Positions 1 to 52,468 of a DNA stretch of 52,468 nucleotides are shown piece after piece. The translations under genes were made by a program, and so were the position numbers. The stretch spans positions 1 to 52,468 of the forward strand of contig JAFUCZ010000035.1 of assembly GCA_017459425.1 (NCBI GenBank), in the 5' to 3' direction. The notes below the pieces were generated by a model that was not told where the DNA came from, ran no database searches, and was given only the letters and a program-made list of their open reading frames with translations. Numbering within the stretch: the stretch's first letter is position 1; every line of letters begins with the position of its first letter. Origin of the DNA: Bacilli bacterium. Its GTDB lineage: Bacteria; Bacillota_I; Bacilli_A; RF39; UBA660.

Positions 1-36
1 AAAAAACTACAACCCCACTAAAAGTTGTAGTTTTTT
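1..36 (-). terminator. Intrinsic terminator hairpin
   Basis: A perfect inverted repeat (CTACAAC / GTTGTAG, about 10-nt loop) is flanked by A6 and T6, so it could terminate in either direction. It lies 110 nt beyond the stop of the minus-strand repeat protein (146-1387) and is the best terminator candidate for it. Its loop contains one copy of the ~35-nt repeat described separately. Confidence 0.7.
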
Positions 37-137
37 CTACCACGTGCCCCAATAAAACTTGTAGATTTAATATACTTATAGACCCCACTGAAGTTCGGAG
101 ACTATTCTTTATTTTTTCCCACTGAAGTTTTTAGAGC
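13..137. repeat. Four degenerate ~35-nt tandem units (CCCCACTgAAGTT)
   Basis: Four copies of a CCCCACTRAAGTT-like core begin near 13, 47, 83 and 117, spaced 34, 36 and 34 nt, each followed by a TAG/GAG-like trailer. The unequal spacing rules out a uniform coding repeat. The array may continue beyond the left edge. The first copy is part of the terminator hairpin. Function unknown. Confidence 0.5.
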
Positions 138-145
138 CTATATTT

Positions 146-1387
146 TTATTGATTTTGATTAAAATTGTTTAAGATACCAAATGGATCAGGTATTGTATTG
201 TTTTCTTGTGTTGTTGGTGCTCCAAATGGATTTTCTACTGGAGCAGCTGGCGCTGGTTCTACACTTGGCATTCCAAACGGATTTTCTACTGGAGCTGCTG
301 GCGCTGGTTCTACACTTGGTGCTCCAAATGGATTTTCTACTGGAGCTGCTGGCGCAGGTTCTACACTTGGCATTCCAAACGGATTCTCTACTGGTGCTGC
401 TGGTGTTGGTTCTACACTTGGCATTCCAAATGGATTCTCTACTGGTGCAGCTGGCACTGGCTCTATACTTGGTGCTCCAAATGGATTTTCTACTGGAGTT
501 GCTGGCGTTGGTTCTACACTTGGTGCTCCAAATGGATTCTCTACTGGTGCTGCTGGCGATGGCTCTATACTTGGTGCTCCAAATGGATTTTCTACTGGTG
601 CTGCTGGCGATGGCTCTATACTTGGTGCTCCAAATGGATTCTCTACTGGTGCAGCTGGCGCTGGCTCTATACTTGGTGCCCCAAATGGGTTTTCTACTGG
701 AGCAGCTGGCACTGGCTCTACACTTGGTGCTCCAAATGGATTTTCTACTGGAGCAGTTGGCGTTGGTTCTACACTTGGTGCTCCAAATGGATTTTCTACT
801 GGTGCAGCTGGCACTGGCTCTACACTTGGTGCTCCAAATGGATTTTCTACTGGAGCAGTTGGCGTTGGTTCTACACTTGGTGCTCCAAATGGATTTTCTA
901 CTGGTGCAGCTGGTGTTTGCATATCATTTATATTTGTTGGTTGAATTGGTTTAAAATCAAACGCGTTATTTGTTATATTTTGTTCATTATTTTGCATATT
1001 ACTTCCTCCATTATTTGATTGTTGTTGGAAGCCAAAAGTATTTTGTCCTTCTTTTTCTTCGACCATACTTTGTACTTGTGCAGCATCTGGTATGTTAACC
1101 GAATTCAATGCTGGATTAACTGAATTAATTGGTTGTACACTTTCAACATTTTTTGTTGGTTCTACTGTTTGCATTTTTTCTTGTCTTTTTAATTTAGACG
1201 AAACTACAATTGCAGCAATAATATTTACAATTGGAATTATGCATAGTATTACCGGTTTTCCTCCTTTTTTAAAAATCCGATATGTTGTAAGAATTATTAA
1301 AACTCCTGTCAACGCTATCACAGCGATTCCACAATAATATACATAATCTGGCAATTCGCTTATTTTTTCTAATAAATTATCTACCAT
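146..1387 (-). CDS. Membrane-anchored protein with 14 x 17-residue NPFG repeats
   Basis: 413 aa. The start follows AAGGAG with good spacing. Two hydrophobic helices lie at about residues 17-37 and 44-63, joined by a basic loop (RIFKKGGK). The second resembles the K-P-x4-IIPIxN segment of DUF5684-type membrane proteins, also seen in the protein at 18537-19163. Residues 70-165 are a low-complexity Asn/Gln-rich linker. Residues ~165-400 are 14 copies of a 17-residue unit, core PVENPFG, followed by PSVEPxPA, with Ala/Met, Val/Ile and Thr/Ala/Ser/Val variation. The tail is Asn/Gln-rich. No enzymatic domain is visible. Which side of the membrane the repeats face is unclear, since both flanks of the second helix are basic. 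It could be a surface spacer or a multivalent binding scaffold. Function unknown. Confidence 0.8.
   Translation of the reverse strand: MVDNLLEKISELPDYVYYCGIAVIALTGVLIILTTYRIFKKGGKPVILCIIPIVNIIAAIVVSSKLKRQEKMQTVEPTKNVESVQPINSVNPALNSVNIPDAAQVQSMVEEKEGQNTFGFQQQSNNGGSNMQNNEQNITNNAFDFKPIQPTNINDMQTPAAPVENPFGAPSVEPTPTAPVENPFGAPSVEPVPAAPVENPFGAPSVEPTPTAPVENPFGAPSVEPVPAAPVENPFGAPSIEPAPAAPVENPFGAPSIEPSPAAPVENPFGAPSIEPSPAAPVENPFGAPSVEPTPATPVENPFGAPSIEPVPAAPVENPFGMPSVEPTPAAPVENPFGMPSVEPAPAAPVENPFGAPSVEPAPAAPVENPFGMPSVEPAPAAPVENPFGAPTTQENNTIPDPFGILNNFNQNQ
206..925 (-). repeat. 51-nt in-frame tandem repeat, 14 copies
   Basis: Near-identical 51-nt units (for example TCCAAATGG at 221 and TCCAAACGG at 272) encode the PVENPFG units of the protein at 146-1387. 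The unit length is a multiple of three, so copy number can change without frameshift. The repeat also keeps plus-strand frames open; those are shadows. Array length may vary between strains and could be mis-assembled from short reads. Confidence 0.9.
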
Positions 1388-1469
1388 CTTTTTATTCTCC
1401 TTACTAGATACAACTATCTATCTTACATTAATATAATATCAAAAAAAAACACAAAAGTATATGTTTTTT

Positions 1470-1988
1470 TTAAAATAGAAAAAAATTATTTTTTAATTCA
1501 TGCTCTAAAGTACTATTTTCACCATGTCCTGGATAAATTATAGTATCGATTGGCAATTGTTTTATTTTTGCTATACTTTTTTTCATTTGTTCTGCATCTG
1601 ATGTTTCTAAATCTGTTCTACCAATTGTTTCTTTAAATAAAAAGTCTCCAGTAAACATAAAAGAATTTTCATAAAAATAAAATGTGACTGAATCTGAAGT
1701 ATGACCTTCAGTATCTATAATTTTAAATTTAAAATCATCAAATTCAATTCTATTTTTGTGATTGCAAATTGGTATATTATATAAATCTTCAAATTGTTTT
1801 AATGCACCAATATGATCAAAATGGCTATGTGTTATAAGTATTCCTATTGGTTTTACATTTAATTCTTTTATTTTTGATTGAATTTTATCAAATTCACTTC
1901 CAGGATCTACAATTAAAATTTTATCTTTATTAATAACTAAATAACAATTGGCTTGTAATAAACCTACAGGTATTTTTATTACTTTCAT
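1470..1988 (-). CDS. MBL-fold metallo-hydrolase (glyoxalase II-like)
   Basis: 172 aa, a small single-domain metallo-beta-lactamase-fold protein of the YqgX/GloB-like group. The metal-binding signature THSHFDHIG is at residues 53-61 (H54, H56, D58, H59). Further ligands are the His in EGHTSDS, the Asp in TGDFLF and the His in the C-terminal PGHG. Family members hydrolyse thioesters such as S-lactoylglutathione, but many have unknown substrates, so glyoxalase activity is only a possibility. The start overlaps the stop of the small gene upstream by 4 nt (ATGA), indicating translational coupling in the rnhB cluster. An A/T-only hairpin near 1440-1465 may terminate the operon. Confidence 0.85.
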   Translation of the reverse strand: MKVIKIPVGLLQANCYLVINKDKILIVDPGSEFDKIQSKIKELNVKPIGILITHSHFDHIGALKQFEDLYNIPICNHKNRIEFDDFKFKIIDTEGHTSDSVTFYFYENSFMFTGDFLFKETIGRTDLETSDAEQMKKSIAKIKQLPIDTIIYPGHGENSTLEHELKNNFFLF

Positions 1989-2218
1989 TTTTTCCTTATA
2001 TTTTTAATAGCATCTATTCTTGATTTATAATAGTTTTCTTGTTCAACAGGTTTATCATTTTTTGAAACATTACTTACAATATGCCCATTATTGTTTTTTA
2101 GTTTAATCATTTCTACTTTTATTTGTTCAGGGGTTTTTCTAATACTGTTAAATTTAACAGTATTTTTTTCTATATTTTCATTTTTTAAAAACCCATTTTT
2201 TTGAAAGTTATAATTCAT
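1985..2218 (-). CDS. Small basic hypothetical protein
   Basis: 77 aa, not recognised. An ATG at 2216-2218 is chosen over an in-frame GTG at 2225-2227 because AGGTGAT lies just upstream of the ATG. The protein is Lys/Asn-rich with no membrane segment, a predicted helical middle (KTPEQIKVEMIKLK) and a basic C-terminus (IDAIKNIRKK). It overlaps the end of rnhB by 11 nt and the start of the MBL gene by 4 nt, so it sits inside an operon and is probably translated. Function cannot be inferred. Confidence 0.6.
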   Translation of the reverse strand: MNYNFQKNGFLKNENIEKNTVKFNSIRKTPEQIKVEMIKLKNNNGHIVSNVSKNDKPVEQENYYKSRIDAIKNIRKK

Positions 2219-2834
2219 TTTTATCACCTATTATTTCTTTTACTGGTCCATAAGTTTTTCTATATCCATCAATTAAACCATATTTCTTTATTGCTTCTAC
2301 ATGCTTTTTTGTAGGATAGCCTTTATGGGAAGCAAAACCATACATAGGATATTTTTTATCAAGTTCTATAAGTAGATTATCTCTATAAACTTTAGCAAGT
2401 ACACTTGCAGCAGCTATACTAATGCTTTTAGAATCTCCTTTTATAATTGATGTTGATGGAATATCTAAATCTAGTGGCATAGCATCTATTAATACATGAT
2501 CTAAATTTATTTTTTTTCTTACTTGGTTTATTGCATCATACATTGCTAATTTTGTTGCTTCATATATATTTACTTTATCTATTATATCTGGTTCTATTAC
2601 ACCTATTCCATAACAAATAGCATGTTCTTTTATATATTCATTAAATATATTTCTTTTTTTCTCACTTAATTTTTTTGAATCAGTCAATCCTTCTAAATAA
2701 AAATCTTTAGGTAAAACACAACATGCTGCTACAACAGGTCCTATTAATGGACCTCGTCCAACTTCATCTACACCACCTATGTATTTAATATTATTTGCAT
2801 ATAATTCATTTTCATACTTATATAAATCATTCAT
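2208..2834 (-). CDS. rnhB: Ribonuclease HII
   Basis: 208 aa, usual length for RNase HII, which removes ribonucleotides from DNA and RNA from RNA/DNA hybrids in the cytoplasm. The hallmark GGVDEVGRGPLIGPV is at residues 20-34, with catalytic Asp23 and Glu24. Further acidic residues lie in VLIDAMPL and in the downstream AAASVLAKVYRD motif. The C-terminal YGFASHKGYPTKKH segment is also typical. The gene overlaps the upstream flavoprotein gene by 8 nt and the downstream small gene by 11 nt, so it is translated as part of a tight operon. Confidence 0.95.
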   Translation of the reverse strand: MNDLYKYENELYANNIKYIGGVDEVGRGPLIGPVVAACCVLPKDFYLEGLTDSKKLSEKKRNIFNEYIKEHAICYGIGVIEPDIIDKVNIYEATKLAMYDAINQVRKKINLDHVLIDAMPLDLDIPSTSIIKGDSKSISIAAASVLAKVYRDNLLIELDKKYPMYGFASHKGYPTKKHVEAIKKYGLIDGYRKTYGPVKEIIGDKNEL

Positions 2835-4224
2835 TTTCTATCCTCTTTATGATATCTCTTGCCGCAATTAATCCAGTTGCAGCTGCTGTAACAATATTGC
2901 CTGATTTACCTGAACCATCACCAATGAAATACATATTTAAATCTTCAAGTTTCATATTATTATCAGTTATAATTTCATTACTAAAAAATTTTATTTCAGG
3001 TCCATACAATAATGTTTCACCATTATTTACACCTGGTATTATTTTATCTAAAACTTCAAGTCCCTCTAATATATTTTTAATTATTCTATGAGGTAGAACA
3101 AGCGCTAAATCACCTGCTATACAATCTTTTAACGTAGGTTCGATAAATCCTTTTTTTATTTTATCCATATTAGATCTTCTACCATTTTTTAAATCTCTTA
3201 ATGTTTGTACTATTGGTTTACCTGTACCTAATGTATTAGCAATTTTTGCAATACATTCACCATATTCCCTAGTATTTGTTGTAGGATCTGTTAAATTTAC
3301 TTTTGATATAAATGCAAAATTAGAATTATTTGATTTTATATCTTTTAATGCATGCCCATTTACACATATATATCCATAATAGTTTTCTTTTGCAACAAAT
3401 CCTTCTGGATTAGTACAAAACGTCCTAATTTGATCATTATATGTACTTGTTTTTATAAATATTGTTGGATCATAAATAACTGAACAAATGCTTTTTAGTA
3501 TTTCTTTTCGTACTTCTACTCTAACACCTATTTCAATGCTTTGTGATACATACGGAATATTATATTTATCAGCTAATTGTTGAACCCATTTTGCCCCAGT
3601 TCTACCTGGTGCCACTACTACATATTTTGCTGTTATTTCTTTTTCAGTTTTTTTATTTTGATATTTTACTTTAAAAGAATTATTATTTTCTTTTTCTACA
3701 TCTAATACTGTACAATTTTCAAAAATTGTAATATTTTTTTCTTTTAAATAATTAGTAAAATCTTCAATATATTTTGGTAATTTATCTGAACCCAAATGTT
3801 TTTGTTTAATTATTAATAAATCTGCCCCAACTTTTGCTATTTTTTCTTTTAGTTCATATGCTTCATCCATATTTGTAGGATAAACTTTACTATCCATTTT
3901 AAATTTGTTGAAAATTTGTTCTGTTTCATCTATTATTCTATTTGCATCAGAAATACTCAAATATTTAAATAAATCTGATTTACCTATTTTAGGTGTAAAA
4001 TTCAATTTACCATCAGAAAATGTTCCGGCGCCACCAAAGCCAGATAAAATATTACAAGGACTACAATTTGCGCATTTACCAGTTTTATTCATTATACATT
4101 TTCTAGTACTTGAAAGAAATCCCTTATCAATTAAAGCTACTTTCAAATTTTTATTTTTAGTTATTAATTCATATGCTGTAAAAAGTCCCGCTGGACCAGC
4201 ACCTACTATTACTACATCAAACAT
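2827..4224 (-). CDS. FAD-dependent dehydrogenase, COG2509 type
   Basis: 465 aa. The N-terminal Rossmann motif VGAGPAGLFTA (about residues 7-17) binds FAD. It is followed by a Cys-rich stretch (KCIMNKTGKCANCSPCN) and GFGGAGTFSDGKLN, both characteristic of COG2509 uncharacterised FAD-dependent dehydrogenases. VVVAPGRTGAKW in the middle and FIGDGSGKSGNIVTAAATG at the C-terminus complete the FAD-binding fold. The family is widespread in Firmicutes but its substrate is not established. GGAGG precedes the ATG. It is the first gene of the operon with rnhB, the small protein and the MBL hydrolase. Confidence 0.85.
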   Translation of the reverse strand: MFDVVIVGAGPAGLFTAYELITKNKNLKVALIDKGFLSSTRKCIMNKTGKCANCSPCNILSGFGGAGTFSDGKLNFTPKIGKSDLFKYLSISDANRIIDETEQIFNKFKMDSKVYPTNMDEAYELKEKIAKVGADLLIIKQKHLGSDKLPKYIEDFTNYLKEKNITIFENCTVLDVEKENNNSFKVKYQNKKTEKEITAKYVVVAPGRTGAKWVQQLADKYNIPYVSQSIEIGVRVEVRKEILKSICSVIYDPTIFIKTSTYNDQIRTFCTNPEGFVAKENYYGYICVNGHALKDIKSNNSNFAFISKVNLTDPTTNTREYGECIAKIANTLGTGKPIVQTLRDLKNGRRSNMDKIKKGFIEPTLKDCIAGDLALVLPHRIIKNILEGLEVLDKIIPGVNNGETLLYGPEIKFFSNEIITDNNMKLEDLNMYFIGDGSGKSGNIVTAAATGLIAARDIIKRIENE

Positions 4225-4242
4225 ACCATAACCTCCAATTTA

Positions 4243-4248
4243 ATTATA
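4243..4248 (-). promoter_or_regulatory. -10 element for the COG2509-rnhB operon
   Basis: TATAAT lies 19 nt upstream of the flavoprotein ATG. A partial -35 (TTGGTT) can be placed 16 nt further up, inside the terminator of the preceding gene. Confidence 0.45.
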
Positions 4249-4263
4249 CTATATTTTTAAAAA

Positions 4264-4290
4264 AAACCAATCTATTTAGATCGGTTTTTT
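4264..4290 (-). terminator. Intrinsic terminator
   Basis: Stem AACCGATCT / AGATTGGTT with an AAAT loop, followed by a T run on the minus strand. The stop codon of the 196-aa gene (4272-4274) is inside the stem. Confidence 0.85.
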
Positions 4291-4862
4291 GAATTTATAT
4301 CAGTTTTTCCTAATATATTTTTACAAATTGTTTTTGTTGTAAAATCATAAACTGCATTACAAGTTTTATGATAATAAATAATTGATGAATTGGTTATTTC
4401 AAACATGATACATAATTTTTGATAATCAGTTAACTCGGAAACATTCATTTCTTTATCATATATTGTTATTTTATCCATATCAGACAAGAAATAATCACAG
4501 TCATTTATTAATTTATTATAAAATTTTTTGTTATTTTCATCTAACTTTTTAATGTCTCTTTTACTTGTAAGTTCATAATGCAATTGTTTTTGTTTTGATT
4601 GAACATTTTTACATTCTGCCAATTTTAACTCTAAATTTATAAGTTTATAAATGTTATTAACTATTATTTGGCCTAAATTATTTTTGTGAGCATAATTATT
4701 TATATAATCAATCAAATATCTATCATCATTTTTAAGTGTTCCATATATTATGTCATCACCAAGTATAGTACCTAAATCATTTACTATTTGACTACTATCT
4801 AAAATAGAATAATCATTTGGTTCAAAATATGCCGCTAAAATTTGTTTAAACATACTTTTCAT
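4272..4862 (-). CDS. Hypothetical protein, probably helical and cytosolic
   Basis: 196 aa, family not recognised. No signal peptide or strong membrane segment. Residues ~70-130 look like charged helices (YKLINLELKLAECK, KKFYNKLIND). A Tyr- and Cys-containing C-terminal third (YYHKTCNAVYDF) ends in a basic tail. The start follows GAGGTG, with an extended -10 promoter just upstream at 4886-4894, and the gene has its own terminator, so it is probably a single-gene unit downstream of leuS. No function is proposed. Confidence 0.7.
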   Translation of the reverse strand: MKSMFKQILAAYFEPNDYSILDSSQIVNDLGTILGDDIIYGTLKNDDRYLIDYINNYAHKNNLGQIIVNNIYKLINLELKLAECKNVQSKQKQLHYELTSKRDIKKLDENNKKFYNKLINDCDYFLSDMDKITIYDKEMNVSELTDYQKLCIMFEITNSSIIYYHKTCNAVYDFTTKTICKNILGKTDINSKNRSK

Positions 4863-4885
4863 TTGTACACCTCTTTTGCTGGAAT

Positions 4886-4894
4886 ATTATAACA
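4886..4894 (-). promoter_or_regulatory. Extended -10 promoter (TGTTATAAT)
   Basis: TGTTATAAT lies 23 nt upstream of the 196-aa gene, with no convincing -35. The same extended -10 form is found before several other genes in the window. Confidence 0.6.
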
Positions 4895-4902
4895 TATTTT
4901 TT

Positions 4903-7314
4903 TTATTTTACAACTATATTTACTATTTTTTTAGGAATTGTTATTATTTTAACTATTTTTTTATTTTCTATATGTTTTTTCACATTATCCAAACTTAAGG
5001 CTGTTTGTTCCATTTCTTCATTAGTAAAATCACTTGACACTTCAATTTTACCTCTTACTTTTCCATTTACTTGTACAACCATTTCGAATTTATCTTTAAC
5101 TAATTTTGATTGATCATAAGTTGGCCAAGTATTATTGCAAATAGGATCATTTCCAATTTGTTCGTTTAATTCTTCAGTTATATGAGGCGCGAAAGGATTA
5201 AGTAATGTTAATAAAATAGAATAGTCTGCTTTTGTAATTGTTTTTTGCTTTTCATATTCATTTACCATGATCATAAGTGAAGAAATTGCTGTATTAAATT
5301 TAAGAGTTAAAATATCATTTTCTACTTTTTTTATAGTACTATTTACTAAAAATTCATCGGTATAATTATTTGAATCAATAATATTTTCTTTTAATTTAAA
5401 TATTCTATCTAAAAATCTTTTGCAGCCTTTTAATGAATCTATATTCCATGCGGCGTCTTGTTGATAATCTCCTATAAACATTTCATATACTCTTAATGTA
5501 TCCGCACCATATTCATTTACAATATCATCTGGATTAATTACATTACCTTTTGATTTACTCATTTTTAATCCATCTGGTCCTAAAATCATTCCATGACTTA
5601 CACGAGTATCAATCATTTCACGATTTGGTACAAATCCATAATCGTATAACATTTGAACCCAGAATCTTGCATATAATAAATGTCTAGCTGTATGTTCCAT
5701 ACCCCCATTATACCAATTAACTTTGTTCCAATATTTCATTGCATCCATAGAAGCAAATTCATGATCATTATGCGGATCCATAAATCTCAAGAAATACCAA
5801 CTTGAACCTGCCCATTGTGGCATAGTATCTGTTTCTCTTTTTGCGTCTTCACCACATTTTGGGCATTTACAATTAACCCAATCAGTAATTTTTGCAAGTG
5901 GACTCTCACCATTATCTGTCGGTTCATATTCAACAACATTTGGAAGTAATAAAGGTAAATCTTTTTCATCCATTGGAACCCATCCACATTTTTCACAATA
6001 TATCATTGGAATTGGTTCTCCCCAAAATCTTTGTCTTGAAAAAATCCAATCTCTCATTTTATAATTATTTACTCTACGTGCGATTCCTTTTTCCTCTAAA
6101 TATTTAGTAATTTCTTCTTTTGCTTCAATTACACTTAAACCTGAAAATTTATCACTATTAACAAGTTTTGAATCGGTTTTTAAATATTGATCTTTTTCAT
6201 ATGCAGAATTATCTAAATCAATACCTTCCCCGTCTATTACTTTTATCATTTTGATATTATGTGCTTTTGCATATTCATAATCTCTTTGATCATGTGCTGG
6301 AACTGCCATTACAGCTCCTGTTCCATAACTTCCAAGTACAAAATCGCCTAAATATATTGGGACTTCTTCTTTTGTTACAGGATTTATAGCTTTAATACCT
6401 TTTACTAACACTCCTGTTTTACCCTTATTTAATTCTGTTCTATCCATATTTGATTTTAGTAAAGTTTCTTCAATATATGCATTTACTTCTTCTTTATTTT
6501 CAACTCTTGGCATCAACTCTTTTATAAGTTTACCATCTGGAGCAATTACAAAGAAAGTTATTCCATATATAGTCTCAATACAAGTTGTAAATATAGAGAA
6601 TTTACCACCACCAACTATATCAACATCTACTTCTACTCCGCTTGATTTTCCAATCCAATTAATTTGACCAAGTTTAACTTTATCAGCAAAATTTGTATCG
6701 TCTAATCCTTTTAATAAATCTTCGGCATAATTGCTCATTCTAAGCATCCATTGACTTTTTTCTTTTTGAACAACTTTAGAACCGCATCTTTCACAAACAC
6801 CACCTTGGCTATCTTCGTTAGACAAAACTATTTTACAATTAGGGCACCAATTAACAGGCATTTTTTCTTTGTAAGCCATTCCATGTTTATAAAATTGTAA
6901 AAATTGCCATTGTGTCCATTTATAGTATTCAGGATCTGTTGTAGAAAATTCTCTAGACCAGTCAAAAGAGAATCCCATCTTTTTCATTTGTCCTTTAAAT
7001 GTTTTGATGTTTTCTTTTACTGCTTGGCTAGGATGAATATGATTTTTTATCGCATATTGTTCTGCTGGTGCTCCAAAGGCATCAAATCCCATTGGAAATA
7101 AAACATTTTCACCTTTCATTCTTTTCATTCTTGCCATAGCATCGTGTGCTGTATAACTTCTAACATGTCCTACATGTAAGCCTGATCCACTTGGATATGG
7201 AAATTCAACTAAAACATAATATGGCTTTTTATCTGAACCGTTAATCGCCTTAAAAGTTTCATTTTTATCCCAATATTCTTGCCATTTCTTTTCAATTTCT
7301 TTAAAATTATACAT
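4903..7314 (-). CDS. leuS: Leucyl-tRNA synthetase
   Basis: 803 aa, normal for bacterial LeuRS. Class I signatures: HVGH in the segment GSGLHVGHVRSYT (about residues 44-56) and KMSKS at residues 584-588. Between them lie a Zn-type Cys cluster (CPNCKIVLSNEDSQGGVCERC), the CP1 editing domain and a second Cys pair near CEKCGW. The C-terminal anticodon-binding and small appended domains are present. The start overlaps the preceding membrane-protein gene by 8 nt. Expression is expected to respond to uncharged tRNA-Leu through the T-box leader at 7672-7880. Confidence 0.98.
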   Translation of the reverse strand: MYNFKEIEKKWQEYWDKNETFKAINGSDKKPYYVLVEFPYPSGSGLHVGHVRSYTAHDAMARMKRMKGENVLFPMGFDAFGAPAEQYAIKNHIHPSQAVKENIKTFKGQMKKMGFSFDWSREFSTTDPEYYKWTQWQFLQFYKHGMAYKEKMPVNWCPNCKIVLSNEDSQGGVCERCGSKVVQKEKSQWMLRMSNYAEDLLKGLDDTNFADKVKLGQINWIGKSSGVEVDVDIVGGGKFSIFTTCIETIYGITFFVIAPDGKLIKELMPRVENKEEVNAYIEETLLKSNMDRTELNKGKTGVLVKGIKAINPVTKEEVPIYLGDFVLGSYGTGAVMAVPAHDQRDYEYAKAHNIKMIKVIDGEGIDLDNSAYEKDQYLKTDSKLVNSDKFSGLSVIEAKEEITKYLEEKGIARRVNNYKMRDWIFSRQRFWGEPIPMIYCEKCGWVPMDEKDLPLLLPNVVEYEPTDNGESPLAKITDWVNCKCPKCGEDAKRETDTMPQWAGSSWYFLRFMDPHNDHEFASMDAMKYWNKVNWYNGGMEHTARHLLYARFWVQMLYDYGFVPNREMIDTRVSHGMILGPDGLKMSKSKGNVINPDDIVNEYGADTLRVYEMFIGDYQQDAAWNIDSLKGCKRFLDRIFKLKENIIDSNNYTDEFLVNSTIKKVENDILTLKFNTAISSLMIMVNEYEKQKTITKADYSILLTLLNPFAPHITEELNEQIGNDPICNNTWPTYDQSKLVKDKFEMVVQVNGKVRGKIEVSSDFTNEEMEQTALSLDNVKKHIENKKIVKIITIPKKIVNIVVK

Positions 7315-7660
7315 TTCTCTTTTCCTCTTTTCTATACTCGTTACCTAAAATAGAATATACTATTAAAATTAGTACAATTAATATTATAAATCCAACTAAT
7401 ATTTGAAGAATAAAATTATTTATCAGTGTCATAAGCGCTAAAGTAAGCGAAATAATTAAAGCATTACAAAATGCTACATCTAATGCTATTTTTTTATTAC
7501 TTATGCCATTTAAATTTAACTTATATCGTTTTTTTATAAACATTATTTCAGTACTTTTTTTAATTTTATTTTGTTTCTTTTTTCTAAATACAACAAATAT
7601 TAAATATAATAAATAAATTAAAATAAATGTAATAAAAAATGTAAAAATTAGTTCTTTCAT
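7307..7660 (-). CDS. Small membrane protein co-transcribed with leuS
   Basis: 117 aa, not recognised. Three hydrophobic helices lie at about residues 4-25, 62-82 and 85-107. The first two are separated by a very basic cytosolic stretch (FRKKKQNKIKKS, then KKRYK) and the C-terminal tail is charged (NEYRKEEKRNV). GGAGG precedes the ATG. It is the first gene after the leucine T-box and overlaps leuS by 8 nt, so it is made in step with the synthetase. The context does not explain why. Confidence 0.75.
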   Translation of the reverse strand: MKELIFTFFITFILIYLLYLIFVVFRKKKQNKIKKSTEIMFIKKRYKLNLNGISNKKIALDVAFCNALIISLTLALMTLINNFILQILVGFIILIVLILIVYSILGNEYRKEEKRNV

Positions 7661-7671
7661 TTTTCCTCCTT

Positions 7672-7880
7672 TTTTAAAAAAAATTATTATGAAGTATAAG
7701 GACGAATAAATCGTGGTACCACCTTATTTCATAATAATTTCTATTATCTTAATACCTTAACGCGGTTATACGTCTTTATAGAAACTCCAAAGCAAGTTCA
7801 TAACTAGTTAATGAAAGTTTACACCAAAACACTTTCTCTCTTTAATTAACATCATTATTACTACTCTTCTTCAACGTCTT
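7672..7880 (-). promoter_or_regulatory. T-box leader, leucine-specific
   Basis: Minus-strand leader with the invariant T-box AAGGTGGTACCACG at 7712-7725. Downstream is an intrinsic terminator formed by AAATTATTATGAA...TAAGG pairing with CCTTA...TTCATAATAATTT and ending in a T run. Stem I elements include an AGAGAG bulge region and the GGTGTAAAC loop. In the specifier segment GAACTTGCTTTGGAG the codon CTT (7794-7796, Leu) is followed by a purine and a TTTGGA motif, the same arrangement as in the second T-box of this window. Uncharged tRNA-Leu should favour antitermination into the membrane-protein gene and leuS. Confidence 0.92.
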
Positions 7881-7887
7881 TTAAGAT

Positions 7888-7916
7888 ATTATATTACACT
7901 TGTTTAACATATTCAA
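7888..7916 (-). promoter_or_regulatory. Promoter of the leuS T-box transcript
   Basis: TTGAAT (7911-7916), a 17-nt spacer and TATAAT (7888-7893). The -35 and spacer lie inside the last codons of the GH31 gene, whose stop begins at 7894. Confidence 0.7.
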
Positions 7917-10293
7917 GTAATTTTAAGAATAATTTAACAAATTTTTTCTCTAAACCTTTTCTTTGGAGTTTTCGTATATTAATTCTTTTTTTATTAATTG
8001 GTAAATCACTAAACATTATTTCGTCAATCTTCATTTTCATCTCTGTTTCAATTTGTAAATCAGAAATAATTGATCCAATATCTTCGTTTATTAAACGAAC
8101 TGCATCTATTTCTATGTCTTTACCTTTACAGTTAAGTGTAAGTTGTCCATCTGTTCTAATATTTTTTGCTTCAACAACAAAATCTGTTCCATCAATATAT
8201 GATGTGCAATCAATTTTAGTTTCATTAAAGTATAAAATTACATCTTCTGCTTTTTTAGTATTTCTGAATCTAAATTTGTAATTTCTATTTTCAGGAACAA
8301 TATTACTTCTTCCCTCAACTGCCCTAATTATAACTGTGTAATTATTAGGCAAGTAGTTATAATCTATAGAAGTTACTAAATAAGATCCTTTTTCATACAT
8401 ATTTGTAACTCCGTCATCCTCATATAAATTATAAGTATTGCTGTGGCCAGGAAAAATTTGTATTTCTAGATTCTTCGGAACATTTGTATCATTTATATTT
8501 TCGTTATCACCAAAGACTAAAATTGAACCACTTTTTGCGAATACTGGATAATCTTCATCGTTGAAAAATGATACATACGCTCTCCCTCCAGGAAATTTTT
8601 TACCTGTGAAAAAATCATACCATACACCATCTGGAACAAAAAACTTGTGTATTACTCTATTCATAATATATTCTTTTTTCTTTAAAATAGGTGCGACAAA
8701 TAATTCAGATCCAAAATAGTATTCATTTCTATAATTTACATCATCATAAAATTCTTTATAGTTATAATATAATGGTTTTATAATTGGTTTACCATATTTA
8801 TAATATTTGTAACTTTCAGTATATAAATATGGGATTAATTTGTGACGTAAAGTTAAATAATCCTTTACTATTGTATAAGTTTTTATTCCCCATCTCCAAG
8901 GTTCTCTTTTATAATACTTTCCACTATCACAACCAAGTTTCATAATCGGACTGAATGTACCTAATTGAATAAACCTTGTATACAATTCATTATCTTCAAC
9001 ACCTTTATAAAATCCACCTATATCATGTGCCCAAAATGATACACCATTATTTACCGCCATATTGTTAAAATATGGAATTAGTTTTAAAGTATCCCATCCA
9101 ACTATTGTTTTACCAGAATATAATACGGGATATCTATGTGTTACTAATGATGAATTTCTAGATAAAGTCATTGGTCTTTTGTTAAAATCTTTTTTTGTAT
9201 CTAAAAAGTGATAATGATTTAATCTTCCTAAATTCATTCTATCACTTATATTATCATAATCTAAGAAATAAAAATCTACTCCCATGTTATCAAGGGGATG
9301 TATTAACATCTTAAAATAAACATCTAATGTTTTATAATCAAGAACATCAAAAGGTATTACGCCATTCTTATCAGGCGCTAAATATTTTTTCATTTGTTCA
9401 TAGTATTCTTCAAAATCATAAAATCCTTCAAAAGGGTTTATTGATAGTCCCATATGAATATTTACTTTATGCATATAATTTATCATGCTACTAGGATATT
9501 TAAAGTAATTCTTATTCCACGTAAAACCTGTTGTAATATTATTTTTCACGTTTCTTAAATGCCAATCATGACTTAATAACAAAATAGATACAGGTATATG
9601 TTTTTCATTAAATTTATCAACTAATCCTTTTAATTTTAAATCATCGTAAGCTGTATCTCTACTCCACCAATTTCCAAGTGCATATCTAGGTATTAATGCT
9701 GGATATCCAGTTATATTAAAGTAATCATTTAAGCATCCTTCAAAATCATTCATATACATGAATACATAAATATCAATTTCAGAATTAGTTCGTTCATTTA
9801 AGCACCCATTTTCATCAAATACATATGAATTAGAATCATCTAAACTTGTAAAACCATCTGGAGAATATAATCCTTTATCATAATTTTTATTATTGTTATC
9901 AAGTGAATAACCAGGAGATCTATAATTTCTAGCTTCTGGATGATTATAATACCAAAATTTTTGTGTATTTAATAAATCTATTTTCAAATTTTTTGTTTGA
10001 TTAAAACTAGTGCCAGCAAACTTTCTTTCTTTTTCATATGTTAATTTAAAAAAGCTAGTTGTAATAATTAAATATTTATCATCTTCCTGAGCTTCAAATG
10101 CCACCGGTTCCATATTACGATTTAGAACTATTTGTGTTGGGGCATCAGTAAATTTACCATTCCCACTATATTCTAGACGTATTAGTCTTTCGCTTAGTAC
10201 TGTAAATCTAAAAAATTTACCCTGAACAATATTTTTAGGATTTGCTAATGCATTACTCATATTTATTTTGAATTGTTCACCTAAATTATACAT
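7894..10293 (-). CDS. GH31-family glycosidase homologue with altered acid/base position
   Basis: 799 aa. Layout fits GH31 alpha-glycosidases: an N-terminal beta-sandwich (~1-190), a (beta/alpha)8 barrel (~200-530), C-terminal beta-sandwiches and a helical tail after ~720. The nucleophile strand is GVDFYFLDYDN, with D345 as the probable nucleophile. FWAHDIGGF and the YTRFIQLGTFSPIMK segment are classic GH31. The general acid/base Asp normally lies in an SGDT/GGDC-like motif before HDIGG; here the aligned motif is YSGKT, with K395 in its place. No signal peptide, so probably cytosolic. It follows the pyruvate-kinase homologue by 8 nt. It may be inactive, act by a changed mechanism, or act on an activated substrate. 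Substrate unknown. Confidence 0.85.
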   Translation of the reverse strand: MYNLGEQFKINMSNALANPKNIVQGKFFRFTVLSERLIRLEYSGNGKFTDAPTQIVLNRNMEPVAFEAQEDDKYLIITTSFFKLTYEKERKFAGTSFNQTKNLKIDLLNTQKFWYYNHPEARNYRSPGYSLDNNNKNYDKGLYSPDGFTSLDDSNSYVFDENGCLNERTNSEIDIYVFMYMNDFEGCLNDYFNITGYPALIPRYALGNWWSRDTAYDDLKLKGLVDKFNEKHIPVSILLLSHDWHLRNVKNNITTGFTWNKNYFKYPSSMINYMHKVNIHMGLSINPFEGFYDFEEYYEQMKKYLAPDKNGVIPFDVLDYKTLDVYFKMLIHPLDNMGVDFYFLDYDNISDRMNLGRLNHYHFLDTKKDFNKRPMTLSRNSSLVTHRYPVLYSGKTIVGWDTLKLIPYFNNMAVNNGVSFWAHDIGGFYKGVEDNELYTRFIQLGTFSPIMKLGCDSGKYYKREPWRWGIKTYTIVKDYLTLRHKLIPYLYTESYKYYKYGKPIIKPLYYNYKEFYDDVNYRNEYYFGSELFVAPILKKKEYIMNRVIHKFFVPDGVWYDFFTGKKFPGGRAYVSFFNDEDYPVFAKSGSILVFGDNENINDTNVPKNLEIQIFPGHSNTYNLYEDDGVTNMYEKGSYLVTSIDYNYLPNNYTVIIRAVEGRSNIVPENRNYKFRFRNTKKAEDVILYFNETKIDCTSYIDGTDFVVEAKNIRTDGQLTLNCKGKDIEIDAVRLINEDIGSIISDLQIETEMKMKIDEIMFSDLPINKKRINIRKLQRKGLEKKFVKLFLKLLEYVKQV

Positions 10294-10301
10294 AGTATCA
10301 C

Positions 10302-11723
10302 CTATTCATTAAAATCTTCAATTTTCATAAAATTGGTATATTTTGTGGTTTTAAATGGATAGCCCCCGGTTATTATTATTCTATCATCTATATCAATATC
10401 AAAAAGTGATAATGCAACCCCTTTTGACTCATTCATCATTTTATCAAAAGTTTTTAATTCTTGAATAAATACTGGATAAATTCCAAAATAAATGTTTAAA
10501 TTTTTTATAGTATTTATATCTGGTGAAAGAGCTAATATTGGACAACTCGGTCTAAATCTGCTTATTTTTTTTGCTGTTTGTCCACTGATTGTAGGAGTAA
10601 CTATCGTTTTACATTTCAATCTGTTAGCTGTTTCTACTACACTAATTGCAATACAACCTGTTGTATCTATGCTTTCAGATCTTATTGCTTTATCTAATAA
10701 ATCAATATAATTTATATCATGTTCTGATGCATGTATAATTCTCTCAATTGTTTTTAGAGTATCTACAGGAAACTTACCTATTGTTGTCTCACCACTTAAA
10801 ATAATTGCATCTACTCCATCAATAACTGCATTTGCTACATCACTTACCTCAGCTCTCGTTGGACTTGAACTATTTTCCATTGATGATAAAATTTGAGCAG
10901 CAACTATGCTTACTTTACCTACATTATGACATTTACTTACTATTGATTTTTGAATTCCTGGAACTCTCTCAAGTGGTACTTCAGCACCTAAATCACCTCT
11001 AGATACTATAATACCGTCACTTACTTTTATTATTTCATCTATAAATTCTACGCCTTTTTCATTTTCTATTTTTGCAATTATTCCTAAATGATCATTACCA
11101 AGTTCTATAAGCATGTCATTTACTAAAAGAACATCTTCCGATGAAGTAACACCAGAAAGCGCTAAAAAATCTACATTCATTTCATGTGCAAATACAATAT
11201 TTTTTTTATCATTTTCACTTAAAAAAGGAATATTTAATTTTGAATCTGGAACGTTTACTATAGATTTATCATAAACAATTCCTTCTTTTACAACTGTACA
11301 AGTTAAATAATTTGAATCTTTATCTGTAATTTCTAATTGAACTGCTCCATTATTTAATTTTATTACATCATGACATTTAACGTCATCAATAAATCCGAAA
11401 TAATTAACAGAAAATGTAGTACAATCACCTATAACAGGTGTTTTGCTAACCCTTACTGTTTCACCTAATTTAAAGTATGCAGATCCACCTTGAAAATTAA
11501 AAGTTCTAACATGTGGTCCTTCTATATCAAGCATTATAGAAATGTTTTTTTTCATTTCGTAATTTAATTCATCTATAATTGAAATAATTTTTTTACAAAA
11601 ATCATATGAGCAAAAAGCCATATTTAATCTTATTATATCTACGCCATTTATAAAAAATTGTCTTAATGTATCCTTATCTTGGCTTGCTGGACCAACTGTA
11701 GCTATTATTTTTGTTTTATTCAT
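10302..11723 (-). CDS. Divergent pyruvate kinase homologue
   Basis: 473 aa, full length for pyruvate kinase, with the TIM barrel interrupted by the B domain (~72-165) and a C-terminal regulatory domain. Retained: R32, N34, AKIEN with K218 and E220, RGDLG with D244, and the PTRAEVSDVANA segment. Changed from the usual family motifs: LNFSHG reads LNMAF (A36), LDTKGPEIRT reads LDIEGPHVRT (I67, E68, H71), DDG reads NNG (124-126), and ATQML reads AAQIL (A276 for the conserved Thr). These include potassium-site and catalytic-site positions. It may be a paralogue with altered activity or cofactor need rather than the housekeeping enzyme; the gene symbol is therefore withheld. Operonic with the GH31 homologue downstream. 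Confidence 0.85.
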   Translation of the reverse strand: MNKTKIIATVGPASQDKDTLRQFFINGVDIIRLNMAFCSYDFCKKIISIIDELNYEMKKNISIMLDIEGPHVRTFNFQGGSAYFKLGETVRVSKTPVIGDCTTFSVNYFGFIDDVKCHDVIKLNNGAVQLEITDKDSNYLTCTVVKEGIVYDKSIVNVPDSKLNIPFLSENDKKNIVFAHEMNVDFLALSGVTSSEDVLLVNDMLIELGNDHLGIIAKIENEKGVEFIDEIIKVSDGIIVSRGDLGAEVPLERVPGIQKSIVSKCHNVGKVSIVAAQILSSMENSSSPTRAEVSDVANAVIDGVDAIILSGETTIGKFPVDTLKTIERIIHASEHDINYIDLLDKAIRSESIDTTGCIAISVVETANRLKCKTIVTPTISGQTAKKISRFRPSCPILALSPDINTIKNLNIYFGIYPVFIQELKTFDKMMNESKGVALSLFDIDIDDRIIITGGYPFKTTKYTNFMKIEDFNE

Positions 11724-11793
11724 ATTACCACCTTATTATTCTACAACAATTATACAATTTAAAAAAAAGATTATACAGTATTTTTAGTATTTT

Positions 11794-13056
11794 TTATTTA
11801 AAACTAGTTATACTTACGCCTTTATAATAGTGTTTTAAAATATCTATAAAATTATATCCACTTTTTGCCATTCCGTTTGCGCCATATTGGCTCATTCCAA
11901 CTCCATGCCCATATCCTCTAGTTGTAACGTTTATTCCATTTTCTAATTTTTCAATTTCAAAATCCGCACTACGTAATTTAAATAAACTTCTAAATTCAAC
12001 GCCTGTATATTGCTTTTCACTTATTAAAATTGATGCCACTCTACCACCTGAGGTATATCCTTGTATGTTAAATTCAGTATTAATATTTATTTCCATTCCA
12101 ATTTTATTTGATAATTCTTCATATGATATAAAAACTGTTTTTAAATATGTAGGATTAAATGAATCATATGGACTATCAACACTAACTAAATAAGGGTAAT
12201 AATTTCCCCAAACATTTATTGAATCTTCAGTTTTTGTATTACTAGTTGAATGATATACTGCATCTATATATGTTCCATTATAAGTTAGGTACATGCCTCT
12301 TGTTGAATCTACAGATTCTTTTATTTTATCATAATACACATAATAATTATTGCCCCACAGATTTTTTAATTCATTATCATCTTTATAACTTTGAGTGGAT
12401 TCATTATCAGTTAAAATTTGATTCCTAGAAATTGATTTTAAAGCATAAGTGCGAGCTATAACTGCTTGTGCTTTAAGTGCTTCTATGTTAAAAGATGCTG
12501 GCATTTCGGCACCTACTACTCCAATTAAGTAATTTTCTAATTCTATATTTATTACATCACCATTGCCTCTATTAACTGTGACATAGAATTGATTATTTTC
12601 TTCTTCGTAATACTGTGTTTCTTGATTATAATTATTTTCTAAATTGTTAATATTTTGATTGCTATCTATATTATTTGTTGATATTTTTTCATTATTTGTT
12701 ATTTCTTCTTTAATATTTGTATTTTCATTTTGATCATTTATTTTTATATCGTTTTCTTCATTTAATTTTATATTTTCTACTATTTCAATTTGATTATTAA
12801 ATGGTATATTTTTGATGTATGTATATCTAAAATCATCTTTTAAATTAATATTTCCAATTAATATTCCACTTGCTATTAAGGCAACTGTTGTACCCGTAAA
12901 AGCTATTTTATTTTTGTTAATAAATTCTTTTATATAGTCTTTTATATCAATCATTTTATTTTGAAAATTAAATGATGAAAATTCATAATTGAAATTTAAA
13001 TAAAGATATAATACTTGTTTTCCATTTTCTATTTTTATCTCATAATCATTAATCAT
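11794..13056 (-). CDS. SpoIID/LytB-domain peptidoglycan protein
   Basis: 420 aa. One membrane segment at ~51-69 is followed by an Asn/Glu-rich spacer to ~150, then a SpoIID domain. Signatures: GVVGAEMPASFN with catalytic-type E184, ALKAQAVIARTYAL, TRGMYLTY, DAVYHSTS, and the C-terminal TTRGYGHGVGMSQYGA. SpoIID proteins are lytic transglycosylases acting on denuded glycan during engulfment; LytB-type members modulate cell-wall amidases in non-sporulating cells. The unusual N-terminal spacer and single helix suggest a membrane-tethered, outward-facing enzyme. GGTGAT precedes the start. It is transcribed alone between dacA and the pyruvate-kinase homologue. Confidence 0.88.
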   Translation of the reverse strand: MINDYEIKIENGKQVLYLYLNFNYEFSSFNFQNKMIDIKDYIKEFINKNKIAFTGTTVALIASGILIGNINLKDDFRYTYIKNIPFNNQIEIVENIKLNEENDIKINDQNENTNIKEEITNNEKISTNNIDSNQNINNLENNYNQETQYYEEENNQFYVTVNRGNGDVINIELENYLIGVVGAEMPASFNIEALKAQAVIARTYALKSISRNQILTDNESTQSYKDDNELKNLWGNNYYVYYDKIKESVDSTRGMYLTYNGTYIDAVYHSTSNTKTEDSINVWGNYYPYLVSVDSPYDSFNPTYLKTVFISYEELSNKIGMEININTEFNIQGYTSGGRVASILISEKQYTGVEFRSLFKLRSADFEIEKLENGINVTTRGYGHGVGMSQYGANGMAKSGYNFIDILKHYYKGVSITSFK

Positions 13057-13098
13057 TTTATCACCAGTAATATTGTTTGTAATAATTTTATAAATATA

Positions 13099-13124
13099 AT
13101 AAAAATCTAGTAAAACTAGATTTA
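13099..13124 (-). terminator. Intrinsic terminator of the DacA-type gene
   Basis: Stem AAATCTAG / CTAGATTT with an A/T-only loop, followed by T5 on the minus strand. It contains the stop codon of the carboxypeptidase gene. Confidence 0.8.
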
Positions 13125-14273
13125 AAATTTAATATCTCCTGTTAACATATCTTTTAAATATCTAAGATATAGATCAATTACATTTGCTTTTTTTATCTGC
13201 TCTTTTACTGTTAAATCGATTTTTTTATATTCTTTATTATTTAGTTTAACTATAATTTGACCTACTATTTCACCTTTTTTTACTGGAGCTTTTATTTTGT
13301 TTAATTTTACATCATATGTTACTTTGCCATCTTTTTCCGTATTTTTTCTAACAACATAAACATCTTCGATAGGCACTACTTTAGCATATTTAGTTTTTCC
13401 CGTATCTACTTCTGCTTCTTTTATTATTTCATCTTTTGATAACAGTTTTGTGGATTTATACTGTGCGAATCCATAATCTAACATTGAAGTAATTTCAGCA
13501 TTTCTTGTTTTACTATCAGGTTCATTCATTGCTACAGCAATAAATCTTATATCGTTTTTTGTAGCTGTAGCTGTTAGACAATATCCAGCAGTCTTAGTAT
13601 ATCCCGTTTTAAGTCCATCTACTCCATTATAAAATCTAACAAGTTTATTTGTATTTACAAGCCATAATTTTCTATCAGTTCCTTCTCTTAAATAATCCTC
13701 ATAAATTGAAGTATACTCTAAAACTTTTTTATGTTTTACTAGTTCTTTTGCAATCATTGCCATGTCATGAGCAGACGAATAATGATTTTCTTCATCCAAT
13801 CCGTGTGGATTTTTAAAGTTTGTATCAGATAAATTTAATTCTTTTGCGCGTTTGTTCATCATTTCAACAAAGTTTTCAACTGTACCTCCGATTTTTTCTG
13901 CCATAGCTACAACTGCGTCATTACCACTTGCTACAGCAATACCTTTAAATAAATCACTTACACTCATTTCTTCGTTTTCTTCAAGTAATATTTGTGATCC
14001 TCCCATATCAGATGCACGCTTACTAGCTACTACTTTATCATCCCAAGAAATAGTACCATTTTCTATATTTTCAATTATTAATAACATACTCATCATTTTA
14101 GTCATTGACGCAGGGGCTAATTTCTCATGAGAGTTTTTTTCATAAATTATTTCTCCAGTTGATGCTTCAATTAAAATCGCACTACCAGCACTAGGGGCTA
14201 AATTTAAATCATCCGCAAATGCATAAATTGGAATACAAAGTAAAACAAAAAACAAAATAAATATTTTTTTCAT
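13122..14273 (-). CDS. D-alanyl-D-alanine carboxypeptidase (DacA/DacF type)
   Basis: 383 aa, serine peptidase S11. Signal peptide at residues 1-20, cleaved probably after AFA. Active-site motifs: SMTK at 56-59 (nucleophile S56, base K59), SGN in AVASGNDAV, and KTG in DGLKTGYTKTAG. A C-terminal beta-rich domain (PBP5_C type) follows and the protein ends in a helix that could anchor it to the membrane. It trims the terminal D-Ala of peptidoglycan stem peptides outside the membrane. GAGGTG precedes the start; a -10 at 14311-14316 sits right after the rnr terminator. Confidence 0.95.
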   Translation of the reverse strand: MKKIFILFFVLLCIPIYAFADDLNLAPSAGSAILIEASTGEIIYEKNSHEKLAPASMTKMMSMLLIIENIENGTISWDDKVVASKRASDMGGSQILLEENEEMSVSDLFKGIAVASGNDAVVAMAEKIGGTVENFVEMMNKRAKELNLSDTNFKNPHGLDEENHYSSAHDMAMIAKELVKHKKVLEYTSIYEDYLREGTDRKLWLVNTNKLVRFYNGVDGLKTGYTKTAGYCLTATATKNDIRFIAVAMNEPDSKTRNAEITSMLDYGFAQYKSTKLLSKDEIIKEAEVDTGKTKYAKVVPIEDVYVVRKNTEKDGKVTYDVKLNKIKAPVKKGEIVGQIIVKLNNKEYKKIDLTVKEQIKKANVIDLYLRYLKDMLTGDIKF

Positions 14274-14310
14274 AACACACCTCTAATTAAGATTATGAAA
14301 AAGATGTAGA

Positions 14311-14316
14311 ATTATA
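14311..14316 (-). promoter_or_regulatory. -10 element for the DacA-type gene
   Basis: TATAAT lies 38 nt upstream of the ATG, immediately after the T run of the rnr terminator. No clear -35 is seen. Confidence 0.45.
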
Positions 14317-14317
14317 C

Positions 14318-14345
14318 AAAAAACAAGAATTAAATCTTGCTTTTT
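14318..14345 (-). terminator. Intrinsic terminator of rnr
   Basis: CAAGA / TCTTG stem (14324-14339) extended by A/T pairs and followed by TTTTTT on the minus strand. The rnr stop codon (14330-14332) is in the hairpin. Confidence 0.75.
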
Positions 14346-16423
14346 ACTTTTTGTTTCTTTAGTTTAAATTTAATAACACCAGTTTCTTTATTAGAACTTT
14401 TTACAATTACGTTTATTTTTCTTCCTATCTTATATACATTTGAATCAGTTATTATTGCATTTGTTGAAGGTTCGTAGTAAGGATTACCATCTATTTCATC
14501 AACATTTATTTTTCCAATTATTAAATTATTTAATTTTACTGTTATGTGATTTGAACTAACGTTATAAATATATGCTTCATACTCTTCACCAATTTTAGTT
14601 TCCATGTATTCTGCAATTTTATATTTACAAACTTCTCTTTCTGTTACATCTGCTTGTCTTTCTTTTAACGATGAATTTTTACATGCATTTGACAGATAAT
14701 CATATAAATCATTTAATTCGTCAACGTTAAAATCACTATTATATTTATTAATTAATGTGTGTACCATTAAGTCAGGAAATCTTCTAATTGGGGAAGTAAA
14801 ATGTGTATAGTTGGAAAGTGCTAGACCAAAATGACCTATATTGTCTGCTGAATAGCTTGCTTTTTTCATAGCTCGTAATATTGCATCTGATATTATATCA
14901 TATGTATCAAAATTTACTGCTTTATTTAATAATCCTTGAATTGATTTTGAACTACTTATATTACTTGGTATTCTAAAATTAACATTAAGTGTCTTAATAT
15001 ATTGTATAATTTCTTTTATAGAAGTTAAACTTGGACTTGGATGAACTCTATAAACAAATGGAAGTGTTGGATAAGTAGATGCCACCATTTCATTAGCTAG
15101 TACCATAAAGTTCTCTATCATTTCTTCTGAAGTTCCTCGATTTCTTCCTTTTATATCTACAACCAATCCATTTTCATCTGTTTTAAATATGATATCTTCA
15201 TCTTTAAATCTAATATATCCTCTATCTTTTTTTATAGTGCTAAGTACATTTGATAAATTTCTCATTTTAAATAATGTATCTATAAATTCATTATATCCCT
15301 TTACAGAATTACCTTTATCTAAAATTGAATTTACTTCTTCGTAAGTCATTTTTTTCTTTGAATTTATTACACTATCAAATATGGCGTATTTTATTACTTT
15401 ACCTGATGGACTAATTTCTATTAAACATGTTTTTGTAAGTCTATCTACGCCTTCATTTAAAGAACAAATCCCATTTGATAATTCATGTGGTAACATTGGT
15501 ATTACAGAACCAGCTAAATAAAGACTTGTGCCCCTTTTATATGCATCATTAAATAAATGTGAGTTTGGTTTAACATAATGTGCGACATCAGCTATATGAA
15601 CTCCTAATACATAATTCCCTTGATCATTGACATTTAAACTTATTGCATCATCCATATCTTTTGTATCAGAACCATCTATTGTAAAAATTTGCTTATCTCG
15701 TAAGTCTATTCTATTTTCTAAATCTTCTGTTTTTACAAAGCTAGGAATTTTTTTTACTTCTTCTTTAGTTTGCTCACTAAACTCAATATCAAATCCATTA
15801 CATATAGCCTTCATTTTAATGTAACAATCCGGATCATCTTTATGTCCTATTATGTTATTTATTTTCGCACAGAATTTATTGTTTTTTGCTTTTTTAGATA
15901 TTGATACACTCACTCTTGTACCTACTGGAAAATTATATTTGTTTTTATCAAATGTCATATCAAAATCAATATCAAAACCAATAGGCTTAAAAAAATACTG
16001 ACCATTTAAATAAGAATATTCAAATAATAAATTATCATTTGCTCGTGAAACAATTTTATTAACTATTCCATATTGTTTAGATTGAATTTTATAATCTAAT
16101 TTTTTAACAACTATTAAGTCATTAACTAAAGCACCATTTAAATATTTTGAATCAATATATGTACATATATTATTTTGTGAAACAAAATAACGACCTTTTT
16201 TATCAATTTTAAGTCTATCTTGAATTAAATTATCTGGAAATAAAGTATATAAATCATGTTTATCCGTATAAATTATTCCCTGTATTTCTAAATTTTGTAA
16301 CACTTTAACCAAACAATTTTTTTCGTTTTCATCTAATTTTAATTTCTCTATCAAATCATTTAAAGAAATTTTTTTGTTTGATTTTGTAAAATATTCAATC
16401 AATTTTTGTTCTAAATCTATCAT
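14330..16423 (-). CDS. rnr: Ribonuclease R
   Basis: 697 aa, 3'-5' exoribonuclease of the RNB family. An N-terminal winged-helix/cold-shock region (~1-200) is followed by the RNB catalytic domain beginning at DLRDKQIFTIDGSDTKD, with the acidic cluster DTKDMDDAISL. LPHELSNGICSLNEGVDR, YTHFTSPIRRFPDLMVH and a C-terminal S1 domain (~620-690) are all present. The C-terminus is short and basic. It degrades structured RNA and acts in rRNA quality control. AGGGGGAT precedes the start. It is divergent from the VanY gene pair. Confidence 0.96.
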   Translation of the reverse strand: MIDLEQKLIEYFTKSNKKISLNDLIEKLKLDENEKNCLVKVLQNLEIQGIIYTDKHDLYTLFPDNLIQDRLKIDKKGRYFVSQNNICTYIDSKYLNGALVNDLIVVKKLDYKIQSKQYGIVNKIVSRANDNLLFEYSYLNGQYFFKPIGFDIDFDMTFDKNKYNFPVGTRVSVSISKKAKNNKFCAKINNIIGHKDDPDCYIKMKAICNGFDIEFSEQTKEEVKKIPSFVKTEDLENRIDLRDKQIFTIDGSDTKDMDDAISLNVNDQGNYVLGVHIADVAHYVKPNSHLFNDAYKRGTSLYLAGSVIPMLPHELSNGICSLNEGVDRLTKTCLIEISPSGKVIKYAIFDSVINSKKKMTYEEVNSILDKGNSVKGYNEFIDTLFKMRNLSNVLSTIKKDRGYIRFKDEDIIFKTDENGLVVDIKGRNRGTSEEMIENFMVLANEMVASTYPTLPFVYRVHPSPSLTSIKEIIQYIKTLNVNFRIPSNISSSKSIQGLLNKAVNFDTYDIISDAILRAMKKASYSADNIGHFGLALSNYTHFTSPIRRFPDLMVHTLINKYNSDFNVDELNDLYDYLSNACKNSSLKERQADVTEREVCKYKIAEYMETKIGEEYEAYIYNVSSNHITVKLNNLIIGKINVDEIDGNPYYEPSTNAIITDSNVYKIGRKINVIVKSSNKETGVIKFKLKKQKVKSKI

Positions 16424-16478
16424 GCTATCCCCCTACAATTTAAATATACACTTATTTTATTTAAATGTAAATTAAAAC

Positions 16479-16507
16479 TTTAAAATCAATAAAAAAAATA
16501 GTATAAT
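16479..16507 (+). promoter_or_regulatory. Promoter of the first VanY-like gene
   Basis: TATAAT (16502-16507) with a weak -35 TTTAAA (16479-16484), 17-nt spacer, in the rnr/VanY divergent gap. GGTGAT lies just before the ATG. Confidence 0.5.
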
Positions 16508-16524
16508 GTGTGTAAGGTGATGCT

Positions 16525-17466
16525 ATGAAAAAAAGAAAAATTAAAAAAATTCCATTTATTATTACAATAGTAATAATTATATTAGTATTTGTTATTTCAT
16601 TTAAGATAGTTCAAACCATAAAATATCACAATACATATGATTATAAATTATCACAATTAAATTATACGGAAAAAGAAATTAAAAACATAAAAAAATTAAG
16701 TGATAAAAAAATTGATGAAATTCTAAAAAAAGATAAAATTGAAATATTATCTGACATAATTGTGCAAAAATATTTTTTGGAAAAAAATTTAAATACGTAT
16801 ATTAATTATTATAATGAAAACAAAGATAAAAAACTAAATGATATTATAGCCATAGTAAATGTAGGAGCTAATAATGAACCATATTCAAATACAAAAAAAG
16901 CTGATACTACAAAAAATGAATTGATTTTAGTAAATAAATACTATTATTTAGATAATACATTTATTCCTGAAGGAGTTATTGATGCCCCATTAAGTCTAGC
17001 ATTTGATGACAATCAAACTACTGAATTAGTACTAGAAAAATTTAAAGAAATGGCACTTGCTGCTGACGAAGAAGATTTAACTTTAATTATTAACTCAGGG
17101 TATAGGCCTTATGAATATCAGGAAGAATTATACAGTGAATATGAAGCACGTGATGGTGTTGAAGGCGCTGATTCATATGCAGCTCGTCCAGGACATTCTG
17201 AGCATCAAACAGGATTAGCAATTGACATAATTACTTACGGTGCTAAAAATAATAGTTTTGATCAAACAGATGAATTTAAGTGGCTAGATCAAAATGCTCA
17301 CAAATATGGTTTTATTTTAAGATACCCTAAAGATAAAACTTATTTAACTGGTTATGATTATGAATCATGGCATTTCAGATATGTGGGTATTGATGCTGCA
17401 ACTAAAATTAAAAAATTAGGAATTACATTTGATGAATATTATGCATATTTTATAGAGAATAAATAG
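16525..17466 (+). CDS. VanY-like D-Ala-D-Ala carboxypeptidase 1 (peptidase M15B)
   Basis: 313 aa. A very basic N-terminus (MKKRKIKK) and one hydrophobic helix (~10-28) anchor the enzyme. Residues ~40-150 are an unrecognised extension. The M15B domain carries SGYRPYEYQEELY, then the zinc motif SEHQTGLAID with H227 and D234, and YESWHFRYVG with E280 and H283. All expected metal and catalytic positions are present. Enzymes of this family cleave terminal D-Ala from peptidoglycan peptides or precursors. No VanR/S or ligase genes are nearby, so a wall-remodelling role is more likely than glycopeptide resistance. A paralogue follows at once. Confidence 0.92.
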   Translation: MKKRKIKKIPFIITIVIIILVFVISFKIVQTIKYHNTYDYKLSQLNYTEKEIKNIKKLSDKKIDEILKKDKIEILSDIIVQKYFLEKNLNTYINYYNENKDKKLNDIIAIVNVGANNEPYSNTKKADTTKNELILVNKYYYLDNTFIPEGVIDAPLSLAFDDNQTTELVLEKFKEMALAADEEDLTLIINSGYRPYEYQEELYSEYEARDGVEGADSYAARPGHSEHQTGLAIDIITYGAKNNSFDQTDEFKWLDQNAHKYGFILRYPKDKTYLTGYDYESWHFRYVGIDAATKIKKLGITFDEYYAYFIENK

Positions 17467-17487
17467 TTAATTTTAACTATTTTTTTC
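17461..17487 (+). terminator. Intrinsic terminator between the VanY genes
   Basis: AAATAGTTAA / TTAACTATTT stem followed by T4-7 on the plus strand. It contains the stop codon of the first VanY gene (17464-17466). Confidence 0.8.
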
Positions 17488-17508
17488 ATATATTTTAGTG
17501 GTGATAAT

Positions 17509-18162
17509 ATGAAAAAAATATATAGTTTTATTTTACTTGTTGTCATCATTATTTTATTTTTTAGAGATTGTAGTATTAAAAAAAAAGAAATAAATATAAT
17601 ATCAAATCCAAATTCTTTGGATGTTTTAGTAAATAAATTTAATAAATTAAATAGTGAATATATACCCAGTGATTTAATACTAATGCCACTAAAAAACTCC
17701 AATAAAGATAAATATTTAAGAAAAGAAGCTGCAGATAATTTTATTAAATTAAGTAATGATGCTTCCCTTTTAAACTATAAAATAATTATTGCTTCAGCAT
17801 ATAGAAGTTATGAATATCAAACTAATCTATATGATGACTATAAAGAAAAATATGATTTCAAATATACTTCTAGTTGTTGTGCACAAGCAGGTTTTTCTGA
17901 ACACCAAACAGGTCTTGCAATTGATGTAATGGGTTCAAATAACGATTACCACAAGTTTGATGAATCGCAAGAGTTTAATTGGATGATAAATAATTGTTAT
18001 AAATATGGTTTTATTTTAAGATACCCCAAAGGAAAAGAAAAAATAACTGGGTTTAAATATGAACCATGGCATTATAGATATGTAGGAGTGAAACTAGCAA
18101 TTTTTTTGCACCAAAAAAATATAACACTTGAAGAATATCATAAAAAAAAAGAGATTAAATAA
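17509..18162 (+). CDS. VanY-like D-Ala-D-Ala carboxypeptidase 2 (peptidase M15B)
   Basis: 217 aa, a shorter paralogue of its neighbour lacking most of the N-terminal extension. N-terminal hydrophobic anchor at ~4-19, followed by RDCSIKKK, which is not a good lipobox. Catalytic region: SAYRSYEYQTNLYDDY, SEHQTGLAID with H132 and D139, and EPWHYRYVG with E185 and H188. Long stretches match the first copy nearly exactly (YKYGFILRYPK, SEHQTGLAIDV), supporting local gene duplication. It has a distinct Cys pair (SSCCAQAG) ahead of the zinc motif. GGTGAT precedes the start. Confidence 0.9.
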   Translation: MKKIYSFILLVVIIILFFRDCSIKKKEINIISNPNSLDVLVNKFNKLNSEYIPSDLILMPLKNSNKDKYLRKEAADNFIKLSNDASLLNYKIIIASAYRSYEYQTNLYDDYKEKYDFKYTSSCCAQAGFSEHQTGLAIDVMGSNNDYHKFDESQEFNWMINNCYKYGFILRYPKGKEKITGFKYEPWHYRYVGVKLAIFLHQKNITLEEYHKKKEIK

Positions 18163-18170
18163 TCTCTTAT
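18147..18170. terminator. Shared convergent terminator
   Basis: AAGAGATT / AATCTCTT stem with an AAAT loop. The stop codons of both convergent genes (18160-18162 plus, 18167-18169 minus) fall inside it. The T run is strong on the minus strand and poor on the plus strand. Confidence 0.8.
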
Positions 18171-18445
18171 AAAAATTGCGAACAACTACCACAATCATCA
18201 TTGAAAACTTGATTTTCTTCTGAACAAGAATATTGTGGAGTGTATGTGTGCTTATAAATATGTTTATTTATTACATGTGTATGTATTGGACATACATGTG
18301 GTACATCATGACAAAATTCTTTTTCAATACATTTAGTAATAGTAGGTTCTACTATTGGTTGTTCACAACAAGATTGCATTGGCATTTGTGGCTGCATACC
18401 AAACATCATATTTTGTCTTTGACAACAATTTTTTTTGTTGAACAT
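18167..18445 (-). CDS. CotD-like spore coat protein
   Basis: 92 aa, rich in Cys, His, Met and Gln. The N-terminus has NCCQRQNMM and PMQSCCEQP. The centre (VPHVCPIHTHVINKHIYKH) followed by TYTPQYSC matches the His-rich pattern of the CotD inner spore coat family (VPHxHPxHTTxVN...HxHYxPHT). The C-terminus has DDCGSCSQ. CotD proteins are cross-linked into the spore coat of Bacillus. The promoter region carries CATACTATA, which resembles mother-cell sigma -10 elements. The assignment is by motif pattern only; a metal-binding protein is an alternative. Confidence 0.6.
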   Translation of the reverse strand: MFNKKNCCQRQNMMFGMQPQMPMQSCCEQPIVEPTITKCIEKEFCHDVPHVCPIHTHVINKHIYKHTYTPQYSCSEENQVFNDDCGSCSQFL

Positions 18446-18467
18446 TTCTAAGCCCCCTTATCTACAA

Positions 18468-18500
18468 TATAGTATGAGGAACTATTATTTTTGAATATGC
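18468..18500 (-). promoter_or_regulatory. Possible SigE/SigK-like promoter of the CotD-like gene
   Basis: CATACTATA (18468-18476) fits the SigK -10 pattern CATAnnnTA and is close to SigE CATACAnT. GCATATTC (18493-18500), 16 nt further upstream, resembles the SigE -35, though the spacing is slightly long. AAGGGGG serves as ribosome site. Confidence 0.35.
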
Positions 18501-18509
18501 ATTTTTCCT

Positions 18510-18540
18510 AAAGAAAAAAGAATATTATACAATATTCTAT
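18510..18540 (-). terminator. Intrinsic terminator of the zinc-ribbon gene
   Basis: AGAATATT / AATATTCT stem with GTAT loop, followed by TTTTTTCTTT on the minus strand. The gene's stop codon (18537-18539) is in the stem. Confidence 0.75.
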
Positions 18541-19163
18541 TTTATTTTTTTACCACAATTTGGACAGAACTTTGTACCTGATTCTATTTTATTACCACAT
18601 TCTGAACAAAATTTTGAACCAGAACTTTTTGTATTAGCTGTATTTGCAGTATTAGTTGTGCTTGTTGTTTTATTTAAGTTGTCAAATAATAAATCATTCA
18701 TTGGTTTTGCACCTTCGTATTTACTATTATCTAAACCTAAAATCATATAGAATACTGGTGGTAGTAAAATAAGTCCTACAGCAAATCCGTCTGATTTGCC
18801 AAAACTTCTTGCAACACTTACACCTAGTAAAATTGAAAAATAAATTGAAATAGCAAATGAAGCAAGTGCACCAAGTATTGGTATAAAACCTAAAAATGGG
18901 CTTAAAACTGTAATCAATATCCACCAAGGATTAATTCCTGCAATTTGACATAACAAATATGTGTTATAAATTGGAATAATAGCCCCCCAACCTGGTTTAT
19001 TAGCTTTAGATAAGACTTTCCATTGACCAATAATTTGTAGTATACATGCTACAATTCCAATAAGAATACAAATCCCTAAAATTATTAATAATACTACTGC
19101 AACTTCATCTGGTATATCATTCGTTGTTGTTCTGTAACCATACCTATAACCATAATTATACAT
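18537..19163 (-). CDS. DUF5684-type membrane protein with C-terminal zinc ribbon
   Basis: 208 aa. A Tyr/Arg-rich N-terminus is followed by about four hydrophobic helices (~22-45, 60-80, 84-110, 122-142). The segment SKANKPGWGAIIPIYNTY is typical of DUF5684 membrane proteins. A Thr/Asn/Ser-rich linker (~160-180) leads to a zinc ribbon with two CxxC pairs (CSECGNKIESGTKFCPNCGK). The ribbon is probably cytosolic. Function of the family is not known to me. It shares the K-P-x4-IIPIxN element with the NPFG-repeat protein at the left of the window. Confidence 0.8.
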   Translation of the reverse strand: MYNYGYRYGYRTTTNDIPDEVAVVLLIILGICILIGIVACILQIIGQWKVLSKANKPGWGAIIPIYNTYLLCQIAGINPWWILITVLSPFLGFIPILGALASFAISIYFSILLGVSVARSFGKSDGFAVGLILLPPVFYMILGLDNSKYEGAKPMNDLLFDNLNKTTSTTNTANTANTKSSGSKFCSECGNKIESGTKFCPNCGKKIK

Positions 19164-19220
19164 AACTCACACTCCTCTATTAATATAATAACATATTTTT
19201 TGATTTATGAATATATTTTT

Positions 19221-20528
19221 TTAAAAAGGCATTTTTAAATTACCATTTTTCATCATTTTCATCATTTTTTTCATTTCTTCAAATTGTTTTAATAATTTAT
19301 TTACTTCTTCTACACTTCTGCCTGAACCTTTTGCAATTCTAACTTTTCTACTAGCTTTTAATACTTCAGGATGACGTCTTTCATAAGGTGTCATTGATAA
19401 TACTATTGCTTCGATATGAGCCATATCTTTAGGATTAATTTTCACCTTATTTAACCCCATTTTTGAAGCTCCAGGAATTAATTTAAGCAAATTTTCTAAA
19501 GGTCCTAATTTTTTTATTTGATTTAATTGTGTTAGAAAATCTTCTAAGTCAAATTTACCTTGTTGCATTTTCTTAGCTGTTTCCATCGCTTCTTTTTCAT
19601 CAATTACACTTTCTGCTTTTTCAATCATCGACATAATGTCGCCCATACCTAAAATTCGTGTTGCCATTCTATCTGGATAAAATTCTTCTAATCCATCTAG
19701 TTTTTCGCTAACACCTATAAATTTTATTGGCACGTTAGTTAGGTGTCTAACTGAAAGCGCAACACCACCTCTAGTGTCACCATCTAGTTTTGTTAAAATT
19801 GCTCCAGTTAATTTTAATTTATTATTAAATCCTTCAATTACATTTATTGCATCTTGTCCTGTCATACTATCAACTACAAGTATTGTTTCTTCAGGCATTA
19901 TACTCTTTTGAATATTTTCTAATTCATCCATTAGTGTTTCATCTATATGTAGACGTCCTGCTGTATCGATTAAAACATAATCATAATTGTTTTCTTTAGC
20001 GTATTTTAATGCATTATTTGAAATATCTACTGGATTATTATTTCCTTCATCATATACTTCAATATTAAGCTGTTTACCTAATTGTTTTAATTGATCAATT
20101 GCTGCTGGTCTATATACATCACATGCAACAAGAAGTGGCTTTTTATGATATTTTTTTCTTAGCATATTTGCTAGTTTTGCAATTGTTGTAGTCTTACCAC
20201 TACCTTGAAGTCCAACAAGCATTAATTTTGCAGGGTTTCCATTTAAATTTAAATCTTTTTTTTCTCCACCTAATAGTTCTACTAATTCATCTTTTACTAT
20301 TTTTACAAATAATTCGCCTGGTTTTAAACTTTTTTGAACTTCTTCTCCCAATGCTTTTTCTTTTACGTTATTTATAAATTCTTTTACTACTTTATAATTA
20401 ACATCAGCTTCAAGAAGCGCTAACCTAATTTCACGCATCATTTCACTAATATTTTCTTCTGTTATTTTTCCATATCCTTTTATTTTATGTACAGCATTTT
20501 GTAATCTTTCGCCTAGACTTTCAAACAT
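19221..20528 (-). CDS. ffh: Signal recognition particle protein Ffh
   Basis: 435 aa, close to the usual 440-450. N domain to ~85, then the SRP GTPase with P-loop GLQGSGKTTT, DVYRPAAIDQL, DTAGRLH, and TKLDGDTRGG. The C-terminal M domain ends in a Met/Lys-rich stretch (MKKMMKMMKNGNLKM) that binds signal peptides. With 4.5S RNA and FtsY it targets nascent membrane proteins. It is the last gene of the ftsY-ylxM cluster but a terminator and an extended -10 promoter separate it from the HerA-like gene. Confidence 0.98.
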   Translation of the reverse strand: MFESLGERLQNAVHKIKGYGKITEENISEMMREIRLALLEADVNYKVVKEFINNVKEKALGEEVQKSLKPGELFVKIVKDELVELLGGEKKDLNLNGNPAKLMLVGLQGSGKTTTIAKLANMLRKKYHKKPLLVACDVYRPAAIDQLKQLGKQLNIEVYDEGNNNPVDISNNALKYAKENNYDYVLIDTAGRLHIDETLMDELENIQKSIMPEETILVVDSMTGQDAINVIEGFNNKLKLTGAILTKLDGDTRGGVALSVRHLTNVPIKFIGVSEKLDGLEEFYPDRMATRILGMGDIMSMIEKAESVIDEKEAMETAKKMQQGKFDLEDFLTQLNQIKKLGPLENLLKLIPGASKMGLNKVKINPKDMAHIEAIVLSMTPYERRHPEVLKASRKVRIAKGSGRSVEEVNKLLKQFEEMKKMMKMMKNGNLKMPF

Positions 20529-20552
20529 GTTATCATCCTTTCAAACATATTT

Positions 20553-20561
20553 ATTTTACCA
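20553..20561 (-). promoter_or_regulatory. Extended -10 promoter of ffh (TGGTAAAAT)
   Basis: TGGTAAAAT lies directly after the T run of the upstream terminator and 24 nt before the ffh ATG. Same form as the pflB and recombinase promoters in this window. Confidence 0.6.
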
Positions 20562-20592
20562 AAAGAAAATAGATTTGTAAAATACAAATCTA
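20562..20592 (-). terminator. Intrinsic terminator of the HerA-like gene
   Basis: Perfect 10-bp stem TAGATTTGTA / TACAAATCTA (20570-20592) followed by TTTTCTTTT. It contains the stop codon at 20590-20592. Confidence 0.85.
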
Positions 20593-22344
20593 TCTAACTC
20601 TCCAAGTATCCATAACATCACAGTTGCTACTAGATGGTTCAGGATTTGGCATTTGCATCCTAATTAACATTGGCACTTTAAATGCTTTACCAAACGCTAC
20701 ACAAGTACCAGGTTGAAGTGATTTTTGTTTTTCAACAACTTCAGCACTGATATTTGGAAGCATTTTTTTAATATAGTCTATATCTCTTGGATGGGTCATT
20801 TTAAATATAATAAAGTTACTGATTTGTGAAATAACTGTATCAGAAATTTCAACAGGTCTTTGGCTAATTAAGTCTAAAATTATACCATACTTACGACCTT
20901 CTTTAGCAACCCTTTCAAAAATATTATATCCAAGTAAATATTTATCATTATCGTTTTGTACATATCTATGACATTCTTCTAGGAATACATGAAAAGGAAT
21001 TGTTGCTCTATTAGGAAGTGATTTGGCAAATCCAAATAACATTTTTGTATAAACCTTACATAATACTTTTGCGAATGAATCATCAATATCTTCTAAATTA
21101 AAATTGATAATTTGAGCTTTACTATTTCCACCATAAGAAACAAGGCTTGCAATATAATTATCCCTAGTAATATATTCAGGATATCTTAAGAATTTATTAG
21201 TTTCACCTATTGTTATTGAATGAAGTCTTACTTTTAATGTAATTGCATTATTATAAGCTTTATCATTACGAAGTAGTCCTTCAGAAATTAAAGTAAAATC
21301 AAGAGCTTTTTCTAGATCTTCTAAAGTATAATAATTATCTGCAGTTGCCTCATATTTATCTAACTCATCATTAATAAATTTTGAAATATATTCAGTTAAT
21401 AAAACACTTTCAGAAAAATTACCGTTTGAATCTATTGTAAAACATTCTCTAAATTTTCTAGTATATCCAATTCCTTGAACAGGTGCTTCTAAGTTAAATT
21501 CTTCAGTTGAACAACTTGCAAGTATTGAAAATGCATCATTTCTTTTAGCAGAAGCAGTTTGATTTGTATATAAAATTGTCATTATTGCTTTTGCAATCAA
21601 ATGATTTTTATAATCTCTTGATACTTCATCAGGTTGAGAAAAAATCTTAACAAGTTTTAACATTCTTTCAATTATTGTAAGTTGTGAATGTTCCCCGGCA
21701 TCTAATAAAAGAGCCATGTCATCAGTATCAAGTAACCATATTGGAAGTCTTAGTCTTTCACCATCTGTATCAGTTTCATTAGTTGTATAGTATTTAAAGT
21801 GGAAATTTGGATTTATATTTTCAATAACTTTAAATGCATTATGATATTCTCCATATGCATCAAATATAAAAAAATTTGATCTATATGGCAAAATATTAGG
21901 ATCACTAAATACATTTTGAAGTATTCTTGCTACTCCACACGATTTACCACTACCACTATTTCCAAAAACAGCTAAATGGTTACTAAACAAATCATTAACA
22001 TCAATATAAATTGGACAATTATCATATAATGGAGAATAACCAAGTAACATATTTCCATCTTTTTGTGATCCAACTATTAAAGCTAATTCCTCCTGAGTTA
22101 TTATTCTAATAACTGAATTTAATGTTGGTTTTCTAATAACCCCTCCAACAAAATGGCCATCAACTATTTCCCCTTGAAATCTTATTTTAATAATTTCTTG
22201 TCCAATATCTTCAACTTCACCAAGTATTTTTTTCTTGTCATCTTCAAAAATAACATGCATATTCATTAAGTTTGTAGAAACTTCACTATTACCAACTTGT
22301 ACATGTGCTTCATTATCACTAATATACACTATTTTACCAAACAT
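20590..22344 (-). CDS. HerA-like (DUF87) ATPase
   Basis: 584 aa. An N-terminal beta-barrel like the HAS-barrel of HerA (~1-75) is followed by a FtsK/HerA-type ATPase. Walker A GNSGSGKS is at residues 128-135, preceded by SNHLAVF and followed by FFIFDAYGEYHNAF. Walker B is near residue 456 in VFLEECHRYV, then EGRKYGIILDLISQRPVEI, a motif of HerA/VirB4-like ATPases. HerA proteins are hexameric DNA translocases usually paired with NurA or with defence effectors, but no nuclease gene is adjacent. It lies between ylxM and ffh, so a housekeeping role or chance insertion are both possible. Confidence 0.85.
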   Translation of the reverse strand: MFGKIVYISDNEAHVQVGNSEVSTNLMNMHVIFEDDKKKILGEVEDIGQEIIKIRFQGEIVDGHFVGGVIRKPTLNSVIRIITQEELALIVGSQKDGNMLLGYSPLYDNCPIYIDVNDLFSNHLAVFGNSGSGKSCGVARILQNVFSDPNILPYRSNFFIFDAYGEYHNAFKVIENINPNFHFKYYTTNETDTDGERLRLPIWLLDTDDMALLLDAGEHSQLTIIERMLKLVKIFSQPDEVSRDYKNHLIAKAIMTILYTNQTASAKRNDAFSILASCSTEEFNLEAPVQGIGYTRKFRECFTIDSNGNFSESVLLTEYISKFINDELDKYEATADNYYTLEDLEKALDFTLISEGLLRNDKAYNNAITLKVRLHSITIGETNKFLRYPEYITRDNYIASLVSYGGNSKAQIINFNLEDIDDSFAKVLCKVYTKMLFGFAKSLPNRATIPFHVFLEECHRYVQNDNDKYLLGYNIFERVAKEGRKYGIILDLISQRPVEISDTVISQISNFIIFKMTHPRDIDYIKKMLPNISAEVVEKQKSLQPGTCVAFGKAFKVPMLIRMQMPNPEPSSSNCDVMDTWRVR

Positions 22345-22353
22345 ATTATCACC

Positions 22354-22647
22354 CTATATCCATTCTTTTATTTTATCTTGCAAATCTAAATCTAAATTTT
22401 TAATAAGTTTTGTTATATTTTTTGATTTTTCAATTAATTTCAGTTTTTCCTCATAATATTTTAACAATTCTCTGGTTTCTTTTAACATTTTATGTATAGC
22501 ATTTCTGCTTATATTATAATTCTCACTTATCTCAGATAAAGACAAATTTGAAAAATAATAGTCTTCAAAATATTTTTGTTGTTTTTCAGTTAAAAGAGAA
22601 CCGTAATAATCATAAAGTCTTATATAGTAATCATATTCTTCAAGCAT
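22354..22647 (-). CDS. ylxM: YlxM-family SRP-associated HTH protein
   Basis: 97 aa. LYDYYGSLLTEKQQKYFEDY followed by LSLSEISENYNISRNAIHK is the YlxM (UPF0122) signature, a sigma-70 region 4-like helix-turn-helix at about residues 15-60. The C-terminal part is a charged helix. In Firmicutes ylxM lies next to ffh and is part of or regulates the SRP. Here it is separated from ffh by the HerA-like gene. Its start overlaps the end of the small membrane-protein gene by 8 nt. Confidence 0.9.
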   Translation of the reverse strand: MLEEYDYYIRLYDYYGSLLTEKQQKYFEDYYFSNLSLSEISENYNISRNAIHKMLKETRELLKYYEEKLKLIEKSKNITKLIKNLDLDLQDKIKEWI

Positions 22648-22879
22648 TTATAATCGAAACTAAAATTAAAATAAAAGCTAAAATATAACAAATTGTCATG
22701 TACTTTTTCTTATAAATAAATGTATTATTTACTATTAAAATAAGCAATTCTAATAATACCAATTCTTGTAATGCCAATAAAAAAGGCCTACTATATGCAG
22801 AAATTATTGCAAATACAAGTATTGCAAATAAAGTAATTACCTGAATCAGCATTAATGAATTTTTTATGTTTTTATTCAT
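22640..22879 (-). CDS. Small membrane protein between ftsY and ylxM
   Basis: 79 aa, not recognised. ATG at 22877-22879 is preferred over an in-frame GTG at 22886-22888 because AGGTGAT lies 4-5 nt before it. Three hydrophobic segments (~8-28, 30-48, 58-77) leave only short loops, with KKKY between the second and third. It ends with TGA, evidence for the standard genetic code. Overlap with ftsY (8 nt) and ylxM (8 nt) shows it belongs to the SRP operon. Confidence 0.7.
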   Translation of the reverse strand: MNKNIKNSLMLIQVITLFAILVFAIISAYSRPFLLALQELVLLELLILIVNNTFIYKKKYMTICYILAFILILVSIINA

Positions 22880-23858
22880 TACTATCACCTGTCAAATCCT
22901 TAAATAATCCATAAATATATTTTTCAATATCAAATACGCATATATCGTTTATTCCTTCACCTAATCCAACATATTTTACTGGCAAATTTACTTCTTCTTT
23001 TATTGCAAGTACTATGCCACCTTTTGCTGTACCATCTAGTTTTGTTAAAACAATACCTGTAATATTTGTAATTTCTTTAAAACTTTTAGCTTGACTTATA
23101 CCATTTTGCCCTGTTGTTGCATCAATTACTAGTAATGTTTCATGTGGCGCACCTGGTACTAAATTATTGATTACTTTGTTTATTTTTTCTAATTCATTCA
23201 TCAAATTAACTTTATTTTGGAGACGTCCCGCAGTATCGACAAGCACTACGTCATAATCGTCATTTTTTGCTTTTTCTAAACCATCATATATTACACTAGC
23301 TGGGTCTGCATTTTCTTTGTACACTACTTCAGTATTTGCTCTATTTGCCCATTCAACAATTTGTTCTACTGCACCTGCTCTAAATGTATCACCCGCAACA
23401 AGTAATACTTTTTTCCCCTTTTGTTTTAAGGAACAAGCAAGTTTTCCAATTGTTGTAGTCTTACCTACTCCGTTAACACCCACAAAAAGTATTACAGTAG
23501 GACCACTTGAAGCATAATTTATTTTATTAACTAACACTTCGTTATTTACGTAGATTATAAACATTTCATCTACTATTATTTCTTTTAAGTCATTAACATC
23601 TATTATATTTTCTTCTTTTACGCGAACTTTTAATTTATCAATAAATTTAATTACTGTATTAACACCAATATCTGCATTTATTAAAATTTCTTCTAATTCT
23701 TCAAAGTATTCATCATCAATTTGTTTATGTTTTTTACTTAAAATACTTAATTTAGAAGAAAATTCATTACGTGTTTTTTCTAAACCTTTTTCATATGTTT
23801 TTATTTCTATATCTTCTTTTTTCTTGAACGTATTCTTAATTTTATCAAATAACCCCAC
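22872..23858 (-). CDS. ftsY: Signal recognition particle receptor FtsY
   Basis: 328 aa with GTG start at 23856-23858. This start is chosen because AGGAGG lies 7-8 nt before it and the protein then begins [15 protein letters not shown] like other FtsY; an in-frame ATG at 23874-23876 would place that ribosome site inside the gene. Acidic/basic N-terminal region, N domain, then SRP GTPase with [40 protein letters not shown] and [11 protein letters not shown]-type ending. It docks the SRP-ribosome complex at the membrane. Confidence 0.97.
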
Positions 23859-23937
23859 TGGAATTCCTCCTATCATAGATAATTTTACACTATTATTTGT
23901 TTTTTTTCCATATTTTTTAAGTATTTTTTTAAATTCA

Positions 23938-23946
23938 TGTTATAAT
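23938..23946 (+). promoter_or_regulatory. Extended -10 promoter (TGTTATAAT)
   Basis: TGTTATAAT lies 24 nt upstream of the kinase-fold gene in the gap divergent from ftsY. No clear -35. Confidence 0.6.
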
Positions 23947-23970
23947 AAATATCGTTTTAAAGGTGATTTT

Positions 23971-24702
23971 ATGAAATACAAAATTAATAATCAAATTTAT
24001 AAAATAGATTTAAATAGTTTAAATGTATTAGGAACTGGTACTGAAGGAAGTGTATATGAATATAACAATACTGCACTTAAAATTTTTAATCCTACACGAA
24101 TAAAGTACGGTTATGCATTGTCTGAAAATAAATTTAAACTAATGTCTAATATATCACTAGATAGATTTATACTTCCTGATGAATTGGTATATGAAAAAAA
24201 ACGTAATTCCTATAAATTTGTAGGTTATACAATGAAATTGTTAAAAAATAAACTTCCTATAAATCATTTGTTTTCATTAGATTTAATAGATGTAATTGAT
24301 GAAATTAAATTACTTGAAAGTGATGTCGATGTGTTATCAGATTATGGAATTAAAATGTTTGATTTTATGAAAAATTTTTATTATAACGGTAAATTATATA
24401 TCATTGATACAAGTTACTATGTTGAATGTGCAGATATTGAAAATGTCACAACTAGTAATAAAAAAGCAATTAATGAATTTTTTATATATAATTTATTGTT
24501 AAAACCCGTATCAAATAATCTTGATTTTGAAAAAACACCTTTTAATAGTAGTTTTTTACTTAGTTTATTTGATAATAATTTTGATATTTCAACCTTAGAT
24601 TTTTCTTTGTTACTTAAGGATTTATCAAGCAATTCAGTAAATAATTTATCTGACATACAAAAAAAATATGTAAAAAAACATATAAAAGAATTTTTAAAAT
24701 AA
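23971..24702 (+). CDS. Protein-kinase-fold protein, possibly pseudokinase
   Basis: 243 aa; the ATG follows AGGTGAT. Residues 21-29 (GTGTEGSVY) resemble a glycine-rich loop, and K37 in ALKIF occupies the place of the ATP-anchoring Lys. A hinge-like GYTMKLLKN follows. The usual HRDxxxxN loop is replaced by SDYGIKMFDFMKNFYYN, with a possible Asn, and YIIDTSYY stands where the DFG/DTS metal motif would be. The C-terminal ~90 residues are helical and poorly conserved-looking. Small bacterial kinase-like proteins of this kind are known in Firmicutes, but the target is unknown. Monocistronic, convergent with nrnA. Confidence 0.55.
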   Translation: MKYKINNQIYKIDLNSLNVLGTGTEGSVYEYNNTALKIFNPTRIKYGYALSENKFKLMSNISLDRFILPDELVYEKKRNSYKFVGYTMKLLKNKLPINHLFSLDLIDVIDEIKLLESDVDVLSDYGIKMFDFMKNFYYNGKLYIIDTSYYVECADIENVTTSNKKAINEFFIYNLLLKPVSNNLDFEKTPFNSSFLLSLFDNNFDISTLDFSLLLKDLSSNSVNNLSDIQKKYVKKHIKEFLK

Positions 24703-24731
24703 AAGAACAACTAATTTTGTTGTTCTTTTTT
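24701..24731. terminator. Bidirectional convergent terminator
   Basis: Perfect 11-bp stem AAAAGAACAAC / GTTGTTCTTTT with a 7-nt loop and T run, serving both the kinase-fold gene (plus) and nrnA (minus). Both stop codons touch it. Confidence 0.9.
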
Positions 24732-25679
24732 ATATTCTTCACATTTTTTATCAAGTGCTTTTATTAAATCATCAACTTCGTCAAAACTATTAAATCTAAT
24801 ACCACTTGCAAATTTATGGCCACCGCCACCAAAATCAGCAGCAACTTCATTTATAATAGGTCCTCTAGATCTAATAGAGCCTCTTATTTTTCCTAAGTTT
24901 TTATCATATGAAAATATTGCCCATGCGTAAATATCTTCAATGTAATTAAAACTATTTACCATATTACTAGCTGTTGCAGCATCAATATCATACTTTTTTA
25001 AGATATCTTCTGTTACTTTTAAAGAAGCAAATCCATTTTCTGTAATTATTAAATGCGTAGCAACATATCCTTCAAAGATTACTTCCTTCATATTTCGTAT
25101 ATAAAGAGCATCATATAATTCAGTAAAATTTAAATCTGTTTCCTTAATTAAACGTGATACTATTTCAAAAGTCTTTGGAGTAGTGTATGAAAATAAAAAT
25201 CTATTAGTATCAGCTACAATTCCAATATATATTTTTTCTGCAATTTCTTTGTCTAATTTTAATTTTGTATTAAAAATTAATTCAGCTATCATTTGAGATG
25301 CACTACTTGCAGTGTCATCAATCCATTCATAATTACAATATTTTTCTATAAAAGGATGGTGATCAATTTTTATTGAATTTGAAAATTTCTCAGGTTCTAC
25401 ACCATCTACTCTTTTTCTATCTGGAGTATCAGTTACTATAAGTAAAGATTTAGATTCAATACCTTCAGGCATTTTATCTAAAAACCCCAAATATTTGAAC
25501 TTAGAAGCAGGGGCACCTACTGCATATACTTTCTTATCTGGAAAAGTTGCAAGTATTGAATCTCTTAACGCTAATTGACTCCCAAGTGCATCAGGATCTG
25601 CTCCAATATGTCTTGTAATTACAATTGTATCGTATTTTTTTATTTGTTTGAATATATATTTATATATTAAATTTTTCAT
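24711..25679 (-). CDS. nrnA: DHH/DHHA1 phosphoesterase (NrnA-like oligoribonuclease)
   Basis: 322 aa. N-terminal DHH domain: ITRHIGADPDALGSQLAL (about 20-37), IVTDTPD, and the DHH signature in IKIDHHPFIEKY. DTASSASQM and GIVADTNRFLFSYT follow. The C-terminal DHHA1 domain ends GGGGHKFASG. NrnA degrades short RNAs (nanoRNA) and pAp or linear dinucleotides, with two Mn ions in the DHH site. It is the last gene of a run with ackA and the histidine phosphatase. The symbol follows the family, since close paralogues can have other substrates. Confidence 0.9.
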   Translation of the reverse strand: MKNLIYKYIFKQIKKYDTIVITRHIGADPDALGSQLALRDSILATFPDKKVYAVGAPASKFKYLGFLDKMPEGIESKSLLIVTDTPDRKRVDGVEPEKFSNSIKIDHHPFIEKYCNYEWIDDTASSASQMIAELIFNTKLKLDKEIAEKIYIGIVADTNRFLFSYTTPKTFEIVSRLIKETDLNFTELYDALYIRNMKEVIFEGYVATHLIITENGFASLKVTEDILKKYDIDAATASNMVNSFNYIEDIYAWAIFSYDKNLGKIRGSIRSRGPIINEVAADFGGGGHKFASGIRFNSFDEVDDLIKALDKKCEEYKKEQQN

Positions 25680-25691
25680 GGTTCACACTTT

Positions 25692-26870
25692 CTATTTAGC
25701 AAAATTATAAGTATCACGTGCAATCATTACTTCTTCATCCGTTGGAATCACATAAGCTTTAATTTTAGAATCACTTGTTGTAATTAATGATTCTCCTTTT
25801 GCATTTTGATTTAATTCTTCATCTACTTTAATTCCAAGAACTTTTAATTTATTTAAAACGTCATGTCTTATATTTGCATTGTTTTCTCCAACCCCTGCTG
25901 TAAATACTATCGCATCGCATCCTTCAAGTTCAACATAGTATTTTGCAATGTAATCAGCAATTCTTTCAACATACATATTTCGCGCTAATATGCTTCGTTC
26001 ATTACCTGCTAATCTGCTTGCTTCAATATCTCTATAATCGCTTGATACTCCACTAATACCTAGTAATCCACTTTCTTTATTTAGAGATTTTTCTATTGAA
26101 TCAATATTTCTTCCAGTTTGTTTTACAATATATGGAAGTATTGTAGCATCAATATCACCTGTACGACTTCCCATCATTATACCAGCATTAGGTGTAAATC
26201 CCATAGAAGTATCGATACATTCCATATCTTTAATAGCAGTAATTGAACCACCATTTCCTATATGACAACTAATAATTTTTAAATGTTTATCATTTAATAT
26301 ATCAGCAATTCTTTCAGCTATGTATTTATGACTAGTACCATGTGCGCCATATTTTCTAACAGCATAATCTGTATACCAATCATATGGTACTGGATATAAG
26401 AATCTATCCTCTTTCATTGTTTGATGAAAAGCTGTATCAAATACTGCAACTTCAGTAGCATCTGGAATTATACTTTCAAACGCTTCAATCCCAACAATAT
26501 GAGCAGGATTATGAAGTGGAGCTAAAGCTGATAAATTTTTAATTTCATCTTTAACTGATTCATTAATGATTACAGAATGAGAAAATTTATCTCCACCGTG
26601 TACTACTCTATGTCCAACACCTTCGATTTCATTTAAATCTTTAACTACTTTGTAATTAATTAATTCTTCAGCTAGTATTTTAACTGCCGATGCATGATCT
26701 TTTAATTCTATGTTTTTTTCAATCTTTTCACCATTGATTTTAATTGTATAAAAACTTCCATCTATACCAATTCTTTCAAATGTACCTGAAATTAAAACTT
26801 TTTCTTCTGGCATTTCATACGCTTGAAACTTCAATGAAGAACTCCCTGCATTAACTGATAATATTTTCAT
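25692..26870 (-). CDS. ackA: Acetate kinase
   Basis: 392 aa, typical length. Signatures: ILSVNAGSSSLKFQAYE at the start, RVVHGGDKFS, catalytic region FDTAFHQTM, HGTSHKYI, HIGNGGSITAI, MGFTPNAGIMMGSRTGDID, and FTAGVGENN near the C-terminus. It makes ATP and acetate from acetyl phosphate, which with pflB elsewhere in the window points to mixed-acid fermentation. No pta gene is adjacent. GAGGTT precedes the ATG. Confidence 0.98.
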   Translation of the reverse strand: MKILSVNAGSSSLKFQAYEMPEEKVLISGTFERIGIDGSFYTIKINGEKIEKNIELKDHASAVKILAEELINYKVVKDLNEIEGVGHRVVHGGDKFSHSVIINESVKDEIKNLSALAPLHNPAHIVGIEAFESIIPDATEVAVFDTAFHQTMKEDRFLYPVPYDWYTDYAVRKYGAHGTSHKYIAERIADILNDKHLKIISCHIGNGGSITAIKDMECIDTSMGFTPNAGIMMGSRTGDIDATILPYIVKQTGRNIDSIEKSLNKESGLLGISGVSSDYRDIEASRLAGNERSILARNMYVERIADYIAKYYVELEGCDAIVFTAGVGENNANIRHDVLNKLKVLGIKVDEELNQNAKGESLITTSDSKIKAYVIPTDEEVMIARDTYNFAK

Positions 26871-26883
26871 ATATAACCTCTTT

Positions 26884-27408
26884 CTACACTATGTATTTAA
26901 ATACTGCACAATTTGGAACATCTAATTTTAATAGATCGTCATTTTCATTAAAACCTTGAATAACATAATTAAGTGCCCTTACTGTAGCACCATGTGATAC
27001 AATAAGTACTACTTTATCACTATATTTTTGTTTTATATCGTCAATAAAATTTTGACATCTATTAAATAAGTCCTTAATTGATTCAACATTTAAATCACTT
27101 TTATTTAATTTGTAATCCCAGTATAATCTAGCATTATATTTAGCAAGTTCTTTGCCTTCTAAATCTCCAAATCCACGTTCTATTATTCTATCATCAATCA
27201 AAACTTTTCCATCATAAATAATAGTCGCTGTTTCAACAGCCCTTTTAAGTGGACTTGATATACATATATCTACTTTATCTTCTATTTTATTTTTAACAAG
27301 TAAAGCTTGTTTCTTTCCAAACTCTGTTAAATCTATATCTGTTTGACCTTGTAATAATCCCTTTTCATTCCATAATGTTTTACCATGTCTAACTATGTAT
27401 AAAATCAT
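26884..27408 (-). CDS. Histidine phosphatase family protein
   Basis: 174 aa, phosphoglycerate-mutase-like fold. The phosphohistidine motif is RHGKTLWNEKG (H8 as nucleophile), followed by LQGQTDIDLTEFG, SPLKRAVETA and VSHGATVRAL carrying the second catalytic His. The short length fits the cofactor-independent broad-specificity phosphatases (PhoE/CobC-like) rather than glycolytic mutase. Substrate unknown. Its ATG follows the stop of the 67-aa reading frame upstream directly, with AGGTGA in the overlap. Confidence 0.88.
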   Translation of the reverse strand: MILYIVRHGKTLWNEKGLLQGQTDIDLTEFGKKQALLVKNKIEDKVDICISSPLKRAVETATIIYDGKVLIDDRIIERGFGDLEGKELAKYNARLYWDYKLNKSDLNVESIKDLFNRCQNFIDDIKQKYSDKVVLIVSHGATVRALNYVIQGFNENDDLLKLDVPNCAVFKYIV

Positions 27409-27612
27409 TTACTCACCTATTATTTTTTTATATGTAGAATTTAAAATTTCATATCTAATCATAATGATTTTTTTATAAAATTCTTTTCTAGAATCAGATA
27501 TACATGACGTATTATCAATAAAATCAATAATTTTATCAATATCAATATTCAGAAAAACTCTTTTTAGAGCATTATTACATTCTACATTTTTAGTATTTTT
27601 TATATAGTCCAT
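27409..27612 (-). pseudogene. Possible C-terminal remnant of a HipA-like kinase
   Basis: 67 codons from the only in-frame ATG, which has no ribosome site. The same frame stays open upstream for ~38 codons to the lysS stop (27729). The C-terminus (IDNTSCISDSRKEFYKKII, then RYEILNSTYKKI) resembles the C-terminal helices of HipA/CtkA-type kinases as I remember them, where IDNTPxISxxRKEFYKxxI is typical. No catalytic domain is present. It may be a decayed gene or a small real protein co-translated between lysS and the phosphatase gene. The upstream 116 nt contain nothing else visible. Confidence 0.4.
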
Positions 27613-27728
27613 ATAATTTATTTTTTTGTCATTTTCTTTTATACATGAGCAACAATTAATAGCTAAAGTTTTTATTTCTATATCATCTATTATATTTAAT
27701 TTTTTATCAAAATTACTTCCTAATATAA

Positions 27729-29204
27729 TTATTCCTTGTTTTCTGGTTTCATTAAAGGGAATAATACATTATCACGAATATTAGCAGAATCAGTTAAAAC
27801 TTGAATTACTCTATCTATTCCCATACCCCAACCTGAAATCGGTGGCATACCATATTCCATAGCTTCAATATAATCCATATCCATTACCATTGCTTCACTA
27901 TCACCTTGTGCGTTTAAATTAGCTTGTTCCTCTAAACGTTTTTGTTGTTCGATTGGATCAACTAATTCTGAATATGCGTTAATTATTTCAGCTCCATTTA
28001 TTACAAGTTGAAATCTATCTGTAATATTTGGATTATCGTCATTAGCACGTGCTAGTGGTGATAATTCAATTGGATGTTCTGTTAAAAATACTGGTTCTAT
28101 CATATATGGACGAGCTACTTTTTTATAAAGTAAATCTACTAGTTTTCCAAATCCTATAACATTGACTTCTTCTTCGCTTTCAATTTCAATATTTTTTTCT
28201 TTTATAATATTTAATAATTTTTCTTTAGTGTTATATATATTTATATCAATATCAATATATTTTTTAAGTAATTCTCTAAATGAAACTGCTTCCCATTTTT
28301 TAGAAAAATCTACTTGTTTATCACCTATTTTAATATTTAATGATCCATACACATTTTTAATAACAGTTTTTAACATATCTTCAATGAAATTCATATTGTC
28401 TTTATAGTTATAGTAACTACAATAACATTCTAACATTGTAAAATCTTGTAAATGAGTAGTATCCATTCCTTCGTTTCTAAAACATCTAGCAAATTCAAAT
28501 ACACGAGTAAAGCCACCAACGATTGCTCTTTTTAAATATGTTTCTGGGGCAATTCTTAAATACACATCCATATCAAGTGCATTATGATGTGAAATAAATG
28601 GTTTTGCAAGTGCTCCAGAAGGTTTATTAATTAATACTGGAGTTTCTATTTCAATATATTTTTTATCTTCTAAATATCTTCTGACTTGCTTTATAAATTC
28701 ATATTTAAGTAAGAATCTTTCTCTTGTATCCTCATTCATTATTAAATCTACATATCTATTTCTATAACATAATTCGATGTCATTTAAACCATGGAATTTT
28801 TCAGGAAGTGGTTTTAAAGCCTTACCTAAGAATTCAAAAAAGTTTGCTCTTATTGTTTTTTCACCTGTGTGAGTTGTAAAAATCTCTCCTTCAACTCCAA
28901 TAAAATCTCCTAAATCAAAATTTTCTTTGAAAAATTTGTATTTTTCTTCACCTACCATGTCAATTTTAATTGATACTTGAATAGAACCTTCTACATCACG
29001 AATATTTATAAAACTTAGTTTACCCATTTTTCTCATGAATACAATACGTCCTGCAACTCTTACATTAGTAGTTCCATCTTCTAAGTTTTTTGCTTCCTTT
29101 AAATCATAATTTGTTTCAAATCTTTCAGGATAAGGATTTGTAAATTCCTTTATACTTTGTATTTTTTCACGTCTTACTATTTCTTGCTCTGTTAATTCTC
29201 TCAT
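27729..29204 (-). CDS. lysS: Lysyl-tRNA synthetase, class II
   Basis: 491 aa. N-terminal OB-fold anticodon-binding domain (~50-150), then class II catalytic core with motif 1 in FIKQVRRYLEDKKYIEIETPVL-like sequence, motif 2 FEFARCFRNEG, and motif 3 GWGMGIDRVIQVL near the C-terminus. GAGGTGAATT precedes the start. It lies in the dusB-RDD-lysS operon with 10-nt gaps. No T-box leader precedes this operon, unlike leuS and tyrS. Confidence 0.97.
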   Translation of the reverse strand: MRELTEQEIVRREKIQSIKEFTNPYPERFETNYDLKEAKNLEDGTTNVRVAGRIVFMRKMGKLSFINIRDVEGSIQVSIKIDMVGEEKYKFFKENFDLGDFIGVEGEIFTTHTGEKTIRANFFEFLGKALKPLPEKFHGLNDIELCYRNRYVDLIMNEDTRERFLLKYEFIKQVRRYLEDKKYIEIETPVLINKPSGALAKPFISHHNALDMDVYLRIAPETYLKRAIVGGFTRVFEFARCFRNEGMDTTHLQDFTMLECYCSYYNYKDNMNFIEDMLKTVIKNVYGSLNIKIGDKQVDFSKKWEAVSFRELLKKYIDIDINIYNTKEKLLNIIKEKNIEIESEEEVNVIGFGKLVDLLYKKVARPYMIEPVFLTEHPIELSPLARANDDNPNITDRFQLVINGAEIINAYSELVDPIEQQKRLEEQANLNAQGDSEAMVMDMDYIEAMEYGMPPISGWGMGIDRVIQVLTDSANIRDNVLFPLMKPENKE

Positions 29205-29214
29205 AATTCACCTC

Positions 29215-29799
29215 TTATATTTCTACCACAGTAGTATGTGTAAGTATATCTTGAATTCCCTTTTTATCACTTCTATATATTACCATAAATCCACTTATTA
29301 TTACTAGTATAAATTGAACAAAATTTAAAATACTTATTGTTATAAAATATGGCATACTTGGAAGTATATATATAAGCGCTAAAGATATCAGTAAAGTTAA
29401 TAGTCCATTTACAATAAAATTTCTAATAATTAAATCATTAAGTGATAATTGACCATCATCTTTTTGTATTTTTATTTTTAATAATTTTTTGCCTAATGTT
29501 TGACCATCATTCAAAAATGGATATATTACAAAATAAATTAGTATAAAAAATCCATTAACTATACTAAGACCTACTTGTTCTTTATCAATATCATGTGCAA
29601 TATTTGCGTAATTTGTAATTACTTGTTTAGTTGAAATTTCATGATTTAAATATGAATCAATATGTGTATCCCACTCTTTTTCTAAGTTAATTATATTAGA
29701 AGAAGTTGGTAAAATAATTGAAATAATACTTAATAGTATTGTTAAAATTAAACTATCTATTATGTATGCTCCTAATCTTTTTTTAAAACTTGCTTTCAT
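29215..29799 (-). CDS. RDD-family membrane protein
   Basis: 194 aa. Begins with KRLGAYIIDSLIL, matching the RDD motif pattern (Arg at the first helix, Asp within it). About four hydrophobic helices lie at ~13-30, 75-95, 130-150 and 158-178, with DGQTLGKKLLKIKI after the second, which is the conserved RDD central segment. Family roles include ion/proton exchange in some members, otherwise unknown. Sits between dusB and lysS; GGAG precedes the start. Confidence 0.82.
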   Translation of the reverse strand: MKASFKKRLGAYIIDSLILTILLSIISIILPTSSNIINLEKEWDTHIDSYLNHEISTKQVITNYANIAHDIDKEQVGLSIVNGFFILIYFVIYPFLNDGQTLGKKLLKIKIQKDDGQLSLNDLIIRNFIVNGLLTLLISLALIYILPSMPYFITISILNFVQFILVIISGFMVIYRSDKKGIQDILTHTTVVEI

Positions 29800-29801
29800 T
29801 T

Positions 29802-30773
29802 TTACACTCCTTTATAACTATTAATTAAATCAATAAAATCCTGCTTTTTCGTTGTTTTAAAAATGTTTTGCTTTAAATTATTAACATTTGGAAGTCCTTT
29901 TAAATAATGTGCGGCATGAGTGCGGATTTCTAAAAGTGCAAGATGCTCATTTTTATAAGTTAATAAATAATTAAAATGTTTTAAAATCATATTTAATTTT
30001 TCATCAGTTGTAATTTCTTTAGGTTCTATTTTTTTATCTATGAAATCAATACATTCTTTAAAAATCCAAGGATTACCTAATGAAGCTCTACCAATCATCA
30101 CTGCGTCACATTTTGTTTTATTAATCAAATCTAAAGCATCGTAACATGATTTTATATCTCCATTACCAATTACAGGTATATTTACAGCTTCCTTTACATC
30201 TTTAATTATATCCCAATTAGCTTTACCGCTATAACCTTGTGCTCTTGTTCTTGGATGAATTGTAATAGCACTCGCCCCAGCTTTTTCAATAGTTTTAGCG
30301 ACCTCTAATGCATTTATATGTTCACTATCCCAACCACTTCTAATTTTTACTGTAACTGGAACATTTACACTTTTTACAACGCTTGACACTATTGTTTGTA
30401 TTTTATTTACATCTTTTAAAAGTGCACTCCCAGCACTACTTTTAATTGCAACTTTAGGGACTGGGCATCCCATATTAATATCAATAAAAACGTTTTTATA
30501 TAAATCAGTTATTTTTTTTGCAGCCTTACTTAAAGTATCTGGATTAGATCCAAATATTTGTACACCGACAGGTATATTTACAGTTTCAATTCCTTTTAAC
30601 ATTTCTAGTGTTTTGTTATTTTGTCTTACTATTGCTTCTGCGCTGATTAATTCTGTAAATACCAGTCCTACACCAAACTCTTCTAATATTTTAAAATATG
30701 CGGCATTAGAAATACCTGCCATAGGCGCTAAAACGACTCGATTTTTAATTTTTATATTTCCTATTTGCCACAT
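29802..30773 (-). CDS. dusB: tRNA-dihydrouridine synthase (Dus family)
   Basis: 323 aa from the ATG at 30771-30773, chosen for its GGTGAT site; further in-frame upstream codons overlap the promoter. FMN-binding TIM barrel: VLAPMAGISNAAY at the start, INMGCPVPKV with the catalytic-loop Cys, KIRSGWD, HPRTRAQGYSG, IGNGDIKS and IGRASLGNPW. A C-terminal helical domain binds tRNA. It reduces uridines of tRNA to dihydrouridine. Among bacterial types it resembles DusB most, but subtype by sequence reading is approximate. Confidence 0.92.
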   Translation of the reverse strand: MWQIGNIKIKNRVVLAPMAGISNAAYFKILEEFGVGLVFTELISAEAIVRQNNKTLEMLKGIETVNIPVGVQIFGSNPDTLSKAAKKITDLYKNVFIDINMGCPVPKVAIKSSAGSALLKDVNKIQTIVSSVVKSVNVPVTVKIRSGWDSEHINALEVAKTIEKAGASAITIHPRTRAQGYSGKANWDIIKDVKEAVNIPVIGNGDIKSCYDALDLINKTKCDAVMIGRASLGNPWIFKECIDFIDKKIEPKEITTDEKLNMILKHFNYLLTYKNEHLALLEIRTHAAHYLKGLPNVNNLKQNIFKTTKKQDFIDLINSYKGV

Positions 30774-30789
30774 AAAAATCACCATAGAT

Positions 30790-30798
30790 ATTGTACCA
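30790..30798 (-). promoter_or_regulatory. Extended -10 promoter of the dusB operon (TGGTACAAT)
   Basis: TGGTACAAT lies 16 nt before the dusB ATG, implying a leader of only about 10 nt that is nearly all ribosome site. The preceding terminator T run abuts it. Confidence 0.55.
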
Positions 30799-30814
30799 AA
30801 TAAGTTAGATAAAA

Positions 30815-30848
30815 TCAAAAAAAGAATTATCTATTTAATTCTTTTTTC
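30815..30848. terminator. Intrinsic terminator of the HTH gene
   Basis: AAAGAATTA / TAATTCTTT stem (30821-30844) with A/T runs on both sides. It contains the HTH gene stop codon (30827-30829). Confidence 0.8.
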
Positions 30849-31195
30849 AATTTATATTCTTTTGTTTTTTGTTTAACTAATGAAACAATTATTTTTCTTT
30901 TATTAATTCTTTCAATTATTTCTTGTTGCTCAACATATCTATTTGATTGAGATAAGAATTTTGTATGAATCATAATTTGATCATATAATTTGCTGTAAAA
31001 TTCATGTTCTTTTTCCGAACATCTAACACTTGATAAATCTTTAATACGATCAATAAATCTTCTGATTGTTGTAGCATTAACTTCTAGCTCTTTTGCTATT
31101 TCAGGTACACTCATAATTTCATCAGTTTGGATTAATTCTAAGTAAAAACTTAAAATACTATTATACATACGTCTTGAAAAATTGTAATATTTCAT
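30827..31195 (-). CDS. Helix-turn-helix protein
   Basis: 122 aa from the ATG preceded by AGGGGGAT. A helix-turn-helix at about residues 29-52 (SVPEIAKELEVNATTIRRFID) suggests DNA binding. The flanks are helical and the C-terminus is strongly basic (KQKTKEYKLKKELNR). No ligand domain. It is transcribed alone from the best-matching promoter in the window, so it is likely abundant. Target unknown; family not recognised beyond the HTH. Confidence 0.65.
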   Translation of the reverse strand: MKYYNFSRRMYNSILSFYLELIQTDEIMSVPEIAKELEVNATTIRRFIDRIKDLSSVRCSEKEHEFYSKLYDQIMIHTKFLSQSNRYVEQQEIIERINKRKIIVSLVKQKTKEYKLKKELNR

Positions 31196-31219
31196 AATAT
31201 CCCCCTTTTCGAAGAGTAT

Positions 31220-31247
31220 ATTATACATTAAATTAAATATTTGTCAA
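31220..31247 (-). promoter_or_regulatory. Consensus sigma-A promoter of the HTH gene
   Basis: TTGACA (31242-31247), 16-nt spacer, TATAAT (31220-31225): both hexamers perfect. The -35 lies inside the 3' end of tyrS. Confidence 0.8.
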
Positions 31248-32474
31248 TATTTTTGCAATATAATACTTTTTCTTTCCTCGTCTTATTACTAATAATTCAT
31301 TATCAATAGCTATGCTACTATCAACTAAATAGTTTTCATCAATCATTTTTTCACCATTTATATTTATAGCACCACTATTTATAAATTCACGAGCTTCTCT
31401 TTTGCTAGAACAAATATTATTATCAACTAACATGTCAATTAAAATAACATTGTCTTTTATTTCGAAACTTGGAACATCTTTAAAACCAATTAATATTTCA
31501 TCGCTATTTAAGTTTTTGATGTTTCCACTAAACAATGCCTCACTTATTTTAACGGCTTTATCATATTCTTCTTTACCATGTAAATCAGTTATAATTTCAC
31601 GCGCTAATGTTTTTTGCCCAAGTCTTAAATGTGGGGCTTCATTATGTTTTTTTACTACTTCCATAATTTCGTCTGGAGATAAAAATGTAAATATTTTTAA
31701 ATATGATTCAACCATTGTGTCATCAGTATTTACTAAGTATTGATATAATTCATAACTTGATGTTTTATTTTTATCAAGCCATAATGCATTACCTTCTGAT
31801 TTACCAAATTTTTTACCACTAGCATCTAAAACTAAAGGCATTGTAAAAGCATATGCTTCTTTACCTGTTTTTTTCTTAATTAAATCAATACCTGTTGTAA
31901 TATTTCCCCATTGATCAGAACCTTCTGCTTGTAATATACAATTTTCATTTTCAAATAAATGCAGGAAATCATATCCTTGAATTAATGTATATGTAAACTC
32001 TGCAAATGTGATGCCTGTTTCAAGTCTTCTCCTAATTATATCTTTATCCAACATATAATTGATATTAATATATTTACCAACTTCTCTTAAAAAATTAATT
32101 AAATCAAATTTAGAAATCCAATCATAGTTATTAACAACTTGGGCTTTACCATCAAAAATATTACTAACTTGTTTTTTTATTCCGTCTAAATTCTTAGCAA
32201 CAGCTTCTTTTGATATTATTTCTCTTTCACTTGTTGGACGTGGATCACCAATAAGTCCTGTTGCTCCACCTACTAGTAAAATTGGATGATGCCCAGCTCG
32301 AGCAAGTCTTTTAGCTGTAACTAATGATGAATAATGTCCTAAATGAAGACTATTTGCAGTGGGATCTGTTCCCCAATAAAATTTAATAGGATCACCATTT
32401 AAAATATCGCCTAAATTTTCTCCAGCAACATCTTTTATTAAACCTCTCCATTTAAGTTCTTCAAATAAATTCAT
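31233..32474 (-). CDS. tyrS: Tyrosyl-tRNA synthetase
   Basis: 413 aa. The ATG at 32472-32474 is chosen because AAGGAGG encoded by the last deoC codons lies before it. Class I motifs: HLGH at 44-47 and the KMSKS-equivalent KFGKS in GKKFGKSEGNALW. LLVGGATGLIGDPR and LQAEGSDQWGNIT are typical TyrRS segments. The C-terminal ~70 residues form an S4 RNA-binding domain. One nucleotide separates it from deoC, and both follow a tyrosine T-box. Confidence 0.97.
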   Translation of the reverse strand: MNLFEELKWRGLIKDVAGENLGDILNGDPIKFYWGTDPTANSLHLGHYSSLVTAKRLARAGHHPILLVGGATGLIGDPRPTSEREIISKEAVAKNLDGIKKQVSNIFDGKAQVVNNYDWISKFDLINFLREVGKYININYMLDKDIIRRRLETGITFAEFTYTLIQGYDFLHLFENENCILQAEGSDQWGNITTGIDLIKKKTGKEAYAFTMPLVLDASGKKFGKSEGNALWLDKNKTSSYELYQYLVNTDDTMVESYLKIFTFLSPDEIMEVVKKHNEAPHLRLGQKTLAREIITDLHGKEEYDKAVKISEALFSGNIKNLNSDEILIGFKDVPSFEIKDNVILIDMLVDNNICSSKREAREFINSGAININGEKMIDENYLVDSSIAIDNELLVIRRGKKKYYIAKILTNI

Positions 32475-32475
32475 A

Positions 32476-33135
32476 TTAATCTTCCTCCTTTGGTGATTCA
32501 TTTACGATTTTTACTCCATTACTAGTTCCAATTCTAGTAACACCCATTTCGATATATTTAATTGCATCTTCATAAGTTTTTATTCCACCACTTGCTTTTA
32601 TTTCAAGTATTTCATTTTTAGCACTATTAATTAATTCAATATCATGAATACTTGCTCCTCTAGTTCCAAAACCAGTAGATGTTTTAATATAATTAACGAA
32701 TGTTTCATTACATATTTCTGTCATTTTTATTATTTCTTCATCTGTTAGATAACATGTTTCAATTATTACTTTTAAAGTTTTACCATCAATAGAATTTCTA
32801 ACTTCTTCTATTTCATGTTTAACATATTCATAATCTTTATCCTTTACAGCACCGATATTAATTACCATATCAATTTCAGTTGCCCCATCTTCAATAGCAT
32901 TTATCGCTTCATATACTTTAGTTTCAATAGTATTTGCTCCAAGTGGAAACCCAATTACAGTACAAACTTCTACTTGAGTATCTTCTAAAATACTACTAGC
33001 AAGTTCTACAAAATGAGGATTAACACATACACTAGCAAAATGATTATTTTTTGCTTCCTCACATAACTTTCTAATGTCTTCTTCACGAGCATTCGCTTTT
33101 AAATTAGTATGATCAATATACTTATTTATTTCCAT
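32476..33135 (-). CDS. deoC: Deoxyribose-phosphate aldolase
   Basis: 219 aa, usual length. TIM-barrel class I aldolase with the Schiff-base Lys151 in YIKTSTGFG, plus SVCVNPHFV, GFPLGANTIETK, EIDMVINIGA and VIIETCYL. It cleaves deoxyribose 5-phosphate to acetaldehyde and glyceraldehyde 3-phosphate. It is the first gene after the tyrosine T-box, so its expression should follow tRNA-Tyr charging. Its last codons (KEED) form the ribosome site of tyrS. No other deoxynucleoside-salvage genes are beside it. Confidence 0.96.
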   Translation of the reverse strand: MEINKYIDHTNLKANAREEDIRKLCEEAKNNHFASVCVNPHFVELASSILEDTQVEVCTVIGFPLGANTIETKVYEAINAIEDGATEIDMVINIGAVKDKDYEYVKHEIEEVRNSIDGKTLKVIIETCYLTDEEIIKMTEICNETFVNYIKTSTGFGTRGASIHDIELINSAKNEILEIKASGGIKTYEDAIKYIEMGVTRIGTSNGVKIVNESPKEED

Positions 33136-33149
33136 ATTATTCCTCCTAT

Positions 33150-33350
33150 CAAAAAAAATCCACTAGATGTAAGGACGAATAATCGCGGTACCACCTTACT
33201 TCATAATGGATTTATTATGCACTCATTTCTTAACGCGAATAACGATTTAGTTCCAAAATTGTAACTTCTAATTCAAACTTGGTTAGTTTTCATCAACCAC
33301 TAACTTTCTATTTACTATTTAAATTATACTTTTATTTCTTCATCACTAAT
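33150..33350 (-). promoter_or_regulatory. T-box leader, tyrosine-specific
   Basis: T-box core AAGGTGGTACCGCG at 33184-33197, with an intrinsic terminator downstream (AATCCA...GTAAGG pairing with CCTTAC...TGGATT, then T8). Stem I apical loop is GGTTGATGAAAACTAACC-like. The specifier segment GAAGTTACAATTTTGGA has TAC (33261-33263, Tyr) followed by A, aligning with CTT of the leucine leader. This matches tyrS downstream. The first gene controlled is deoC. Confidence 0.93.
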
Positions 33351-33357
33351 TAAATAA

Positions 33358-33386
33358 AGTTTACTATAACTAAATTAAATTGTCAA
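33358..33386 (-). promoter_or_regulatory. Promoter of the tyrosine T-box transcript
   Basis: TTGACA (33381-33386), 17-nt spacer, TAAACT (33358-33363). The -35 abuts the end of the upstream hypothetical gene (stop begins 33387). Confidence 0.75.
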
Positions 33387-33833
33387 TTATTTTATATACA
33401 ATTTAGGTTTTTCACTTAATTGTGAGGCACCTAATAATAATCTATCAAATTCATTAAGAACAGCTTCTTCAAATGCATTTTTTTCTTTATTTTTAAGTAC
33501 TTCAATGCATATGTGATACTTTTTATATATAGATAAATATTTTCTACATTCGTCTTGAATTACTTCATAATCAAATTTGTCTTTAATTAATTCGTCTATA
33601 TTTATTTTCATTGCTGATTCATATAAATATTCATCATATTTATCTCCAATAATTTTATTTTTTATTGCTTTAGCAAGATCTTGTTCTTTTTTAAATCTAT
33701 TTAGTATTTTTAATCCTTCTTGTGACTTATAAGTATTTGGATCTTTTAAAATAGTACCTATATCCCATTTTTCTGGTACATATTCTAATAACTTAATAAG
33801 TTGTTCTTCCTTCTCGTTGATATTACTTTCCAT
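33387..33833 (-). CDS. Hypothetical helical protein downstream of rbfA
   Basis: 148 aa, not recognised. It appears entirely alpha-helical and charged, with no membrane segment, Cys or motif of known families. It begins MESNINEKEEQLIKLLEYVP; the middle contains KDPNTYKSQEGLKILNRF and a Cys-containing segment DECRKYLSIYKKYHICIEVL. It lies 2 nt after rbfA, the last gene of the nusA-infB operon, so it is probably co-expressed with translation factors. No function is proposed. Confidence 0.7.
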   Translation of the reverse strand: MESNINEKEEQLIKLLEYVPEKWDIGTILKDPNTYKSQEGLKILNRFKKEQDLAKAIKNKIIGDKYDEYLYESAMKINIDELIKDKFDYEVIQDECRKYLSIYKKYHICIEVLKNKEKNAFEEAVLNEFDRLLLGASQLSEKPKLYIK

Positions 33834-33835
33834 TT

Positions 33836-34189
33836 CTAACCCTCCTGATTATCTTTGTTATGTATTTCTTTTATTTTATTCTCAATATTTTTACCATATT
33901 CTATTGATTCATCATATACAAATTGTAATTCTGGAATATGTCTTACGTCAATACGATCAGCTAAAACTTTTCTTATATAAGAAGAAGCATTTTTTAAAGA
34001 CTTCATTGTTTCTTTAATTTTTTCTTCATTAAATACTGTAACATATACTTTCGCAAAGCTTAAATCATTTGTAACATGTACATCAGTAACTGTTACAAAT
34101 TTTATATCTGGGTCTTTTATTTCATTAGCAAGAATATAGCTAATTTCTTTAACCATATTACTTGCTATTCTATCTATTTTTACACTCAT
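33836..34189 (-). CDS. rbfA: Ribosome-binding factor A
   Basis: 117 aa, usual length. KH-type fold: RIASNMVKEISYILANEIKDP, TVTDVHVTNDLSFAKVYVTV, and a C-terminal RHIPELQFVYDESIEYG typical of RbfA. It matures 16S rRNA on 30S subunits. It follows infB by 3 nt, the standard Firmicutes order. Confidence 0.95.
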   Translation of the reverse strand: MSVKIDRIASNMVKEISYILANEIKDPDIKFVTVTDVHVTNDLSFAKVYVTVFNEEKIKETMKSLKNASSYIRKVLADRIDVRHIPELQFVYDESIEYGKNIENKIKEIHNKDNQEG

Positions 34190-34192
34190 AAA

Positions 34193-36298
34193 TTACCTCT
34201 TTATTTCAACCATTTCATAGCATTCGATAGTATCACTTGGTTTAATGTCATTAAAGTTTTCTATAGTAATACCACATTCAAGACCCTTTTTAACTTCTTT
34301 AACAGAATCTTTTTCTCTTTGTAAAGAATTAATATTTCCATCATATATAACAATACTATCTCTTATAATTCTAGCTTTAGCATCTCTTTTTACAATACCA
34401 TCAGTTACATAAGAACCAGCTATTGTACCAACTTTAGAAAATTTAAATAATTGTCTAACTTCAGCACTTCCAATAACTTTTTCTTCATATTCTGGGTCAA
34501 GCATACCTTTCATTGCTGCTTCCATTTCTTCTACGGCTTTATAAATAATGTTATATAATCTAATTTCAACGCCATTTTCTTTAGCGTAATCTTTAATTGT
34601 ATTATTAGGTCTAATATTAAAACCAATTATTAATGCATTAGAAGCCTTTGCAAGTACTATATCGCTTTCAGTAATACCTCCAACGCTACTTCTTAATACT
34701 TTAACTTTTACTCCCTCTACATCTATTTTTTCTAATGAGTTTTTTACAGCTTCGCTACTTCCATTAACATCAGCTTTAACTATTACATTAATTTCTTTTA
34801 CACCTTCTTGAATCTTAGAAAATAAATCATCAAGTGTTACCGCAGTTTCTTTAACCATGCTTTTTTCTCTAGCAAGTTCAGCACGAGTATTTGCTACACT
34901 TCTTGCTTGTTTTTCTGATTCAAATGCCATGAATTTATCCCCAGCATCTGGAGTTTCATTAAGTCCAGTAATTGAAACAGGTTGACTAGGTAATGCTTCT
35001 GTAATTTCTTCTCCTAAATCATTTTTAAGAGTTCTAACTTTACCAAAAGATGTTCCAACTACTATAGGATCTCCAAGTCTTAGTGTTCCATTTTGAATTA
35101 ATAATGTTACTACAGGTCCTACTTGTTTATCTAGTTTAGATTCAACCACAGTACCCACTGCATATCTACTTGGGTTTGCTTTATATTCTTGCATTTCAGC
35201 AATAAGAAGTATATTTTCTAAAAGTTCATCTATACCTTCACCATTTAGTGCTGAAATTTTGTTATATAATGTGTCTCCACCCCAGGTATCTGGCGTTAAA
35301 CCACATTCTGATAATTCAGTCATAACTCTATCTGGATTAGCACCTGGTTTATCCATTTTATTTATTGCTACTATTATAGGCACACCAGATGCCTTAGCAT
35401 GATCTATAGCTTCACGTGTTTGAGGCATTACTCCATCATCTGCAGCTACTATTATAATTACGATATCAGTTATACGTGCTCCTCTTGCTCTCATTTCAGT
35501 AAATGCAGCATGTCCTGGTGTATCAATAAATGTTATTGTTTTACCATTATGCTTTACTTGATATGCACTTATGGCTTGAGTTATACCTCCAGCTTCAGTT
35601 GAAACAACACTTGATTTTCTAATTGTATCAAGAAGTGTAGTTTTACCGTGATCTACGTGTCCCATAATAGTTACAACAGGTGGTCTTTCAATTAATGATG
35701 CTTCGTCATCTACTATTTCGAATTCTTCAAAATTCGCTACATCGACACTTTCTTCTTTTTTTAGTTCTTTATTATAATCAAGCACTAACACTTCAGCATT
35801 TTCAAAACTAATGCTTGTGTTTATTGTAGCAACTGTACCTAGCATAAATAATTTTTTTACTAATTCTGCTCCACTAACATTTAATTTTTTTGCTAAATCA
35901 CCAATAGTCATTCCTTCAGTATATAAAATTATATTATCGGCAATATCAGTGTTAGATACTAGTTTTTCTTTATTTTTGTACATTTCTTTTTTCTTGTTAG
36001 CAAGTTCTTTTTTTAGATTATGACCATTACCTTTATTAATTGTGCTTTTCTTTTTTAATTTTTGTTTTTTTATAGTATTATCTACACTAATTTTTTCTTC
36101 TTCTATTATTTCCTCTACTCTATTATCTAATTCTTCTTCGCTTTCTTCATTAGATATTATAGAATCTAATATTGTAATACCTTCATCATCTAATAAATCT
36201 GACTCACTACTTACTTCAATTCCTGCTTCCTTACATTTTTTTAAAACATATTCCACAGTTCTATTTACATCTATAGCGTATTCTTCTACACTCATCAT
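34193..36298 (-). CDS. infB: Translation initiation factor IF-2
   Basis: 701 aa. A short, Lys/Glu-rich N-terminal region contains an IF2_N-type segment (~125-175, TIGDLAKKLNVSGAELVKKL). The G domain begins at residue 213 with GHVDHGKTTLLD, followed by DTPGHAAF and NKMDKPG. Domains II-IV with the fMet-tRNA-binding C-terminus follow. It starts ATG ATG; either is possible after GAGGTGATT. Part of the rimP-nusA-rnpM-comEB-infB-rbfA cluster. Confidence 0.98.
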   Translation of the reverse strand: MMSVEEYAIDVNRTVEYVLKKCKEAGIEVSSESDLLDDEGITILDSIISNEESEEELDNRVEEIIEEEKISVDNTIKKQKLKKKSTINKGNGHNLKKELANKKKEMYKNKEKLVSNTDIADNIILYTEGMTIGDLAKKLNVSGAELVKKLFMLGTVATINTSISFENAEVLVLDYNKELKKEESVDVANFEEFEIVDDEASLIERPPVVTIMGHVDHGKTTLLDTIRKSSVVSTEAGGITQAISAYQVKHNGKTITFIDTPGHAAFTEMRARGARITDIVIIIVAADDGVMPQTREAIDHAKASGVPIIVAINKMDKPGANPDRVMTELSECGLTPDTWGGDTLYNKISALNGEGIDELLENILLIAEMQEYKANPSRYAVGTVVESKLDKQVGPVVTLLIQNGTLRLGDPIVVGTSFGKVRTLKNDLGEEITEALPSQPVSITGLNETPDAGDKFMAFESEKQARSVANTRAELAREKSMVKETAVTLDDLFSKIQEGVKEINVIVKADVNGSSEAVKNSLEKIDVEGVKVKVLRSSVGGITESDIVLAKASNALIIGFNIRPNNTIKDYAKENGVEIRLYNIIYKAVEEMEAAMKGMLDPEYEEKVIGSAEVRQLFKFSKVGTIAGSYVTDGIVKRDAKARIIRDSIVIYDGNINSLQREKDSVKEVKKGLECGITIENFNDIKPSDTIECYEMVEIKR

Positions 36299-36312
36299 AG
36301 AATCACCTCTTT

Positions 36313-36783
36313 CTATAAATTTAAATTAATATCTATTTGGGACATTTCATATTTAACATACTCAATACCTGCAGTATCAAGCATTTTTTTTGATGCTACA
36401 TTACCTGGAGTACCAGAATATTTGTCATCTAAATATATTATTTTTTTTATTCCAGATTGAATTAATACTTTAGCGCATTCATTGCATGGGAAAAGTGTTA
36501 CATATAAGTTACATCCTCTAACATTAGTTTGACTATTTAATATTGCATTTAGTTCTGAATGACATACATATGCGTATTTTGTTTCTTCTAAACTTCCTTC
36601 TCTTTTATCCCATGGAAATAATGAATCATCACATCCATTAGGCATTCCATTATAGCCAACTGATATTATTCTATGAGCATCATTTACAATACATGCCCCT
36701 ACTTTAGTATTAGGATCCTTACTTCTTTTTGCAGAAAGAAGCGCGATTCCCATAAAATATTGATCCCAAGTTATGTGTGCCAT
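36313..36783 (-). CDS. comEB: dCMP/cytidine deaminase family protein (ComEB-like)
   Basis: 156 aa from the ATG preceded by AGGTGG; an in-frame GTG three codons up overlaps that site. Zinc motifs: CHSELNAIL with H75 and E77, and PCNECAKVL with C100 and C103. SVGYNGMPNGCDD is typical of dCMP deaminases, which supply dUMP for thymidylate synthesis. In many Firmicutes this gene is comEB in the late-competence locus. Here it lies between rnpM and infB, where ylxQ is usually found. Confidence 0.9.
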   Translation of the reverse strand: MAHITWDQYFMGIALLSAKRSKDPNTKVGACIVNDAHRIISVGYNGMPNGCDDSLFPWDKREGSLEETKYAYVCHSELNAILNSQTNVRGCNLYVTLFPCNECAKVLIQSGIKKIIYLDDKYSGTPGNVASKKMLDTAGIEYVKYEMSQIDINLNL

Positions 36784-36796
36784 AGTTACCACCTAC

Positions 36797-37054
36797 TTAT
36801 AAAATATTTTTTAACTCATCAAAAATATTATCTGGTATTTCTACTTCTAACATTTTATCAAGTGTTTTGTTTTTTTTAGCTTTTTCAAAAACATTTATAT
36901 CTTTTTTTAGATATGCTCCTCTACCATTTTTTTTACCTGTTAAATCAATTACAATATTACCATCAGGCATTCTAACTACTCTTACTAGTTCTTGCTTAGG
37001 TAATTTTTCACGTGTTACAACACAAGTCCTCATAGGTATTTTTTTTACTTTCAT
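36797..37054 (-). CDS. rnpM: YlxR/RnpM RNase P-modulating protein
   Basis: 85 aa. MRTCVVTREKLPKQELVRVVR followed by a GRGAYL motif in KKNGRGAYLKKD is the YlxR (DUF448) signature. YlxR was shown to modulate RNase P in B. subtilis and was renamed RnpM. AGGTGAATT precedes the start. Lies 7 nt after nusA, the usual position. Confidence 0.92.
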   Translation of the reverse strand: MKVKKIPMRTCVVTREKLPKQELVRVVRMPDGNIVIDLTGKKNGRGAYLKKDINVFEKAKKNKTLDKMLEVEIPDNIFDELKNIL

Positions 37055-37061
37055 AATTCAC

Positions 37062-38225
37062 CTACTCAACTATATTAATTCCAAGTTCACGTGCTTGTTC
37101 AAGAGTTTTAACATCTATTTTAAAATGTGTTAATCTGGAAGCTAATCTAACATTTAATCCTTTTTTACCTATTGCTAGTGATAAATTATCATTGTTTACT
37201 ACTACTAATGCTTCATTTTTCTTTTCATCTGTAATAAATACGTGTAAATCTTTTGCAGGACTTAAAGCATTTTCAATAAATTTATTTGATTCCTTATCAT
37301 ATAAAACTACATCTATTTTTTCACCATTTAATTCTTTTATTATGTTGTTAATTCTAGATCCTCTTTCTCCTATACAAGATCCAACAGCATCTACATTGTT
37401 AACTTCAGAATAAACAGCTATTTTAGTTCTAACACCAGCTTCACGTGCTACACTATAAACTAATATTATTCCTTCATTTATTTCAGGAATTTCAAGTTCA
37501 AATAATCTTTTTACAAATCCGTAATGATTTCTTGATAATAATATTAAAGGTCCTTTACTGTTGTTTTCTACTTTTGTAATATACACTTTTATAGTAGAAC
37601 CCATTTTAATTTCTTCACCTGGAATAATTTCACTTTTTGGTAGAATTCCTTGTGTTTTTCCTAAATCAATATAGTAATTTCTTACGTCTTCCATTGCAAC
37701 TAATCCAACAGCTAGTTCTCCTTCTGAATCACTAAATTCATTCATTATGTTTTCACGTTCAGCTTCGCGAATTTTTTGAATTACAACTTGTTTAGCTGTT
37801 GAAGCTGCAACTCTACCAAAATCTTTTGGAGTTACTTCTTCTTCTATTGTTTCACCTATTTTTATATTTGGTACTATTTTTTTTGCTTCATCTAAAGTTA
37901 AATGAATACGTGGATCAAAAGTAATTGCTCTTACTTCTTCACTTTCTTCGTCATCTTCCTCGCTATGAGTAGCTTCATACTCTTCTATTTCTTTGCTATT
38001 AATTATTCCCATTTCATCTGGATCTTCTACTACTGTTTTAAATGAATAAACATGTATTTCTCCAGTTTCTCTATTAATGTCAACTCTTACATTAGATAAT
38101 GATTTGTAATTTTTTTTGTATGCAGATGTAAGTGCAAGCTCCATCGCATTGTAAATATAATCTTTATCAATATTCTTTTCACTTGAAAGCACATCTACTG
38201 CTTTTTTAAATTCTTTACTATTCAT
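37062..38225 (-). CDS. nusA: Transcription termination/antitermination factor NusA
   Basis: 387 aa from the ATG preceded by AAAGGTGAAAATT, which overlaps the end of rimP by 8 nt. N-terminal RNAP-binding domain, S1 domain (~140-205), and KH1-KH2 with VGSCIGERGSRINNII and LAIGKKGLNVRLASRLT. An acidic stretch near residue 85-100 (SEEDDEESEE) lies inside the N-terminal domain. Ends shortly after KH2, as in other Firmicutes. Confidence 0.97.
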   Translation of the reverse strand: MNSKEFKKAVDVLSSEKNIDKDYIYNAMELALTSAYKKNYKSLSNVRVDINRETGEIHVYSFKTVVEDPDEMGIINSKEIEEYEATHSEEDDEESEEVRAITFDPRIHLTLDEAKKIVPNIKIGETIEEEVTPKDFGRVAASTAKQVVIQKIREAERENIMNEFSDSEGELAVGLVAMEDVRNYYIDLGKTQGILPKSEIIPGEEIKMGSTIKVYITKVENNSKGPLILLSRNHYGFVKRLFELEIPEINEGIILVYSVAREAGVRTKIAVYSEVNNVDAVGSCIGERGSRINNIIKELNGEKIDVVLYDKESNKFIENALSPAKDLHVFITDEKKNEALVVVNNDNLSLAIGKKGLNVRLASRLTHFKIDVKTLEQARELGINIVE

Positions 38226-38475
38226 AATTTTCACCTTTCTCTTTTGAACATACATCTAATATGTATGAATCATTTATAAAATCAATTGAATCCAGTATTG
38301 GATTAATAATATTTGTGACATTTACGCAATCATCTACATCTATAATTCCATTTTTATCAATGATGACTCTTAAAAAATAAATACTTCCTTCTTTTTCGTA
38401 GATTACTTCATCTAAACGATATCCACTTTCTTCTATCGGTTTTTCAATTAATTGTCTAGTTTTTTCTTCTATCAT
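38218..38475 (-). CDS. rimP: RimP, N-terminal domain only
   Basis: 85 aa from the ATG preceded by GTGGAGG (in-frame codons further up lie in the leader hairpin). It matches the RimP N-terminal domain: a helix, then YRLDEVIYEKEGSIYFLRVIID, then a DDCVNVTNII helix and YILDVCS. In full-length RimP (~150 aa) this is followed by the SSPGLDRPL loop and an SH3-like C-terminal domain. Here the frame stops after SKEKGENYE and nusA begins. RimP assists 30S maturation. Loss of the C-terminal domain is unusual. Confidence 0.8.
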   Translation of the reverse strand: MIEEKTRQLIEKPIEESGYRLDEVIYEKEGSIYFLRVIIDKNGIIDVDDCVNVTNIINPILDSIDFINDSYILDVCSKEKGENYE

Positions 38476-38493
38476 AATACCTCCACTAAATTT

Positions 38494-38520
38494 AAAGAGT
38501 GGGTTTAACCCACTCTCAGC
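38494..38520 (-). other. GC-richer hairpin in the rimP-nusA leader
   Basis: GAGTGGGTT / AACCCACTC (38498-38516), extended by AGA/TCT, is one of the most GC-rich stems in the window. It lies between the promoter and the rimP ribosome site and is followed by TTTAAATTT rather than a long T run. It may be a leader attenuator, an RNA-stability element, or a protein-binding site. Confidence 0.6.
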
Positions 38521-38533
38521 TGAATACAAACAT

Positions 38534-38542
38534 AGTATAACA
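38534..38542 (-). promoter_or_regulatory. Extended -10 promoter of the rimP-nusA-infB operon (TGTTATACT)
   Basis: TGTTATACT lies about 60 nt upstream of the rimP ATG. No good -35. Divergent from the CPBP protease gene. Confidence 0.55.
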
Positions 38543-38600
38543 TAAAAAAATCATATATTCCAGTATTTTTTTAAAAATATTAACTATTTTTTTAAATAAA

Positions 38601-38609
38601 TGTTATAAT
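38601..38609 (+). promoter_or_regulatory. Extended -10 promoter (TGTTATAAT)
   Basis: TGTTATAAT with a possible TTAACT -35 at 38580-38585, 22 nt before the CPBP-protease ATG and its AAGGAGG site. Confidence 0.65.
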
Positions 38610-38631
38610 ATTAATATAATAAGGAGGAAAT

Positions 38632-39309
38632 ATGAATAATTTCAAAAGTATATTAAAAGGTATATCAGTTATTTTAATTTATTTTTTAGCTAACATTATA
38701 CTTCAAATACCAGTTTCAAATATAACTGATTCTCCACTATTTTTAAAAATTATTTATTCGCTTGCCAGTGAAATAACAATTCTTTTCTTAATAGTTTTGT
38801 TACTTAAAGATGATATTAGAAAAAATTGGGCAGACTTATCTAAGAATCATAAAGTATATTTTGATAAATATTTTAAATATTGGTTCTTGCTTATTGGAGT
38901 AATGATGTTAAGCAACTATGTGATTAATTTATTTTTTGCTCAAGCAGTTGCTTCTAACCAACAAGCAATAAATGATATGTTTGATAAAGCTCCAATTTAT
39001 ACTTTTTTTTCAGCCGTTTTTATCGCACCTATAACAGAAGAATTAGTATTTAGATTAGGTATTAGAAAAATTATTAAAAATAAGTTATTATTTATTTTCA
39101 TATCTGGATTTATTTTTTGTGGATTACATGTTTTTATAACAATGAAAAGCAATGTTGAGTTATTATACTTAATTCCATATTGTACTCCTGGATTTATTTT
39201 TGCTTATCTTCTTACAAAAACAGATAATGTTTTTGTACCAACTTCTATTCATTTTTTCCATAATGGTATTCTTTTATCGATACAGTTTTTAGCGTTATTA
39301 TTAGGTTAA
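38632..39309 (+). CDS. CPBP-family intramembrane metalloprotease
   Basis: 225 aa, about six hydrophobic helices. The conserved motifs EELVFRLGIRK (EExxxR) in APITEELVFR, CGLHVFITM (His) and HFFHNGILL (HxxxN) are the catalytic residues of CPBP/Abi (CAAX) proteases, which resemble eukaryotic Rce1. Family members process prenyl- or other membrane substrates or act in bacteriocin immunity; no bacteriocin gene is seen nearby. Followed after 1 nt by a metallophosphoesterase gene. Confidence 0.88.
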   Translation: MNNFKSILKGISVILIYFLANIILQIPVSNITDSPLFLKIIYSLASEITILFLIVLLLKDDIRKNWADLSKNHKVYFDKYFKYWFLLIGVMMLSNYVINLFFAQAVASNQQAINDMFDKAPIYTFFSAVFIAPITEELVFRLGIRKIIKNKLLFIFISGFIFCGLHVFITMKSNVELLYLIPYCTPGFIFAYLLTKTDNVFVPTSIHFFHNGILLSIQFLALLLG

Positions 39310-39310
39310 T

Positions 39311-40186
39311 ATGAGTAAAGTTAAAAAAATTATAATTATTGTTTTATCTATTATATTAATTATTACTTTAACAATATTATATAGTAGATTTGTAGCTACA
39401 ACAGGACTTAAGATAAAAGAATATAAAATAGAAGATAAGATTTTTAAAGATAATTTTCACGGTCTTAAAATTGTACATATTTCTGATGTACACTATCTAA
39501 GAACTGTGAAAAAAAATGAACTTATTAATATAGTTGAAAAAACTAACAAGTTAAATCCAGATATAGTAGTAATTACAGGAGATTTGCTTGATAAAGATAT
39601 GAAATTAAATGAAAAATCAACTAATACAATAATAGAAGAACTTAGCAAAGTAAATGCAACTATGGGCAAATATGCTATCACAGGAAACCATGATGTTGTA
39701 CATGAAGAATGGGAAAGTATTATAAATAATAGTGGATTTGTTAATTTAAATGAAAGCTATGACACCATATATAATACTAATAATGATATTATTTTCATAG
39801 GTGGTGTTTCTAGTTCAATTAATGATAAAAAAACAAAATTTGATGATAAAATAAATACTGTGTTAAACAAATTAAATGAAGAAATAAATAATAATCAAGA
39901 TAAAAACATTTATAAAATTTTACTTATGCATGAACCAGATTATGTTAAAAATTTTGATTATAAGCAATTTAATTTAATTTTATCTGGACACTCTCATAAT
40001 GGGCAAATAAATATACCAATTTTTAAAAATTTCTTTTTACCAAAAGGAGCTAGAAAATATTATAAAGATTATTACAAATTAGATGGTACTGATTTATTTA
40101 TTTCTAGTGGTATTGGAACATCTAAAATTAATTTTAGGTTATTTAATAAACCTTCAATAAATTTCTATAGAATGACTAATATATAA
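39311..40186 (+). CDS. Membrane-anchored metallophosphoesterase (YkuE-like)
   Basis: 291 aa. An N-terminal hydrophobic helix (~6-26) serves as signal anchor, then a calcineurin-like phosphoesterase domain: HISDVHYLR (DxH), VVITGDLLD (GD), ITGNHDVV (GNHD), LLMHEPDY (H), and SGHSHNGQI (GHxH). Such proteins bind two metals; YkuE-type members act outside the membrane on lipid or nucleotide phosphoesters, with substrate often unknown. Cotranscribed with the CPBP protease gene. Confidence 0.9.
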   Translation: MSKVKKIIIIVLSIILIITLTILYSRFVATTGLKIKEYKIEDKIFKDNFHGLKIVHISDVHYLRTVKKNELINIVEKTNKLNPDIVVITGDLLDKDMKLNEKSTNTIIEELSKVNATMGKYAITGNHDVVHEEWESIINNSGFVNLNESYDTIYNTNNDIIFIGGVSSSINDKKTKFDDKINTVLNKLNEEINNNQDKNIYKILLMHEPDYVKNFDYKQFNLILSGHSHNGQINIPIFKNFFLPKGARKYYKDYYKLDGTDLFISSGIGTSKINFRLFNKPSINFYRMTNI

Positions 40187-40217
40187 AAAAATACAGTTCA
40201 AATGAACTGTATTTTTT
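40187..40217. terminator. Bidirectional convergent terminator
   Basis: AAAATACAGTTC / GAACTGTATTTT stem with an AAAT loop and T run, between the metallophosphoesterase gene and pflA. Confidence 0.9.
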
Positions 40218-40920
40218 ATATTTCTAAAAATAGTTTATAAAGTTCCTCACATCTTTTTTCATCCATTGCAGGTACTTTATCTAATCTATATTTAATACCT
40301 AATTTTTCATATTTTTCTACACCTAATAAATGGTAAGGTAAAAATTCAATTTTTTCAATATTTTTTAATGGTTTAATAAACTCTTTTAAATTTTTTATGT
40401 ATTCTACATTATCATTTATACCTGGAACTATTACTTGTCTTAACCACGTTTTTTTATTTAATCGTTGACATTCATTCAAAAATTTAAGTGATGCATCAAT
40501 ATTCCTAGTAGTTATTTCTCGATATTTATTTTTATCAAGTGCTTTTATATCAAATAAAACTAAATCGACATATTCAAGAAGTTCTTCATAATCTCCATCA
40601 CCAAATCCACATGTGTCAAGTGCTGTATGTATATTGCAAGTTTTACATAATTTTAAGGTTTCTATTAAAAATTCTTTTTGAAGCAATGGCTCTCCTCCTG
40701 AGAATGTAACTCCACCATTATTATCAAAGTAATTTTTATACTTTAAAATTCTTCTAACTAATTCCTCACTTGTCATTTGTAAATTAGTGTTTGTACTCCA
40801 CATTTCTGGATTGTGACAGAATGAACATCTCATTTTACAGCCCTGTAAAAATATAACTACTCTAATACCAGGGCCATCAACAAGACCCATAGTTTCGATT
40901 GAATTAATATTTCCTAACAT
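40216..40920 (-). CDS. pflA: Pyruvate formate-lyase-activating enzyme
   Basis: 234 aa radical-SAM enzyme. CKMRCSFC carries C28, C32 and C35 for the 4Fe-4S cluster. VDGPGIRVVIFLQG before it and GGVTFSGGEPLLQKEF after it are typical of glycyl-radical activases. It generates the glycyl radical in PflB. It follows pflB, its ATG overlapping the pflB stop by 1 nt (TAATG). Confidence 0.97.
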   Translation of the reverse strand: MLGNINSIETMGLVDGPGIRVVIFLQGCKMRCSFCHNPEMWSTNTNLQMTSEELVRRILKYKNYFDNNGGVTFSGGEPLLQKEFLIETLKLCKTCNIHTALDTCGFGDGDYEELLEYVDLVLFDIKALDKNKYREITTRNIDASLKFLNECQRLNKKTWLRQVIVPGINDNVEYIKNLKEFIKPLKNIEKIEFLPYHLLGVEKYEKLGIKYRLDKVPAMDEKRCEELYKLFLEI

Positions 40921-43145
40921 TATAAACTTCCGTGGAATGTTCTACTGATTACTTCTAATTGCTGTTCACGGCTAAGTCTATTAAAGTTAACAGCATAACC
41001 AGAAACTCTAATTGTTAGTGTAGGATATTTTTCAGGATTATCCATAGCATCAATCAATGTTTCACGATTTAAAACATTTACATTTAAATGGTGTGCGCCT
41101 TGTTTAAAATAACCATCTAAAATGTTAATCAAATTATTTAATCGTTCTTCTTCACTATGACCAAGTGCACTAGGTGTTATTGAAAATGTATTTGAAATTC
41201 CATCTCTACAACATTTTTCATAATCTATTTTTGCAACAGAATTTAGTGATGCGAGTGCGCCGTTTGAATCTCTACCGTGCATTGGATTTGCTCCTGGTGC
41301 AAATGGAACATGTGACTCTCTTCCATCTGGTGTTGCACCTGTATTTTTACCATATACTACATTAGACGTAATTGTAAGAACAGATAATGTATGAGTAGCA
41401 TTTCTATATAAAGGATATTTTCTTAATTCATTTATAAAATATTCTGTTAACCATTTTGCTATATTATCAACTCTATCATCGTCATTTCCATATTTTGGAT
41501 AATCACCATCTATTTCAAATGAAGTAGTAATTCCCATATCATTTCTAATAGGCTTAACTTTAGCAAATTTTATAGCAGATAATGAATCAACCGCAACAGA
41601 TAGTCCAGCCACACCAAATGCCATTAAGCGATCTAAATTTGTATCATGTAATGCCATTTGACCTCTTTCATAGGCATATTTATCATGCATATAATGAATT
41701 GTGTTCATAGCATCTACATAAGTTTTAGCAACTTTAGATAATACTAATTTATAATTTTTTAACACTTTTTTATAATCAAGTGTAGTATCATTATCAGGTT
41801 CAATACCTTCTATTACTTTTTTGTAACTTATTTCATCTATTCCCCCATTAATTGAATAAAGTAATGCTTTGGCTAAATTACAACGAGCTCCAAAAAATTG
41901 CATTTGCTTTCCTATTTTCATAGCAGATACACAACATGCGATTGCGTAATCATTTCCATATATTAGTCTCATCAAATCATCATTTTCATATTGTATTGCA
42001 TCCGTTTTATTAGTTATAAATGCACAGTACTTTTTAAAATTATATGGTAATTTAGTACTCCAAAGTATTGTCATATTAGGTTCTGGAGATGGTCCTAAAT
42101 TTATTAATGTATTTAAATATCTAAATGAATTTTTTGTTACTAATGATTTTTTACTATTTAACATACCACCTATTGATTCAGTAACCCATGTTGGATCACC
42201 AGCAAATAAATCATTATATTCTGGAGTCCTTAGATGTCTTGCAATTCGTAATTTAATTATAAATTGATCAATCAACTCTTGAGCTTCAGATTCAGTTATT
42301 ACTCCGCTTTCTAAATCACGTTCTATATATATATCTAAAAATGTTGAAGTCCTACCTAAACTCATTGCAGCACCATTATTTTCTTTTATGGCAGCTAAGT
42401 ATCCAAAGTATACCCATTGAACAGCTTCTTGTGCATTGCTTGCAGGTAATGATATATCAAATCCATATTTTAAAGCCATTGATTTAATAAGCCCTAAAGC
42501 TTTAATTTGTTCTGATATTTCTTCTCGTAGTTGAATTGTATCATTATTTGTTATATTTGAATTAGCTTCATAATCTTTTCTTTTTTGTTCAATCAAAAAA
42601 TCTATTCCATATAACGCTATTCTTCTATAATCACCAATTATTCTTCCTCTACCATATGCATCAGGAAGTCCTGTTAAAAGATGCGCACTTCTTGCTTTTC
42701 TAACATCAGATGTATATGCATCAAATACTCCTTGATTATGTGATTTTCTATATTCATTAAAATATTTATCTACTTTTTCATCTAATTTATATCCATAGGC
42801 ATCCAATTCTTGATAAACCATTCTAATTCCGCCATATGGATTTATAATACGTTTTAATGGTTTATCTGTTTGAAGCCCAAAAATCACTTCATTTTCTTTA
42901 TCAATATATCCTGGTTTAAATGTGTCTATTCCAGACATAGTATGTGTTTCTACATCAAGAACACCATTCTTCAATTCTTTTTGTAATAGTTTTATACATT
43001 TATTCCATATTTTTTTTGTTTTAGTTGATGTTTTTTCTAGGAATGATTCATTCCCTTTGTATTCTTTATAGTTTTCTTCAATAAAGTTTTGTACATCTAT
43101 TTTTTCTTTCCAAATTGTTCCTTTAAAATTATTCCACTGCTTCAT
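40920..43145 (-). CDS. pflB: Formate C-acetyltransferase (pyruvate formate-lyase)
   Basis: 741 aa. Active-site Cys pair C404-C405 in IACCVSAM, and the glycyl-radical motif RVSGYAVNF with G716, 25 residues from the end. It converts pyruvate and CoA to acetyl-CoA and formate under anaerobic conditions and is oxygen-sensitive, so the organism probably ferments anaerobically. An extended -10 promoter (43163-43171) precedes GGAGGAAGTT. Confidence 0.98.
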
Positions 43146-43162
43146 AACTTCCTCCTATGATA

Positions 43163-43171
43163 ATTTTACCA
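43163..43171 (-). promoter_or_regulatory. Extended -10 promoter of pflB (TGGTAAAAT)
   Basis: TGGTAAAAT lies 17 nt upstream of the pflB ATG, following directly on the terminator of the upstream lipoprotein gene. Confidence 0.55.
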
Positions 43172-43183
43172 TATTTAAATTAA

Positions 43184-43207
43184 AAATAACTGAAATTCAG
43201 TTATTTT
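43184..43207 (-). terminator. Intrinsic terminator of the DUF4358 gene
   Basis: AAATAACTGAAT / ATTCAGTTATTT inverted repeat followed by T2-5. It contains the lipoprotein stop codon (43201-43203). Confidence 0.8.
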
Positions 43208-43734
43208 TTTAAATTTTCTTGAATTATTTTTAAAACTTTTTCATTATCACTTGAAGAAATATATATATAGTATCCATCTATTTCTTTTTCTAAATGATTA
43301 TTTAACATATTTAAACTTGCAGTATGTGCATTTTTTTCTTCTTCTGACATGCCTTCACTGCTTATTGGATCATCTTGAAATTTTAAAGCTAAATTACTAA
43401 TATATGTGTCTATTGCTTTTTTTACTTTTTCTTTTGAAGAACTAGCTGGTTTAATAGCTATATAAAATTTTGAATCTAACACATATGGCAATGCTCCAAC
43501 ATAATTTTGTACATCATCAACTGTAATTCCTAATTGAGTATAAAGTGTATTATCATCTAAAATCATTAATCCACTAAAATTTTCAGTTTCAGTAATTTTA
43601 AGATCATTTAAACTTTTTGTAATTGTTTCATTTTGAGTTCCATATTTTGACTCAATTTGTTCTGATTTTGTTTTGCCACACCCCGTTAATAAAAGTGAAA
43701 ATACTGCAGTTAATATTAAAACTTTCTTTTTCAT
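43201..43734 (-). CDS. DUF4358-type lipoprotein
   Basis: 177 aa. Signal peptide with lipobox LLTGC, lipid-bearing Cys19. The mature part resembles DUF4358 proteins of Firmicutes: YVGALPYVLDSKFYIAIKPAS, EKVKKAIDTYISNLALKFQD, then a Lys-rich helix, and ISSSDNEKVLKII near the C-terminus. Role unknown; it sits on the outer face of the membrane. It has its own extended -10 promoter and terminator. Confidence 0.8.
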   Translation of the reverse strand: MKKKVLILTAVFSLLLTGCGKTKSEQIESKYGTQNETITKSLNDLKITETENFSGLMILDDNTLYTQLGITVDDVQNYVGALPYVLDSKFYIAIKPASSSKEKVKKAIDTYISNLALKFQDDPISSEGMSEEEKNAHTASLNMLNNHLEKEIDGYYIYISSSDNEKVLKIIQENLKK

Positions 43735-43756
43735 TTTATTCCTCCTATCTTTTATA

Positions 43757-43765
43757 ATTTTATCA
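43757..43765 (-). promoter_or_regulatory. Extended -10 promoter (TGATAAAAT)
   Basis: TGATAAAAT lies 22 nt upstream of the DUF4358 lipoprotein ATG, before AGGAGGAATAAA. Confidence 0.5.
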
Positions 43766-43779
43766 TATTTTTTTTATTA

Positions 43780-45771
<1,992 letters not shown>

Positions 45772-45776
45772 TCATA

Positions 45777-45800
45777 AAAAAATAGAATCTATTCTATTTT
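45777..45800 (-). terminator. Intrinsic terminator after the 51-aa gene
   Basis: AAATAGAAT / ATTCTATTT stem followed by T7 on the minus strand, with the 51-aa gene stop codon (45794-45796) in the stem. It would separate pcrA transcription from ligA. Confidence 0.75.
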
Positions 45801-45949
45801 TCTTTTTGTAATGCTTGATATACCACTCCAAATAAAAGAAGTGCTCCAAAAATAATTCCTACCCAAAAAAATACATTTCTATTTTGGCTAAAAATCCATT
45901 CTTTAATTGGTTTTATTTTTTCTTCTAATGTGTCAATTATTGATAACAT
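45794..45949 (-). CDS. 51-residue single-helix membrane protein
   Basis: 51 aa; too short for many gene finders. The start ATG at 45947-45949 lies 1 nt after the pcrA stop, with AAAGGAG from the last pcrA codons as ribosome site. Residues 1-24 form an amphipathic charged helix (TLEEKIKPIKEWIFS). Residues ~27-45 are hydrophobic (FFWVGIIFGALLLFGVVY), followed by QALQKEK. It looks like a genuine small protein coupled to pcrA. Function unknown. Confidence 0.7.
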   Translation of the reverse strand: MLSIIDTLEEKIKPIKEWIFSQNRNVFFWVGIIFGALLLFGVVYQALQKEK

Positions 45950-45950
45950 A

Positions 45951-48038
45951 TTACTCCTTTCTTATACTTTTATGTCCTTTGATTAATTTTTGTATTCCGG
46001 TTGGATGTGGGAATGCCACGGTAAGAATTTTATCCTCTACTGTAATAATAACTCCGCTTCCAAATTTTTCATGCACGATATGATCGCCTGGTTTATATTC
46101 TAAGGATTTGTCAACCATCTTACTAAAATCTGTTTTAGGAGTTATTTTTGATTTTATTTCATCTTGTTCTATTAAATCACTACTTATTTCATTTATAAAT
46201 CTACTAGGTTGATTCACATAATCCATTCCATATAATAATCTTTTTCTAGCATTTGTTAGATATAGAGTTTTTTTTGCTCTAGTTATTGCAACATAGCAAA
46301 GTCTTCTTTCTTCTTCTAATTGTTCACTTTCTAAAAAAGAATTTTTATGTGGAAATACACCTTCTTCTAAACCTATCATAAATACAGTATCAAACTCTAA
46401 TCCCTTTGCTGAATGAACAGTCATAAGTGTTATTACATCATTATTATCCTTATGTTCTTCTATATCTGATACTAAACTTATTTCATATAAAAATTCTTCT
46501 AATGATATTATACCATTTTTTTCTTCGAATGAACGTGTTATTGATTTAAATTCTTCCAAATTTTCTAATCTAATTTCTGACTCTATTGTTTTCTCACTTA
46601 GTAATTCCTGTTTTATACCTGTTTTTTCTAGAACGTAATCGATCAATTCAGTAAGTGAATGTTTTAAATCATACTCTATGAAGTCAAAAATCATGTTTTT
46701 AAATTCTAATTCTTTACCTTTTTCAATCGATTCAAAAAGTGATTTATTATTTGCTGTAGCATTATCTTGTATTTTTTCAATAGTTTTAGTTCCTATACCT
46801 CGTTTTGGTACATTTAATACTCTAAGTAAGCTTATATCATCTTTTGCATTATGTATTAGTTTTAAATATGCTATTAAATCTTTTATTTCTTTTCTATTGT
46901 AAAAATAAAAGCTTCCTACAACTCTATAAGGTATATTATCTTTTAATAAGTATTCTTCCATTAAACGTGATTGAGCGTTTGTTCTATAAAGAATTGCTAT
47001 TTCATCTTTAGGTATGCCTTGATTAATTAATTTCAATACTTCTTTTGTAACGTATTCCGCTTCATCTTTTTCATCAAAGCATCTATGATATTTCAATTTT
47101 GTACCATTTTCATTTTGAGTCCATAATTTTTTCTCTTTTCGTAATTTATTATTTTTTATAACATCATTAGCTGCATTTAAAATATTTTTTGTTGATCTAT
47201 AATTTTCTTCTAGCATTATTACTTTTGCGTTTTTATAGTCTCTTTCAAAATTAAGTATATTTTTATAATTCGCGCCTCTCCATGAATATATAGATTGATC
47301 TGAATCTCCTACAACACAAATGTTTTTATTTTTTGAACTTATTAATTTTGATAATTTATATTGTGCTTCATTTGTATCTTGGTATTCATCAATTAATACG
47401 TATTTATATCTATCTTGATACACTTCTAAAATATCTTTATGTTCTAAGAATAAATTTATCGGTAGTTTTAATAAGTCATCAAAATCAATTGAGTTACTTC
47501 GTATCAATTTGTTTTGATATTTTTGATATATTTTAACAACTATTTTTTCGAATTCAGTTTGAGCGAATTTTTCGTATGTATTTGGATCCATTAATTCGTT
47601 TTTCGCACCACTAATAATATTTTTTATAGTTTTAGGGTTAAATTGTTTAGGATCTAGATTTTCTTCTTTGAGTATTTTTTTTATAATTGTTAGTGAGTCA
47701 TCACTATCAATTATTGTGAAGTTTTTTTCATAGCCAAGTATATGTCCATATTCTTTTAATATTAGAAGTCCAAATGAATGGAATGTTGATATTTGGATTT
47801 TATATGCTTTAGATCCTAAAATTGAAATCATTCTATCTTTCATTTCACGAGCTGCTTTATTTGTAAATGTTATTGCTAGGATACTTCCAGGATTGATTCC
47901 TACTTCATCAATTAAATAGGCTACTCTATTTGTTAAAACTGTTGTTTTACCACTTCCAGCACCTGCAACTATTAATATTGGACCATTTACTGTCTTAATA
48001 GCTTGTACTTGTTGTTCATTTAATTTACTTAAGTCCAT
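45951..48038 (-). CDS. pcrA: UvrD/Rep-family DNA helicase PcrA
   Basis: 695 aa. Superfamily 1 motifs: Walker A AGAGSGKTTVL (about 25-35), ITFTNKAAREM, Walker B VLIDEYQDTN, DSDQSIYSWRGAN, LEENYRS, MTVHSAKGLEFDTVF, and EEERRLCYVAITRA. Slightly shorter than Bacillus PcrA. The C-terminus ends with YKPGDHIVHEKFGSGVI, the Tudor-like RNAP-interacting region. It unwinds DNA 3'-5' in repair and removes stalled RNAP. Confidence 0.96.
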   Translation of the reverse strand: MDLSKLNEQQVQAIKTVNGPILIVAGAGSGKTTVLTNRVAYLIDEVGINPGSILAITFTNKAAREMKDRMISILGSKAYKIQISTFHSFGLLILKEYGHILGYEKNFTIIDSDDSLTIIKKILKEENLDPKQFNPKTIKNIISGAKNELMDPNTYEKFAQTEFEKIVVKIYQKYQNKLIRSNSIDFDDLLKLPINLFLEHKDILEVYQDRYKYVLIDEYQDTNEAQYKLSKLISSKNKNICVVGDSDQSIYSWRGANYKNILNFERDYKNAKVIMLEENYRSTKNILNAANDVIKNNKLRKEKKLWTQNENGTKLKYHRCFDEKDEAEYVTKEVLKLINQGIPKDEIAILYRTNAQSRLMEEYLLKDNIPYRVVGSFYFYNRKEIKDLIAYLKLIHNAKDDISLLRVLNVPKRGIGTKTIEKIQDNATANNKSLFESIEKGKELEFKNMIFDFIEYDLKHSLTELIDYVLEKTGIKQELLSEKTIESEIRLENLEEFKSITRSFEEKNGIISLEEFLYEISLVSDIEEHKDNNDVITLMTVHSAKGLEFDTVFMIGLEEGVFPHKNSFLESEQLEEERRLCYVAITRAKKTLYLTNARKRLLYGMDYVNQPSRFINEISSDLIEQDEIKSKITPKTDFSKMVDKSLEYKPGDHIVHEKFGSGVIITVEDKILTVAFPHPTGIQKLIKGHKSIRKE

Positions 48039-48136
48039 ATTATCACCATATTAATAATACCATAAATTATGAATTATTTAAAAGTATTTTACTAATTTAT
48101 GTGTTATTTACTCAACACAAAATACTATTCCCCGAA

Positions 48137-48142
48137 TATAAT
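48137..48142 (+). promoter_or_regulatory. -10 element of the ABC-importer operon
   Basis: TATAAT 23 nt before the ATG; the -35 (around CAACAC, 48113-48118) is weak. The 127-nt gap to pcrA shows no riboswitch motif that I recognise. Confidence 0.45.
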
Positions 48143-48165
48143 ACTATGGATGAAAGGAGAGAGTA

Positions 48166-49158
48166 ATGAAAAAAATTGTATATTTAATTATTGCTATATT
48201 TATAATTGTTATCTTAGGCATTCTTTGTCTATTTGATAAGAAAGATAATAAATATAAAAAGGTAAAAGTAGCAGAAGTTGCTCATAGTATTTTTTATGCT
48301 CCACAATATGTTGCAAAGCAATTAGGATATTTTAAGGATGAAGGATTAGATGTAGATATTATTTTAACACCAGGTGCTGATAAGGTAAGTGCTGCAGTGT
48401 TATCAGGTGATGTAAATATAGGTTTTTGTGGAAGTGAAGCAACAATATATATTTATAATCAAGGTGAAAAAGATTATTTAGTTAATTTTTCTGGTCTTAC
48501 GAAAAGAGATGGTAGTTTTCTTGTATCAAGAGAAAAATATGATAATTTTAAATTAGATAATTTAAAAGGAAAATACATAATTGGGGGTCGACTTGGTGGT
48601 ATGCCTGAAATGACTTTAGAATGGGCATTAACACAAAATGGAATTAATCCAAAAAAGGATGTAAATATTGACACTAGTATTGCTTTTGCATCTATGGCAG
48701 GAGCATTTATAGGCGGAACTGGTGATTTTGTATCTTTGTTTGAACCACAAGCATTACAAGTAGAAAAAGAAGGTTATGGATATGTAGTTGCTTCTATTGG
48801 AGAACTTGGAGGAGTAGTTCCATACACTGCTTATAATGCTAAAAAAAGTTATATTGAAAAAAATCCAAAAGTAATCGAAAGTTTTACTAAAGCTATACAA
48901 AAAGGAATCGATTATGTAGATTCACATACAGATGAAGAAGTAGCTAAGACTATATTAAATGAGTTCCCTGACACTTCTTTAACTGATTTAACTAAAATTA
49001 TAAAACGATATAGAGAGAATGATTCATGGTTTAAAACTACATACATTAGTGAAGAAAATTTTAATCACATACAAGAAATAATGGAAAATGCAGGCGAACT
49101 TGAAAAACGTGCTCCATATGACAAATTAGTAAATAATAGTTTTTCAAATGAAAAATAA
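48166..49158 (+). CDS. ABC importer substrate-binding protein (NMT1/SsuA-like)
   Basis: 330 aa. N-terminal hydrophobic segment (~4-23) without a clear lipobox (GILCLF), so a signal anchor or atypical lipoprotein. The mature part has the NMT1/THI5-like pattern: AEVAHSIFYAPQYVAKQLGYF, GLDVDI, LSGDVNIGFCGSEATIYIYNQG, IIGGRLGGMPEMTLEW, and AKKSYIEKNPKVIESFTKAI. Family substrates include thiamine pyrimidine, sulfonates and nitrate; the sequence does not decide. First gene of a three-gene importer operon, overlapping the ATPase gene by 11 nt. Confidence 0.85.
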   Translation: MKKIVYLIIAIFIIVILGILCLFDKKDNKYKKVKVAEVAHSIFYAPQYVAKQLGYFKDEGLDVDIILTPGADKVSAAVLSGDVNIGFCGSEATIYIYNQGEKDYLVNFSGLTKRDGSFLVSREKYDNFKLDNLKGKYIIGGRLGGMPEMTLEWALTQNGINPKKDVNIDTSIAFASMAGAFIGGTGDFVSLFEPQALQVEKEGYGYVVASIGELGGVVPYTAYNAKKSYIEKNPKVIESFTKAIQKGIDYVDSHTDEEVAKTILNEFPDTSLTDLTKIIKRYRENDSWFKTTYISEENFNHIQEIMENAGELEKRAPYDKLVNNSFSNEK

Positions 49159-49900
49159 TGAAATTTTAAGTATAAAGAATTTAAGAAAAATCTATCACAC
49201 CGAAACATCTGAAACTGTTGCTGTAGATGATTTTTCTTTCTCTTTGTCAAATGGAGAATTTATTGCAATAGTAGGACCTAGTGGGTGTGGAAAATCAACT
49301 ATTTTATCAATTTTAGCTAACCTTGAAAACAAATCAAGTGGTTCTATTAAAATTAAAGAAAATTATAAATTGGGCTATATGTTACAAAGTGATTCGTTAT
49401 TTGAATGGAGAAATATACTTGATAATTGTCTTCTTGGCTTAGAAATTAATAAAAATTTATCTAAAGAAAACATTAATTATGTATTAGGTTTACTAAAAAC
49501 TTATGGCTTAAAAGATTTTATAAACAGTCATCCTTCAAATTTATCTGGAGGAATGCGTCAAAGAGTTTCACTCATTAGAACTCTTGCTACTAAACCAGAT
49601 ATACTCCTTTTAGATGAACCTTTTTCAGCTTTAGATTATCAAACTAGACTAGCTGTATCTGATGATGTATATAGAATTATAAAAAAAGAAAAGAAAAGTG
49701 TTATTATGGTTACACACGATTTAGCTGAGGCTATTAGTATGGCCGATAAGGTTATTGTTTTATCAAAAAGACCTTGTAGTATTAAAAAAATTATACCTAT
49801 TAAAATAGAAAATAAATCAACTCCGATAGAAAATAGAAAATCAAAAGAATTTTCTAAATACTACGAAGAAATATGGAAGGAGATTGATTTAAATGTGTAG
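49148..49900 (+). CDS. ABC importer ATPase (SsuB/TauB-like)
   Basis: 250 aa. Walker A GPSGCGKST (about residues 42-50), Q-loop MLQSDSLFEWR, signature LSGGMRQRVSL, Walker B LLLDEPFSALD, and H-loop VTHDLAEA. The Q-loop and spacing are typical of the nitrate/sulfonate/taurine ATPases. No clear ribosome site precedes its ATG; translation is probably coupled to the binding-protein gene through the 11-nt overlap. Confidence 0.92.
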   Translation: MKNNEILSIKNLRKIYHTETSETVAVDDFSFSLSNGEFIAIVGPSGCGKSTILSILANLENKSSGSIKIKENYKLGYMLQSDSLFEWRNILDNCLLGLEINKNLSKENINYVLGLLKTYGLKDFINSHPSNLSGGMRQRVSLIRTLATKPDILLLDEPFSALDYQTRLAVSDDVYRIIKKEKKSVIMVTHDLAEAISMADKVIVLSKRPCSIKKIIPIKIENKSTPIENRKSKEFSKYYEEIWKEIDLNV

Positions 49901-50564
49901 TAATGAACATATAAGTTATTTAAAAAAAATCAGATTTAATAAAATATTAATTAAGTTAATTCAAATATCAATTTTTATTATATTTTTAATAGTATGGCAG
50001 CTGCTTGCTGATTTTAAAGTAATTAATACATTTGTATCTTCGAGTCCAAAAGAAGTATTTAAGACTATTATTGAACTTCATAAAACAAATAATTTATATA
50101 ATCATATTTTTATTACGTTATATGAAACAGTATTAAGTTTCTTAATTGGAACATTAATTGGTATATTTTTAGCAACTATTTTATGGTGGAATAAGTTTAT
50201 TGCTAAAGTTGTAGATCCATATTTAACAATACTAAATAGCCTTCCAAAAGTAGCTCTTGGACCAATAATAATAATTTGGGTAGGTGCGAAAATGAATTCT
50301 ATTATTTTAATGGCTTTATTTATTTCTACAATTATAACTATTATGAATGTTTATCAAGGCTTTATAGAAACAGATATTAATAAAATAAAGTTAATGAAAT
50401 CTTTTAATGCTAAACCATATCAAATGTTTTTTAAATTGGTTTTACCTAGTAGCTTCCCAAATATTATAAGTGCACTTAAAATAAATTTAAGTATGTCATT
50501 AGTTGGACTATTACCCCCGGTGGGAGAAAAAATATTTTTTAATAAATGTTATAGTAGATATTGA
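49893..50564 (+). pseudogene. ABC importer permease, 3' end cut by an integrated element
   Basis: Reading frame of 223 codons. Native sequence runs to about codon 205 (49893-50507): helices at ~19-40, 73-95, 102-125, 128-150, and the EAA loop FNAKPYQMFFKLVLPSSFPNI, then LSMSLVG. In related permeases this continues VIVGEF and two more helices. Here the frame runs into unrelated sequence and ends antisense to the recombinase gene. The C-terminal ~40-50 residues are missing, so importer function is doubtful unless the fusion works or the element excises. AAGGAG precedes its ATG, which overlaps the ATPase gene by 8 nt. Confidence 0.75.
50490..50540. other. Putative attL of the integrated element
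   Basis: The permease sequence departs from its family after codon GGA at 50505-50507. The next 31 nt, up to the recombinase stop at 50539-50541, contain the near-palindrome CCCCCGGTGGG, unusual in this AT-rich context. The crossover dinucleotide cannot be fixed without the empty site. Confidence 0.45.
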
Positions 50565-51885
50565 TTTCATTATCATTTACTATAACTTTGTCTATTAAGT
50601 GCTCAATGATTCTTCTTTGTTCATCAAAGTCCATATCAAACCAAGTTGCTTTTAAGTTCTTAATCATATTTAAAGATACTTTGTTATCTTTTTCTTTTTG
50701 TTCTGATTCAATCAATTTTTCTTCTATAGTTTCTTTTTCTTTTTCTAATTCATTTATTTTTTTATTAGTTTCTTCCACAGCTATACCACTTGCTATATTA
50801 TTTAATAGATTATTTATTTGTTTTGTTATTTCTTCAAGTCTTGTTCTATATTCATTTTTTACATTGACAGTTGCTATATTAAATGTCTTCTTAAATAAAT
50901 CTAAATCTAGACTCATTTTAAATAATTCTTCTAATACTGCATCCTCAACTTCAAATGTATCCCACCTTTTATTATTACAATTAGGATCTTTAATATATCT
51001 TGGTTTACTTTTTTGTTGTGAATAACAATACATTATTAATCTTTTTCCCCATTTTTGATATCTATATTTGGCTCCACAATGTCCACAAAATACTTTTCCA
51101 GATAGTAAATAATGTCTTTCATACTTTTCACGACTTCTAACTTTATTTACTCTTAATATTTCTTCATAAAGTTCATCAGATACTACTGCTTCATGTTGTC
51201 CATCATAAACTTCATCCTTATATGGAACTTTACCAGTATTAGTTATGGATAGTATTCTAGTTTCAACCATTGATTCATCCATTCCAACAATTTTACCAAT
51301 AACATTAAAACTTTTACCACTAATATAAAGTGAAATCATTTTATGAAGTAATTCTACTTGTTCTGGAATTGGTATTAATGTTCCTGTATTTCTATCATAA
51401 CGATAAGGAAATGGTATTTTACCTCCGCCTCTCCAAAGACCTGCTTCAGCTCGTTTTTTAAGTCCTATACGAGTTCTTTCTAATATTGTTTCTCTTTCAA
51501 GTTGAGCAAATACTGATAGTACACCAATCATAGCTTTACCAAATGGTGTTGATGTATCAAAGTTCTCTCTCATTGAAATAAAACTAACATTATATTTATT
51601 AAATACTTCTTCAATTAAATATAATGTATCTCTCTGGCTTCTTGATATTCTATCTAACTTAAATACAAATACAGCATCAATTTTATGATTTTTACAATCT
51701 TCAATTAATTTCTGAATTGCTGGTCTATTTAAATCTTTACCAGAATATCCACCATCAATATAGTATTCAAACTCTGTATAGTCTTTACTTTTTGCATAAC
51801 TTAACAAAAATTCTTTTTGGGCATCTATTGAATATCCTTCAAGTTGGCTGTCGGTAGAAACTCTTGCATATAATCCCGCTTTTAT
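50539..51885 (-). CDS. Large serine recombinase (site-specific integrase)
   Basis: 448 codons if read from an ATA at 51883-51885. Resolvase domain: LYARVSTDSQLEGYSI with catalytic S10, then YIDGGYSGKDLNRPAI, VFVFKLDRISRSQRD and FAQLERETILERT. The recombinase domain (~150-260), zinc ribbon (CGHCGAKYRY ... YCYS) and a coiled coil (~350-410) follow. There is no ATG, GTG or TTG between the in-frame stop TAA (51898-51900) and S10; the first canonical start is TTG at 51805-51807, which would drop the catalytic Ser. GGAGGAG sits 5 nt before ATA. Either ATA is used as start or the gene is weakened by an ATG-to-ATA change. Confidence 0.88.
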   Translation of the reverse strand: MKAGLYARVSTDSQLEGYSIDAQKEFLLSYAKSKDYTEFEYYIDGGYSGKDLNRPAIQKLIEDCKNHKIDAVFVFKLDRISRSQRDTLYLIEEVFNKYNVSFISMRENFDTSTPFGKAMIGVLSVFAQLERETILERTRIGLKKRAEAGLWRGGGKIPFPYRYDRNTGTLIPIPEQVELLHKMISLYISGKSFNVIGKIVGMDESMVETRILSITNTGKVPYKDEVYDGQHEAVVSDELYEEILRVNKVRSREKYERHYLLSGKVFCGHCGAKYRYQKWGKRLIMYCYSQQKSKPRYIKDPNCNNKRWDTFEVEDAVLEELFKMSLDLDLFKKTFNIATVNVKNEYRTRLEEITKQINNLLNNIASGIAVEETNKKINELEKEKETIEEKLIESEQKEKDNKVSLNMIKNLKATWFDMDFDEQRRIIEHLIDKVIVNDNEINIYYNIY

Positions 51886-51928
51886 ATTAACTCCTCCTTA
51901 TAAAGCAAGATTATAAGATTCCAATTAC

Positions 51929-51937
51929 ATTTTACCA
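51929..51937 (-). promoter_or_regulatory. Extended -10 element upstream of the recombinase (TGGTAAAAT)
   Basis: Same TGGTAAAAT as at ffh and pflB, ~45 nt upstream of the recombinase ribosome site. Confidence 0.45.
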
Positions 51938-51966
51938 TATAATTAGAATTTATTACATGATGATTT

Positions 51967-52077
51967 TTATACATGTGCATACTTCTTAACAATTTCATAT
52001 ATAACCACATCAGTAATCTTTATATCACTCGGATTAATTTTATTTCCATTCTTATCATAGTTATTCACAATTATCAT
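51967..52077 (-). CDS. 36-residue element-encoded protein
   Basis: 36 aa: begins MIIVNNYDKNGNKINPSDI and ends VKKYAHV. AGAGGTG precedes the ATG. Similar very short proteins occur next to integrase genes in some Firmicute elements, from memory; no function can be given. It lies between the partial gene at the right edge and the recombinase, on the same strand. Confidence 0.5.
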   Translation of the reverse strand: MIIVNNYDKNGNKINPSDIKITDVVIYEIVKKYAHV

Positions 52078-52116
52078 AGGACACCTCTAATAATTTTTAT
52101 GAATTATAAAAAGTTA

Positions 52117-52467
52117 TTATTCATACTCCTTTAGCATTTCTACCATCTCCAAATATTCAGGATCATCTTCACTTAAAGGATCTGCTTCACATCTTTTACC
52201 ATTCCAAACCATAACTCCATCTTCATCATATCTTATATATGGACCTTTTCGTCCATCTATAATATCATCTGGATTATTTGATACATCCGTTACTTTTACA
52301 TAAGTTACAATTTTATTGTCTTTATCAGTATATGAATTTAAATATCCTTTTACAAATAATTTATTATTTTTATAAAAAAGATCCTTATAAATATTATAAA
52401 GATCTTCATATATATGAAAACTAATAAAACAATTAGATTTAATTTTAGCAAAAGTATTGCAAGTAAG
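52117..52467 (-). CDS. Partial element gene, possible OB-fold/SSB-like
   Basis: 116 codons in frame, 5' end beyond the right edge. The segment NNKLFVKGYLNSYTDKDNKI followed by VTYVKVTDV resembles the strand pattern of single-stranded-DNA-binding OB folds (GxLxxrxyxdkdGxk..yv.eV). The acidic C-terminus (EADPLSEDDPEYLEMVEM, then KEYE) would also fit an SSB tail, though not with the usual DDDIPF end. Two stop codons (TAA TAA) close it. Identification is tentative. Confidence 0.35.
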   Translation of the reverse strand, partial: LTCNTFAKIKSNCFISFHIYEDLYNIYKDLFYKNNKLFVKGYLNSYTDKDNKIVTYVKVTDVSNNPDDIIDGRKGPYIRYDEDGVMVWNGKRCEADPLSEDDPEYLEMVEMLKEYE

Positions 52468-52468
52468 T

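Follow-up and report, generated by a model that had tools for sequence, protein, structure and literature searches.

The pyruvate kinase (PK) homologue encoded at positions 10302-11723 of the window, the whole 52,468-nt stretch of contig JAFUCZ010000035.1 analysed here, keeps the residues assigned to PEP and metal binding but has lost several on the cation and nucleotide side of the active site. It belongs to a clade (clade II; the window protein is called PK-II) in which each gene is directly followed by one for a GH31-like protein, itself devoid of the catalytic acid/base Asp. We give an even chance to the reading that the window protein is a pseudo-PK, forming with this GH31-like protein a two-gene unit with a sensing or scaffolding role.

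Active-site residues of the PK homologue

10302..11723, minus strand: PK homologue (clade II, PK-II), 473 aa; active-site replacements S36A, H37F, T67I, K68E, E71H, F191G and T276A (canonical residue first)
11613..11618, minus strand: A36 and F37 codons, where canonical PKs have the cation-ligand Ser and the His of LNFSH
11511..11525, minus strand: codons I67-H71, I-E-G-P-H (canonical T-K-G-P-E)
10896..10898, minus strand: codon A276 (canonical Thr of ATQM)

The ORF, whose coordinates were already correct in the first-pass annotation and which lies on the minus strand, spans both PK domains at full length (Pfam PK, PF00224, 292.5 bits; PK_C, PF02887, 99.1 bits). It scores 447.9 bits against TIGR01064 (cut-off 306.4), and its top solved relative is the G. 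stearothermophilus PK 2e28. An AlphaFold model built from four sequences is of moderate quality (pLDDT 69.9); Foldseek ranks PKs first among its relatives, and the model may be taken to confirm the PK fold only.

The numbering was verified along the motifs R32 L33 N34 M35 A36 F37 C38, D66 I67 E68 G69 P70 H71 V72 R73 T74, N124 N125 G126, K218 I219 E220, R242 G243 D244 and A275 A276 Q277. The substitutions first reported for this protein (LNMAF, DIEGPHVRT, NNG and AAQIL) are real and correctly numbered: A36, I67, H71 and A276 stand where PKs carry Ser, Thr, Glu and Thr. His37 to Phe, Gly38 to Cys and the Phe of ASFV to Gly191 had been overlooked. Residues R32, N34, D66, R73, K218, E220 and D244 are unchanged. 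Among them R32, K218, E220 and D244, whose retention had been rightly pointed out, are those known from pyruvate kinases in general to bind PEP and the metal; the H37 and R73 positions are likewise assigned to the nucleotide side. The C-domain phosphate-loop motif is present as T-I-S-G-Q-T-A. At the positions of the cation Ser36, His37 and the ATQM Thr, which are kept in all 63 canonical enzymes of clade I described below (S or T at 36), the window protein has A36, F37 and A276, and overall it lacks 4 of 11 core residues. An alignment artefact is ruled out, as the substitutions lie in ungapped motifs and clade II is stable when those columns are removed.

Not all the reported changes carry the same weight. 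DDG to NNG was discounted as a sign of divergence, since the Asp is found in just 38% of the intact clade-I enzymes. T67I was also discounted, because the corresponding Thr113 contacts K+ through its backbone carbonyl (PMC4284704). PK-II resembles pyruvate kinase (EC 2.7.1.40; PF00224 + PF02887, TIGR01064) in its A, B and C domains, its R32/K218/E220/D244 set and its C-domain loop. It differs in the replaced cation Ser, nucleotide-side His, GPE Glu and ATQM Thr, and in having a fixed GH31-like partner.

A clade of PK homologues eroding at the cation and nucleotide side

PKs from 145 genomes of the same GTDB family (one per genus), three more MAGs and two solved PKs were aligned. Trees were built with FastTree and, after removal of the active-site columns, with IQ-TREE; both gave the same two clades, which are well supported. 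Clade I comprises 63 canonical sequences and clade II 42, including the window PK (IQ-TREE support 100/99); 14 others are intermediate. The divergent group to which the protein had been suspected to belong is therefore a coherent clade, and the window PK shares with it the GH31-like gene directly downstream.

Diversity is similar in the two clades (mean pairwise identity 0.55 in clade I and 0.53 in clade II), yet all 63 clade-I sequences keep 11 of 11 core residues; the losses in the window PK are therefore more than chance. Within clade II, S36 is intact in 65% of the sequences, H37 in 52%, E/D71 in 50% and R73 in 60%, compared with 100% in clade I. R32 (95%), K218 (98%), E220 (93%) and D244 (93%) are conserved, with N34 and D66 in the same 93-98% range, and the C-domain loop T-x-S-G-x-T-A is largely kept (its T, G and T in 42 of 42). 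A few members (L140, L153 and L149) have lost metal ligands too. Mapped on the tree, the eroding sites changed state at least 11 (S36), 10 (H37), 9 (E71) and 8 (R73) times, so that clade II has lost the cation Ser, the nucleotide-side His and Arg and the GPE acid many times independently. The replacements share no new consensus, which points to lost constraint at these sites and not to a new catalytic motif.

Clade II may not be uniformly dead. Eight members, each the sole PK found in its own genome (MAG gaps can hide a second PK), retain all 11 core residues and might be genuine PKs. Of 23 clade-II copies in genomes with a clade-I enzyme (PK-I), 22 lack one core residue or more; of 16 in genomes without it, 8 do (Fisher p 0.0015). 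A link between erosion and a coexisting PK-I is suggested by the Fisher test only, as the tree offers just 6 independent supported pairs, among which the association is not significant.

The first-pass annotation had considered an altered cofactor use. In K+-independent PKs, Lys117 is accompanied by L113, Q114 and (L,I,V)120 (PMC8835810). The window protein resembles these enzymes in its non-Glu residue at position 117 and its hydrophobic residue at 113, but the four positions read H71, I67, E68 and T74, with Glu in place of Gln at 114 and Thr at 120. The K+-dependent signature, E117 with T113/K114/T120, is matched by T74 alone. PK-II could nevertheless be a working isozyme with altered cation or effector use, in which H71 provides a positive charge near the cation site like Lys117. 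Nothing is lost among the PEP and metal residues or at R73, half of the clade-II enzymes found as sole PKs are complete, and enzymes with Lys117 do not need K+ for activity (PMC4374775, PMC8835810). We consider this isozyme unlikely: PK-II has lost more active-site residues than the active Lys117 enzymes, the positions of H37, F191 and T276 being replaced too although they are kept in 63 of 63 clade-I enzymes; the residues that go with Lys117, L113/Q114/(L,I,V)120, are missing; and the genome already encodes a canonical PK and a PPDK. Moreover, clade II shows no consistent replacement at the signature positions, and H37 and R73 erode as well. Altered K+ use is thus a weaker reading than that of a pseudo-PK.

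A GH31-like partner without its acid/base residue

7894..10293, minus strand: GH31-like protein (GH31_u1 type), 799 aa, 8 bp past the PK stop; retains the nucleophile D345 but has K395 in place of the acid/base Asp
9109..9111, minus strand: codon for the Lys (K395) of the GH31-like protein that aligns with Asp394, the catalytic acid/base of LlGH31_u1
7695..7883, minus strand: T-box leader (RF00230), between the GH31 gene and the genes for a 117-aa membrane protein and LeuRS

The context that lay beyond the reach of the first-pass annotation is an invariant partner gene whose product likewise lacks a catalytic residue. A GH31-like gene is the next gene downstream, on the same strand, at 42 of 42 clade-II loci. 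This holds for none of the 77 loci with a clade-I or intermediate PK, 71 of which have a called downstream ORF. In the window 8 bp separate the two genes; at 33 of the 42 loci the gap falls within 8-32 nt. The T-box leader that intervenes before the genes for the membrane protein and LeuRS suggests that the PK-GH31 pair is a transcription unit of its own, and these two genes were discounted as operon members. Another Rfam match, n00280 (sRNA included in helicase gene; 46243-46342, minus strand), is barely over its gathering score and lies within an ORF (45951-48038).

The closest solved relative of the window GH31-like protein is the alpha-1,3-glucosidase LlGH31_u1 (PDB 7WJ9; 376 bits). The two proteins share the same barrel and the nucleophile, D345 aligning with Asp341, but K395 of the window protein takes the place of Asp394, and every lineage member read is non-Asp at this position. 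The D394A mutant of LlGH31_u1 is described as inactive (PMC9061262). Besides the 42 operon partners, the non-Asp state extends to 24 lineage loci without an adjacent PK-II (L220-L239, L272-L275), and Lys is the residue found in most partners. In other families of the class, every one of 14 relatives (L257-L265, L267-L271) has the Asp, and no PK lies beside any of these 14 GH31 genes.

Of 288 genomes sampled in the order, 254 contain the GH31-like gene, and 7894-10293 is the only GH31 found in the window genome. In the order, a GH31_u1-like protein lacking the acid/base Asp is therefore near-universal, a finding of its own whether or not PK-II is present. PK-II, which many genera with the GH31-like gene lack, is the accessory partner. 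With LeuRS as control, PK-II and GH31 distances correlate beyond what LeuRS accounts for (18 loci, partial r 0.42, partial Mantel p 0.024). Finally, in two species of one genus (g47; L072 2544-5419 in G046 and L185 in G274), a canonical PK-I lies directly upstream of an eroded PK-II, followed by the GH31-like gene, all on one strand.

The window holds several other features. A 51-bp tandem repeat of 13.7 copies (214-913) lies within a 413-aa ORF (146-1387, minus strand) without a Pfam match and overlapped by long ORFs on the opposite strand. Two VanY-type D,D-carboxypeptidase genes stand side by side at 16525-18162 (plus strand). A HerA-like ATPase is encoded at 20590-22344 (minus strand), with matches to the NCBIfam anti-phage HerA models far under their cut-offs, and a serine recombinase with a resolvase domain and a zinc ribbon at 50539-51807 (minus strand), close to the window end.

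Canonical PK and PPDK in the genome and the family

The window assembly (1.09 Mb, 85.6% complete) encodes on another contig a second PK, with the canonical motifs RVNFSH, DTKGPDLRT, KIET, RGDL and ATEM, which falls in clade I. The window protein is thus a paralogue, as had been proposed, and not the only pyk of its genome. The family has more than 20 genomes with both PK types, which makes a binning artefact unlikely. PPDK, which interconverts PEP and pyruvate, is also encoded in the window genome. Among the 145 genomes of the family, 94 have a PK and 51 have none, while 129 have a PPDK_N match. PK activity is dispensable in this Bacilli family because PPDK is present. Finding a divergent copy as the only pyk of some other genome would for the same reason not be decisive, given the widespread PPDK and the 51 genomes without a PK. 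A paper on RF39-type Bacilli reports ppdK as frequent and leaves pyruvate kinase unmentioned (PMC7301438).

Selection on clade II

In 20 congeneric clade-II pairs (NG86, dS 0.3-1.3), dN/dS ranges from 0.03 to 0.23, similar to the values for the GH31 partner in the same genera; the window genus is represented by a single genome and lies outside these pairs. Catalytic residues have thus been lost under purifying selection in clade II, among relatives of the window PK. Reading frames are open, except in contig-edge cases and in G064, where the N-terminal part of PK-II (L138 4554-5777) is out of frame although its congener G194 is open; this disruption is either decay or an assembly error.

These values bear on the possibility that PK-II is a redundant gene in slow decay, dispensable once PK-I and PPDK are present, with a drifting active site and lineage-by-lineage gene loss. 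The losses without a shared pattern, their higher frequency beside PK-I (with the caveat of the 6 pairs), the G064 frame and the many genera without PK-II would all be accounted for. Such a decay is rather improbable in our view, as it sits badly with the low dN/dS, with the otherwise open frames, with a PK-GH31 order kept in 42 of 42 loci, and with a nucleotide side that drifts while the metal site, the barrel and the C-domain loop stay fixed. A kept scaffold, PEP/metal site and C-domain loop, a drifting cation and nucleotide side, purifying selection and a fixed gene pair are together what is expected of a binding or scaffolding pseudoenzyme. Pseudoenzymes in general show the same combination of a fold under selection and lost catalytic residues (PMC10211241).

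A possible role for the gene pair

As a pseudo-PK, PK-II would retain the PK fold, the pocket for PEP and the divalent metal (R32, K218, E220, D244) and the C-domain phosphate-loop motif. With parts of the cation and nucleotide side lost, it probably transfers phosphoryl groups to ADP very poorly or not at all, as judged from the residues. The protein is predicted to bind PEP and metal still, and perhaps a sugar phosphate. Its partner would retain the GH31 barrel and the nucleophile Asp with the acid/base Asp gone. The likely function is then to sense a ligand or to serve as a scaffold: PEP and/or a sugar phosphate, once bound to PK-II, would tune the GH31-like protein; in some genera PK-II perhaps tunes the canonical PK too. 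What counts against the pseudo-PK reading is that clade II may not be uniformly dead, that replacements without a consensus would also fit simple relaxation, that many genera with the GH31-like gene lack PK-II, and that the structure model is of moderate quality. Among the options raised by the first-pass annotation, the best fit is a different role involving PEP, or that of a regulator; its reading as a divergent paralogue holds, and altered cofactor use does not find good support.

A catalytic alternative was also weighed. PK-II could have become a new enzyme that works without a nucleotide, using the pyruvate-enolate and metal chemistry that it has in common with HpcH/HpaI-type aldolases. 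It might then act in the same pathway as a GH31 variant whose substrate is an activated or phosphorylated sugar. The metal-binding Glu and Asp and the PEP Arg and Lys are kept while the nucleotide side is lost, the barrel has a weak NCBIfam match to the GarL aldolase (E 6e-5), and most GH31 partners have Lys at the acid/base position. However, no new conserved catalytic residues stand in for the lost ones, and the window protein lacks the Thr at 276. A new catalyst is therefore very unlikely.

Returning to the pseudo-PK, a more specific proposal can be made, tentatively: the two enzyme look-alikes, a pseudo-PK that binds PEP or a sugar phosphate and a GH31-like protein without acid/base that is almost always present in an uncultured Bacilli lineage with reduced genomes, may form a metabolite-responsive complex through which the state of glycolysis would bear on sugar binding or on an altered processing of sugars. 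A search of the open-access literature returned no described bacterial pseudo-PK or inactive PK paralogue directly on point, no pair of PK-like and GH31-like pseudoenzymes, and no acid/base-less GH31 directly on point.

Significance

Clade-II proteins are labelled "pyruvate kinase" by automated annotation, TIGR01064 being easily passed. Metabolic models of uncultured Bacilli would thus credit these organisms with a glycolytic step that many clade-II proteins probably do not perform. The invariant GH31-like neighbour, whose acid/base residue is lost lineage-wide, provides a concrete and testable partner. Clade II itself ranges by natural steps from sole PKs that are intact to copies without metal ligands, and so lends itself to the study of how a glycolytic enzyme becomes a pseudoenzyme.
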